IMG/VR virus record: IMGVR_UViG_3300027508_000024
Coordinates: 1 to 34,405 of that record
DNA: 34,405 bases
Strand: one strand, 5' to 3'
DNA from: a virus
In this document: positions 1 to 34,405 of the stretch, piece by piece
Numbering within the stretch: position 1 is the stretch's first letter
Layout: each line of letters begins with the position of its first letter
Notes under the pieces: generated by a model
The model's input: the letters and a program-made list of their open reading frames with translations, nothing else
What the model was told of the DNA's origin: nothing
The model's database searches: none
Translations under genes and position numbers: made by a program

Positions 1-657
1 TCTGGAGCAACATCAGATATAAATCTTAATAATGGAACATTAAACTTAAATGGAAAAACTTTAACCCCAGGATCAACATTTATAACTGGAACCGGAACAA
101 AAAATTTGACTTTTAATGGTGGTACGTTGATTTGCCCTCTCGCTGTTAGCAGTGCTTTTAATAACTTCCAACCCACAGGATTTACCACAACAGCAGGGAC
201 AGGTACAGGCACGATCTCCATGACTGCCGCAACTGCCAAGGGGTTTGTCGGCGGGGGGTCTACCTTTAACTGCACACTAAACCAAGGTGGTGCTGGTGCT
301 TTGACTATCACAGGCTCAAACACATTCAGCAACATTACCAATACTTATAAAACCACTGGCGCAACGTCTATCCTGTTTACGGCGGCAACAACTAGCACAT
401 TTACCGATTGGAATGCAAGTGGTGAATCTACAAGACTTCTAACCATTGGCTCTGTAACGGCGGCAAGCCATACGCTATCTAAGGCAAGCGGTACTGTAAG
501 CGCAGACTTCTTGTCAATCAGTAGGTCTACAGCTACAGGCGGGGCAGGATGGTATGCAGGGGCAAACTCCACAGATGGTGGCAATAACTCAGGATGGATA
601 TTTACAGCACCTCCTGCGCCTAGCGGCAGTAACAGCAACTTTTTAATGTTCTTTTGA
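1..657 (+). CDS. Tail fibre-like protein, C-terminal part (5' truncated by window edge)
   Basis: The frame is open from base 1 to the TGA at 657 and has no start, so the gene begins outside the window. The protein is rich in Thr, Ser, Gly and Asn with short beta-strand-like repeats such as NGTLNLNG, typical of phage fibre or adhesin shafts. It ends in a Pro/Gly-rich tail and FLMFF. It aligns end to end with the C-terminus of the 707-residue fibre at 32159-34282. About a dozen residues differ in the N-terminal half, but the last 83 residues are identical although the DNA differs at many synonymous sites. It is probably a receptor-binding or fibre protein on the virion. Whether this is a second gene copy or a haplotype of the same gene cannot be told from one contig. 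Confidence 0.8.
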   Translation, partial: SGATSDINLNNGTLNLNGKTLTPGSTFITGTGTKNLTFNGGTLICPLAVSSAFNNFQPTGFTTTAGTGTGTISMTAATAKGFVGGGSTFNCTLNQGGAGALTITGSNTFSNITNTYKTTGATSILFTAATTSTFTDWNASGESTRLLTIGSVTAASHTLSKASGTVSADFLSISRSTATGGAGWYAGANSTDGGNNSGWIFTAPPAPSGSNSNFLMFF

Positions 658-664
658 GGAAACA

Positions 665-1126
665 ATGACTCCTGAACTACAAAAGTACTCCTCAGAAGAT
701 TCTTTTAAATTAGAGTTTTCTGATAATGAAATTACAACAAAATCTTGTTCATTGTGTTATGAAAAAAAACCATTTGGGGATTTTCTAAAAAATGTGCGCT
801 ATAAAGATGGATACTATAAACATTGCAAAAAGTGCCACTATGAGGTTTATGGTAGGGATTCCCACTACAGAAGAACTTATGGCGTTACGCAACATGAATA
901 TAACTTAATGGTTGCAAAACAAGGAAGTAAGTGTAAAGTGTGTGAAGTAGAAGCTGGCGATGGTCACATGAGTAGATTGGTTGTAGACCATTGTCATAAG
1001 AGTAATGAAATGCGTGGTTTAATATGCCAAAGTTGTAACATGGCACTAGGAAATGCTAAAGACAATTCTGAAATCTTAAGAAAACTAGCTGATTACTTGG
1101 ATGAATTTTATGACCCCAGAACTTGA
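665..1126 (+). CDS. Endonuclease VII-type HNH nuclease (probable free-standing homing endonuclease)
   Basis: This 153-residue protein has two cysteine-pair zinc sites. The first is C28/C31 with C54/C57. The second is C90/C93 with C121/C124, framing the beta-beta-alpha-metal core D108-H109-C110-H111. The spacing and the LICQSCNMALG segment match the recombination endonuclease VII family (T4 gp49-like), which is also common as mobile HNH genes in phages. It starts 7 bases after the fibre stop behind a GAGGAAAC ribosome site. Its first eight residues, MTPELQKY, copy the start of the protein normally encoded there (compare 34290-34405). This suggests it inserted at that start codon and took over its translation signal. 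It overlaps the displaced gene by 17 bases. Homing activity is inferred; the nuclease fold is well supported. Confidence 0.85.
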   Translation: MTPELQKYSSEDSFKLEFSDNEITTKSCSLCYEKKPFGDFLKNVRYKDGYYKHCKKCHYEVYGRDSHYRRTYGVTQHEYNLMVAKQGSKCKVCEVEAGDGHMSRLVVDHCHKSNEMRGLICQSCNMALGNAKDNSEILRKLADYLDEFYDPRT

Positions 1127-1349
1127 GAAATACTACACCGACCGTTTTTCCATGATGTCTATGGACGGTTGGAAAGAATTGACTATTGATATTGACAATA
1201 TGATAGAGTCACTCAATAATATAAGCGTTATTCCTGATGAAAAGACCTTAATGTTTAAAAAAGGGGAACTTTCCATCTTGACTTGGCTAAAAACCTTGAA
1301 AGAGGTCAGCGAACAAGCGTATGAGGAATTGAATGAAAAGAATGTTTGA
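1110..1349 (+). CDS. Conserved hypothetical phage protein, 79 aa
   Basis: No function is recognised. It is a small, acidic, mostly helical protein with MMSMDGWKELTIDID near the N-terminus. An ATG at 1101 is in frame, but 1110 is preferred because the gene copy at 34290-34405 starts with the same MTPEL. The start lies inside the HNH gene, with only a weak GGA upstream, whereas the copy at the other end of the window has GAGGAAAC. The HNH insertion has therefore probably weakened or altered its translation. It sits between the fibre and the scaffold in the structural operon and overlaps the next gene by 17 bases, so a virion or assembly role is possible but not shown. Confidence 0.75.
   Translation: MTPELEKYYTDRFSMMSMDGWKELTIDIDNMIESLNNISVIPDEKTLMFKKGELSILTWLKTLKEVSEQAYEELNEKNV
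1140..1225. repeat. 86-bp exact direct repeat, copy 1
   Basis: Bases 1140-1225 are identical to 34320-34405, the last bases of the window. The repeat lies inside the small gene after the fibre. An exact match between a contig end and an internal site near the other end is typical of an assembler closing a circular or terminally redundant genome. Here it is not at base 1, which points to two variants of the region. Confidence 0.9.
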
Positions 1350-1560
1350 TTTTGCCTGTGCAAACGGGCATAAAACTGAAAGACTTGTTAATTATGAGTT
1401 AACGAGTTTTCGATGTGAGTGCGGAGAAACAGCCAACCGTACTCTGTCTGCTCCAAACTTCAAACTAGAAGGGTGGTCTGGTTCTTTCCCATCAGAACAT
1501 GGGAAGTTCGAGAAAAAACACCTAGATCAGTTGAAGTGGGAGCAAAAGCACAACTCATAA
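1333..1560 (+). CDS. Small zinc-ribbon protein (FmdB-like)
   Basis: This 75-residue protein opens with MFDFACANGHKTERLV, then CxCG (FRCECG) about 17 residues later. A Cys-x3-His half paired with Cys-x-Cys is the pattern of FmdB-type zinc ribbons found as small proteins in many phages and bacteria. The rest is polar and ends in Lys/His-rich sequence. The start overlaps the previous gene by 17 bases and has a GAGGAA upstream. Position just before the scaffold gene suggests expression with the head genes. Role unknown; zinc binding is inferred from the cysteines. Confidence 0.7.
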   Translation: MKRMFDFACANGHKTERLVNYELTSFRCECGETANRTLSAPNFKLEGWSGSFPSEHGKFEKKHLDQLKWEQKHNS

Positions 1561-1616
1561 ACAGAAATGTCGAGTTGAATGTCCTAGAACCGATAACGGC
1601 AGGAAAAGGTAAAAAT

Positions 1617-2372
1617 ATGTTGATTGACAATGATGATGAGTCGCTAAGTGAGTTAGATGCAGTCGAGCAAAAGAAGCAACTACCTGAAGTAGCACCACTG
1701 ACTGAGATGCCTGAGAAATACAGGCAGAAATCTCTAGAAGAAGTGGTCAAAATGCACCAAGAAGCTGAAAAGCTGATTGGAAAGCAAGCGCAGGAAGTTG
1801 GGGAAGTGCGAAAGCTGGCAGATGAACTTATAAAGCAAAACCTCTCCTCAAAACAGCAACCTATTGAGAAAGAGCCTGAAGTAGATTTTTTCGAGAATCC
1901 ACAAGAGGCAGTTCGCAGGACTGTTGACAACCATCCCGATGTACTTGCCGCTAGACAAGCTGGTCAAGATTTCAAAAAGATGCAGATTCAACAAAAGCTG
2001 GCGCAAGAACATCCTGATTTCGGTCAGATTGCTCAAGATGCAGACTTTGTGAATTGGGTGAAATCTTCACCTATTCGCCTTGGTTTGTATGCAAAAGCTG
2101 ATGGTGAATATGATTACGACAGTGCAAACGAATTGTTGAGTACCTATAAACAGTTGCGTGGCGTTAAGACAAGACAGACTAATGAAGCAGGGGAAACTCA
2201 GCGCAAGTCTAGCCTTAAAGCAGCGGGTGTTGATGTAGGTGGAAGTGGGGAGTCTGGAAAAAGAGTCTATCGAAGGGCTGATCTAATTCGGCTGAAGATG
2301 ACTGACCCAGACCGTTATGAAGCGTTGAGCGGAGAAATCATGCAAGCGTATCAAGACGGACGGGTTAGATAA
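1617..2372 (+). CDS. Scaffolding protein for capsid assembly
   Basis: A 251-residue, highly charged, mostly helical protein rich in Glu, Lys and Gln, with predicted coiled coil around residues 30-85. The C-terminus is basic (KRVYRRADLIRLK, then a short amphipathic helix), as in phage scaffolds whose C-terminal helix docks on the coat protein. It lies directly before the coat gene, the usual place. An upstream in-frame ATG at 1419 would overlap the zinc-ribbon gene deeply and add non-matching sequence. The ATG at 1617 has AGGAAAAGG in front and gives a natural acidic N-terminus (MLIDNDDESLSELDA). It acts inside the procapsid and is not expected in the mature head. Assignment rests on position and composition. 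Confidence 0.8.
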   Translation: MLIDNDDESLSELDAVEQKKQLPEVAPLTEMPEKYRQKSLEEVVKMHQEAEKLIGKQAQEVGEVRKLADELIKQNLSSKQQPIEKEPEVDFFENPQEAVRRTVDNHPDVLAARQAGQDFKKMQIQQKLAQEHPDFGQIAQDADFVNWVKSSPIRLGLYAKADGEYDYDSANELLSTYKQLRGVKTRQTNEAGETQRKSSLKAAGVDVGGSGESGKRVYRRADLIRLKMTDPDRYEALSGEIMQAYQDGRVR

Positions 2373-2401
2373 TTTAACTTATCGTTTTTTGGAGATTTAA
2401 C

Positions 2402-3355
2402 ATGGCAACATCATTTTCCCCCAGTAATTCAGTTACTGTTACCACAGCAAATACATTCATCCCTGAAATTTGGTCAGATGAAATCGTAGCTGCCTACAAG
2501 AAAAACTTGGTTCTTGCTAACCTCGTTATGAAGATGAACTTTAAAGGTAAGAAGGGTGATGTAGTTCACATCCCTGCACCTACCCGTGGTTCTGCTTCTG
2601 CTAAAGCCGCTGAAACAGCAGTCACTTTGATTGCTGCTACAGAGTCTGAAGTTCAAGTGTCAATCAACAAGCATTATGAATATTCACGTTTGATTGAGGA
2701 TATTGTCGAAGCCCAAGCCTTGAACAGCTTGCGTAACTTCTATACCTCTGACGCTGGTTATGCTCTGGCTAAACAAGTCGATACTGACTTGGTTCAGTTG
2801 GGTCGTTCAACCAATGGCGGTGCTGGTACAAATGCTTACGCAACTGGTGCGTTTATTGGTGGTGACGGTACTACTGCTTATGTTGCTGCAAGCAACAATG
2901 AGTCAGCATTGACCGATGCCGCTATTCGCCGCACTATTCAGCGTCTTGATGACACTGATACCCCAATGGATCAGCGTTTCTTCTTGATTCCTCCATCAAG
3001 CCGTAACACATTGATGGGTTTGGCTCGTTACACTGAACAAGCCTTTGTTGGTGGTACTAACAGTACTATTCGCACTGGTGAAATTGGCAACCTGTACGGC
3101 ATCCCTGTGTTTGTCTCAAGCAACACTGATACTGCATCAGGTTCTGCTGGCGCACGAGTTTGTTTAATGGGTCACCGTGATTCAATGGTGCTGGTTGAGC
3201 AAGTTGCTTTGCGTTCACAAGTACAGTACAAGCAAGAGTATCTTGCTAATCTGTTCACATCTGACACTCTGTATGGCGTTCAGATTCTTCGTAATGCGGC
3301 AAGCACTGGTGCGGCTAAGTCTGCATCTATGTTCGCTTTGTTGGTTCCTGCCTAA
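2402..3355 (+). CDS. Major capsid protein (HK97-fold coat protein)
   Basis: A 317-residue protein with the features of phage coat proteins: an N-terminal arm ending in PEIWSDEIVAAYKKNLVLANLV, then GDVVHIPAPTRG, a long middle helix region around residues 95-130 (EYSRLIEDIVEAQAL), and a C-terminal domain with GIPVFVSSNTD, an A-domain style strand-turn. It follows the scaffold by 29 bases with TGGAG before the ATG. A strong hairpin terminator follows at 3367-3397, as expected for the most abundant structural gene. The protein forms the icosahedral shell. The family call is from motif order and gene position, not a database match. Confidence 0.9.
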   Translation: MATSFSPSNSVTVTTANTFIPEIWSDEIVAAYKKNLVLANLVMKMNFKGKKGDVVHIPAPTRGSASAKAAETAVTLIAATESEVQVSINKHYEYSRLIEDIVEAQALNSLRNFYTSDAGYALAKQVDTDLVQLGRSTNGGAGTNAYATGAFIGGDGTTAYVAASNNESALTDAAIRRTIQRLDDTDTPMDQRFFLIPPSSRNTLMGLARYTEQAFVGGTNSTIRTGEIGNLYGIPVFVSSNTDTASGSAGARVCLMGHRDSMVLVEQVALRSQVQYKQEYLANLFTSDTLYGVQILRNAASTGAAKSASMFALLVPA

Positions 3356-3366
3356 TTGCAGTTGCG

Positions 3367-3397
3367 CCCCCTGCCCTAGTGGTGGGGGGACTTTTTT
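3367..3397 (+). terminator. Rho-independent terminator after coat gene
   Basis: A nine-pair stem (3367-3375 with 3381-3389, including two G-T wobbles) closes a CTAGT loop and is followed by ACTTTTTT. It probably reduces readthrough from the coat gene into downstream genes. Confidence 0.8.
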
Positions 3398-3420
3398 AAA
3401 CCTAATTAGGAGAAATCAAA

Positions 3421-3744
3421 ATGGCAACAGCAAGTGCAGTTGTAACACGCAGAGGTAATGACAGTTTTCGGGGTTTGTTCTCCGATACTTGGTCAGTTGT
3501 TTGTACCTTAAATGCTGGTTCATTAGTTGATGGTGCTGGTGAAACAGATGATGTAACAGTTCCTGGTGTCGCTTTGGGTGACATGGTTCTTGGTACATCT
3601 TTGGCTGTGGATTTGGTTGGTTTAACAGTTACTGGTTATGTCAGTGCTGCCAATACCGTCAAGTTCCGCATCCAAAACGAATCAGGTTCAACAGTGGACT
3701 TGGCATCAGCCACTATGGATATAGTTATTGTCCGTATGGTGTAA
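3421..3744 (+). CDS. Putative small virion protein (possible head decoration protein)
   Basis: A 107-residue protein predicted to be nearly all beta, with GETDDVTVPGVALGDMVLG and a C-terminal strand TMDIVIVRMV. Phage head decoration or stabilisation proteins are often of this size, beta-rich, and encoded right after the coat gene. It has a strong AGGAG ribosome site (about 3408) and sits alone between two hairpin terminators, suggesting expression at a level different from its neighbours. No family is recognised with certainty, so the decoration role is inference from position and composition. Confidence 0.65.
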   Translation: MATASAVVTRRGNDSFRGLFSDTWSVVCTLNAGSLVDGAGETDDVTVPGVALGDMVLGTSLAVDLVGLTVTGYVSAANTVKFRIQNESGSTVDLASATMDIVIVRMV

Positions 3745-3751
3745 AGATAGG

Positions 3752-3774
3752 GGGGGGCTAGTCCCCCCTTTCTC
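3752..3774 (+). terminator. Second G/C hairpin terminator
   Basis: Six G-C pairs (3752-3757 with 3763-3768) close a CTAGT loop, the same loop as the terminator at 3367-3397, followed by TTTCTC. The T-tract is interrupted, so termination may be partial. Confidence 0.65.
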
Positions 3775-3788
3775 ATTTAAAGGGTTTT

Positions 3789-4007
3789 ATGGCTACTTTT
3801 CGCTGTCTTCAATCAGGTAACACTGTAACTTTTACATATCAGCATGATATTGATTCTATGAAGGGTCATCAGGGATATGTGAGGATAGACGAGGCAGAAG
3901 TAACCACAGAATCTGTAGAATCAGAGACTAGAACAGATACCGCATTTGCGCCTGTGATTCCAACATTTAAGCGTATGGGAAGACCCCGAAAGGTAGCAAA
4001 TGTCTGA
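3789..4007 (+). CDS. Hypothetical protein, 72 aa
   Basis: No function is recognised. The N-terminal half (MATFRCLQSGNTVTF, then FTYQHDIDSMKGHQGY) looks like a compact beta-hairpin fold. The C-terminus is basic with KRMGRPRK, an AT-hook-like motif that could contact DNA. AAGGG lies just upstream of the ATG. It overlaps the next gene by 8 bases, so the two are probably translationally coupled. It lies among small structural-region genes of unknown role. Confidence 0.6.
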   Translation: MATFRCLQSGNTVTFTYQHDIDSMKGHQGYVRIDEAEVTTESVESETRTDTAFAPVIPTFKRMGRPRKVANV

Positions 4008-4203
4008 GATAGATGCTCGTGATTTTGGTCGGTTAGAGGCTCAAGTTGAGACTTTGCATGGTCAGGTAACTCAATTGAGTACTGATGTAAAAGCCTTACT
4101 TGAACTTGCCAACAAAGGCAAAGGTGGATTTTGGGTGGGTATGACTATCGCTTCATTCATGGGCGGCATCATTACCTTTATTGCTGATCGTGTCTGGAAA
4201 TAA
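4000..4203 (+). CDS. Small coiled-coil membrane protein (holin-like or XhlA-like)
   Basis: A 67-residue protein. Residues 8-36 form a heptad-patterned coiled coil (RLEAQVETLHGQVTQLSTDV), followed by a Lys/Gly linker and one membrane segment at about 44-62, ending in DRVWK. This coiled-coil plus single-TM layout resembles the hemolysin XhlA-type accessory lysis proteins. It is far from the lysis cassette at 14.5-16 kb, so it may instead be a virion membrane protein. It overlaps the upstream gene by 8 bases. Confidence 0.6.
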   Translation: MSEIDARDFGRLEAQVETLHGQVTQLSTDVKALLELANKGKGGFWVGMTIASFMGGIITFIADRVWK

Positions 4204-4213
4204 GGAGAATGCT

Positions 4214-4402
4214 ATGCCTATGGTTGGAAAAAAGAAGTTTCCCTACTCTGAAAAAGGCGAGAAAGAAGCCAAAGAGTATGGCAAGAAAAAGGGCGTTCCT
4301 GTGACCATTATGGTTGCGGTTGGTAAGCCAAAGATGCCAATGCCTATGCGTGGTGGTCGTACCGCTACTAACATGATGAAGAAATCCTCAAGAGGTAAAT
4401 AA
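4214..4402 (+). CDS. Small basic hypothetical protein, 62 aa
   Basis: A Lys- and Met-rich protein that begins MPMVGKKKFPYSEKG and ends in a Gly/Arg/Lys-rich tail (RGGRTATNMMKKSSRGK). An in-frame TTG at 4181 is possible, but the ATG at 4214 has AAGGAG seven bases upstream and does not run into the preceding gene. Its high positive charge suggests nucleic-acid contact, possibly inside the virion. No domain is recognised. The stop overlaps the next start. Confidence 0.6.
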   Translation: MPMVGKKKFPYSEKGEKEAKEYGKKKGVPVTIMVAVGKPKMPMPMRGGRTATNMMKKSSRGK

Positions 4403-4686
4403 TGTCATCCTTAACTACTCCCGCCACTCTATTGAGTGCTGTTACAGCATCAGGTGCATCTCGATCTGTGCAAGCAGATGCTGGTCAACCCGCATTCTTG
4501 CAAGTTAGTGGTATTACTACTGCAACTGTTGCATTCCAAGGTAGCTTGGATGGAACAACCTTTGCCACAATTGGCACTGCTTTGACTGCTGATGGCATTG
4601 TCACTATAGCCAATGCTCCCAAGTATTTGAGAGCAAATTGCACTGCTTACACCTCTGGAACTATCACGGCAAAAGTGTTGTACTAA
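4402..4686 (+). CDS. Hypothetical beta-rich protein, 94 aa
   Basis: The sequence is rich in Ala, Thr, Ser and Val and looks all-beta (VAFQGSLDGTTFATIG, then a YLRANCTAY strand). This pattern resembles small carbohydrate-binding-like or capsid-associated modules. It shares one base with the preceding gene and is followed ten bases later by the next gene. No family is recognised; a virion surface role would fit the location. Confidence 0.55.
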   Translation: MSSLTTPATLLSAVTASGASRSVQADAGQPAFLQVSGITTATVAFQGSLDGTTFATIGTALTADGIVTIANAPKYLRANCTAYTSGTITAKVLY

Positions 4687-4695
4687 GGAAAAGCC

Positions 4696-4854
4696 ATGAA
4701 ACAAGGACTTTACGCCAACATTAACGCAAAACAGGCTCGTATCAAGGCAGGGTCTGGTGAGAAGATGAACAAGGTGGGGTCTAAAGACGCACCTACTGCT
4801 GCTGACTTCAAACAAGCAGCAAAGACTGCAAAGAAGCCTAAAAAGGTAAAGTAG
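4696..4854 (+). CDS. Small basic hypothetical protein, 52 aa
   Basis: A short gene with AAGGAAAAG before the ATG. The protein starts MKQGLYANINAKQARIKAG, then SGEKMNKVGSKDAP, and ends in a run of lysines. I recall this sequence style (GLYANIHAKRARIAAGSGEKM) from small proteins in many aquatic phages, always of unknown function. It ends directly before the next ATG (TAG then ATG). It is probably expressed with the next gene, which has a similarly basic and conserved look. The recalled family link is from memory and untested. Confidence 0.65.
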   Translation: MKQGLYANINAKQARIKAGSGEKMNKVGSKDAPTAADFKQAAKTAKKPKKVK

Positions 4855-5157
4855 ATGAAAACACCCACTTGGCAAACAAAAGCTGGTCAAAATCCAAAAG
4901 GCGGCTTGAATGCCAAGGGCAGAGCATCTTATAATGCAGAAACTGGTGGCAACTTGAAAGCACCAGTAAAGTCAGGGGATAACCCTCGCAGGGCAAGTTT
5001 CTTGGCTCGTATGGCTGGTAACAGCGGTGCAGAGTACAAGGATGGTGAACCAACAAGACTGCTTCTTTCGCTTAAGGCATGGGGTGCTAACTCTAAGGCT
5101 GACGCAAAGGCAAAAGCTCAAGCTATATCCGCAAGGAACAAGGCAAAAGCAAAATGA
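4855..5157 (+). CDS. Conserved phage protein, 100 aa, basic (DUF6321-like)
   Basis: The protein carries the run NPKGGLNAKGRASY, then ETGGNLKAP, NPRRASFLARM and KAWGANS, ending in a Lys/Ala-rich tail. This motif series recurs in a family of small proteins from aquatic phages; I believe it matches the DUF6321 family, function unknown. The Lys- and Gly-rich character suggests nucleic-acid binding. It begins immediately after the preceding stop and overlaps the next gene by 4 bases (ATGA). Confidence 0.65.
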   Translation: MKTPTWQTKAGQNPKGGLNAKGRASYNAETGGNLKAPVKSGDNPRRASFLARMAGNSGAEYKDGEPTRLLLSLKAWGANSKADAKAKAQAISARNKAKAK

Positions 5158-5489
5158 GAGCATTATCAGTTGGTGTTAGTCCTACAGCGGCAGTAGACAC
5201 AACAGTCTATACCTGTCCTACTGGCTATTACTCTAAATTTACTGTAATGTATATACACAATACAGGTGGTTCTACCAAGCATATAACTGTTCAATGGTTT
5301 GACGCAAGTACTAATACAACCCTTGATATATTGACTCAATACGATTTCACATCAAAAAACTATTTGCAGTTTGATGGCAATGCCTACATTGTTTTTGAAG
5401 AAGGCGATAAGTTAAAAATAACTACTCAATCTGCAAGCTCATTTAGTTTTATAGCCACATTTGAAGAAGAAGGGTTGACAAGAGCATGA
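5154..5489 (+). CDS. Hypothetical beta-rich structural protein, 111 aa
   Basis: Alternating strand-like segments (TVYTCPTGYYSKFTVMYIHN, ITVQWFDAS, YLQFDGNAYIVFEEGDKL) fit a small jelly-roll or virion surface module. It overlaps the previous and next genes by 4 bases each (ATGA type), so it belongs to the connector-gene translation unit. It may be a head fibre, decoration or head-tail joining protein. No specific family is recognised. Confidence 0.6.
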   Translation: MRALSVGVSPTAAVDTTVYTCPTGYYSKFTVMYIHNTGGSTKHITVQWFDASTNTTLDILTQYDFTSKNYLQFDGNAYIVFEEGDKLKITTQSASSFSFIATFEEEGLTRA

Positions 5490-6133
5490 CCTACCTTGAA
5501 CTTGTAAACGATGTACTCGTAAGGTTGCGTGAAGCAACAGTTTCAACTGTTTCCGAAACAACTTATTCTTCCTTAATTGGAAAGTTTGTCAATGATGCAA
5601 AGCGTCAGATTGAAGATGCTTTTTCGTGGAATGTATTAGGTCAAACAATCACAGTCACTACTGCGGCATCTACACCAGCTTATTCTTTGACGGGTGCTGG
5701 TCAGAAGTTTCAAGTAATGGATGTAATCAACACCACAAGCAATGTTGGCCTTATAAACATCAGCTTTGTGGACATGAACCGCAAGCTGAACTTTACACCA
5801 CTAGTTAATTCAATCCCTACTGAATTTGCTTTTGATGGGGTTGATGGGAGCTACGACACCAAGGTAAATCTTTATCCAATCCCTGATGGTGCATACACAA
5901 TTAAGTTTGCTTTGACAGTGCCACAGGCTACGTTGACATCAGATGCAACTGTTGTTTCTGTTGCTGATACTCTAGTGTCTCAGAATGCTTATGCTCGTGC
6001 ATTGGTAGAACGTGGTGAAGATGGCGGCCTATCTTCATCTGAGGCTTATTTGCTTTACAAAGCTATGTTGGCTGATTACATTGCATTGGAAGGCACTCGC
6101 TATCCTGAAAATCAAGAGTTTGTGGCAACATGA
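5486..6133 (+). CDS. Head-to-tail connector (adaptor) protein, P22 gp4 / T7 gp11-like
   Basis: A 215-residue protein starting MTYLELVNDVLVRLRE, the typical helical opening of podovirus adaptor proteins that bind under the portal ring. It is followed by KFVNDAKRQIEDAFSW and a beta-rich middle, and ends in a helical segment containing RGEDGGLSS and LYKAMLADYIALE. Length is close to phage adaptors (about 165-215). It comes directly before the large stabilisation/hub protein with a 4-base overlap, the same order as in other podoviruses. It would seal the packaged head and seat the tail. Confidence 0.75.
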   Translation: MTYLELVNDVLVRLREATVSTVSETTYSSLIGKFVNDAKRQIEDAFSWNVLGQTITVTTAASTPAYSLTGAGQKFQVMDVINTTSNVGLINISFVDMNRKLNFTPLVNSIPTEFAFDGVDGSYDTKVNLYPIPDGAYTIKFALTVPQATLTSDATVVSVADTLVSQNAYARALVERGEDGGLSSSEAYLLYKAMLADYIALEGTRYPENQEFVAT

Positions 6134-7689
6134 GTCAAGTACTACAGACTTATTCTTTAACAGCCCCTGGCTTTCAGGGGTTGAATACCCAAGAATCGCC
6201 TCTTGATTTGTCTCTTGGATTTGCCTTAGTTGCTCAAAATGCAATCATTGACCAGTATGGTCGTATTGGTTCACGTAAAGGATACTCTAAGGTAAATTCT
6301 TCTAGTGGTGCTTTAGGTGCAAATGATGTAACTGTCATCCATGAATTAGTGCAAGCAGATGGAACTTTGACTGTTTTATTTACTGGAAATTTAAAGTTAT
6401 TCAAACTTGATGGCACTAATGCTGTGGTTGAATTGACCTATGGGGGTGGTGGTACAACACCAACTATTACTGCTAACAATTGGCAATGTGCTTCACTTAA
6501 TAGCATTACATATTTCTTTCAATCAGGTCATGATCCACTAATATTTGATCCTACTGTCTCAACTACAACATATCGCAGGGTATCTGAAAAGACAGGTTAC
6601 GTAGCTACAGTCCCATCAGCAAATATTGTTATATCTGCTTTTGGTAGATTGTGGGCGGCAAACACTACATCCAACAATGCAACAGTCTTTTTCTCTGACT
6701 TGATTGCTGGTCATGTTTGGTCAACAGGTACATCAGGTTCTTTGAATGTAGACCGTGTGTGGGTCAATGGTGCTGATGAGATTACGGGACTTGCTGCACA
6801 CAATGGCTTTCTGTTCATCTTTGGTAAGCGTCAGATTCTGATTTATCAAAATGCCACTACACCAGCTTCAATGCAATTGAGTGACACTGTTGAGGGCATT
6901 GGTTGTATTGCTAGGGATAGCATTCAGACTACTAGCACTGATGTGTTGTTCTTGTCCAACTCTGGTGTTCGATCTTTGATGAGAACGATTCAAGAGAAGT
7001 CTTCTCCTGAACGTGATTTATCTAAGAATGTGCGTAATGATTTGATGAGTGCTGTTTCTGCTGAAACTGCATCAAATATTAAAGCTATATATTCTGAAAC
7101 AAATGCACTTTACTTGTTAAATCTTCCAGTATCAAAATATGTTTACGCATTTGATACAAAAGGAATCATGCAAGATGGTTCTTCTAGGTCAACGATTTGG
7201 GACAGTATTGAGCCAACATCTTTTTGTGCAAGACGTAATGGTGATTTGTTGCTTGGTAAAAATGGGTATGTTGGAAAATACGGCACATACTTGGACGATG
7301 CAACGTCATATAGGTTGTCATACTATACAAATAATTCTGATCTTGGTGATATAAATGTCACCTCTATTTTGAAGAAGATAAAGGTTATTGTTGTTGGCGG
7401 TTCTAATCAATTGGTAACATTAAAGTGGGGATATGATTTCACAGGAAGTTATTACTCTGCACAAGTAAATATACCTAGTCAAACAACAGCCGAATATGGT
7501 ACTGCTGAATATGGTGCAAATGCCACAGTAGTAGCATATTACACATCTGGAGTTGCATTAACAACAATAGAAACAAATGCAAGCAGCAAGGGGAAAATTG
7601 TTCAAATAGGGGTTGAGATGGATATAAACAACAGTCAATTATCCATTCAAAAGATTGAACTTCAAGCCAAAAATGGCAAGATTGCATAA
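6130..7689 (+). CDS. Tail hub / packaged-DNA stabilisation protein (P22 gp10 / T7 gp12-like)
   Basis: A 519-residue protein beginning with a segment that leads into FQGLNTQESPLDL and GRIGSRKGYSKV, the N-terminal signature of podovirus hub or stabilisation proteins that follow the adaptor gene. The body is beta-rich with repeated blade-like units (IVISAFGRLWAAN, ITGLAAHNGFLFIFGKRQIL, DVLFLSNSGVRSL), consistent with the beta-propeller architecture reported for this protein type. It is expected to extend the portal channel and hold DNA in the filled head. It overlaps the adaptor gene by 4 bases and the next gene starts 8 bases downstream. Confidence 0.75.
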   Translation: MSQVLQTYSLTAPGFQGLNTQESPLDLSLGFALVAQNAIIDQYGRIGSRKGYSKVNSSSGALGANDVTVIHELVQADGTLTVLFTGNLKLFKLDGTNAVVELTYGGGGTTPTITANNWQCASLNSITYFFQSGHDPLIFDPTVSTTTYRRVSEKTGYVATVPSANIVISAFGRLWAANTTSNNATVFFSDLIAGHVWSTGTSGSLNVDRVWVNGADEITGLAAHNGFLFIFGKRQILIYQNATTPASMQLSDTVEGIGCIARDSIQTTSTDVLFLSNSGVRSLMRTIQEKSSPERDLSKNVRNDLMSAVSAETASNIKAIYSETNALYLLNLPVSKYVYAFDTKGIMQDGSSRSTIWDSIEPTSFCARRNGDLLLGKNGYVGKYGTYLDDATSYRLSYYTNNSDLGDINVTSILKKIKVIVVGGSNQLVTLKWGYDFTGSYYSAQVNIPSQTTAEYGTAEYGANATVVAYYTSGVALTTIETNASSKGKIVQIGVEMDINNSQLSIQKIELQAKNGKIA

Positions 7690-7697
7690 GGGAAAAA

Positions 7698-8558
7698 ATG
7701 TCAAACTATACACAAACAACAAATTTTGCAACCAAGGATGCACTTGCATCTGGTAATCCTTTAAAAGTTGTTAAGGGAACTGAGATTAATGTTGAGTTTG
7801 CAAATATTGCAACTGCTGTAGCAACTAAAGCAGATTCGGCTAGTCCTACCTTTACTGGTACGGTGACAATTCCTACATTGGATGTTACTGGTACATCAAC
7901 ACTAACAGGTGTAGCAACATTAATTTCCCAACCAATCCTTTCTAGCTTGACAGCTTCTAAGCCTGTATTTACAAACGCATCTAAAGGTTTGGTGAGTACA
8001 GGCACTTTAGGGGCTGATCAAGGCGGTACAGGGGTTGCAAACAATGCGGCAATGACTGTCACAGGTTCTGGAAACTTTGCTTACACTCGAACTTTGACAG
8101 GGGTAACAAACGTCACGCTACCTACAACTGGAACTTTGGCTACGCTTGCAGGAACAGAGACTTTTACCAACAAAACATTGACAACACCGAATATTGATTC
8201 AGCCTCAGTTCCTACTGTATTAGGTACTGCACCACTTTATTTTGCAAGGGCATGGGTTAACTTCAACGGCACTGGTACTCCAGCTATTCGTGGCAGCGGT
8301 AACGTGTCTAGTCTTACTGATAACGGTGTTGGCGATTACACAGTTAACTTTACAACTGCGATGAGTGATATTAATTATTCTGTAAATACAACTTGCTCAT
8401 CCAATGGATCAAATAATTTCATCGGAACAACAGTATTTACAAATGCTTCAACTGGGGCAAATGTTGCGCCAACAACTTCTGCTGCCAGAATAAATGCTGG
8501 TGTTTATGGGGTTGGAACTTTTGATCCGGTTTATATTAATGTTTCAGTTTTTAGATAA
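7698..8558 (+). CDS. Tail fibre protein, 286 aa
   Basis: The N-terminal part (to about residue 45) has GTEINVEFANIATAVATKAD, a segment common at the base of phage fibres. It continues with SPTFTGTVTIPTLDVTGT repeats, GADQGGTG and ATLAGTETFTNKTLTTPNID, all widespread in fibre shafts. From about residue 178 it changes to a compact domain (APLYFARAWVNFNGTGTP to VYINVSVFR) that looks like a receptor-binding beta-sandwich. AAGG lies 8 bases before the ATG. Two small proteins often found with fibres follow. It probably makes host contact. Confidence 0.8.
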   Translation: MSNYTQTTNFATKDALASGNPLKVVKGTEINVEFANIATAVATKADSASPTFTGTVTIPTLDVTGTSTLTGVATLISQPILSSLTASKPVFTNASKGLVSTGTLGADQGGTGVANNAAMTVTGSGNFAYTRTLTGVTNVTLPTTGTLATLAGTETFTNKTLTTPNIDSASVPTVLGTAPLYFARAWVNFNGTGTPAIRGSGNVSSLTDNGVGDYTVNFTTAMSDINYSVNTTCSSNGSNNFIGTTVFTNASTGANVAPTTSAARINAGVYGVGTFDPVYINVSVFR

Positions 8559-8566
8559 GGACAACC

Positions 8567-8752
8567 ATGAAAAGAATCATTTATCCAACAGATGACGGCG
8601 GTGTGGCTATTGTTATTCCTGCCGATGAGTGCGGTTTAACCATTGAAGAAATTGCCGCCAAGGATGTTCCTGCTGGCAAACCATTCAAGATCGTTGATGT
8701 TGCTGACATTCCAACAGACCGCACATTCCGCAACGCATGGGAGTACACATGA
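8567..8752 (+). CDS. Small conserved fibre-associated protein, 61 aa
   Basis: The sequence MKRIIYPTDDGGVAIVIPAD and then PAGKPFKIVDVADIPTDRTF is one I recall from many phages, nearly always next to tail-fibre genes. Its function is not established; it may assist fibre folding or attachment. AAGGACAACC precedes the ATG. It shares the ATGA overlap with the following gene, which is its usual partner. Confidence 0.7.
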   Translation: MKRIIYPTDDGGVAIVIPADECGLTIEEIAAKDVPAGKPFKIVDVADIPTDRTFRNAWEYT

Positions 8753-8973
8753 GCATTACCATCAACATCACTAAAGCAAAGAACATAGCGCATGATGCTA
8801 GACGTACTGCTCGATCTGCTGAGTTTGCGCCTTTGGACATCAAGGCAACCATTCCCTCTGAAGCAGTAGCTGCTGAAGCGGCAAGGCAGGTTGTGCGTGA
8901 CAAGTACGCCACCATGCAGACAGCCATTGATGCAGCAACAACAACAGATCAACTTAAAGCAGCAATGCCATGA
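8749..8973 (+). CDS. Small helical fibre-associated protein, 74 aa
   Basis: An Ala-rich helical protein (MSITINITKAKNIAHDARR, then EFAPLDIKATIPS and AAEAARQVVRDKYA). I recall close relatives as the second partner after tail-fibre genes in other phages, often grouped with fibre assembly chaperones. An in-frame ATG at 8737 exists, but 8749 gives the ATGA overlap with the upstream stop and the conserved N-terminus. Function is inferred from company only. Confidence 0.7.
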   Translation: MSITINITKAKNIAHDARRTARSAEFAPLDIKATIPSEAVAAEAARQVVRDKYATMQTAIDAATTTDQLKAAMP

Positions 8974-8994
8974 TTACAAACAAGAATAGACGGC

Positions 8995-9282
8995 ATGAAG
9001 ATTCCAGTAATCTACAACAATGATTACATTGTCTTCTTGGAAAATGATTGTGGGTTCACCTTTATTCATTGTGATTGCGTAAGGTGGACAAAGGAAGTAA
9101 AGAAAGAATTTTTGAGTGATTTGAAAAAGTTGTTTGAAATACATAGAAATGATGTTTATGCAATACATGAGATTGATGATGTAAAGCATAAGAAATTTCT
9201 AGGTATTGTTGGATTTGAGTATCTGAAAGATTTTGTTGGGTCAGATGCAAAATTAAGGCAAATATTTATTAGGAGAACGTAA
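8995..9282 (+). CDS. Hypothetical protein, 95 aa (possible GNAT-like fold)
   Basis: A mixed alpha/beta protein with strands IVFLENDCGFTFIHCDC, helix EVKKEFLSDLKKLFE and KFLGIVGFEYLKDF. The strand order and the FLGIVGFEYL segment recall the C-terminal half of acetyltransferase-like (GNAT) phage proteins, but the acetyl-CoA loop is not evident, so this is weak. It overlaps the next gene by one base. Its position between the fibre partners and the ejection proteins is shared by acetyltransferase-like genes in other podoviruses. Confidence 0.6.
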   Translation: MKIPVIYNNDYIVFLENDCGFTFIHCDCVRWTKEVKKEFLSDLKKLFEIHRNDVYAIHEIDDVKHKKFLGIVGFEYLKDFVGSDAKLRQIFIRRT

Positions 9283-10331
9283 TGGGAGTAGAAGCAGCAT
9301 TAGTATTGGGAGGTGCATCACTATTAGGTGGCGCAATGGCGGGGAGTTCTGCAAGAGAAGCAGCAGGAACTTCTGCCCAAGCACAACTTGAAGCGGCACG
9401 AATTGCAGCGGATGCGGCAAAGTTTCGTCCTGTTGGCATAACTACCAGATACGGTACATCTAACTTTCAGACTGATGGACAAGGTAATGTTATTGGTGCT
9501 GGTTACGATGTCAGTCCTGAGTTAAAGGCTTACCAAGACCGTCTACAAGGCTTAACTGAAAGAGGATTGACTCAAGCTGAGATAGCACAGAAACAGTATT
9601 TGCCATTGTCTACATCTGCTGAAAGTTTGTTTGGATTGGGTGAGTTATATCTGCAACAGACTCCTGAGCAAACAGCACAAAAATACATGGAGAGTCAATA
9701 CAACTTGCTTGCTCCTAGTCGTGAGCGTCAACTTGCTCAATTGCAAAACCAGTTATATCAGCAAGGCAGAAGTGGTTTGTCTGTTGGCGGTACTGGATTG
9801 CGTCCGGGTGGTGGAGAAGGTTTGAGAGCAACATCTCCTGAAATGGAGGCATATTACAACGCATTAGCTCAACAAGATTTACAAATTGCAAGTCAAGCGG
9901 ATCAAGCTGGACAACAAAGAACAGCATTTGGTGCTGGATTGTTTGGTAGTGGCTCTCAATTGTTAGGTCAGTATCAATCTGGTCAAGTAGGTGCATTGAA
10001 CCCGTTTACAACGTATTTGGGTGCTGGTTCTACTCTTGAGCAACTTGGACAACAGCCTTTGGAGATGGGTTCTGCTTTAGGTGGTCGATCCGCTGCCGCT
10101 GGTGCTAATGTTGGTCAATCATTGCTTACTGGTGGAATAAGTGCAGCTAGAGCGCAACAAGCAGGTGCATACAACCCATTTGCTACTGCTCTAAGTGGTC
10201 TTTCAAACAATCAGAGCTTTCAACAAGGTTTAGAAAAATACTTTGCTCCATCGCCTTTTGCAACAAGTGCGTTTTCAGATTCCTATCAAGCGTCTATTCC
10301 TGTAAACAATCAATCTTCTGGATACTATTAA
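9282..10331 (+). CDS. Internal virion (DNA ejection) protein A, 349 aa
   Basis: The N-terminus is a Gly/Ala-rich hydrophobic segment (VLGGASLLGGAMAGSSA), as in P22 gp7 and similar ejection proteins that insert in host membranes. The rest is Gln-, Ala- and Gly-rich with helical stretches (LAQLQNQLYQQGRSGLSVG) and repeated AGAYNPF / GALNPF motifs. This low-complexity composition is typical of proteins carried inside the head and released with DNA. It is first of three consecutive large genes with the same character. AGGAG lies 7 bases upstream of the ATG. Confidence 0.7.
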   Translation: MGVEAALVLGGASLLGGAMAGSSAREAAGTSAQAQLEAARIAADAAKFRPVGITTRYGTSNFQTDGQGNVIGAGYDVSPELKAYQDRLQGLTERGLTQAEIAQKQYLPLSTSAESLFGLGELYLQQTPEQTAQKYMESQYNLLAPSRERQLAQLQNQLYQQGRSGLSVGGTGLRPGGGEGLRATSPEMEAYYNALAQQDLQIASQADQAGQQRTAFGAGLFGSGSQLLGQYQSGQVGALNPFTTYLGAGSTLEQLGQQPLEMGSALGGRSAAAGANVGQSLLTGGISAARAQQAGAYNPFATALSGLSNNQSFQQGLEKYFAPSPFATSAFSDSYQASIPVNNQSSGYY

Positions 10332-10340
10332 GGAAAAGTC

Positions 10341-11843
10341 ATGCCATTTAATATAACAAATTTAAATAGAGTTGTCCCTCTTACAGAGGCAGATGGAAAT
10401 CCTGATCCTGTAATTAGGGATCGAGTTTATCCTGATTTACCAGTATTAGTAAATCCTAATTTGCTTCCCGAAGAAAGTTTGTTGCAATCAGACCCAAGAT
10501 TTTTGGCAATGTTGCAAGCTAATGATGCTCAAATAGCTGCTGGCGGTATTCCACAAACGCAACTACAAACTTTGTCAGGGGGAATGTTTACTCCTGAGCC
10601 TAATTTCACTTCTGGTCAACAACCACAACAACAATCAGTTGTCGCAGGAATGTTTCCTGAAGTAGAAGCCATGCAACGTGCTTTGTACCAACAAAAGCAA
10701 AATGAAGCAATGCAAGCACAGGCAATGCAATTTGCACGGCTATCTCCCATGCAACAGGCGCAATACAGCCTGTATATGGGGGGTCAACAGTTGGGTGGTG
10801 CTATTGGCAGTGCTTTGGGTGGTAAAGACCCACAGTTGCAAATGATTGGTTTGCAATCAAGAATATTGAGTGAATTAGACCCTAGTGACCCTGATCAAAA
10901 CATAAGAATTGCTAAAAAATACGGACAAGCCGCACCTGAATTAGCAATGAACATTTATCAAAATGCCCTTAGTTCAAAGGTAAAGATTGCACAAGCAAAC
11001 AAAGAGCGTCAAGCTGCAATAGGTGTACCTTTGCAAATCTCTAACCGCATCAATGAACTCAATCAGAAGATGCGTATGTTGCCGCCTGATAGCGTTGAGT
11101 ATCAAGATGCAGAAGAAGAAAAAGCTCGACTAATGAAGCCTGAAAAGCCAGAGCCAAGGCCGTCTGTTGGTAGTGATACAGAAAGACTTTCCTTAAAAGA
11201 ATTCAACAAGAATTATTATGATCTAAATCAAAAAGAACGTGCTGTTGTCAGTAAGTTGGTTGAAGAAGATGCAATTAAGAAAGCCCCCAAGTTTCAGGTT
11301 GATTTGAAAGACCCAACTGCTGTTGCTAAAGCAAATCTTGATGTTATGACCAAGTGGGAGGGCTTCTTAAAACAAGGTGGTGATGTTGAGGTTGCAAGTC
11401 GATTCAAAGCATTGCAATCTTCTGTTTCATTAGCTCAAGGTGGAAACCCAACTGCTGATGGCGCAACAATCTTTAACATTGGTAAGATTTATGACCCATC
11501 AGGTGCTGTTCAAGAGGGTGATAAAAACACCATTCTTGGCAACCCGTCAATTCCTCGAAAGATTCAAGGCTATGCACAACGAGTATTTGAGGGTGGTAGT
11601 CTTACTCCTGAACAACGTATTGAAATACTAAAAATTGGTACTCAAATTATCAAGGGTCGTGAAGAACAATTACAAATATACCGTAAACAATATATCAAGA
11701 AAAACAAAACATTTGGTGGTGATGATGAAGACATTTTAAACCCGTATGCGGGTTTGATTAAGATTGATTCAAGTGGTGCTGTTGAGCAAATACCAACACA
11801 AAAATCAGGTAAATCCGCAAAAAGCTGGAATGACCTCAATTAA
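10341..11843 (+). CDS. Internal virion protein B, 500 aa
   Basis: A large Gln- and Lys-rich protein. An N-terminal Pro-rich part is followed by Gln/Met-rich helices (EAMQAQAMQFARLSPMQQAQ) and long amphipathic helices with charged residues (RINELNQKMRMLPPDSVEYQ). A C-terminal helical part has EQRIEILKIGTQIIKGREEQ. No enzyme motif is seen. Its place between two other ejection-type genes suggests a core or ejection protein carried in the capsid. AAGG precedes the ATG by 6 bases. Confidence 0.65.
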   Translation: MPFNITNLNRVVPLTEADGNPDPVIRDRVYPDLPVLVNPNLLPEESLLQSDPRFLAMLQANDAQIAAGGIPQTQLQTLSGGMFTPEPNFTSGQQPQQQSVVAGMFPEVEAMQRALYQQKQNEAMQAQAMQFARLSPMQQAQYSLYMGGQQLGGAIGSALGGKDPQLQMIGLQSRILSELDPSDPDQNIRIAKKYGQAAPELAMNIYQNALSSKVKIAQANKERQAAIGVPLQISNRINELNQKMRMLPPDSVEYQDAEEEKARLMKPEKPEPRPSVGSDTERLSLKEFNKNYYDLNQKERAVVSKLVEEDAIKKAPKFQVDLKDPTAVAKANLDVMTKWEGFLKQGGDVEVASRFKALQSSVSLAQGGNPTADGATIFNIGKIYDPSGAVQEGDKNTILGNPSIPRKIQGYAQRVFEGGSLTPEQRIEILKIGTQIIKGREEQLQIYRKQYIKKNKTFGGDDEDILNPYAGLIKIDSSGAVEQIPTQKSGKSAKSWNDLN

Positions 11844-11852
11844 AGGATTGTC

Positions 11853-13685
11853 ATGGATATTGAACTGCCAAACGGCGTAGTTATTAAGGATGTTCCAGAA
11901 GGAACAACTAAGGCTCAAATCATGGAAAAGGCCATTCGTAACGGTTTGGCTAAGCCTGAAGATTTTGCAGTTTCTCAACCACAACCACAACCACAGACAC
12001 AGCCTTATAGAGAACCTACTTTTGGTGAAAAGTTGATTGGTGCTGGTGAGACAGGATTGACTCTCTTAACTGGCGGCACTACTGGTCTTGCTGGTACTGT
12101 TGGCGGGGCTATAACTGGTGCTTATGAGGAAGTTAAATCTGGTCAGTTTGGTACTCCTGAAGCGGCTAGAAGAATTGAGCAGAGAGCCGCATTAGGTGGT
12201 CAGCAATACACTTACGCCCCAAGGACTCAAGCTGGACAAGAACAGGTTGAAATGCTTGGTAGAGTAGGGGCTGAGTTGATTCCAATTGCGCCAGTATTGC
12301 CATCAGGTTTGTTTTCTCAAGGTACAAAACAAGCCATTGTTGCACCTGTCCAGCGTGGAGTTTCTACTGTTCGTAGTGCTTTCCAAGATGCCCCATCAGC
12401 ACAAGCTATGCGTCAAAGCGGTGGTGCTGCTGCTACTGCAATGCCATTAGTTCGTGAAACTACTTCTGCTAATTTGCCTGTACCAGTGACTTTAACCAAA
12501 GGTGCTTCAACCAGAGAGGCTCAACAACTTGCATTTGAAAAAGAACAAATGAAAGGTCAACAAGGCGCACCTTTGAGGGAAAGAGCAGAGCAAAATAATT
12601 TAGAAGTTTTGCAAAACTTTGATGCCTTAATGGAAATGACAGGTGCTCAAGCGGCTCAAACTGGATTTGCCGGCACAGGAAACAAGGTTATTGATGCCTT
12701 ATCTCAAGGTTGGCAAGGCGCAAAAGCAAAGACAAATGCAGCATATACAAAGGCTGAAAATGCTGGTCAACTTCAAGCACCAGTGAAACTTGATTCATTG
12801 GCTGACTACATCAATCAAAATATGCCAGAGTCATCAGTTGCGCCTATTATCAATGTTGCAAAAAATAAAGGCATTCAACTTGGAGTATTTGAGCAACTTG
12901 ATGATGGAACAATCAGAGCCTTGCCAGCAGATTTAAAAAATACTGAGTTATTGCGTCAAAGCATTGGCAAAACAATTGGCATAGAACCAACAAATAAAAA
13001 GTTTGGTAGTGAACTCAAACAAGTAATTGACGCATCTACTGATGGTGTTGGCGGTGATTTGTACAAACAAGCTAGAGCATTGCGTGAGCAACAGGCTCGT
13101 AAGTTTGAAGGTCGTGCCATTGTTGCAAATTTACTTACCAAGGTAAAAGGCAAGGATGATCCCAAAATTGAGGCTAGTGAAGTATTCCAAAAATCAATTT
13201 TGAATGGTAGTCCAGAGGAGATTACGTTCTTAAAGCGTGTTCTTTACACTAGCGGAAAAGATGGTCAGTCTGCATGGAAAGAGGTTCAAGGATCAACCAT
13301 CAATCACATTCAAGAAGTTGCAACAAGTGGCGTTGGAACTGACTCAATGGGTAGAAAGATTGTTTCGCCAGCAAAACTTAATGAGGCAATCACAGCTTTA
13401 GACAAAAATGGTCGTTTAGATATTGTGCTTGGCAAGGATAAGGCTCAAACCATTCGTGATCTGAATGAAGTCTTGCAGTATGTTCAAACAGTACCGCCAG
13501 GAACTTTGGTGAATACATCTGGTACTGCTGGAACTATTCTATTGGCAATAACTGAGGTTGGTGGTGGTCTTGCATTCACAGGATTACCAATTCCTGTTTT
13601 AGCTGGAATTCGTTATGCAAATCAATTTGTAAAAGACCGCAAACTGAAAGCACGAATTGAAGATGCCTTGAAAAAAGGAGACTGA
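11853..13685 (+). CDS. Internal virion protein C, 610 aa
   Basis: It opens with MDIELPNGVVIKDVPEGTT and then KAQIMEKAIRNGLAKPEDF, a short N-terminal module that I recall from many large podovirus virion proteins. It continues with a Pro/Gln spacer (PQPQPQTQPYREP), a Gly-rich hydrophobic stretch at about 67-90 (LLTGGTTGLAGTVGGAITG), long helical regions, and a hydrophobic segment near the C-terminus (TILLAITEVGGGLAFTGLPI). No lysozyme or transglycosylase catalytic motif was found. It probably acts in genome delivery across the envelope. AAAGGATTG precedes the ATG. Confidence 0.65.
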   Translation: MDIELPNGVVIKDVPEGTTKAQIMEKAIRNGLAKPEDFAVSQPQPQPQTQPYREPTFGEKLIGAGETGLTLLTGGTTGLAGTVGGAITGAYEEVKSGQFGTPEAARRIEQRAALGGQQYTYAPRTQAGQEQVEMLGRVGAELIPIAPVLPSGLFSQGTKQAIVAPVQRGVSTVRSAFQDAPSAQAMRQSGGAAATAMPLVRETTSANLPVPVTLTKGASTREAQQLAFEKEQMKGQQGAPLRERAEQNNLEVLQNFDALMEMTGAQAAQTGFAGTGNKVIDALSQGWQGAKAKTNAAYTKAENAGQLQAPVKLDSLADYINQNMPESSVAPIINVAKNKGIQLGVFEQLDDGTIRALPADLKNTELLRQSIGKTIGIEPTNKKFGSELKQVIDASTDGVGGDLYKQARALREQQARKFEGRAIVANLLTKVKGKDDPKIEASEVFQKSILNGSPEEITFLKRVLYTSGKDGQSAWKEVQGSTINHIQEVATSGVGTDSMGRKIVSPAKLNEAITALDKNGRLDIVLGKDKAQTIRDLNEVLQYVQTVPPGTLVNTSGTAGTILLAITEVGGGLAFTGLPIPVLAGIRYANQFVKDRKLKARIEDALKKGD

Positions 13686-13710
13686 AATTGATCCAATCAC
13701 GTTATGCCTC

Positions 13711-14385
13711 ATGGCGGCTGGTCTGGTCAAACAGATTCAAGCTGGTTGCGAACTCTACAAACAAGCTAAAGAATCTTTTGTTGAGATTAAAGCCACTGCT
13801 GATGAAGTCGTTGGGATATATAAGGAAGTTACTGGATTTTGGGGTAACTTCCTTAAACTCTTTGGTGCTAAACCTAAGCCTCAAGCTGCAAAGCCTGTGG
13901 CTAAGGCTAAGAAGTCTGTTTATGCACCTGTTGATGAGACTCAGGTCAAAGTTGGTATCGTCCAAAGTCTGACAGAGTTTTTCAAGATTCAAGAACAATT
14001 AGAAGCGCACATAAGGGAAGAAGAAGAAAAGTCAAAGAACGTCTACGACCCTGACCAGAACTACATGGAAGCCGCACTCAAGAGAGTGATGGCACAGCAG
14101 CAGATGGCTGAGTTGGTGGTGCAGATCAGGGAATGTATGGTGTATCAGAGTCCTCCTGAGATGGGCGCACTGTACTCAGAGGTATTTGCAATGAGGGAAA
14201 CAATACAAGAGGAGCAAACTCAGGCAAGGCTAAAGCAAGAAGCAGTAAAACGGCGGGAATTATGGCAACGCAAACAGGAAGAAAGAAACTTCCAGCTAAA
14301 ACTAGCGTACCTAGCAGCGACTACTATATTCCTCCTCTACCTGTGGGCGTGGTTACTGTTCGTAAGTCAGTGGAGGAAGACATAG
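13711..14385 (+). CDS. Helical membrane-anchored protein, 224 aa (ATT start at 13687 possible)
   Basis: A Lys/Glu/Gln-rich helical protein with a single membrane segment at the C-terminus (LAYLAATTIFLLYLWAWLLF, residues about 198-218). The strong AGGAG at 13676-13680 lies 30 bases from this ATG but only six from an in-frame ATT at 13687. Reading from ATT would add DPITLCL, and a DPIT start is what I recall for similar phage proteins. The conservative ATG is listed here. The last 124 bases are also coded in another frame by the next gene. It may be a virion membrane or lysis-timing protein; the function is unknown. Confidence 0.7.
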   Translation: MAAGLVKQIQAGCELYKQAKESFVEIKATADEVVGIYKEVTGFWGNFLKLFGAKPKPQAAKPVAKAKKSVYAPVDETQVKVGIVQSLTEFFKIQEQLEAHIREEEEKSKNVYDPDQNYMEAALKRVMAQQQMAELVVQIRECMVYQSPPEMGALYSEVFAMRETIQEEQTQARLKQEAVKRRELWQRKQEERNFQLKLAYLAATTIFLLYLWAWLLFVSQWRKT

Positions 14386-14549
14386 TGGGATGGATTGCTG
14401 CTTGCTTGCTGATTGCCTTGTTGTTGCCTGTAATGGGGTTTCTTTATCTTGACATCTTAGAGGCTAAGAATGAGGTCAAGTCTGAGGTGGAGAAGGTAGA
14501 GAAAATGCGGCAAAAGATTGAGCAAAAAGAAAGGGAGAAAAGCAAATGA
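14262..14549 (+). CDS. Small membrane protein with C-terminal coiled coil, 95 aa
   Basis: The N-terminus is Pro- and Val-rich (YYIPPLPVGVVTVRKSVEED). A membrane segment follows (WIAACLLIALLLPVMGFLYL, about 44-63), then a charged coiled coil (LEAKNEVKSEVEKVEKMRQK) to the end. The start has GCGGGAA upstream and lies inside the preceding gene, giving a 124-base two-frame overlap. The layout resembles inner-membrane spanin-like or holin-accessory proteins, but the true Rz candidate is at 15036. It overlaps the next gene by 4 bases (ATGA). Confidence 0.65.
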   Translation: MATQTGRKKLPAKTSVPSSDYYIPPLPVGVVTVRKSVEEDIVGWIAACLLIALLLPVMGFLYLDILEAKNEVKSEVEKVEKMRQKIEQKEREKSK

Positions 14550-14719
14550 GAATATTATTTTTGATGGCATTGGTACTGTTGACGGGCTGTGAAGACCGAT
14601 TTCGCTATAGTTGCCAAGACCCTCAGAATTGGCAAAATGCTGAATGTAAGCCCCCAATTTGTACCGCTACAGGTACTTGTCCAGAGCAACTCGTTAAACC
14701 CGAACAGGAGAAAAAGTAA
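14546..14719 (+). CDS. Small phage lipoprotein, 57 aa
   Basis: A hydrophobic signal (MRILFLMALVLLTGC) ends in a lipobox LTGC, so Cys15 should be lipid-modified by signal peptidase II processing. The mature part is short with three further cysteines and Pro-rich sequence (CEDRFRYSCQDPQNW, then CKPPICTATGTC), ending in a Lys tail. I recall the same mature pattern in other aquatic phage genomes near lysis genes. It overlaps the genes on both sides (ATGA and one base). It may be an outer-membrane lysis or superinfection factor; the role is not established. Confidence 0.75.
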   Translation: MRILFLMALVLLTGCEDRFRYSCQDPQNWQNAECKPPICTATGTCPEQLVKPEQEKK

Positions 14720-15039
14720 TGCCAACAATCGTGATGAACAAAAATAGTCGTATGACTGCTGACGATATTGAAGCTAGGGTATGGGCGTTTGTGATTGTTT
14801 GCTTGATGCTGATTCTTTTCGGCTCGGTAGCCATGTTTCTCTATGCTTTGACATACGTCACTCAGCCTATGGCTGGTATGGCTCCCATTGACAAGGTGTA
14901 CACACAACAGATTTCCACCATCATGGTGTTTATCACTGGTGTTCTTGGTGGTGTTGCTGGCAGGTCTGGTGTTAAAGCAATAGCAACTGCTACAGCAAAG
15001 GCAGAGGCTGTTGACAATGATGAACCCCCAAAGCCATGA
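14719..15039 (+). CDS. Putative holin, 106 aa, two membrane segments
   Basis: Two hydrophobic segments (about residues 21-47 and 66-82, the latter IMVFITGVLGGVAGRSG) are separated by a short loop and followed by a polar Ala/Glu/Pro tail. This is the layout of small phage holins that form inner-membrane lesions to release the endolysin. It is directly followed by Rz, Rz1 and the endolysin, a compact lysis cassette. It overlaps the preceding lipoprotein stop by one base and Rz by 4 bases. Holin identity is inferred from topology and neighbours. Confidence 0.7.
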   Translation: MPTIVMNKNSRMTADDIEARVWAFVIVCLMLILFGSVAMFLYALTYVTQPMAGMAPIDKVYTQQISTIMVFITGVLGGVAGRSGVKAIATATAKAEAVDNDEPPKP

Positions 15040-15521
15040 GCCTGTTTAACCCTTGGGTACTTTTAGGCATCTTTTTGGCGGTAGCGAGTTCATTTGGCAC
15101 TGGTTATCTCAAGGGAACAAATGACGAGAATGATCGTCAAAAACTTGAGATTGCTGCGCTTAATGAGGACGCAAGGCAAAAGGAGCAAGTCCTTATTACT
15201 GCTGTTCAGAACCAATCTTTAAAACTCCAAAAGGCAAATCAAAATGCTAAACTTTTACAGCAAAAGCGCAATAGTGATATTGACAGTGGTGCTTTGCGGT
15301 TGCGGGTCGCTGTCAAAGCCTCAGAGTGCGCCGTACAAGCCTCCTCAGATGCCCCCGTTACCAGCGGAGATAACTCAGGAAGTGCATCAGCCGAACTTGA
15401 CGGAGAGACTTCTAAAGCTCTTATCGCCATCACAGACGAAGGAGATGCCGCCATCAGAAAACTCGCAACCTGTGTCTCCCTCTACAACGAAGCCCTCCAA
15501 ACCTTGAAAGTCAAACCATGA
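15036..15521 (+). CDS. Rz: Rz-like inner-membrane spanin
   Basis: A 161-residue protein with an N-terminal signal-anchor (PWVLLGIFLAVASSFGTGYL) followed by a long periplasmic coiled-coil region (residues about 30-85, KLEIAALNEDARQKEQVL) and a C-terminal helix. This is the layout of the i-spanin Rz. The decisive sign is a lipoprotein ORF embedded in another frame (15244-15507), the classic Rz/Rz1 arrangement. It acts in fusing inner and outer membranes at the last step of lysis. It shares ATGA overlaps with the holin and the endolysin genes. Confidence 0.85.
   Translation: MSLFNPWVLLGIFLAVASSFGTGYLKGTNDENDRQKLEIAALNEDARQKEQVLITAVQNQSLKLQKANQNAKLLQQKRNSDIDSGALRLRVAVKASECAVQASSDAPVTSGDNSGSASAELDGETSKALIAITDEGDAAIRKLATCVSLYNEALQTLKVKP
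15244..15507 (+). CDS. Rz1: Rz1-like outer-membrane spanin lipoprotein, embedded in Rz
   Basis: An 87-residue protein coded entirely within Rz in another frame. The signal sequence MLNFYSKSAIVILTVVLCGC ends in a lipobox-like LCGC with Cys20 as the likely lipidated residue. The mature part is Pro-rich (YKPPQMPPLPAEIT and PPSENSQPVSPS), as in lambda Rz1, although longer than most. It would be anchored in the outer membrane and bind Rz across the periplasm. A Cys at the -2 lipobox position is unusual. The start has AAAT-rich context without a strong ribosome site, as common in embedded Rz1 genes. Confidence 0.8.
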   Translation: MLNFYSKSAIVILTVVLCGCGSLSKPQSAPYKPPQMPPLPAEITQEVHQPNLTERLLKLLSPSQTKEMPPSENSQPVSPSTTKPSKP

Positions 15522-15982
15522 ACTTATCTGCCAACTTCACCCTGAAAGAACTGACAAAGTCCGACACTGCCACTCGTTTGGGTCTGGACAACACGCCTGA
15601 TGAAGCAACCATTGAGAACCTCAAAGCATTGTGTGAGAACGTCCTACAGCCTGTTAGAGAGCATTTCGGCAAGTCTGTTACCGTGAACTCAGCCTATCGT
15701 AGTCCTGAAAGTAATGCTGCTGTGAATGGATCGAAGTCCTCAGACCATTGCAAGGGCATGGCGGCAGATATTGAGATTGCTGGCGTTGCCAACGCTGACC
15801 TCGCACAGTGGATCATGGACAACTTGGACTACACACAGTTGATCTTAGAGTTTTACACACAAGGCGTACCTGATAGTGGATGGGTTCATGTGTCGTATGA
15901 CCCCAACAACCTGAAGAATCAAGAGTTGACTGCTGTCAAGGTTGCAGGGAAGACTCAGTATTTGAATGGACTACAGGCTTAA
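15518..15982 (+). CDS. Endolysin, peptidase M15 family (L-alanyl-D-Glu or D-Ala-type endopeptidase)
   Basis: A 154-residue single-domain enzyme. Metal ligands of the M15 family are visible: H77 and D84 in SSDHCKGMAADIE and H124 in GWVHVSY. NSAYRSPESNAAVNGS gives the usual substrate-side loop. It has no signal peptide or membrane segment, so export needs the holin. The target is a peptide bond in peptidoglycan; the exact bond cannot be told from the sequence. It is last of the rightward lysis genes, overlapping Rz by 4 bases, and its 3' end overlaps a leftward small gene by 47 bases. Confidence 0.9.
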   Translation: MNLSANFTLKELTKSDTATRLGLDNTPDEATIENLKALCENVLQPVREHFGKSVTVNSAYRSPESNAAVNGSKSSDHCKGMAADIEIAGVANADLAQWIMDNLDYTQLILEFYTQGVPDSGWVHVSYDPNNLKNQELTAVKVAGKTQYLNGLQA

Positions 15983-16139
15983 TCTGAGTCTTGCAAAAGT
16001 GTTTGTGGATCAGGTGTTCATGCAAGATCACCTGTCCACACTTCTGGCATAACCAAGCAACTCCCTCATCCACTTGATGCTGGCGGTCACCTCTTAGACC
16101 CCGTTGCTTACCGTAAAACGTGCGGATTTTTACAATCAA
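15936..16139 (-). CDS. Small zinc-finger-like protein, 67 aa (TTG start)
   Basis: Reading leftward from a TTG overlapping the stop of the next upstream gene, the protein has a basic N-terminus (KIRTFYGKQRGLRG) and a C-x2-C...H-x4-H-x2-C pattern (CQKCGQVILHEHLIHKHFC), a plausible zinc site. It ends inside the 3' end of the endolysin gene, giving a 47-base convergent overlap. The TTG start and the overlap lower confidence, but the metal-binding pattern supports a real gene at the end of the leftward cassette. Confidence 0.5.
   Translation of the reverse strand: MIVKIRTFYGKQRGLRGDRQHQVDEGVAWLCQKCGQVILHEHLIHKHFCKTQIKPVVHSNTESSLQP
15997..16043. terminator. Long imperfect hairpin at the convergent junction
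   Basis: Arms AAGT, GTGGA and CAGGTG (15997-16016) pair with CACCTG, TCCAC and ACTT (16029-16043), with small bulges and a 12-base loop. It lies just after the endolysin stop, where rightward and leftward transcription meet. No T-tract follows, and the region is also coding on the minus strand, so a terminator role is uncertain. Confidence 0.3.
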
Positions 16140-16639
16140 GAATTTTTATCCTTGAGTTTGGCTTCAATGGCTTTGGCAAAAATATGGTGAGGTTGCTTCT
16201 CTTTCCACAAGGTTTTGTTCCAGCAAGCATCAATCTGCTCATCCGTCAGCCCTACCCATGTGCGCTGTGCTGCGGGTGGGGTGTTCTTGCATTTCTTACC
16301 AAGTTGGCAGCGCACATTCCAACAACCTTGAGGGTCTTTATCGCACACAGGCTCTTGCTCTTGTGCCAAGGCTTCTTTGTGAAATTCGTTGCTCCCACAT
16401 CCTGAACACGCAAGATAGTCAAGGTCAGCTTTACAGAGTGCTAATGTAAATTCCTGCGCTCCGCATTCGTTGCAAGTCCATGCCCAATTAGGCTCTTGCT
16501 CTGGCTGTGCCAAGGCTTTTTCAAGAATAGCAAGGGCATCTGTATGCGCTGTTGCTCGAACACCAAAACCACCTGCAAACGCATAAGTGTTGCATTGTTT
16601 TAGCGCATCAAACACCAGCTTTAATTCTTCTTGTGTCAT
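16136..16639 (-). CDS. Hypothetical protein with cysteine-rich centre, 167 aa
   Basis: The N-terminal third is helical (MTQEELKLVFDALKQC, AHTDALAILEKALAQ), followed by a Cys-rich middle (WTCNECGAQEF, CSGCGSNEF and a CxxCxxxxxC-like part around QGCWNVRCQLGKKC), probably one or two zinc ribbons. The C-terminus has WVGLTDEQIDACWNK, a segment I recall from many small phage proteins of unknown function. EQEP linkers occur twice. It overlaps genes on both sides by about 4 bases in the leftward unit. Confidence 0.7.
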   Translation of the reverse strand: MTQEELKLVFDALKQCNTYAFAGGFGVRATAHTDALAILEKALAQPEQEPNWAWTCNECGAQEFTLALCKADLDYLACSGCGSNEFHKEALAQEQEPVCDKDPQGCWNVRCQLGKKCKNTPPAAQRTWVGLTDEQIDACWNKTLWKEKQPHHIFAKAIEAKLKDKNS

Positions 16640-16875
16640 GATTCAATTCCAAAATGTTCTTTCAACTGACCGCCATCTGCATAAGAAACAACTTCGCCGC
16701 TATCTGGAGAAATATCAAATTTGGAATCAATAAAGTCTGCACATTCCAGAACACACGCTTTACGTTCCTTGGCGGCTACAAGTTTGGCAAAGATTTCTGC
16801 GGCTTGAATTGCGGCTGAGTTTTCCATCATGAATCCAGCCTGTCTTGCCATCTCAATAATTTCATCTTGTGTCAT
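16636..16875 (-). CDS. Hypothetical protein, 79 aa
   Basis: It starts MTQDEIIEMARQAGF, with AKLVAAKERKACVLECADF in the middle, a helical pattern that I recall from many accessory phage genes of unknown function. It overlaps the genes on both sides by 4 bases. The shared MTQ(D/E)E opening with the neighbour at 16136-16639 suggests a common ancestor of the N-terminal region or similar recruitment of start regions. Confidence 0.65.
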   Translation of the reverse strand: MTQDEIIEMARQAGFMMENSAAIQAAEIFAKLVAAKERKACVLECADFIDSKFDISPDSGEVVSYADGGQLKEHFGIES

Positions 16876-17057
16876 TTTTTCATGTTCCTTACAAAAACTG
16901 CAAAACTGTCTGTTGTATCTGGTGGGAATGCCGACTTAAACTTTGTCTGAATCTCTGTTGCCACTTCCTCAATCACAATATTGCGATACGGGTTTAGCTC
17001 AACATCAACTAGTTTGAGTTCCTCAATTTGTCGTTTTCGATTCAATGATTCGGACAT
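16872..17057 (-). CDS. Hypothetical protein, 61 aa
   Basis: A small helical and strand-forming protein (MSESLNRKRQIEELKLVDVE, then IVIEEVATEIQTKF). A longer reading from an in-frame start at 17123 is possible, but the ATG at 17057 has GGGGGA upstream and a more natural N-terminus. It overlaps the upstream gene by 35 bases and the downstream gene by 4. No family is recognised. Confidence 0.6.
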   Translation of the reverse strand: MSESLNRKRQIEELKLVDVELNPYRNIVIEEVATEIQTKFKSAFPPDTTDSFAVFVRNMKK

Positions 17058-17265
17058 TGTTTCCCCCAAGTTCTTGAATTCTTTTGCTAAGACGCATGAT
17101 GCGTTGCTTGTTGTAGTCCACAATGGCTTGCGAATACTCTACTGAAGTCTCTGCTTGCAGCTTGGCAAGTTGTGCCTCAGTCAGTTCCTTTTCCACCATC
17201 TCGACAGGTGTCTTTGCCCTGAGTAAATCCTTGACGTACTGAATCGTTAGTTGCCGCCAGTTCAT
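17023..17265 (-). CDS. Hypothetical helical phage protein, 80 aa
   Basis: The sequence WRQLTIQYVKDLLRAKTPVE and then LTEAQLAKLQAETSVEYSQA is predicted all-helical. I recall similar proteins (a short helix, then LxEAQLxKLEAETAVEYA) from many phages, function unknown. It overlaps the next upstream gene by 4 bases. Charged, amphipathic helices suggest oligomerisation or binding to a host protein, which is speculation. Confidence 0.65.
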   Translation of the reverse strand: MNWRQLTIQYVKDLLRAKTPVEMVEKELTEAQLAKLQAETSVEYSQAIVDYNKQRIMRLSKRIQELGGNNVRIIESKTTN

Positions 17266-17456
17266 GCCTTTTTCCTTTTTGTAGTTTCTTTAAATCTTCC
17301 GGCCTTGCGAAAGATGGTCAGCATAGACTTATATAAGACATTGAATCTGTTGGCAATCTCTAGCTTGGTGAACCCCTGTTCATACAAGCTAAACGCTCTA
17401 CGCTCGTCAATGATGGGTAGCTTCCTGCCTGACCCTACTCTTGCACCGCCTTTCAT
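17262..17456 (-). CDS. Small helix-turn-helix DNA-binding protein, 64 aa
   Basis: It begins GGARVGSGRKLP, then has a helix-turn-helix resembling the resolvase/Hin type (ERRAFSLYEQGFTKLEIANR, turn, FNVLYKSMLTIFRK) and ends in a basic tail (KETTKRKKA). It is probably a DNA-binding regulator or a small recruiter of DNA for another protein. It overlaps both neighbours by 4 bases in the leftward operon. Confidence 0.7.
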   Translation of the reverse strand: MKGGARVGSGRKLPIIDERRAFSLYEQGFTKLEIANRFNVLYKSMLTIFRKAGRFKETTKRKKA

Positions 17457-17755
17457 TTGCGTCCCCTATGAGTAAATAGCAATCCTCTTTTGATCTTTGA
17501 GTTGGCGCAACTGTAAGTTTTTGCCCCTACATCTCTGACCCACTTCTTGCAATCTGGACAAATCACTCTTGTTTGCTTTCTCTTAGAAGCCAGAAAACAA
17601 ATGCTACGCAAACTGCTATTCCCAAGGCGAATGCTAATGTCGCTATTAGCACGAAATTTATTATTGTTTCCAACATGAGTTTTCTCCCTTGAATCAAAGT
17701 AAAAGAGTGCGCCAGCACAAAGCAAAGCCAAGATGACTTTGTTCAAGTGGCTCAT
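17453..17755 (-). CDS. Hypothetical protein, 100 aa, N-terminal membrane segment and C-terminal Cys motif (may be a mosaic of smaller genes)
   Basis: The N-terminus has a short membrane segment (VILALLCAGALFYF). The C-terminus has a zinc-ribbon-like part (VICPDCKKWVRDVGAKTYSC). The middle (about residues 30-62) looks like out-of-frame sequence because a small membrane protein is coded there in another frame (17563-17676). A GTG at 17566, overlapping the stop of that small gene, would start the Cys-rich part as a separate 37-residue protein. So this ORF may be one protein or may cover a membrane peptide plus a zinc-binding peptide. Confidence 0.45.
   Translation of the reverse strand: MSHLNKVILALLCAGALFYFDSREKTHVGNNNKFRANSDISIRLGNSSLRSICFLASKRKQTRVICPDCKKWVRDVGAKTYSCANSKIKRGLLFTHRGRK
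17563..17676 (-). CDS. 37-aa single-span membrane peptide, nested in another frame
   Basis: The reading from ATG at 17676 gives a hydrophobic span (IINFVLIATLAFALGIAVCV and AFVFWLL) flanked by an acidic start and a charged end (RESKQE). An AAGGGAG sits eight bases upstream, better than that of most genes nearby. Its TGA overlaps a GTG start (GTGA), the same coupling style used throughout this cassette. It is too short for standard gene callers. It is likely an inner-membrane microprotein; the target is unknown. Confidence 0.6.
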   Translation of the reverse strand: MLETIINFVLIATLAFALGIAVCVAFVFWLLRESKQE

Positions 17756-18018
17756 TTGGCTGCTACAGCAATCAGTTCTAGCTCAGCGTCCTTGAGTTGG
17801 CCTTTTAGAATCTCGACTTCCTGCTCAAGTCTCAAAATCTTATTCTCTAGCCTTTTGCGGCTCATAGTTTCTGCATGAATCCAACCCAACAAGGATGCCT
17901 CATCAGCTACCTTTTCAATCAGTTGGATGATGTCGTTACGGGTCATGAAACCACCAAGAATGTTTCTGGGGGGTGCAATCTTGGTAACCAGTTCTTTTAA
18001 TTCTTTATGCAGACTCAT
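17752..18018 (-). CDS. Hypothetical coiled-coil protein, 88 aa
   Basis: MSLHKELKELVTKIAPPRNI leads into helices and a C-terminal coiled coil (KRLENKILRLEQEVEILKGQ). A start at 18048 is in frame, but the ATG at 18018 has AAGGAGAG seven bases upstream and overlaps the stop of the next upstream gene by ATGA. No domain is recognised. The leucine heptads suggest dimerisation. Confidence 0.65.
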   Translation of the reverse strand: MSLHKELKELVTKIAPPRNILGGFMTRNDIIQLIEKVADEASLLGWIHAETMSRKRLENKILRLEQEVEILKGQLKDAELELIAVAAK

Positions 18019-18263
18019 GCTGTCTCTCCTTGTGGTTGTGTATTCCATGCTTGCACTAACAGGGTTGCGTTATAGGGAATAGGTGTCACGGTGGACAGGA
18101 ACAAGCCCTTACCATGCGTTTTACGCCCCCAATCGTCTGTTGCCTTGACGTTCTTCAAGTCACCCTTTTTGACGGCGTTATAGACGCTGTGAGGCTTAAA
18201 TTCAGCCTCTTCTAACTCTTCCATTGAACGAGGTTCTTGGCAGAAGTCTTGTAATGGTGTCAT
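18015..18263 (-). CDS. Hypothetical protein, 82 aa (possible winged-helix-like)
   Basis: The sequence has MTPLQDFCQEPRSMEELEEA, then PHSVYNAVKKGDLKNVKATD and a strand-like stretch with GKGLFLSTVTPIPY. The helix, turn and hairpin pattern would fit a small winged-helix protein, as in many phage regulators, but no signature residues prove it. It overlaps the genes on both sides by 4 bases. Confidence 0.55.
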   Translation of the reverse strand: MTPLQDFCQEPRSMEELEEAEFKPHSVYNAVKKGDLKNVKATDDWGRKTHGKGLFLSTVTPIPYNATLLVQAWNTQPQGETA

Positions 18264-18352
18264 TTCACTAACTCCTTTGCAATCTCAATCAGGAAAGGCA
18301 CAGCCAGAATCAAGCCGATTATTGTGGCCTGAAAGGTTTCTTTAAGCGTCAT
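18260..18352 (-). CDS. 30-aa membrane peptide
   Basis: The reading MTLKETFQATIIGLILAVPF, then LIEIAKELVK, is one amphipathic-to-hydrophobic helix with charged ends. Three ATG codons occur in a row (18358, 18355, 18352). The third sits about 7 bases from GAGGAG and is preferred. Longer in-frame extension upstream is out of frame with, and overlaps, the convincing gene at 18342-18497. It overlaps the next gene by 4 bases. It could be a holin-like or toxin-like microprotein; unproven. Confidence 0.5.
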   Translation of the reverse strand: MTLKETFQATIIGLILAVPFLIEIAKELVK

Positions 18353-18497
18353 CATCATTCTCCTCATCACAGAGTTCACAGGTTGGGTGGTTGGGGTCAC
18401 GGCAATCGGGGTGGTTGAGCAACTGGTTGTTGTAGCGTCTGAGGTACATGGCTTCAAGCCGTATCTCGTTTGCTTCTGATTCTTCAATTGGGTACAT
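18342..18497 (-). CDS. Hypothetical protein, 51 aa, Cys/His pattern
   Basis: The reading MYPIEESEANEIRLEAMYLR continues with RYNNQLLNHPDCRDPNHPTC and ends in an acidic tail (CDEENDDDA). Two Cys and several His/Asp residues could bind a metal. AAGGA stands six bases upstream of the ATG. I recall this MYPIEESEANEIRLEA opening from other phage genomes, function unknown. The stop overlaps the membrane-peptide gene by 11 bases. Confidence 0.6.
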   Translation of the reverse strand: MYPIEESEANEIRLEAMYLRRYNNQLLNHPDCRDPNHPTCELCDEENDDDA

Positions 18498-18513
18498 GGT
18501 TGTCCTTAAAGAT

Positions 18514-18527
18514 GGGGCTTGCGCCCC
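18514..18527. repeat. Hairpin repeat GGGGCTTGCGCCCC, copy 1
   Basis: GGGGC (18514-18518) pairs with GCCCC (18523-18527) around a TTGC tetraloop. The identical 14-mer recurs at 18714-18727. It lies between two small leftward genes, where it could slow RNase decay, attenuate transcription or separate expression of neighbours. Confidence 0.7.
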
Positions 18528-18538
18528 TTGTTGTTAAT

Positions 18539-18694
18539 TTAAAACCAGCAAGCTGTTTCGCTTGCAGTCATTTTGTCTTGGTAATGATTCCAACCATCAA
18601 TCCAATCTTTAGATTTAGATTTGTCGCAAGACTCGCACAATGATGCTACATCAAAGCCAGCGCGAAATTCTTTGCTTGTAAAGTATTTGTTCAT
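18539..18694 (-). CDS. Hypothetical protein, 51 aa
   Basis: The reading starts MNKYFTSKEFRAGFDVASLC, then CDKSKSKDWIDGWNHYQDK and MTASETACWF. The composition and clean length support a real small gene, bounded on both sides by the same GGGGCTTGCGCCCC hairpin. No family is recognised. The two Cys near residues 20-23 could be structural. Confidence 0.55.
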   Translation of the reverse strand: MNKYFTSKEFRAGFDVASLCESCDKSKSKDWIDGWNHYQDKMTASETACWF

Positions 18695-18713
18695 GTTGTG
18701 CTTTCTATGTATA

Positions 18714-18727
18714 GGGGCTTGCGCCCC
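18714..18727. repeat. Hairpin repeat GGGGCTTGCGCCCC, copy 2
   Basis: The 14-mer is identical to 18514-18527. On the minus strand it falls just after the stop of the gene at 18738-18959, before the gene at 18539-18694. No T-run follows, so it is not a simple terminator. Confidence 0.7.
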
Positions 18728-18737
18728 CTTGGGTTGG

Positions 18738-18959
18738 TTAGGCGGCTGCTAACTGATCTTGTACAAATTGCAAAATAGTTTGACCTTGTGGGGTTGAGGT
18801 AACTGGTCGATATGTACGACCTTGATGCACAACACACCATTCGTTATTACGTTCTGTAACACTCCATGTATCTGTATCACTTGATACAACATATTCTGTT
18901 CTCAATACATTGTTTGAATGCTTGGCAATATGTAGGTTAGTGAATCTATCTGCTTTCAT
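18738..18959 (-). CDS. Hypothetical protein, 73 aa, first gene of the leftward unit
   Basis: A mixed-fold protein with VVSSDTDTWSVTERNNEWC and VVHQGRTYRPVT, probably beta-rich, and an Ala-rich helix at the end. GGGGAAC lies before the ATG. As the promoter-proximal gene it is likely expressed first and highest after infection, the position where phages often place host-takeover or anti-defence proteins. No family is recognised and no function is claimed. Confidence 0.65.
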   Translation of the reverse strand: MKADRFTNLHIAKHSNNVLRTEYVVSSDTDTWSVTERNNEWCVVHQGRTYRPVTSTPQGQTILQFVQDQLAAA

Positions 18960-18991
18960 TTTGTTCCCCTGTTGCGTTGTTGATGTAGTGA

Positions 18992-19019
18992 ATCATATAC
19001 CGATTAACTACCTTGTCAA
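18992..19019 (-). promoter_or_regulatory. Strong sigma70-like leftward promoter
   Basis: On the minus strand TTGACA (19014-19019) and TATGAT (18992-18997) are separated by 16 bases. It would start transcription about 25-30 bases before the ATG at 18959 and serve the whole leftward cassette. Confidence 0.8.
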
Positions 19020-19035
19020 CTACCCTGTAACTAAT
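19004..19035. promoter_or_regulatory. Direct repeats over the leftward promoter, possible repressor operator
   Basis: AACTACC occurs at 19006-19012 and 19018-19024, and AACTAAT at 19029-19035, with 11-12-base spacing. The repeats overlap the -35 box of the leftward promoter. They are candidate sites for the XRE-type regulator encoded at 19112. Confidence 0.5.
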
Positions 19036-19072
19036 CCCCCACAATTAACTCAACTATTAAATCACAAAGGGC

Positions 19073-19101
19073 TTGACCAATGGATTAAAAGTCTTTAGAC
19101 T
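19073..19101 (+). promoter_or_regulatory. Rightward promoter for the regulator and replication genes
   Basis: TTGACC (19073-19078) and TAGACT (19096-19101) are 17 bases apart. The expected start site (about 19108) is only a few bases before the ATG at 19112, so the first message may be leaderless. Confidence 0.55.
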
Positions 19102-19111
19102 CCTCCCCACT

Positions 19112-19342
19112 ATGACAACACAAACTATGCAAACCATTGAAAACATTAAGGAAAAGGCTGAAGTGGCTGGCTACACCATCACCGATGTTGCTCGTCATGC
19201 TGGCTTTCACCCTGCTCAAGTCTCCCGATACGCCACAGGTAAAACCATACCACTTGTCACCACCATCAGGCGGTTAGATGAGTCGGTGAATTCCCTGATT
19301 CAGGCTCGTTTTAAGGCCATCAGAGGGCTTCTCAATGACTAG
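19112..19342 (+). CDS. Cro/C1-type (XRE) helix-turn-helix regulator, 76 aa
   Basis: A small DNA-binding protein with the XRE helix-turn-helix in residues about 18-47 (YTITDVARHAGFHPAQVSRY, ATGKTIP). An upstream in-frame TTG at 19073 falls inside the -35 of the promoter, so the ATG at 19112 is preferred. No ribosome site is seen, which with the close start site suggests leaderless translation, as for lambda cI from PRM. It faces a leftward promoter across a 150-base control region, as expected for a Cro-like switch. Without an integrase in the window it is more likely an early-gene regulator than a lysogeny repressor. Confidence 0.8.
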   Translation: MTTQTMQTIENIKEKAEVAGYTITDVARHAGFHPAQVSRYATGKTIPLVTTIRRLDESVNSLIQARFKAIRGLLND

Positions 19343-19808
19343 GCGCACCATTGGTATTGACTGCGGTCTAAACGGTGCTATTGCCCTTGTGGTCGATGGT
19401 GAACTGGTAAGGGTTGAGGATATGCCCACAGTGACATTGACTCGCAACGGTAAGAATAAGCGTCAGGTATCAGTGCCTGAACTCGTTGACATCATCAAGG
19501 ACTTTGACCCTACTGAGGCTTATGTAGAAAAGGTCTTTGCTATGAGTGGGCAAGGCGTTACCAGTGTCTTTAGTCTAGCCCGCAGCCTTGGGGTCGTTGA
19601 GGGATCACTCACAGCCTTACGCATCAAGACCACTTTGATGACCCCGCAGACTTGGATCAAAGCTATGGGAGTTGTAGGCGGTAAGGACGGGTCTAGAGCC
19701 AGAGCAATGGAGTTGTTCCCTCGTGATTTAGTTCTGTTTAAAAGAGTCAAGGATGATGGCAGATCAGATGCCAGTTTGATTGCACTTTGGGGGTACAGAA
19801 ATGGATGA
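19335..19808 (+). CDS. RuvC-like Holliday junction resolvase
   Basis: A 157-residue RNase H-fold nuclease. The catalytic acids are in order: D9 in GIDCGLNGAIA, E65 in AYVEKVFAM, and D140/D141 plus D145 in VKDDGRSDASLIALW. The GVTSVFSLARSLGVVEG segment matches the RuvC alpha-helix region. It would resolve branched DNA made in replication and recombination before packaging. It overlaps the regulator by 8 bases and the next gene by 8. Confidence 0.85.
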   Translation: MTRRTIGIDCGLNGAIALVVDGELVRVEDMPTVTLTRNGKNKRQVSVPELVDIIKDFDPTEAYVEKVFAMSGQGVTSVFSLARSLGVVEGSLTALRIKTTLMTPQTWIKAMGVVGGKDGSRARAMELFPRDLVLFKRVKDDGRSDASLIALWGYRNG

Positions 19809-20025
19809 TAAAGAACGTCAAGCAATGCGTGAGCATATCGTCTGGCTTGCCTCTGAACTCGAAAAGGAACGCAAGCAAAACCTTGCAAACATAAGTTTCT
19901 TGAAACAACTACTTGACCCCGAAGACTTAGGTCATTCAGCAACTCACGAAATCAGGCAACTTGCCTATCAACTTTTAATCAATCAACATCACGCTGAAAG
20001 AACATCATGGCAATCAAACAACTAA
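19801..20025 (+). CDS. Hypothetical helical protein, 74 aa
   Basis: An acidic, helical protein (MDDKERQAMREHIVWLASEL, then a charged coiled-coil-like stretch). A TTG at 19780 is in frame, but the ATG at 19801 gives a shorter overlap with the resolvase and a natural start. It overlaps the nuclease gene by 19 bases. Location between two DNA-processing genes suggests a recombination or replication helper, not shown. Confidence 0.6.
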   Translation: MDDKERQAMREHIVWLASELEKERKQNLANISFLKQLLDPEDLGHSATHEIRQLAYQLLINQHHAERTSWQSNN

Positions 20026-21095
20026 ACCTCAGAGCCTCTGCATCAGCCCGTTGGATTGCCTGTCCCGCCTCTGCCAGACTCTCAAGCCTCATGCCTTACG
20101 TTGAGGGAGGCGATGCGGCGAAGATGGGTACTGCAATTCATGCCTTAGCAGAGCATTGCTTCAAACGTGACTTAGACCCGATGAAGTTTGAGGGCAAGGT
20201 CTATGAGGGCATCTTGATGACTGAGGAGAACTGCGAGTTTGCACTTCAGCACCTTAAAGCTATTTGGGCTATTGAGGATGAGTTGGGTAAGGGATGCGTT
20301 AGCGTTGAGAAGTTCCTACCCTATGTAGACAGAGCAACACACAAAGTCGGTGGTACTGCTGACGTTATAGGTATCGGCAATGAGCAACGCAAGATCATCA
20401 TTGCAGACCTTAAAACTGGTAGAGGCTACGTCAGTGAAGACAATGACCAGCTACGCCTTTACGCACTGGCAGCTATGGAAGAATTTAACCTGTACCAAGA
20501 CATTGACAAGGTTGAACTCTGGATCATCCAACCCTTTCACGGTGAGGTCAGAAAGCACAAAATGACCACTCAGGAACTCGTGGATTGGGAACACTACGTA
20601 CTTCATCCAGCAATTGATAATTCCCTGAATCCTGCATTCCCGCCCGTCCCCTCAGACTCTGCCTGTCAGTACTGTCCAGCTAAAACAATCTGCCCTGCAC
20701 AAGCAAATATCGTTGAGACTGTCCATGTTTCGCCCCCTGTAGAGATGCTCACAGAAGAGCAAATCAGCGTCTTGCTGACTAAGTTTGACATGGTTGAGGA
20801 CTACATCAAGGCAGTACGAGATCATGCTTTAAAACGCATGGAATCTGGTGCAGTTATTGATGGATGGCAGCTTGCACCCAAACGTGCGTTGAGGTCTTGG
20901 ACTGATGAATCAGGTGTTGTTACTCACCTTTTAGCTCGTGGACTCAACATTGACCAGATCGTCAAGCAAGAACTCATCACCCCAGCAGCGGCAGAGAAAC
21001 TGCTAACAAAGGAACAAAGACTTGGTCTTGATGAGTTAACTTCCCGCATATCTTCAGGATTGACCCTTGCCAGAGACAAAGGTTTGAGTCAATAA
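20007..21095 (+). CDS. PD-(D/E)XK nuclease with Fe-S-type cysteines (DUF2800-like, Cas4/RecB family)
   Basis: A 362-residue protein with the RecB-type motif series: H45 and E49 in GTAIHALAEHC, D119 in GGTADVIG, D134/K136 in IIADLKTGRGY, Q148 in DNDQLRLYAL. C19 near the N-terminus and C220, C223, C229 (CQYCPAKTIC) match the four-cysteine iron-sulphur pattern of Cas4/AddB-like nucleases. It resembles the DUF2800 family of phages. It would process DNA ends in recombination or replication, with SSB and RuvC-like proteins nearby. Confidence 0.85.
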   Translation: MAIKQLNLRASASARWIACPASARLSSLMPYVEGGDAAKMGTAIHALAEHCFKRDLDPMKFEGKVYEGILMTEENCEFALQHLKAIWAIEDELGKGCVSVEKFLPYVDRATHKVGGTADVIGIGNEQRKIIIADLKTGRGYVSEDNDQLRLYALAAMEEFNLYQDIDKVELWIIQPFHGEVRKHKMTTQELVDWEHYVLHPAIDNSLNPAFPPVPSDSACQYCPAKTICPAQANIVETVHVSPPVEMLTEEQISVLLTKFDMVEDYIKAVRDHALKRMESGAVIDGWQLAPKRALRSWTDESGVVTHLLARGLNIDQIVKQELITPAAAEKLLTKEQRLGLDELTSRISSGLTLARDKGLSQ

Positions 21096-21105
21096 TCCCA
21101 ACCCC

Positions 21106-21792
21106 ATGAATACAAGAATCGAAACAATCGGAGATGCAACCCTGTACTTGGGGGATTGCATGGACATTCTGCCAACCTTGCCAAAGGTTGATGCGGTGAT
21201 TACTGACCCACCTTATGGGATCAATGAAAACAGTAAAAAAGTTGCAAGCCGTGGAAAGTTGGCGGCTCCAAAAGACTATGGTGATTTTGATTGGGACAAA
21301 GCACCGCCATCAAATGAACTGATTGATTTAATACGCACAAAAGGACAACACCAAGCATTTTTTGGTGGAAACTATTTCACATTACCTCCTACGTCATGCT
21401 GGCTTGTATGGGACAAATTGAATGGTGACAACGATTTTGCCGATTGTGAACTTGCATGGACTAATTGGGATAAAGCTGTTCGTAGACTTCAGTGGCGATG
21501 GAATGGCATGATTCGTCAAGGTAATGAAGAACGCTATCACCCAACACAAAAGCCGCTTGAGGTTATGAAATGGGTAATTACCCTATGCCCAAAATCAGAA
21601 ACAATCCTCGACCCCTTCATGGGAAGCGGCACTACAGGCGTAGCCGCTATCCAGATGGGACGCAAGTTCATTGGCATTGAGCGTGAACCTAAATACTTTG
21701 ACATTGCTTGCCAACGCATAGAACAAGCAGTAGCGCAACCAAGATTATTTGAGGATGTAAGACCCAAGCAAGAACAAACATCTTTAATATGA
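21106..21792 (+). CDS. DNA methyltransferase, beta-class (adenine-N6 or cytosine-N4)
   Basis: A 228-residue protein with the catalytic motif DPPY at 34-37 ahead of the SAM-binding motif DPFMGSGTTG at 169-178, and HPTQKPLEVMKW before it. This order is that of the beta group of amino-methyltransferases. The target base cannot be read from the sequence, although DPPY is more common in adenine enzymes. It is solitary, with no restriction nuclease beside it, so it probably protects phage DNA from host restriction. It ends in the ATGA of a possible longer start of the SSB gene. Confidence 0.9.
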   Translation: MNTRIETIGDATLYLGDCMDILPTLPKVDAVITDPPYGINENSKKVASRGKLAAPKDYGDFDWDKAPPSNELIDLIRTKGQHQAFFGGNYFTLPPTSCWLVWDKLNGDNDFADCELAWTNWDKAVRRLQWRWNGMIRQGNEERYHPTQKPLEVMKWVITLCPKSETILDPFMGSGTTGVAAIQMGRKFIGIEREPKYFDIACQRIEQAVAQPRLFEDVRPKQEQTSLI

Positions 21793-21803
21793 ATCCCCCA
21801 ACC

Positions 21804-21817
21804 GTGACATCTGTCAC
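21804..21817. promoter_or_regulatory. Perfect palindrome upstream of the SSB gene
   Basis: GTGACA (21804-21809), TC, TGTCAC (21812-21817) form a perfect inverted repeat 29 bases before the preferred GTG start. It may be an operator or a small regulatory hairpin. Confidence 0.45.
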
Positions 21818-21845
21818 ATTCTTAAAACTTTTAAAAGGAAACATT

Positions 21846-22445
21846 GTGAATTTAAACCTCAGTAACTCAGGCGGTGGTAACGGTAACTACATTAGATTCA
21901 GCCCACAAGCAAACGCATGGTCAAACCAAGATGGCGAGTTCATCTTAGAGAAGTTTGTCTTTGACCATGAGAACCTTGAAACAGGTTGGTTGCTGATTGC
22001 TACTGGCATCTTTGAATTCTTCCCTGATGGCAGTCTTGGTCAGAAAGGTTCTCAGCCAAGTGCCGAGCATAAGCGTGGATTCAAAGCAACTTTCTTCAAC
22101 AAGACAATGGGTGTTGTTGAGTACAGTGCCAACGGTGCGGGTGCAAACATGGGCTTAGAGGCTTTATGGAAACAAGTGCAAGCACAGGCATCTGCTAACG
22201 CTGGCAAGTTGCCAGTGGTGGAGTACAAGGGTAGTAGACCCGAAAAGGTTGGTAAAGGTAGCACTCGTGTACCTGAGTTCAACGTAACGGGTTGGGTAGC
22301 AAGACCAGCGGCATTGTCAGATGACAACTCAGGCGGCTTTGATCCCGAAATCTCAGCACCAGTACCCGCTAAACCAGCACCTAGCCCTATCAAGGCCAAG
22401 CCAGTAACTACACCAGCAATGGATGATGATGAGATGTTTAGTTAA
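21846..22445 (+). CDS. Single-stranded DNA-binding protein, phage type
   Basis: A 199-residue protein with an N-terminal OB-like beta region (NGNYIRFSPQANAWS, ILEKFVFDHENLETGWLLIA), then a variable Pro/Lys part and the acidic tail DDDEMFS, the type of C-terminal peptide that recruits partner proteins. The GTG at 21846 has AAAGGA eight bases upstream; a longer start at 21789 would overlap the methyltransferase and include the palindrome. It protects single strands during replication. It is followed by a clear terminator, so expression ends here. Confidence 0.75.
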   Translation: MNLNLSNSGGGNGNYIRFSPQANAWSNQDGEFILEKFVFDHENLETGWLLIATGIFEFFPDGSLGQKGSQPSAEHKRGFKATFFNKTMGVVEYSANGAGANMGLEALWKQVQAQASANAGKLPVVEYKGSRPEKVGKGSTRVPEFNVTGWVARPAALSDDNSGGFDPEISAPVPAKPAPSPIKAKPVTTPAMDDDEMFS

Positions 22446-22462
22446 ACACTGAACTAACCAGC

Positions 22463-22496
22463 ACCAGAGTTTTCGGGGGAGAACTCTGGTTTTTTT
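22463..22496 (+). terminator. Strong Rho-independent terminator after SSB
   Basis: A nine-pair stem (ACCAGAGTT at 22463-22471 with AACTCTGGT at 22482-22490) closes a ten-base loop. It is followed by a run of T to 22496, partly shared with the stem. Confidence 0.9.
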
Positions 22497-22520
22497 GTCT
22501 CTTTAACTTTGGTAGGTGGT

Positions 22521-23339
22521 ATGAATGAGTTGGCTTTATTCGCAGGCGCTGGTGGAGGAATACTCGGCGGCAAGTTGCTTGGATGGAGAACAGTCTGTGC
22601 AGTCGAGTGGGAAGCCTATCCAGCAAGCGTATTGTGCGCCCGACAAAATGATGGTCTTCTCCCGCCTTTCCCGATTTGGGATGACGTACAAACCTTTGAC
22701 GGAAAACCTTGGCGAGGAATTGTTGATGTCGTATCTGGCGGGTTTCCATGCCAGGACATCAGTGCCGCAGGAAAAGGCGCAGGAATTGACGGAGAACGAT
22801 CAGGGATGTGGTCAGAAATGGCTCGCATCATTCGTGAAGTACGACCCAGATTCGTGTTCGTGGAAAACTCACCAATGCTCACTTCTAGGGGACTTGGACG
22901 AGTTCTCGGAGACTTGGCCTCAATGGGGTTTGATGCGAAATGGGGAGTGTTGGGAGCAGCTAACGTTGGAGCAAACCATCAGAGGGACAGAATCTGGATT
23001 GTCGGAACAAACATGGCCTACCCCAAGATGTCAAATGACCCGGCCAGTAAAAATCAGATTGGACATAGAAAAGGGTCACAAGGGCAATTTAGAGGAAGTT
23101 GTGGCATTGAGGGAGAAGTTTACAACCCCAACAGCACACAATTCAAAAGAAACGAATGCGCCGAGCGAAATGAACAGAAATACTCCTACGCTTGCGGCTC
23201 AAGCTGGTGGAAAATTGAACCCGATGTGGGTCGAGTGGCTGATGGGGTGGCCGCTAGGGTGGACAGACTTAAAGCCATTGGAAATGGACAAGTCCCATTA
23301 TGTGCTGCAACAGCATGGCGAATACTCACAGAAAGATAA
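22521..23339 (+). CDS. DNA C5-cytosine methyltransferase
   Basis: A 272-residue enzyme with all main C5 motifs: FAGAGG (7-12, SAM binding), PCQ at 76-78 with the catalytic Cys, ENS at 115-117 (usually ENV), QRDRIW near 154-159, and GNGQVP at 254-259. The target-recognition part (about 163-240) is low in recognisable sequence. The same DNA carries a 272-residue ORF in another frame (22525-23343) over nearly its whole length. An in-frame TTG at 22509 is possible; the ATG at 22521 is preferred. It is probably used for protection against host restriction. Confidence 0.9.
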   Translation: MNELALFAGAGGGILGGKLLGWRTVCAVEWEAYPASVLCARQNDGLLPPFPIWDDVQTFDGKPWRGIVDVVSGGFPCQDISAAGKGAGIDGERSGMWSEMARIIREVRPRFVFVENSPMLTSRGLGRVLGDLASMGFDAKWGVLGAANVGANHQRDRIWIVGTNMAYPKMSNDPASKNQIGHRKGSQGQFRGSCGIEGEVYNPNSTQFKRNECAERNEQKYSYACGSSWWKIEPDVGRVADGVAARVDRLKAIGNGQVPLCAATAWRILTER

Positions 23340-23343
23340 CTAA
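22525..23343 (+). CDS. Second long ORF in another frame over the C5 methyltransferase
   Basis: A 272-residue open frame starting four bases inside the methyltransferase gene and ending four bases after it. The sequence is not random: it contains SWKTHQCSLLGDLDEFSETW, WPTPRC, TPTAHNSKETNAPSEMNRNT and KLNPMWVEWLMGWPLGWTDL. I recall proteins with these motifs as separate entries in phage genomes, usually labelled DNA methyltransferase-related. Either it is a real second protein or its likeness arises because the shared DNA is conserved by the methyltransferase frame. Its stop touches the primase-helicase start. Confidence 0.5.
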   Translation: MSWLYSQALVEEYSAASCLDGEQSVQSSGKPIQQAYCAPDKMMVFSRLSRFGMTYKPLTENLGEELLMSYLAGFHARTSVPQEKAQELTENDQGCGQKWLASFVKYDPDSCSWKTHQCSLLGDLDEFSETWPQWGLMRNGECWEQLTLEQTIRGTESGLSEQTWPTPRCQMTRPVKIRLDIEKGHKGNLEEVVALREKFTTPTAHNSKETNAPSEMNRNTPTLAAQAGGKLNPMWVEWLMGWPLGWTDLKPLEMDKSHYVLQQHGEYSQKDN

Positions 23344-25395
23344 ATGTCAGCACAACAAATAGCCACTACCTTGGGCAATGCAAAAAAGGTAGGCAATGGT
23401 TACCTAGCATCATGCCCCGTACCCGATCACGGTCAAGGTAAGGGAGATAAGCATCCATCCCTATCCATCACCGAATCAGTTGACGGGAATTACCTCTTCA
23501 AATGTCACGGTGGCTGCGACCAGCACACAGTGTTCAGCACCATCAAGGACATGGGCATACTCCCGCAGCTACCAGATAGACCTGAATACCTGTCCAGCAT
23601 CAAGCCGATATCTAACAGTTCACAGGCCACAACCCCGACAGTCATGACACTTGAGCATGAATGGCATTACGTTGATGAGGACGGCATCTCCCTCTTTCTC
23701 AAGCAAAGATATAAGACCAATGACATCAAAGGAAAGACATATAAGACCTTACGAGTCATGCCCGATGGCAGTCGAGTAGGCAAGTTAGGTGACTGCCGCA
23801 TCATCCCCTACCGACTCCCCGAACTGCGACAAGCAATTGCCGATGGCAGAGTCATATATATAACTGAGGGTGAGAAAGCGGCAGATAGCTTATGCAGTCT
23901 TGGGGTAGTGGCGACCACCTCTCACGCTGGTGCTGGTGGTTGGAATCAGGACTTGAACCAGTACTTTGCTGGCGCAAATGTCGTGATAGTTCCCGACAAT
24001 GATGCCGCTGGATGGGGTTACGCCCATAAGATTGTTGAGTCCTTACTTGGATCAGGTAGCACAAAGAGCATCAGGGTCTTGGATTTACCCCTTACTCAAC
24101 CCAAGGAAGATGCCTATGAGTGGGTCAATAGGTATGACGGTTCAAGGTCGCTGTTGGCACAACTGGCAAAAGCCTGTCCTATCGTCAAGTCTGTAGAAGA
24201 TGTATGGCAACCATCAAGGCTGCATGATTATGTGCCTGAGCCACAACCAAAAGAATCTAGTGCTACCGTCAAAGAAGCAAAACCCTCCAGATTACTGGTC
24301 GAGTCTTGGGACTCAATTAAAGATGAGCCAGTTGAGTGGCTCGTGCAGTCAATTGTCCCGAAGAAAGCATTTGTAGCTCTCTACGCACCCCCTGCCTCAT
24401 ACAAGTCATTCATCTCCCTTGATTTGGCAGAGGCGATTGCAACAGGCAGAGATTGGATGGGTTACAAGATACCCAAGAAAGGCGCAGTCTTATATATATG
24501 TGGTGAGGGTCATGGCGGTATGGGCGCAAGGGTGAAGGCTTGCAAGATACAGAATCAAAGTCCAGATGGCGCAAACCTGTACATCATCAGGGCGCAACTC
24601 AACCTGAGATCAAGTCCCGAAGACTTCATAGAACTACTCAACGCAATCAATGACCTGATAGCTGAGATAGGTGAACCTTTAGAGATCATCATCCTTGATA
24701 CCCTGATGCGTATGTCTGGCGGTGGATTTAACGAGAACAGTTCTGAAGACATGGGTGCATTCATCACCCAAGCAGGAAAACTCCAAGAACTCTTCGAATG
24801 TGCCTTGATGGTAATTCATCATAGTGGTAAGGACATCAGTAAGGGCTTGCGAGGTCATAGCTCCTTGCTAGGTGCTGTAGACACTGAACTTGAGATACAG
24901 CGGCAGGATTCAGTTATCAACTCAGCAGATTCAAGCGTCATAGGTAACGCAATCTTGACCGTTAGCAAACAAAAAGACGGTGCAGATAGCATCCAGATCG
25001 GCATTGAAATCGTGCTGGTGGAGATTGGAACATCAGACCTTGGGTTTGAAATTACCACCTCATTAGCCATCAGGCACAACCCCGACATCGCAAATGACAA
25101 GCCTAAAGGGTCTAAAAACAACTCAGGTAGCGGCAACAATCAGCGGATTGAGATGGATTCGTTAATGAAAGTGATTAAGTCTAAAGGAACATACAGTGAA
25201 GTAGATGGTACTAGTAGGTATGGAGTCAGTTTGGACGATTGGAGAGCCGAATTCTGGTCTATGAAAGGGTGTACTGAGGATGATAAGACGGCCTTTAAGA
25301 AAGCATGGCTTCGTGCTAGGGAGCGTCTTGTTAGCGTAAATAAGATTGTCATTGGGTCAAATTGGGTTTGGTTGAAATCCAGTTTGGATAATTAG
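23344..25395 (+). CDS. Bifunctional primase-helicase
   Basis: A 683-residue protein. The N-terminal zinc module has C24, H29, C54 and C58 (CPVPDH and FKCHGGCD). A TOPRIM primase core follows (ITEGEKAADS near 173 and VPDNDAAGWG near 217). A RecA-like helicase starts around 340 with a Walker A-like APPASYKS, ICGEGHGGM, the Walker B-type IIILDTLMRMSGG and VIHHSGKD. The layout resembles T7 gp4-style primase-helicases and RepA-like helicases. The Walker A lacks the usual second Gly but keeps Lys-Ser, as in some phage relatives. It would unwind and prime phage DNA. Confidence 0.85.
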   Translation: MSAQQIATTLGNAKKVGNGYLASCPVPDHGQGKGDKHPSLSITESVDGNYLFKCHGGCDQHTVFSTIKDMGILPQLPDRPEYLSSIKPISNSSQATTPTVMTLEHEWHYVDEDGISLFLKQRYKTNDIKGKTYKTLRVMPDGSRVGKLGDCRIIPYRLPELRQAIADGRVIYITEGEKAADSLCSLGVVATTSHAGAGGWNQDLNQYFAGANVVIVPDNDAAGWGYAHKIVESLLGSGSTKSIRVLDLPLTQPKEDAYEWVNRYDGSRSLLAQLAKACPIVKSVEDVWQPSRLHDYVPEPQPKESSATVKEAKPSRLLVESWDSIKDEPVEWLVQSIVPKKAFVALYAPPASYKSFISLDLAEAIATGRDWMGYKIPKKGAVLYICGEGHGGMGARVKACKIQNQSPDGANLYIIRAQLNLRSSPEDFIELLNAINDLIAEIGEPLEIIILDTLMRMSGGGFNENSSEDMGAFITQAGKLQELFECALMVIHHSGKDISKGLRGHSSLLGAVDTELEIQRQDSVINSADSSVIGNAILTVSKQKDGADSIQIGIEIVLVEIGTSDLGFEITTSLAIRHNPDIANDKPKGSKNNSGSGNNQRIEMDSLMKVIKSKGTYSEVDGTSRYGVSLDDWRAEFWSMKGCTEDDKTAFKKAWLRARERLVSVNKIVIGSNWVWLKSSLDN

Positions 25396-25415
25396 ATGCT
25401 GTACATCTATCCAGT

Positions 25416-25529
25416 GACAAACGAGACAAACAGGGACAAATGTCCCAAATGTCTTTTCGAGGAGATGGGGACAAACCACCTCTTGTCTATAAACAAGAGG
25501 TTTGTCTCCTGTCCCTTTGTCTCTTTGTC
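25416..25529. repeat. Array of GACAAA motifs in symmetric inverted arrangement
   Basis: GACAAA occurs on the plus strand at 25416, 25425, 25435 and 25470, and its complement TTTGTC at 25501, 25516 and 25524. The central part folds as CCTCTTGT/ACAAGAGG with an outer GACAAA/TTTGTC pairing. This non-coding stretch after the primase-helicase looks like an iteron or operator region. Confidence 0.7.
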
Positions 25530-25550
25530 GTTTTTGAAAGGAAATTGAAA

Positions 25551-26204
25551 ATGGTTAAATCACGGTTAAGAAAAGATGTTCCTAAAGTTGAGATTAAAAG
25601 GTATGAGCCAACTACTTGGGATATTCAAGCCAGTGCGGTTTTGGTTGAACTTGAGTCAAGGAAAGAGGAACATCACCAGAAATGGGGTTGTGAGAGATTG
25701 ATTACTTTAGTTGACAGTGAGTTTAGGGAGAGGTTTTGGGGTCAGATGGCTAGGGTTTGGGATGCCATCGATCACAAAGACATTGAACGGCTGCGTAAAG
25801 CAATTGCAGGGATGGTCAAAGGTTATGACCATCTAGAGAAATGGGGTGAAGATAATGAGATCAACCCAAGCCCCACAAACATCAGATTCGTTGAATGGAA
25901 AACTCAATCAGGTCAGATCATGGCAGTTACAGAAACGATAAATGATTGCATTGATTTGCAAAAGCTACGCAAAGACCTAACCATCTGGACTCTGGAAGAG
26001 TTTGAGGCCATCATCAATGAGCCAGCAATCCAGTTCATCATCAAGGCCAAAGCGTTTGACCCAACCGCACAGGTCAAGAGGTTCAAAGCTGGTGATGACT
26101 TTGGCAAAGGCTCAGGCTTTGACGATATGGTCGATGACCTTGAACCTATTTACGGCGGTGGTGATGCGCCGAAGATGTTTAACCTACCGCCAAAGAGGAA
26201 GTAA
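25551..26204 (+). CDS. Hypothetical protein, 217 aa
   Basis: A basic start (MVKSRLRKDVPKVEIKR) is followed by mostly helical charged sequence (SAVLVELESRKEEHHQKWGC, WGQMARVWDAIDHKDIERLR) and an acidic end (FDDMVDDLEPIYGGG). A longer frame from 25440 would run through the repeat array and lacks a ribosome site. The ATG at 25551 has GAAAGGAAA upstream. No domain is recognised. It follows the primase-helicase and precedes the origin-like region, so a replication-linked role is a guess. Confidence 0.65.
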   Translation: MVKSRLRKDVPKVEIKRYEPTTWDIQASAVLVELESRKEEHHQKWGCERLITLVDSEFRERFWGQMARVWDAIDHKDIERLRKAIAGMVKGYDHLEKWGEDNEINPSPTNIRFVEWKTQSGQIMAVTETINDCIDLQKLRKDLTIWTLEEFEAIINEPAIQFIIKAKAFDPTAQVKRFKAGDDFGKGSGFDDMVDDLEPIYGGGDAPKMFNLPPKRK

Positions 26205-26440
26205 TGGCGAGTCCTCAGATCAACACTGTCCAGTTCAGGCGGAAGCTGACTGAGGAACAAAGGACAATCCTATTGTGTGCCGGCAAAGGGAACATCACCA
26301 ATGGCTTTAAGAATGCCTTGGACTGCTACGCCATCTTATGGGAACTTGGATACCGCCCTAGAAACGATTTATATGATTTCTTAGGGGTAGATAAGGGAGA
26401 GCCATATAAACCTGTTGTAGGCGATTCTGACGAGGATTAG
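26204..26440 (+). CDS. Hypothetical protein, 78 aa
   Basis: A small protein with FRRKLTEEQRTILLCAGKGN and LDCYAILWELGYRPRND, ending in an acidic SDED. I recall the TEEQRTILLCAGKGxIxxGF pattern from small proteins of other phages, function unknown. It overlaps the previous gene by one base and is last of the replication-side genes. Confidence 0.65.
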   Translation: MASPQINTVQFRRKLTEEQRTILLCAGKGNITNGFKNALDCYAILWELGYRPRNDLYDFLGVDKGEPYKPVVGDSDED

Positions 26441-26492
26441 AGGCATTGCGTGGCTAGAGTTATTGCTATCCTTGGTTACGATCTCTAAACAC

Positions 26493-26527
26493 CATTTCAT
26501 AATGTGAAATGCAATCCCATAATATGG
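26493..26527. promoter_or_regulatory. Tandem operator-like palindromes, 20 bp apart
   Basis: CATTTCA-TAATG-TGAAATG (26493-26511) is a perfect seven-pair palindrome. CCATA-A-TATGG (26517-26527) is a second palindrome centred 20 bases away. The second reads on the other strand as a degenerate copy of the first (CATTCCA...). A spacing of two helical turns suggests cooperative binding of a repressor. Confidence 0.6.
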
Positions 26528-26601
26528 AATGTCCCCCAATAATGCACCATCCGCCTCTTTCCCTCTCCGCCTCCGCCAGCCAGAATCCGCCGAGCCAAAA
26601 G

Positions 26602-26863
26602 TTATCCACAGGTTATCCACAGATCGGAGGGCAAGTTATCCACATATGCACAGTCTGGTTGCAGTTTGCATCTCAGAATGCCCAAATCAGTAATACTTTC
26701 TATGATTTTGAGTTAACATAATGGACATTGTATTAAATGGATTTTGTCAGCCGTTTGTAAGCGTCTAGAAAAACACTAGCAAAATCAACAGCTTACAGAA
26801 GTTATCCACACTATCCACAGTTTCCTGTGGATAACTCGCATCTGGCAATTTGCCTGTGGATAA
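26602..26863. other. Cluster of DnaA boxes (candidate phage origin of replication)
   Basis: TTATCCACA, the consensus DnaA box, occurs on the plus strand at 26602, 26613, 26636 and 26802, a one-mismatch copy (CTATCCACA) at 26811, and the complement TGTGGATAA at 26826 and 26855. TATCCACAG and CTGTGGATA at 26812-26833 also form a nine-pair hairpin with a TTTC loop. An AT-rich stretch lies between the two groups. This is the build of a DnaA-dependent bacterial or plasmid origin. Confidence 0.75.
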
Positions 26864-26871
26864 CTTTCGAT

Positions 26872-26927
26872 GGGGGGGGAGGGGGTGCGGTCGGTCGGTC
26901 AAAGTTGTGGGAGCATCCGCCCCCCTC
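26872..26927. repeat. G-rich tract, GGTC triplet repeat and hairpin
   Basis: G8-A-G5 (26872-26885) is followed by CGGTCGGTCGGTC. GAGGGGG (26879-26885) and CGG (26888-26890) can pair with CCG and CCCCCTC (26917-26927). A structured or G-quadruplex-forming element next to the DnaA boxes is plausible. Confidence 0.5.
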
Positions 26928-26986
26928 AAAAAGCTAAATTAGAAAAAGGGGCAACTCCCCCACTCCCCGCTACGAAAAAAAGAGGT

Positions 26987-27057
26987 GTTGGCGCAGGGAG
27001 TTCCGAATTAGTAATTAGATAACCTTAAGGGAAATCATTCGGGTACTATGCGCCAAC
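26987..27057. repeat. Inverted repeat GTTGGCGCA / TGCGCCAAC
   Basis: GTTGGCGCA (26987-26995) and TGCGCCAAC (27049-27057) are perfect nine-base inverted repeats with a 53-base gap, about 75 bases before the small terminase start. They may be paired protein sites, for example for terminase or a regulator. Confidence 0.55.
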
Positions 27058-27133
27058 GCTGATAAATCTACCATATCAAGCCACAATTTGCTATAGTCCC
27101 CACCTATCACGCCCATAACGCACAAGGATAATC

Positions 27134-27562
27134 GTGAAGATAGAACAGATTGACGGCATCCAAGACGAGCCACAGGCGCAGCTAGAGAAGAAGAAAGCTG
27201 GCAGACCTAAAGGTATTTACGGTTTAAAGCGTCAGATACAGGAGTACGCAAGGAATCCTGAGCTTGCGTTGCCCAAGACTGACAGCCAGAGAATCAAGGA
27301 CTTGAAGGATATGCTTATCAGGTCGAGTGGTAAGGATGTTGTGGAGAAGATGATTTCAATTGCGTTGAACGACAACCACCCTGCTCAGATGGCGGCTATC
27401 AAGATGTGTGTGGACAGGACACTTCCTATATCCATGTTTGACAAGGATAAAGGCCAGAGGAGTGCAGTCAACATCACAATCACTGGCATAGGCGCACCTA
27501 CAGTAGAGGCAACTACGATTGATCCAGACGACATCCAAGACGTAGAGGCTAAGAATGGCTGA
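27134..27562 (+). CDS. Terminase small subunit
   Basis: A 142-residue basic protein with AGRPKGIYGLKRQI near the N-terminus, a DNA-binding-type segment, then helices (DVVEKMISIALNDNHPAQMA) and an acidic C-terminus that could contact the large subunit. The GTG start has AAGGA eight bases upstream. It overlaps the large terminase by 8 bases and lies immediately next to the origin-like region, where a packaging site is commonly located. The family call is from position and composition. Confidence 0.75.
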   Translation: MKIEQIDGIQDEPQAQLEKKKAGRPKGIYGLKRQIQEYARNPELALPKTDSQRIKDLKDMLIRSSGKDVVEKMISIALNDNHPAQMAAIKMCVDRTLPISMFDKDKGQRSAVNITITGIGAPTVEATTIDPDDIQDVEAKNG

Positions 27563-28814
27563 CTTGAACTTTGCGCTCCTCCCTTGGCAACAGGAAGTCT
27601 ACGCCGACAAGACGAGGTTCAAGGTTGTCGTAGCTGGACGGCGGTGCGGTAAGTCTAGGTTAGCTGTCACGACACTATTAATAGAGGGGTTGAGTTGCCC
27701 TGCTGGTAGTGCGGTGCTATACGTTGCCCCTACCCAAGGTCAGGCTAGGCAGATCATTTGGGATGTACTCTTGGACATTGGCAGGGAGATCATTCAGTCT
27801 AGCCATGTCAATAATATGGAAGTGACCTTGATTAACGGCGCAAAGATATATGTGAGGGGATCAGACAGACCTGATACCTTACGGGGTGTCAGCTTGACTT
27901 ATGCGGTGTTGGATGAGGTAGCTGACATTAAGCCTGAGACTTGGGAACAGGTGATTCGTGCGTCACTGAGTGATAAAAAGGGTCGGTGCATGATGATCGG
28001 GACTCCCAAGGGTAGGAACTGGTTCTACGATTTGTACAACTTGGGTCAGGATGGTAGTGATCCTGATTGGAAGTCGTGGCACTTCACTACCAAAGACAAC
28101 CCCCTGATAGACCCTGATGAGATTGAGTCTGCCAAGAAGACCCTGAGTTCCTTTGCTTTCAAGCAGGAATACCTTGCCAGTTTTGACAATGCTGGCTCTG
28201 ACGTTTTTAAAGAAGAATGGATTAAATATGGAGAAGAACCTGAACATGGCTCGTACTACATTGCTGTCGATCTGGCAGGGTTTGAAGAAGTGGCTAGACA
28301 AGCTGCTAATTCCAAGAAAAGGCTAGATCAGACTGCCATTGCTGTTGTTAAGGTAACAGAAGATGGCAAATGGTTTGTTAAAGAGATTGTTTACGGGCGG
28401 TGGGACATCAGGGAAACTGCGGCTACGATCCTGTTGAAGATGCGGGAATACCGACCTTTGAGCATTGGAATTGAGCGTGGAGCATTAAAAAACGCAGTTT
28501 TGCCGTATTTGAGTGACTTAATGCGTAAAAATAATGTATATTCACACATAGTTGACTTGACGCACGGCAACAGGAAAAAGACTGACAGGATTATCTGGAG
28601 TCTCCAAGGACGGTTTGAGCATGGGCGTATTGTGCTGAACTCTGAGGAAGATTGGGATGAATTCAAAGATCAACTCTTGATGTTTCCAGCCCTTGGTGTT
28701 CATGATGACTTGCCTGATGCCCTTTCCTACATTGACCAACTGGCTGTAACCTCATACTTTGTTGATGACCAAGAAGATGAGTGGGAGCCTCTAGATATTA
28801 TTTCGGGGAATTAA
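27555..28814 (+). CDS. terL: Terminase large subunit (packaging ATPase-nuclease)
   Basis: A 419-residue motor protein. Walker A is AGRRCGKS (27-34); Walker B is in TYAVLDEVADI (about 115-122); GTPKGRNW follows as the coupling motif. The C-terminal nuclease keeps acidic residues in IAVDLAGFE, IGIERG and VHDDLPDAL. It pumps DNA through the portal and cuts it from the concatemer. It is the best gene for placing this phage in a phylogeny. It ends directly before the portal ATG. Confidence 0.95.
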   Translation: MADLNFALLPWQQEVYADKTRFKVVVAGRRCGKSRLAVTTLLIEGLSCPAGSAVLYVAPTQGQARQIIWDVLLDIGREIIQSSHVNNMEVTLINGAKIYVRGSDRPDTLRGVSLTYAVLDEVADIKPETWEQVIRASLSDKKGRCMMIGTPKGRNWFYDLYNLGQDGSDPDWKSWHFTTKDNPLIDPDEIESAKKTLSSFAFKQEYLASFDNAGSDVFKEEWIKYGEEPEHGSYYIAVDLAGFEEVARQAANSKKRLDQTAIAVVKVTEDGKWFVKEIVYGRWDIRETAATILLKMREYRPLSIGIERGALKNAVLPYLSDLMRKNNVYSHIVDLTHGNRKKTDRIIWSLQGRFEHGRIVLNSEEDWDEFKDQLLMFPALGVHDDLPDALSYIDQLAVTSYFVDDQEDEWEPLDIISGN

Positions 28815-30875
28815 ATGGCAACAGATAAAGAAGTCAAACTTGAACAGAACGAATTTTATGAGCCTACTGAGGCTGATAAAGAACTGACCGATTTCATCAC
28901 TAGCCACTGCGACAAGTGGCGTGACTACAGAGACACTAACTTCCTGCCCTCCTACCTAGAGTACGAGCGCATCTTCCGTGGTCAATGGGCATCTGAAGAC
29001 AAAACCCGTGAGTCAGAACGCAGCCGAATCGTAACTCCTGCTACTCAACAAGCAGTCGAGACTCGTCACGCTGAGATCATGGAAGCCATCTTTGGTCAAG
29101 GTGACTTCTTTGACATTGAAGACAATATCCAAGATGTAAACGGGAATCCCATTGATGTTGAGATAATTAAGGCTCAACTCACTGAGGATTTCAAGAAGGA
29201 CAAAATCAGAAAAGCTATTGACCAGATTGAATTGATGGCTGAAATCTATGGGACAGGCATTGGCGAGATTGTTGTCAAGACTGAAACTGAGTATGTTCCC
29301 TCGACTCGACCTATTCCTAATCAACAGGGTCAGGCAGCTATTGGCGTGATGGAGCGAGACAGAATTTCTGTCAAGATCATGCCTGTCAACCCCAAGAATT
29401 TTCTATTCGACCCGAATGGTACTTCCATTGACGATTGTATGGGGGTAGCGATAGAGAAATACGTTTCAATTCATAAGGTTGTGCAAGGTATTGAACGTGG
29501 AATCTACCGTAAGGTGGACATTGGTACTGCCAGTGAAGATACTGACCTAGAACCTACCCAAGAAGTAAGCCAGTATCAGGATGAGAAGGTTCTTTTGTTG
29601 ACTTACTACGGGCTAGTTCCCCGTGAGTACCTTGAGAACATGAAAGAGAACAAGGATATTGTTGAATTGTTCCCTGAAAACTCAGCGGCAGAAGACTACA
29701 CCGACATGGTTGAGGCTATTGTCGTGATTGCCAATGATGGAATGCTGTTAAAGGCTGAAGAAAATCCATACATGATGAAAGACAGGCCAGTTCTGTCTTA
29801 CCAAGACGATACTGTGCCAAACAGGTTGCTTGGTCGTGGTACGGTGGAAAAAGCATTCAATATGCAAAAGGCCATTGATGCTCAGACCCGCAGCCACTTA
29901 GATTCACTGGCATTGAGTACCTCCCCCATGATGGCGATGGATGCAACTCGCTTGCCTCGTGGTATGAAGTTTGAGGTAAAGCCTGGAAAAGCTATTCTGG
30001 TCAATGGTTCTCCTAGCGAAATTTTGTATCCGTTTAAGTTTGGACAGACTGATCCAAACAACCTTGCAACTGCCAAAGACTTTGAGCGAATGTTGCTACA
30101 AGCTACAGGAACTTTAGACTCCAACGGCATGATTAGCCAAGCTAGTCGTGATGGTGGCGGTATGTCGATGGCGGTTGCCTCCATCATCAAGAAATACAAG
30201 CGTACATTGGTAAATTTCCAAGAAGATTTCTTGATTCCATTTATTAAAAAAGCTGCTTTCAGGTTCATGCAGTTCGATCCAGAGCGTTATCCGTCTGTGG
30301 ACATGAACTTCATCCCAACCGCTACTTTGGGCATCATTGCACGGGAGTACGAACAACAGCAATTCATTGGTTTGTTGCAGACTTTGGGTGCAAATACTCC
30401 TGTTTTGCCTATTTTGCTTAAAGGAATTGTTGGAAACAGCAGTTTGTCTAACCGCATGGAGTTGATGGCGGCATTGGATCAGATGATGCAGCCTGATCCA
30501 CAAGCTCAACAGATGCAGCAAGCACAACAACAGTTGGCTATGCAAGCGGCACAGGCTCAAATTGCTGTAAACACTACTGCGGCAGAGCAAAACAGGGCTG
30601 AAGCACAGAAATTGATGGTTGAGACTCAGTTAATGCCTCAAGAAGTGCAAGCAAAGATGACTGCAAGCCTGACTAAGAATCTTCCTAATCAGGATGATTT
30701 GTCTTCTAAAGAGTTTGATAAGCGGGTTAAGATTGCTGAATTGATGCTTAAAGAGTCTGATATTAAGAATAAGTCTAAGATTGTCGAGTTACAGATGGCT
30801 GACAAAATAAATGCTCAGTCTCAAGTAAAACAAGACTTTCTTGAAAAACTGACTAATGGGCTGAAGAATGGCTAA
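28815..30875 (+). CDS. Portal protein
   Basis: A 686-residue protein, close in size to the large portals of P22-type podoviruses. The N-terminal half has the usual mixed fold (SRIVTPATQQAVETRHAEIM, YGTGIGEIVVKTETEYVP, NPKNFLFDP), then GRGTVEKAFNMQKAIDAQTR, a helix associated with the portal wing/stem. The C-terminus is a long Gln-rich coiled-coil barrel (about 555-685). It forms the dodecameric ring for packaging and tail attachment. It follows terL and overlaps the fibre gene by 8 bases. Confidence 0.9.
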   Translation: MATDKEVKLEQNEFYEPTEADKELTDFITSHCDKWRDYRDTNFLPSYLEYERIFRGQWASEDKTRESERSRIVTPATQQAVETRHAEIMEAIFGQGDFFDIEDNIQDVNGNPIDVEIIKAQLTEDFKKDKIRKAIDQIELMAEIYGTGIGEIVVKTETEYVPSTRPIPNQQGQAAIGVMERDRISVKIMPVNPKNFLFDPNGTSIDDCMGVAIEKYVSIHKVVQGIERGIYRKVDIGTASEDTDLEPTQEVSQYQDEKVLLLTYYGLVPREYLENMKENKDIVELFPENSAAEDYTDMVEAIVVIANDGMLLKAEENPYMMKDRPVLSYQDDTVPNRLLGRGTVEKAFNMQKAIDAQTRSHLDSLALSTSPMMAMDATRLPRGMKFEVKPGKAILVNGSPSEILYPFKFGQTDPNNLATAKDFERMLLQATGTLDSNGMISQASRDGGGMSMAVASIIKKYKRTLVNFQEDFLIPFIKKAAFRFMQFDPERYPSVDMNFIPTATLGIIAREYEQQQFIGLLQTLGANTPVLPILLKGIVGNSSLSNRMELMAALDQMMQPDPQAQQMQQAQQQLAMQAAQAQIAVNTTAAEQNRAEAQKLMVETQLMPQEVQAKMTASLTKNLPNQDDLSSKEFDKRVKIAELMLKESDIKNKSKIVELQMADKINAQSQVKQDFLEKLTNGLKNG

Positions 30876-31992
30876 CATCAGGGAACTAATCCAAAGCATT
30901 GAGGCAAATGACTCATCTTTTGATGAGAAGTTAGACGCTATCAATAAGATGGAAGAAACCTTGGTGGCTATGCGCCAGCAAGAAGAACAAGCCGTTCAAG
31001 ACAATGTTGACTTGATTGTTGAAGCCATCAAAGTGATGGAAAACAAAGTCACCGCACAACTAGAAGTTGCCAAATCCATAGTCCCTGAAAAGGGGGATAA
31101 AGGCGACAAGGGTGATAGGGGTTTAGATGGTCGTCAAGGCGTAGATGGTAAGAATGGGTTAAATGGTCGGGATGGTAAGAACGGGATAGATGGCAAGGAT
31201 GGTGTATCTGTCACTGATGCCAAGATTGACTTTGATGGTTCTTTGGTCATTACTTTGTCAACAGGGCAAGAGATTAATGTTGGTGAGGTGGTTGCTCCTG
31301 ACTTAGCAGAGAAGATCAAAGTTATTAGCACCATGTCTACCAATGGGGCGGTAGGCATCAAGGATGAGGGAACTTCAATCTCCACAGGTGTTAAGAACAT
31401 CAATTTTGTTGGGGCAACAGTAACTGCTACAAATTCAGGGGACGATGTAACCGTCAATGTAAGTGCAGGAACAGGAACAGTCACAAGCGTTGCGGCAACA
31501 GTCCCAGCATTTTTATCTGTTGCTGGCTCACCAATTACGACAAGTGGCACATTAGCAATCACATTGTCTGGTACTGCCTTACCAATAGCAAATGGCGGTA
31601 CTGGTGCAACGACATTGGCTGGTGCGTCTATTGCTACTTACTCAGGCACAGAGACATTAACTAACAAGCGTATTGACCCAAGAGTTACTTCAGCCGCATC
31701 TGCATCATCTTTAACCCCAAGCGTTGCAACGGCTGATGTTTACGCATACACGGCATTAGCAGCGGGTCTTACCATCAATGCCCCAACTGGAACACCTGTT
31801 GATGGCGATAAGTTGATGTTTAGATTGCTGGACAACGGCACAAGCAGATCATTAACTTGGGATGCAACCTACACAGTCATTGGTGTGACTTTACCAACAG
31901 CAACGACTATCAGTAAGACAACGTATGTAGGTTGTATTTACAACGCTAACAATACACGTTGGGATGTGATCGCAGTAACCACACAGGCATGA
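30868..31992 (+). CDS. Collagen-like tail fibre protein, 374 aa
   Basis: Modular: residues 1-70 coiled coil, 76-111 twelve Gly-X-Y triplets (GDKGDKGDRGLDG...) that can form a collagen triple helix, then a beta region with fibre-type repeats (GTVTSVAATVPAFLSVAG, LPIANGGTGATTLAGAS, TETLTNKRIDPRVTS) and a C-terminal compact beta domain. Such proteins form trimeric fibres on phage particles. It is coupled to the portal by an 8-base overlap and to the following small gene by ATGA. Confidence 0.85.
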   Translation: MANIRELIQSIEANDSSFDEKLDAINKMEETLVAMRQQEEQAVQDNVDLIVEAIKVMENKVTAQLEVAKSIVPEKGDKGDKGDRGLDGRQGVDGKNGLNGRDGKNGIDGKDGVSVTDAKIDFDGSLVITLSTGQEINVGEVVAPDLAEKIKVISTMSTNGAVGIKDEGTSISTGVKNINFVGATVTATNSGDDVTVNVSAGTGTVTSVAATVPAFLSVAGSPITTSGTLAITLSGTALPIANGGTGATTLAGASIATYSGTETLTNKRIDPRVTSAASASSLTPSVATADVYAYTALAAGLTINAPTGTPVDGDKLMFRLLDNGTSRSLTWDATYTVIGVTLPTATTISKTTYVGCIYNANNTRWDVIAVTTQA

Positions 31993-32159
31993 CCATGAAG
32001 ATTGACTTTTCTTTTTCATCGCAGTACGGCACATTTTCAGATGCTCTTCACTTGCCTGACGATCATGCATTTACAGATGCTGAGATTGAAGCCATGAAAC
32101 AGCAAAGGTTTGATAACTGGATTGCTGTAATTACTGCGCCTCCCACTGAGGGGGTCTAA
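31989..32159 (+). CDS. Small conserved fibre-associated protein, 56 aa
   Basis: The reading MTMKIDFSFSSQYGTFSDAL, then DAEIEAMKQQRFDNWIAVI, is compact with acidic and aromatic residues. A start at 31959 is possible, but the ATG at 31989 overlaps the fibre stop (ATGA). I recall similar proteins next to fibre genes in other phages. It ends one base into the next fibre start. Role in fibre assembly is a guess. Confidence 0.65.
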   Translation: MTMKIDFSFSSQYGTFSDALHLPDDHAFTDAEIEAMKQQRFDNWIAVITAPPTEGV

Positions 32160-34282
32160 TGGCTAATCGCTATTGGGTTCTTGGCACAGGTACTTGGGAT
32201 TCCACAAGCACAACAAACTGGTCTGCGTCATCAGGTGGAGCTGGCGGTGCATCTGTCCCAACTGCGGCAGACAATGTATTTTTTGATGCAAACTCAAATG
32301 TATTAGCCACCGCATTTACAGTCACTATGGCAAACACGCCAAGGGTCTGTAGAGACTTTTTAGCGTCAGGGCTTGATGGAACGATGACCCTTGCTGGTAC
32401 AAGCATTGGATTGACAGTATCAGGCAGTCTTACGTTTCAAGCCACAAACTTTACCCGCACATATACAGGCACAACCACATTTAACGCTACAACAACTGGT
32501 AAAACTGTAACTACTAATGGCGTTGCTTTTGGTGCAAGCGTAACTTTTGATGGTGTTGGCGGCGGTTGGACACTTGGTAGTGCGCTTAATTGCGGTGTTA
32601 ATTCGTTGACAATTACAAACGGAACTTTTGATACTTCATCGATAAGTAATTATTCTGTGACGGCAGATTCTTTTTCGTCTAGTAACTCAAATGCAAGAAT
32701 TATTAATTTAAATGCTTCAACTGTTACGTTAGGTGGAACTTCCCCCATAACTTTTACTACGTCTACAAATCTTACATTTAATGCCGGAACATCTCAGATA
32801 AACTTTACAAGTTCGTCATTGCTTTTTAATACGGGCGGGCAAACATTTCATAATGTATCTTTTTCCCAAATTTCAGGATTCACTAATATATCAGGTACGG
32901 CTACATACAATAATTTAACAATAGCAAGCAAAACATCTGTTGGACTTGGTAAATTTAATTTTTCTGCTGACCAAACAATCAGTGGGACATTTACAATAGG
33001 TGCTGGCACTACGGCATCTTGTCGCTACTTAATTAATTCTAATGTTATTGGTACTACTCGCACATTAACCTGTGCATCTATTGCGGCAGTATCTGATGTT
33101 GATTTTAGAGATATAACTATTGCTGGCGCACATGGCACGTTGTCAGGCACTCGACTAGGTGACTGTAAGGGAAACACCAATATAACTTTCCCTGCGGCTA
33201 AGACTGTGTTTTATCGTCAAACAGGTTCTGCCAATTGGGGTGCTACAGGCACAGGCTCTTGGTCTGCTACATCAGGCGGCGCATTTGACGCAACTCAGTT
33301 TCCATTAGCACAAGATACTGCGGTATTTCCTGCGGCTACATATCCTGCATCAGGTTCTACGACAACAATTAACGCTGACTACAACATTAGCACAATAGAT
33401 ATGTCGTTGAGAACGTCAAATACTATGACGTTGGCAACAGGCGTAAATGCATTATCAATTTATGGTAACTGGATAAATGGCACAGGAATAACAATATCGG
33501 GTACAGGATTGCTTACGTTTGCAGGGCGCACTACACAGCAAATTACAAGTTCTGCAAAAACATTTACTCAACCAATCACAATTAACAGCCCAAGTGGTTC
33601 GGTTACTTTGCAAGATGCTTTGACAACAGGCACAGGCGTAACAACAACGTTCACCAACGGCACGTTAGATTTAAATGGCTTTACATATACTGTTGGAACT
33701 GCGTTTACAACTACCACAGGCACAAAGAATTTAACATTTAATGGTGGAACATTAGTCTGCCCAGCCGCCACAACAACTGCATTTAACAACGCTGTTCCCA
33801 CAGGTTTTACCACAACCGCAGGGACAGGCACAGGCACGATTTCAATGACTGCCGCAACTGCCAAGACGTTTGTTGGTAGTGGCTCTACGTTTAACTGCAC
33901 ACTTAATCAAGGTGGTGCTGGTGCTTTGACCATTACAGGCTCAAACACATTCGGCAACATAACCAATACTTATAAAAGTACTGGCGCAACATCTATCCTG
34001 TTTACGGCGGCAACAACTAGCACATTTGCCGATTGGAATGCAAGTGGCGAATCCACAAGACTTTTAACAATTGGTTCTGTCACTGCGGCAAGTCATACGC
34101 TATCCAAGGCAAGCGGTACTGTAAGCGCAGACTTTCTGTCTATCAGTAGGTCTACGGCTACAGGCGGTGCAGGATGGTATGCAGGGGCAAATTCCACAGA
34201 TGGCGGCAATAACTCAGGATGGATATTCACGGCACCTCCTGCGCCTAGCGGCAGTAACAGCAATTTTTTAATGTTCTTTTGA
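32159..34282 (+). CDS. Large tail fibre or adhesin-like protein, 707 aa
   Basis: It starts MANRYWVLGTGTWDSTSTTN and WSASSGGAGG, a motif that recurs in part near residue 350 (TGSANWGATGTGSWSATSGG). This indicates two tandem modules. The rest consists of short beta-strand repeats rich in Thr, Ser, Gly and Asn, with segments like NGTLDLNG, resembling a beta-solenoid or passenger-like fibre. The C-terminus matches the partial gene at 1-657. It is probably the main host-contact fibre. A terminating FLMFF and a GAGGAAAC for the next gene follow. Confidence 0.85.
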   Translation: MANRYWVLGTGTWDSTSTTNWSASSGGAGGASVPTAADNVFFDANSNVLATAFTVTMANTPRVCRDFLASGLDGTMTLAGTSIGLTVSGSLTFQATNFTRTYTGTTTFNATTTGKTVTTNGVAFGASVTFDGVGGGWTLGSALNCGVNSLTITNGTFDTSSISNYSVTADSFSSSNSNARIINLNASTVTLGGTSPITFTTSTNLTFNAGTSQINFTSSSLLFNTGGQTFHNVSFSQISGFTNISGTATYNNLTIASKTSVGLGKFNFSADQTISGTFTIGAGTTASCRYLINSNVIGTTRTLTCASIAAVSDVDFRDITIAGAHGTLSGTRLGDCKGNTNITFPAAKTVFYRQTGSANWGATGTGSWSATSGGAFDATQFPLAQDTAVFPAATYPASGSTTTINADYNISTIDMSLRTSNTMTLATGVNALSIYGNWINGTGITISGTGLLTFAGRTTQQITSSAKTFTQPITINSPSGSVTLQDALTTGTGVTTTFTNGTLDLNGFTYTVGTAFTTTTGTKNLTFNGGTLVCPAATTTAFNNAVPTGFTTTAGTGTGTISMTAATAKTFVGSGSTFNCTLNQGGAGALTITGSNTFGNITNTYKSTGATSILFTAATTSTFADWNASGESTRLLTIGSVTAASHTLSKASGTVSADFLSISRSTATGGAGWYAGANSTDGGNNSGWIFTAPPAPSGSNSNFLMFF

Positions 34283-34289
34283 GGAAACA

Positions 34290-34405
34290 ATGACCCCAGA
34301 ACTACAAAAGTACTATGAAGACCGTTTTTCCATGATGTCTATGGACGGTTGGAAAGAATTGACTATTGATATTGACAATATGATAGAGTCACTCAATAAT
34401 ATAAG
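34290..34405 (+). CDS. Start of the gene homologous to 1110-1349 (3' truncated by window edge)
   Basis: The reading MTPELQKYYEDRFSMMSMDG continues identically to the 79-residue protein at 1110-1349 until the window ends. Here it starts straight after the fibre with GAGGAAAC and has no HNH gene in front. This represents the uninterrupted form of the locus. Confidence 0.85.
   Translation, partial: MTPELQKYYEDRFSMMSMDGWKELTIDIDNMIESLNNI
34320..34405. repeat. 86-bp exact direct repeat, copy 2 (at window end)
   Basis: Identical to 1140-1225. The window ends exactly within it, as expected where an assembly stops on closing a circle or entering a repeat. Confidence 0.9.

Follow-up and report, generated by a model that had tools for sequence, protein, structure and literature searches.

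Why does a freshwater tailed phage carry a cluster of DnaA boxes between its replication genes and its terminase genes? In the window, by which I mean the whole viral stretch of 34,405 nucleotides that was analysed, six perfect boxes (TTATCCACA) were found at 26602-26610 (box 1, + strand), 26613-26621 (box 2, +), 26636-26644 (box 3, +), 26802-26810 (box 4, +), 26826-26834 (box 6, −), and 26855-26863 (box 7, −). Box 5 (CTATCCACA, 26811-26819, +) has one mismatch. No further perfect box exists elsewhere in the window, and second-order Markov sequences have 0.18 perfect boxes per window, with at most one in 262 bp. The cluster at 26602-26863 exceeds chance by far, and the seven boxes in 262 bases reported in a preliminary description were reproduced at their exact positions. 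The same description had noted a hairpin and an AT-rich stretch. The inverted repeat is real (26800-26810 and 26826-26836, arms of 11 bp that are 15 nt apart), yet it is a simple by-product of DnaA boxes opposing each other. The AT-rich stretch is there at about 26680-26760 but is moderate (68-70% AT, with a maximum of 70% per 50 bp); neither a strongly AT-rich unwinding element nor a DnaA-trio run was found in the box region. A GC-skew check proposed for 26.6 kb showed no switch, the signal being dominated by gene orientation. The answer that I favour, with a probability of roughly 60%, is that the region is a DnaA/IHF origin of a circularising phage genome combined with a plasmid-type (psi-type) XerCD resolution site.

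The account based on the boxes was incomplete, as two elements lying between them had been overlooked. In an alignment of 22 array-keeping sequences, the best conserved piece besides the boxes is gTTAACATAATGgacaTTGTaTtAA, which reads ATTTAATACAA-TGTCCA-TTATGTTAACT on the opposite strand. This is a predicted XerCD site of 28 bp (26711-26738, − strand), with a putative 11-bp XerC arm (ATTTAATACAA), the centre TGTCCA, and a putative 11-bp XerD arm (TTATGTTAACT) whose inner bases are conserved. I scored it with a dif profile made of 26 published beta- and gammaproteobacterial sites (PMC2731167). The site scored 20.1 and 18.3 bits in the two orientations, while the runner-up in the window reached 8.4 bits and the maxima of 5-kb Markov sequences were 4.4 ± 2.7 bits. 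Every boxed relative covering the place has the Xer site (12.9-25 bits). The second element is an IHF consensus site, AATCAACAGCTTA (WATCAANNNNTTR), at 26783-26795 (+ strand), for which the chance expectation is about 0.011 per 150 bp.

The IHF site is conserved in place: all close loci of the window clade that cover it have it at 71-72 bp from the Xer core start, and the divergent loci L058 and L070 deviate from this spacing. Box 1 has a conserved position at −109 from the core. Box 2, at −98, is shared by most clade members and a third lineage, and box 3 is at −75, where other lineages have boxes at −72 to −74. Boxes 4 and 6 came from the box scan, box 5 is kept by some relatives, and only some relatives have box 7. 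A G-tract, GGGGGGGGAGGGGG (26872-26885, +), ends the array, both in relatives with boxes and in those without. The order and spacing of the elements are conserved in nearly all relatives with sequence across the whole array. Farther downstream, only some relatives (e.g. L009 and L012) have a stretch bounded by GTTGGCGCA and TGCGCCAAC (about 26990-27066 in the window), which resembles a small insertion or hairpin element ahead of the small terminase gene.

Could the conserved core simply be a promoter? A sigma70-like pair with 17-bp spacing, TTGAGT-17-TATTAA, can be read at about 26708-26736, and it might drive late genes under the control of DnaA and IHF. However, conservation is highest in what would be the spacer, which coincides with the XerD arm, and the −35-like element is not kept in L004-L013. 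I regard a promoter as extremely improbable.

The array sits in a 693-bp gap with replication genes on one side and terminase genes on the other. Upstream, on the + strand, are a primase-helicase of 683 aa (TOPRIM/RepA-like AAA_25; 23344-25395), a conserved module protein of 217 aa from its likely start (25551-26204, within a listed ORF of 25440-26204), and a small protein of 78 aa (26204-26440), which is the last gene ahead of the non-coding region. Downstream, on the same strand, are a probable terminase small subunit (27134-27562), assigned by position only, and the terminase large subunit TerL (27555-28814), which was the query for collecting relatives. The structure model of the 217-aa protein has a pLDDT of 65 and no PDB match at E ≤ 0.001. 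DNA polymerase, integrase, and partition genes were not recognised among the proteins scanned. For this region, no named phage or plasmid showed DNA similarity, and a tRNA/Rfam search gave nothing. Elsewhere in the window, a methyltransferase segment (22521-22955) is 91.7% identical to the Manatee Spring phage records MW202462 and MW202544, which have no other megablast match to the window, indicating recent gene exchange.

Is the array tied to the neighbouring replication genes? I compared relatives whose TerL is 87-100% identical and whose upstream sequence spans at least 4 kb, and counted L074, which has one isolated box far upstream, among the boxless ones. The primase-helicase always accompanies the box array: it is present in 17/17 boxed relatives and in 0/17 boxless relatives (Fisher, 8.6e-10 with kinship ignored, the sequences being related and not independent events). 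Two of the 17 boxed relatives have a primase-helicase that is 36% identical, together with fewer boxes and an Xer site. The boxless relatives encode instead DUF1376, a Sak-type annealing protein, a YqaJ nuclease, and a beta-clamp-like protein. In 19 of the 20 boxless relatives checked, the slot ahead of the shared G-tract is filled by one to four copies of a palindrome, AGTAAGTGCTTACT (up to two mismatches allowed), which was found neither in boxed relatives nor downstream. Some boxless relatives (L051 and L064) retain an Xer-like site. Upstream of TerL in L015, L016, L030, L036, L049, and L050, which are likewise boxless, AGTAAGTGCTTACT is accompanied by Fur-box-like palindromes that match TGAGAATGATTCTCA with up to 3 mismatches; L004, L012, and L037 each have one comparable site close to the array.

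Among relatives with about 90% identical TerL, the replication module and its array thus look as if they had been exchanged together. Such an exchange of putative initiator-binding arrays along with the replication genes is what origins would be expected to show. The preliminary description had regarded an absence of the boxes from close relatives as an argument against its proposal; many relatives do lack them, but these are the relatives that carry another replication module. It had also left two roles open, an origin opened by host DnaA or titration of DnaA, and the former is now better supported, as the array is tied to one replication module. Titration would mean that the boxes, with IHF, sequester or inactivate host DnaA and halt host replication. 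The chromosomal datA locus likewise pairs DnaA boxes with an IHF site, and lytic T7-like phages such as P483 have box arrays with no Xer site. However, seven boxes are few unless the phage copy number is high, and titration predicts neither the linkage to one replication module, with other repeats taking the place of the array where the module differs, nor the fixed Xer/IHF geometry with a conserved Xer core inside the array. Titration as the main role was rejected on the module linkage, and I consider it very unlikely. The array of Escherichia phage P483 (L244, KP090453), a lytic T7-like Berlinvirus, consists of five perfect and three one-mismatch boxes in ~130 bp at about 37256-37381. Its relatives nasanit and VB_Ship_A7 share this non-coding box array near the genome end. 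Arrays of this type have no Xer or IHF site and may be a true DnaA sink.

The predicted layout is found again in phages whose terminases are unrelated. A search with the box pattern yielded 79 viral loci. One group among them, at only 24% TerL identity, has box arrays, an Xer site AGTGCGTATAA-CACCCA-TTATGTTAAAT that scores even higher (26 bits), and an IHF site whose distance to the core start is 48 bp, and L085 has the same element order with the IHF site at 48 bp in reverse orientation. A pattern combining the XerD arm with the IHF site revealed further groups, one of which has a mostly 40-51% identical primase, a 28-46% identical 217-aa protein, and boxes whose distances from the core (about −98 and −74) agree with those in the window. 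The gaps between the XerD arm and the IHF site cluster at 29-31, 35-36, and 49-51, and at 59-60 in the window clade. When viral contigs were scanned with this pattern, a XerC arm was present in 58/80 and at least two boxes in 34/80 of the matches listed, which are partly non-independent. In the controls with a scrambled IHF site or a scrambled XerD arm, 1/80 and 0/80 of the matches listed had a XerC-like arm, none (0/80 and 0/80) had two or more boxes, and the gaps were scattered. The raw totals of Xer-IHF matches were rejected as evidence, since they are lower bounds for the controls too and only the composition of the matches is informative. Boxes and Xer site were absent from the stretches compared in MW202711, RHph_Y3_1, CRP-406, and Mae-JY30, which have related primases, and in MW202879.

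Box arrays of other kinds were also seen. L081, L082, L086, L088, L105, L115, L128, and L142, whose TerL is 54-56% identical, have 5-11 perfect boxes within 80-240 bp near the terminase genes and no recognisable Xer site. Box runs occur in PQ006258 (bajarodmic virus 162, 5.6 kb) and in MZ089777 (Microvirus mar31, 5.2 kb), in the latter at several places of the record.

What kind of Xer site is this? In PMC11724359 and PMC5357621, the recombination sites of cer and psi are described as two 11-bp arms around a centre of 6-8 bp, the XerD arm being better conserved, and PMC11724359 places the accessory DNA of such plasmid sites on the XerC side. The phage site resembles ColE1 cer and pSC101 psi in its arms and its centre; on its XerC side, the predicted IHF site and boxes 4-7 keep conserved positions and may act as accessory DNA. 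The psi site read from the pSC101 record NC_002056 is GGTGCGCGCAA-GATCCA-TTATGTTAAAC, and its centre has TCCA in common with the TGTCCA of the window. In contrast, cer and psi have ArgR or ArcA sites, in whose stead the phage has IHF and DnaA boxes; the best ARG box in the phage has 4 mismatches and the best ArcA site has 2. Because ArgR/ArcA sites are absent, I call the site psi-like and do not assign it to the ArgR/ArcA type.

This comparison raises another possibility. DnaA and IHF might stand in for ArgR/ArcA and PepA as accessory proteins of the Xer site, where they would restrict recombination to multimers or couple it to the replication state, with the origin lying elsewhere. Boxes and IHF keep fixed places around the Xer core in several lineages, which fits such a role, as does accessory DNA on the XerC side, which is the mode of cer and psi. 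However, the array follows the replication genes, giving way to other repeats where these differ, and Xer-IHF pairs without DnaA boxes exist: L262, L284, L298, and L302 have an Xer site and an IHF consensus with a gap of 29-30 but no boxes. The two halves may therefore serve separate functions, which also counts against the combined reading that I favour. A purely accessory role of DnaA and IHF seems quite unlikely.

Alternatively, the Xer core could be an attP at which host XerCD integrates the phage into dif, as in integrative mobile elements exploiting Xer (IMEX). IHF would then shape the attP arm, as in lambda, and the DnaA boxes would serve replication after infection. CTXphi, VGJphi, TLCphi, and GGI are, like this phage, mobile and integrase-less and have a dif-like site. 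A tyrosine integrase (PF00589) was found in 0/19 viral records, and the window has an XRE-type regulator at 19112-19342. Moreover, the XerC-side half of the centre, TGT, is identical to that of host dif, and the XerD arms of L058 and L070, TTATGTAAAGT, are identical to the arm seen most often in the candidate host family. A MAG contig with 82% TerL identity, annotated as 'uncultured beta proteobacterium', is weak host evidence. With the dif of Rhodoferax ferrireducens as query, no match was obtained in the candidate host family, and a general dif pattern gave one dif in most of its genomes.

On the other hand, the phage is a tailed dsDNA phage of which no integrated copy was found in the genomes searched, which may not include the true host. 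A search of 84,980 genomes for close TerL relatives gave one whole-phage MAG contig only, and 267 other genomes of the candidate host family gave none. The centre also differs from that of host dif on the XerD side. Dif centres in the candidate host family are mostly TGTATA or TGTGTA, while most of the 54 distinct phage Xer sites have CC(A) at the XerD-side centre bases and vary on the XerC side (TGT, CAT, CAC, TAC, TAT, or TCT) across phage lineages. A variable XerC-side centre is tolerated between identical copies, while integration into dif would favour a centre that matches dif; recombination of identical copies therefore fits better. Since no integrated copy was found and the centre is unlike dif, resolution is preferred, and integration at dif appears unlikely.

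For the combined origin and resolution site, I infer from the sequence binding by DnaA, IHF, and XerCD, origin activity, the outcome of resolution, and a circular intermediate, as follows. Host DnaA would occupy both box arrays, which would be brought into one complex by a bend that host IHF introduces between Xer core and right-hand array. The strands would open, and the phage primase-helicase would join in establishing forks. Recombination between sister copies by host XerC and XerD at the core would resolve multimers, the role that psi has in pSC101. It is conceivable, though doubtful, that DnaA, IHF, and XerCD form one joint complex in which the replication state, with DnaA bound or released, gates Xer recombination of phage copies; several unrelated lineages of tailed phages would then use such an initiator-gated Xer site.

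How does the proposed origin compare with known replicons? The pSC101 origin depends on host DnaA and IHF, and the phage would share with pSC101 an origin of this type and a 28-bp Xer site whose centre ends in TCCA. However, psi lies apart from the pSC101 origin and uses ArcA/PepA, while the phage Xer core sits between DnaA arrays; the same scan found 0 perfect DnaA boxes and 0 strict IHF consensus sites in the pSC101 record, and the phage has no pSC101-type RepA. Bacterial oriC resembles the phage array in having clustered boxes in both orientations and an IHF site, but the phage array lacks a clear unwinding element, encloses an Xer site, and adjoins primase-helicase and terminase genes. Phage P1 is a circular replicon whose origin has DnaA boxes, as proposed here, and is resolved by Cre-lox and not by XerCD. 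Unlike P1-type phage-plasmids, the phage has no ParA/ParB and no recognised P1-type RepA. ParA/ParB were found in 0/11 records, and stable plasmid maintenance is therefore not indicated. At least 50 bases at the end of the contig (34356-34405) are repeated near 1175 (about 1175-1225), and the genome is therefore probably circular or permuted, with a length of about 33 kb. Packaging redundancy would explain this recurring end as well as a circular extrachromosomal prophage would. The first 1.1 kb of the window may be an alternative allele or an assembly join.

Plasmids are known to have DnaA-box origins and Xer resolution sites, but their fixed composite in tailed phages is apparently undescribed; no description of the Xer-IHF-DnaA layout was found in the accessible parts of PMC2731167, PMC5357621, PMC11724359, PMC3861242, PMC2784084, and PMC7157519. 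The composite would offer a sequence signature for such abundant, uncultured tailed phages and make a coupling of DnaA and Xer directly testable. These results suggest that this freshwater phage may copy and tidy its circular DNA in a plasmid-like manner by host machinery. If true, many environmental phages would rely on the initiation and dimer-resolution machinery of their hosts, which would explain the upkeep of circular genomes in phages without an integrase.
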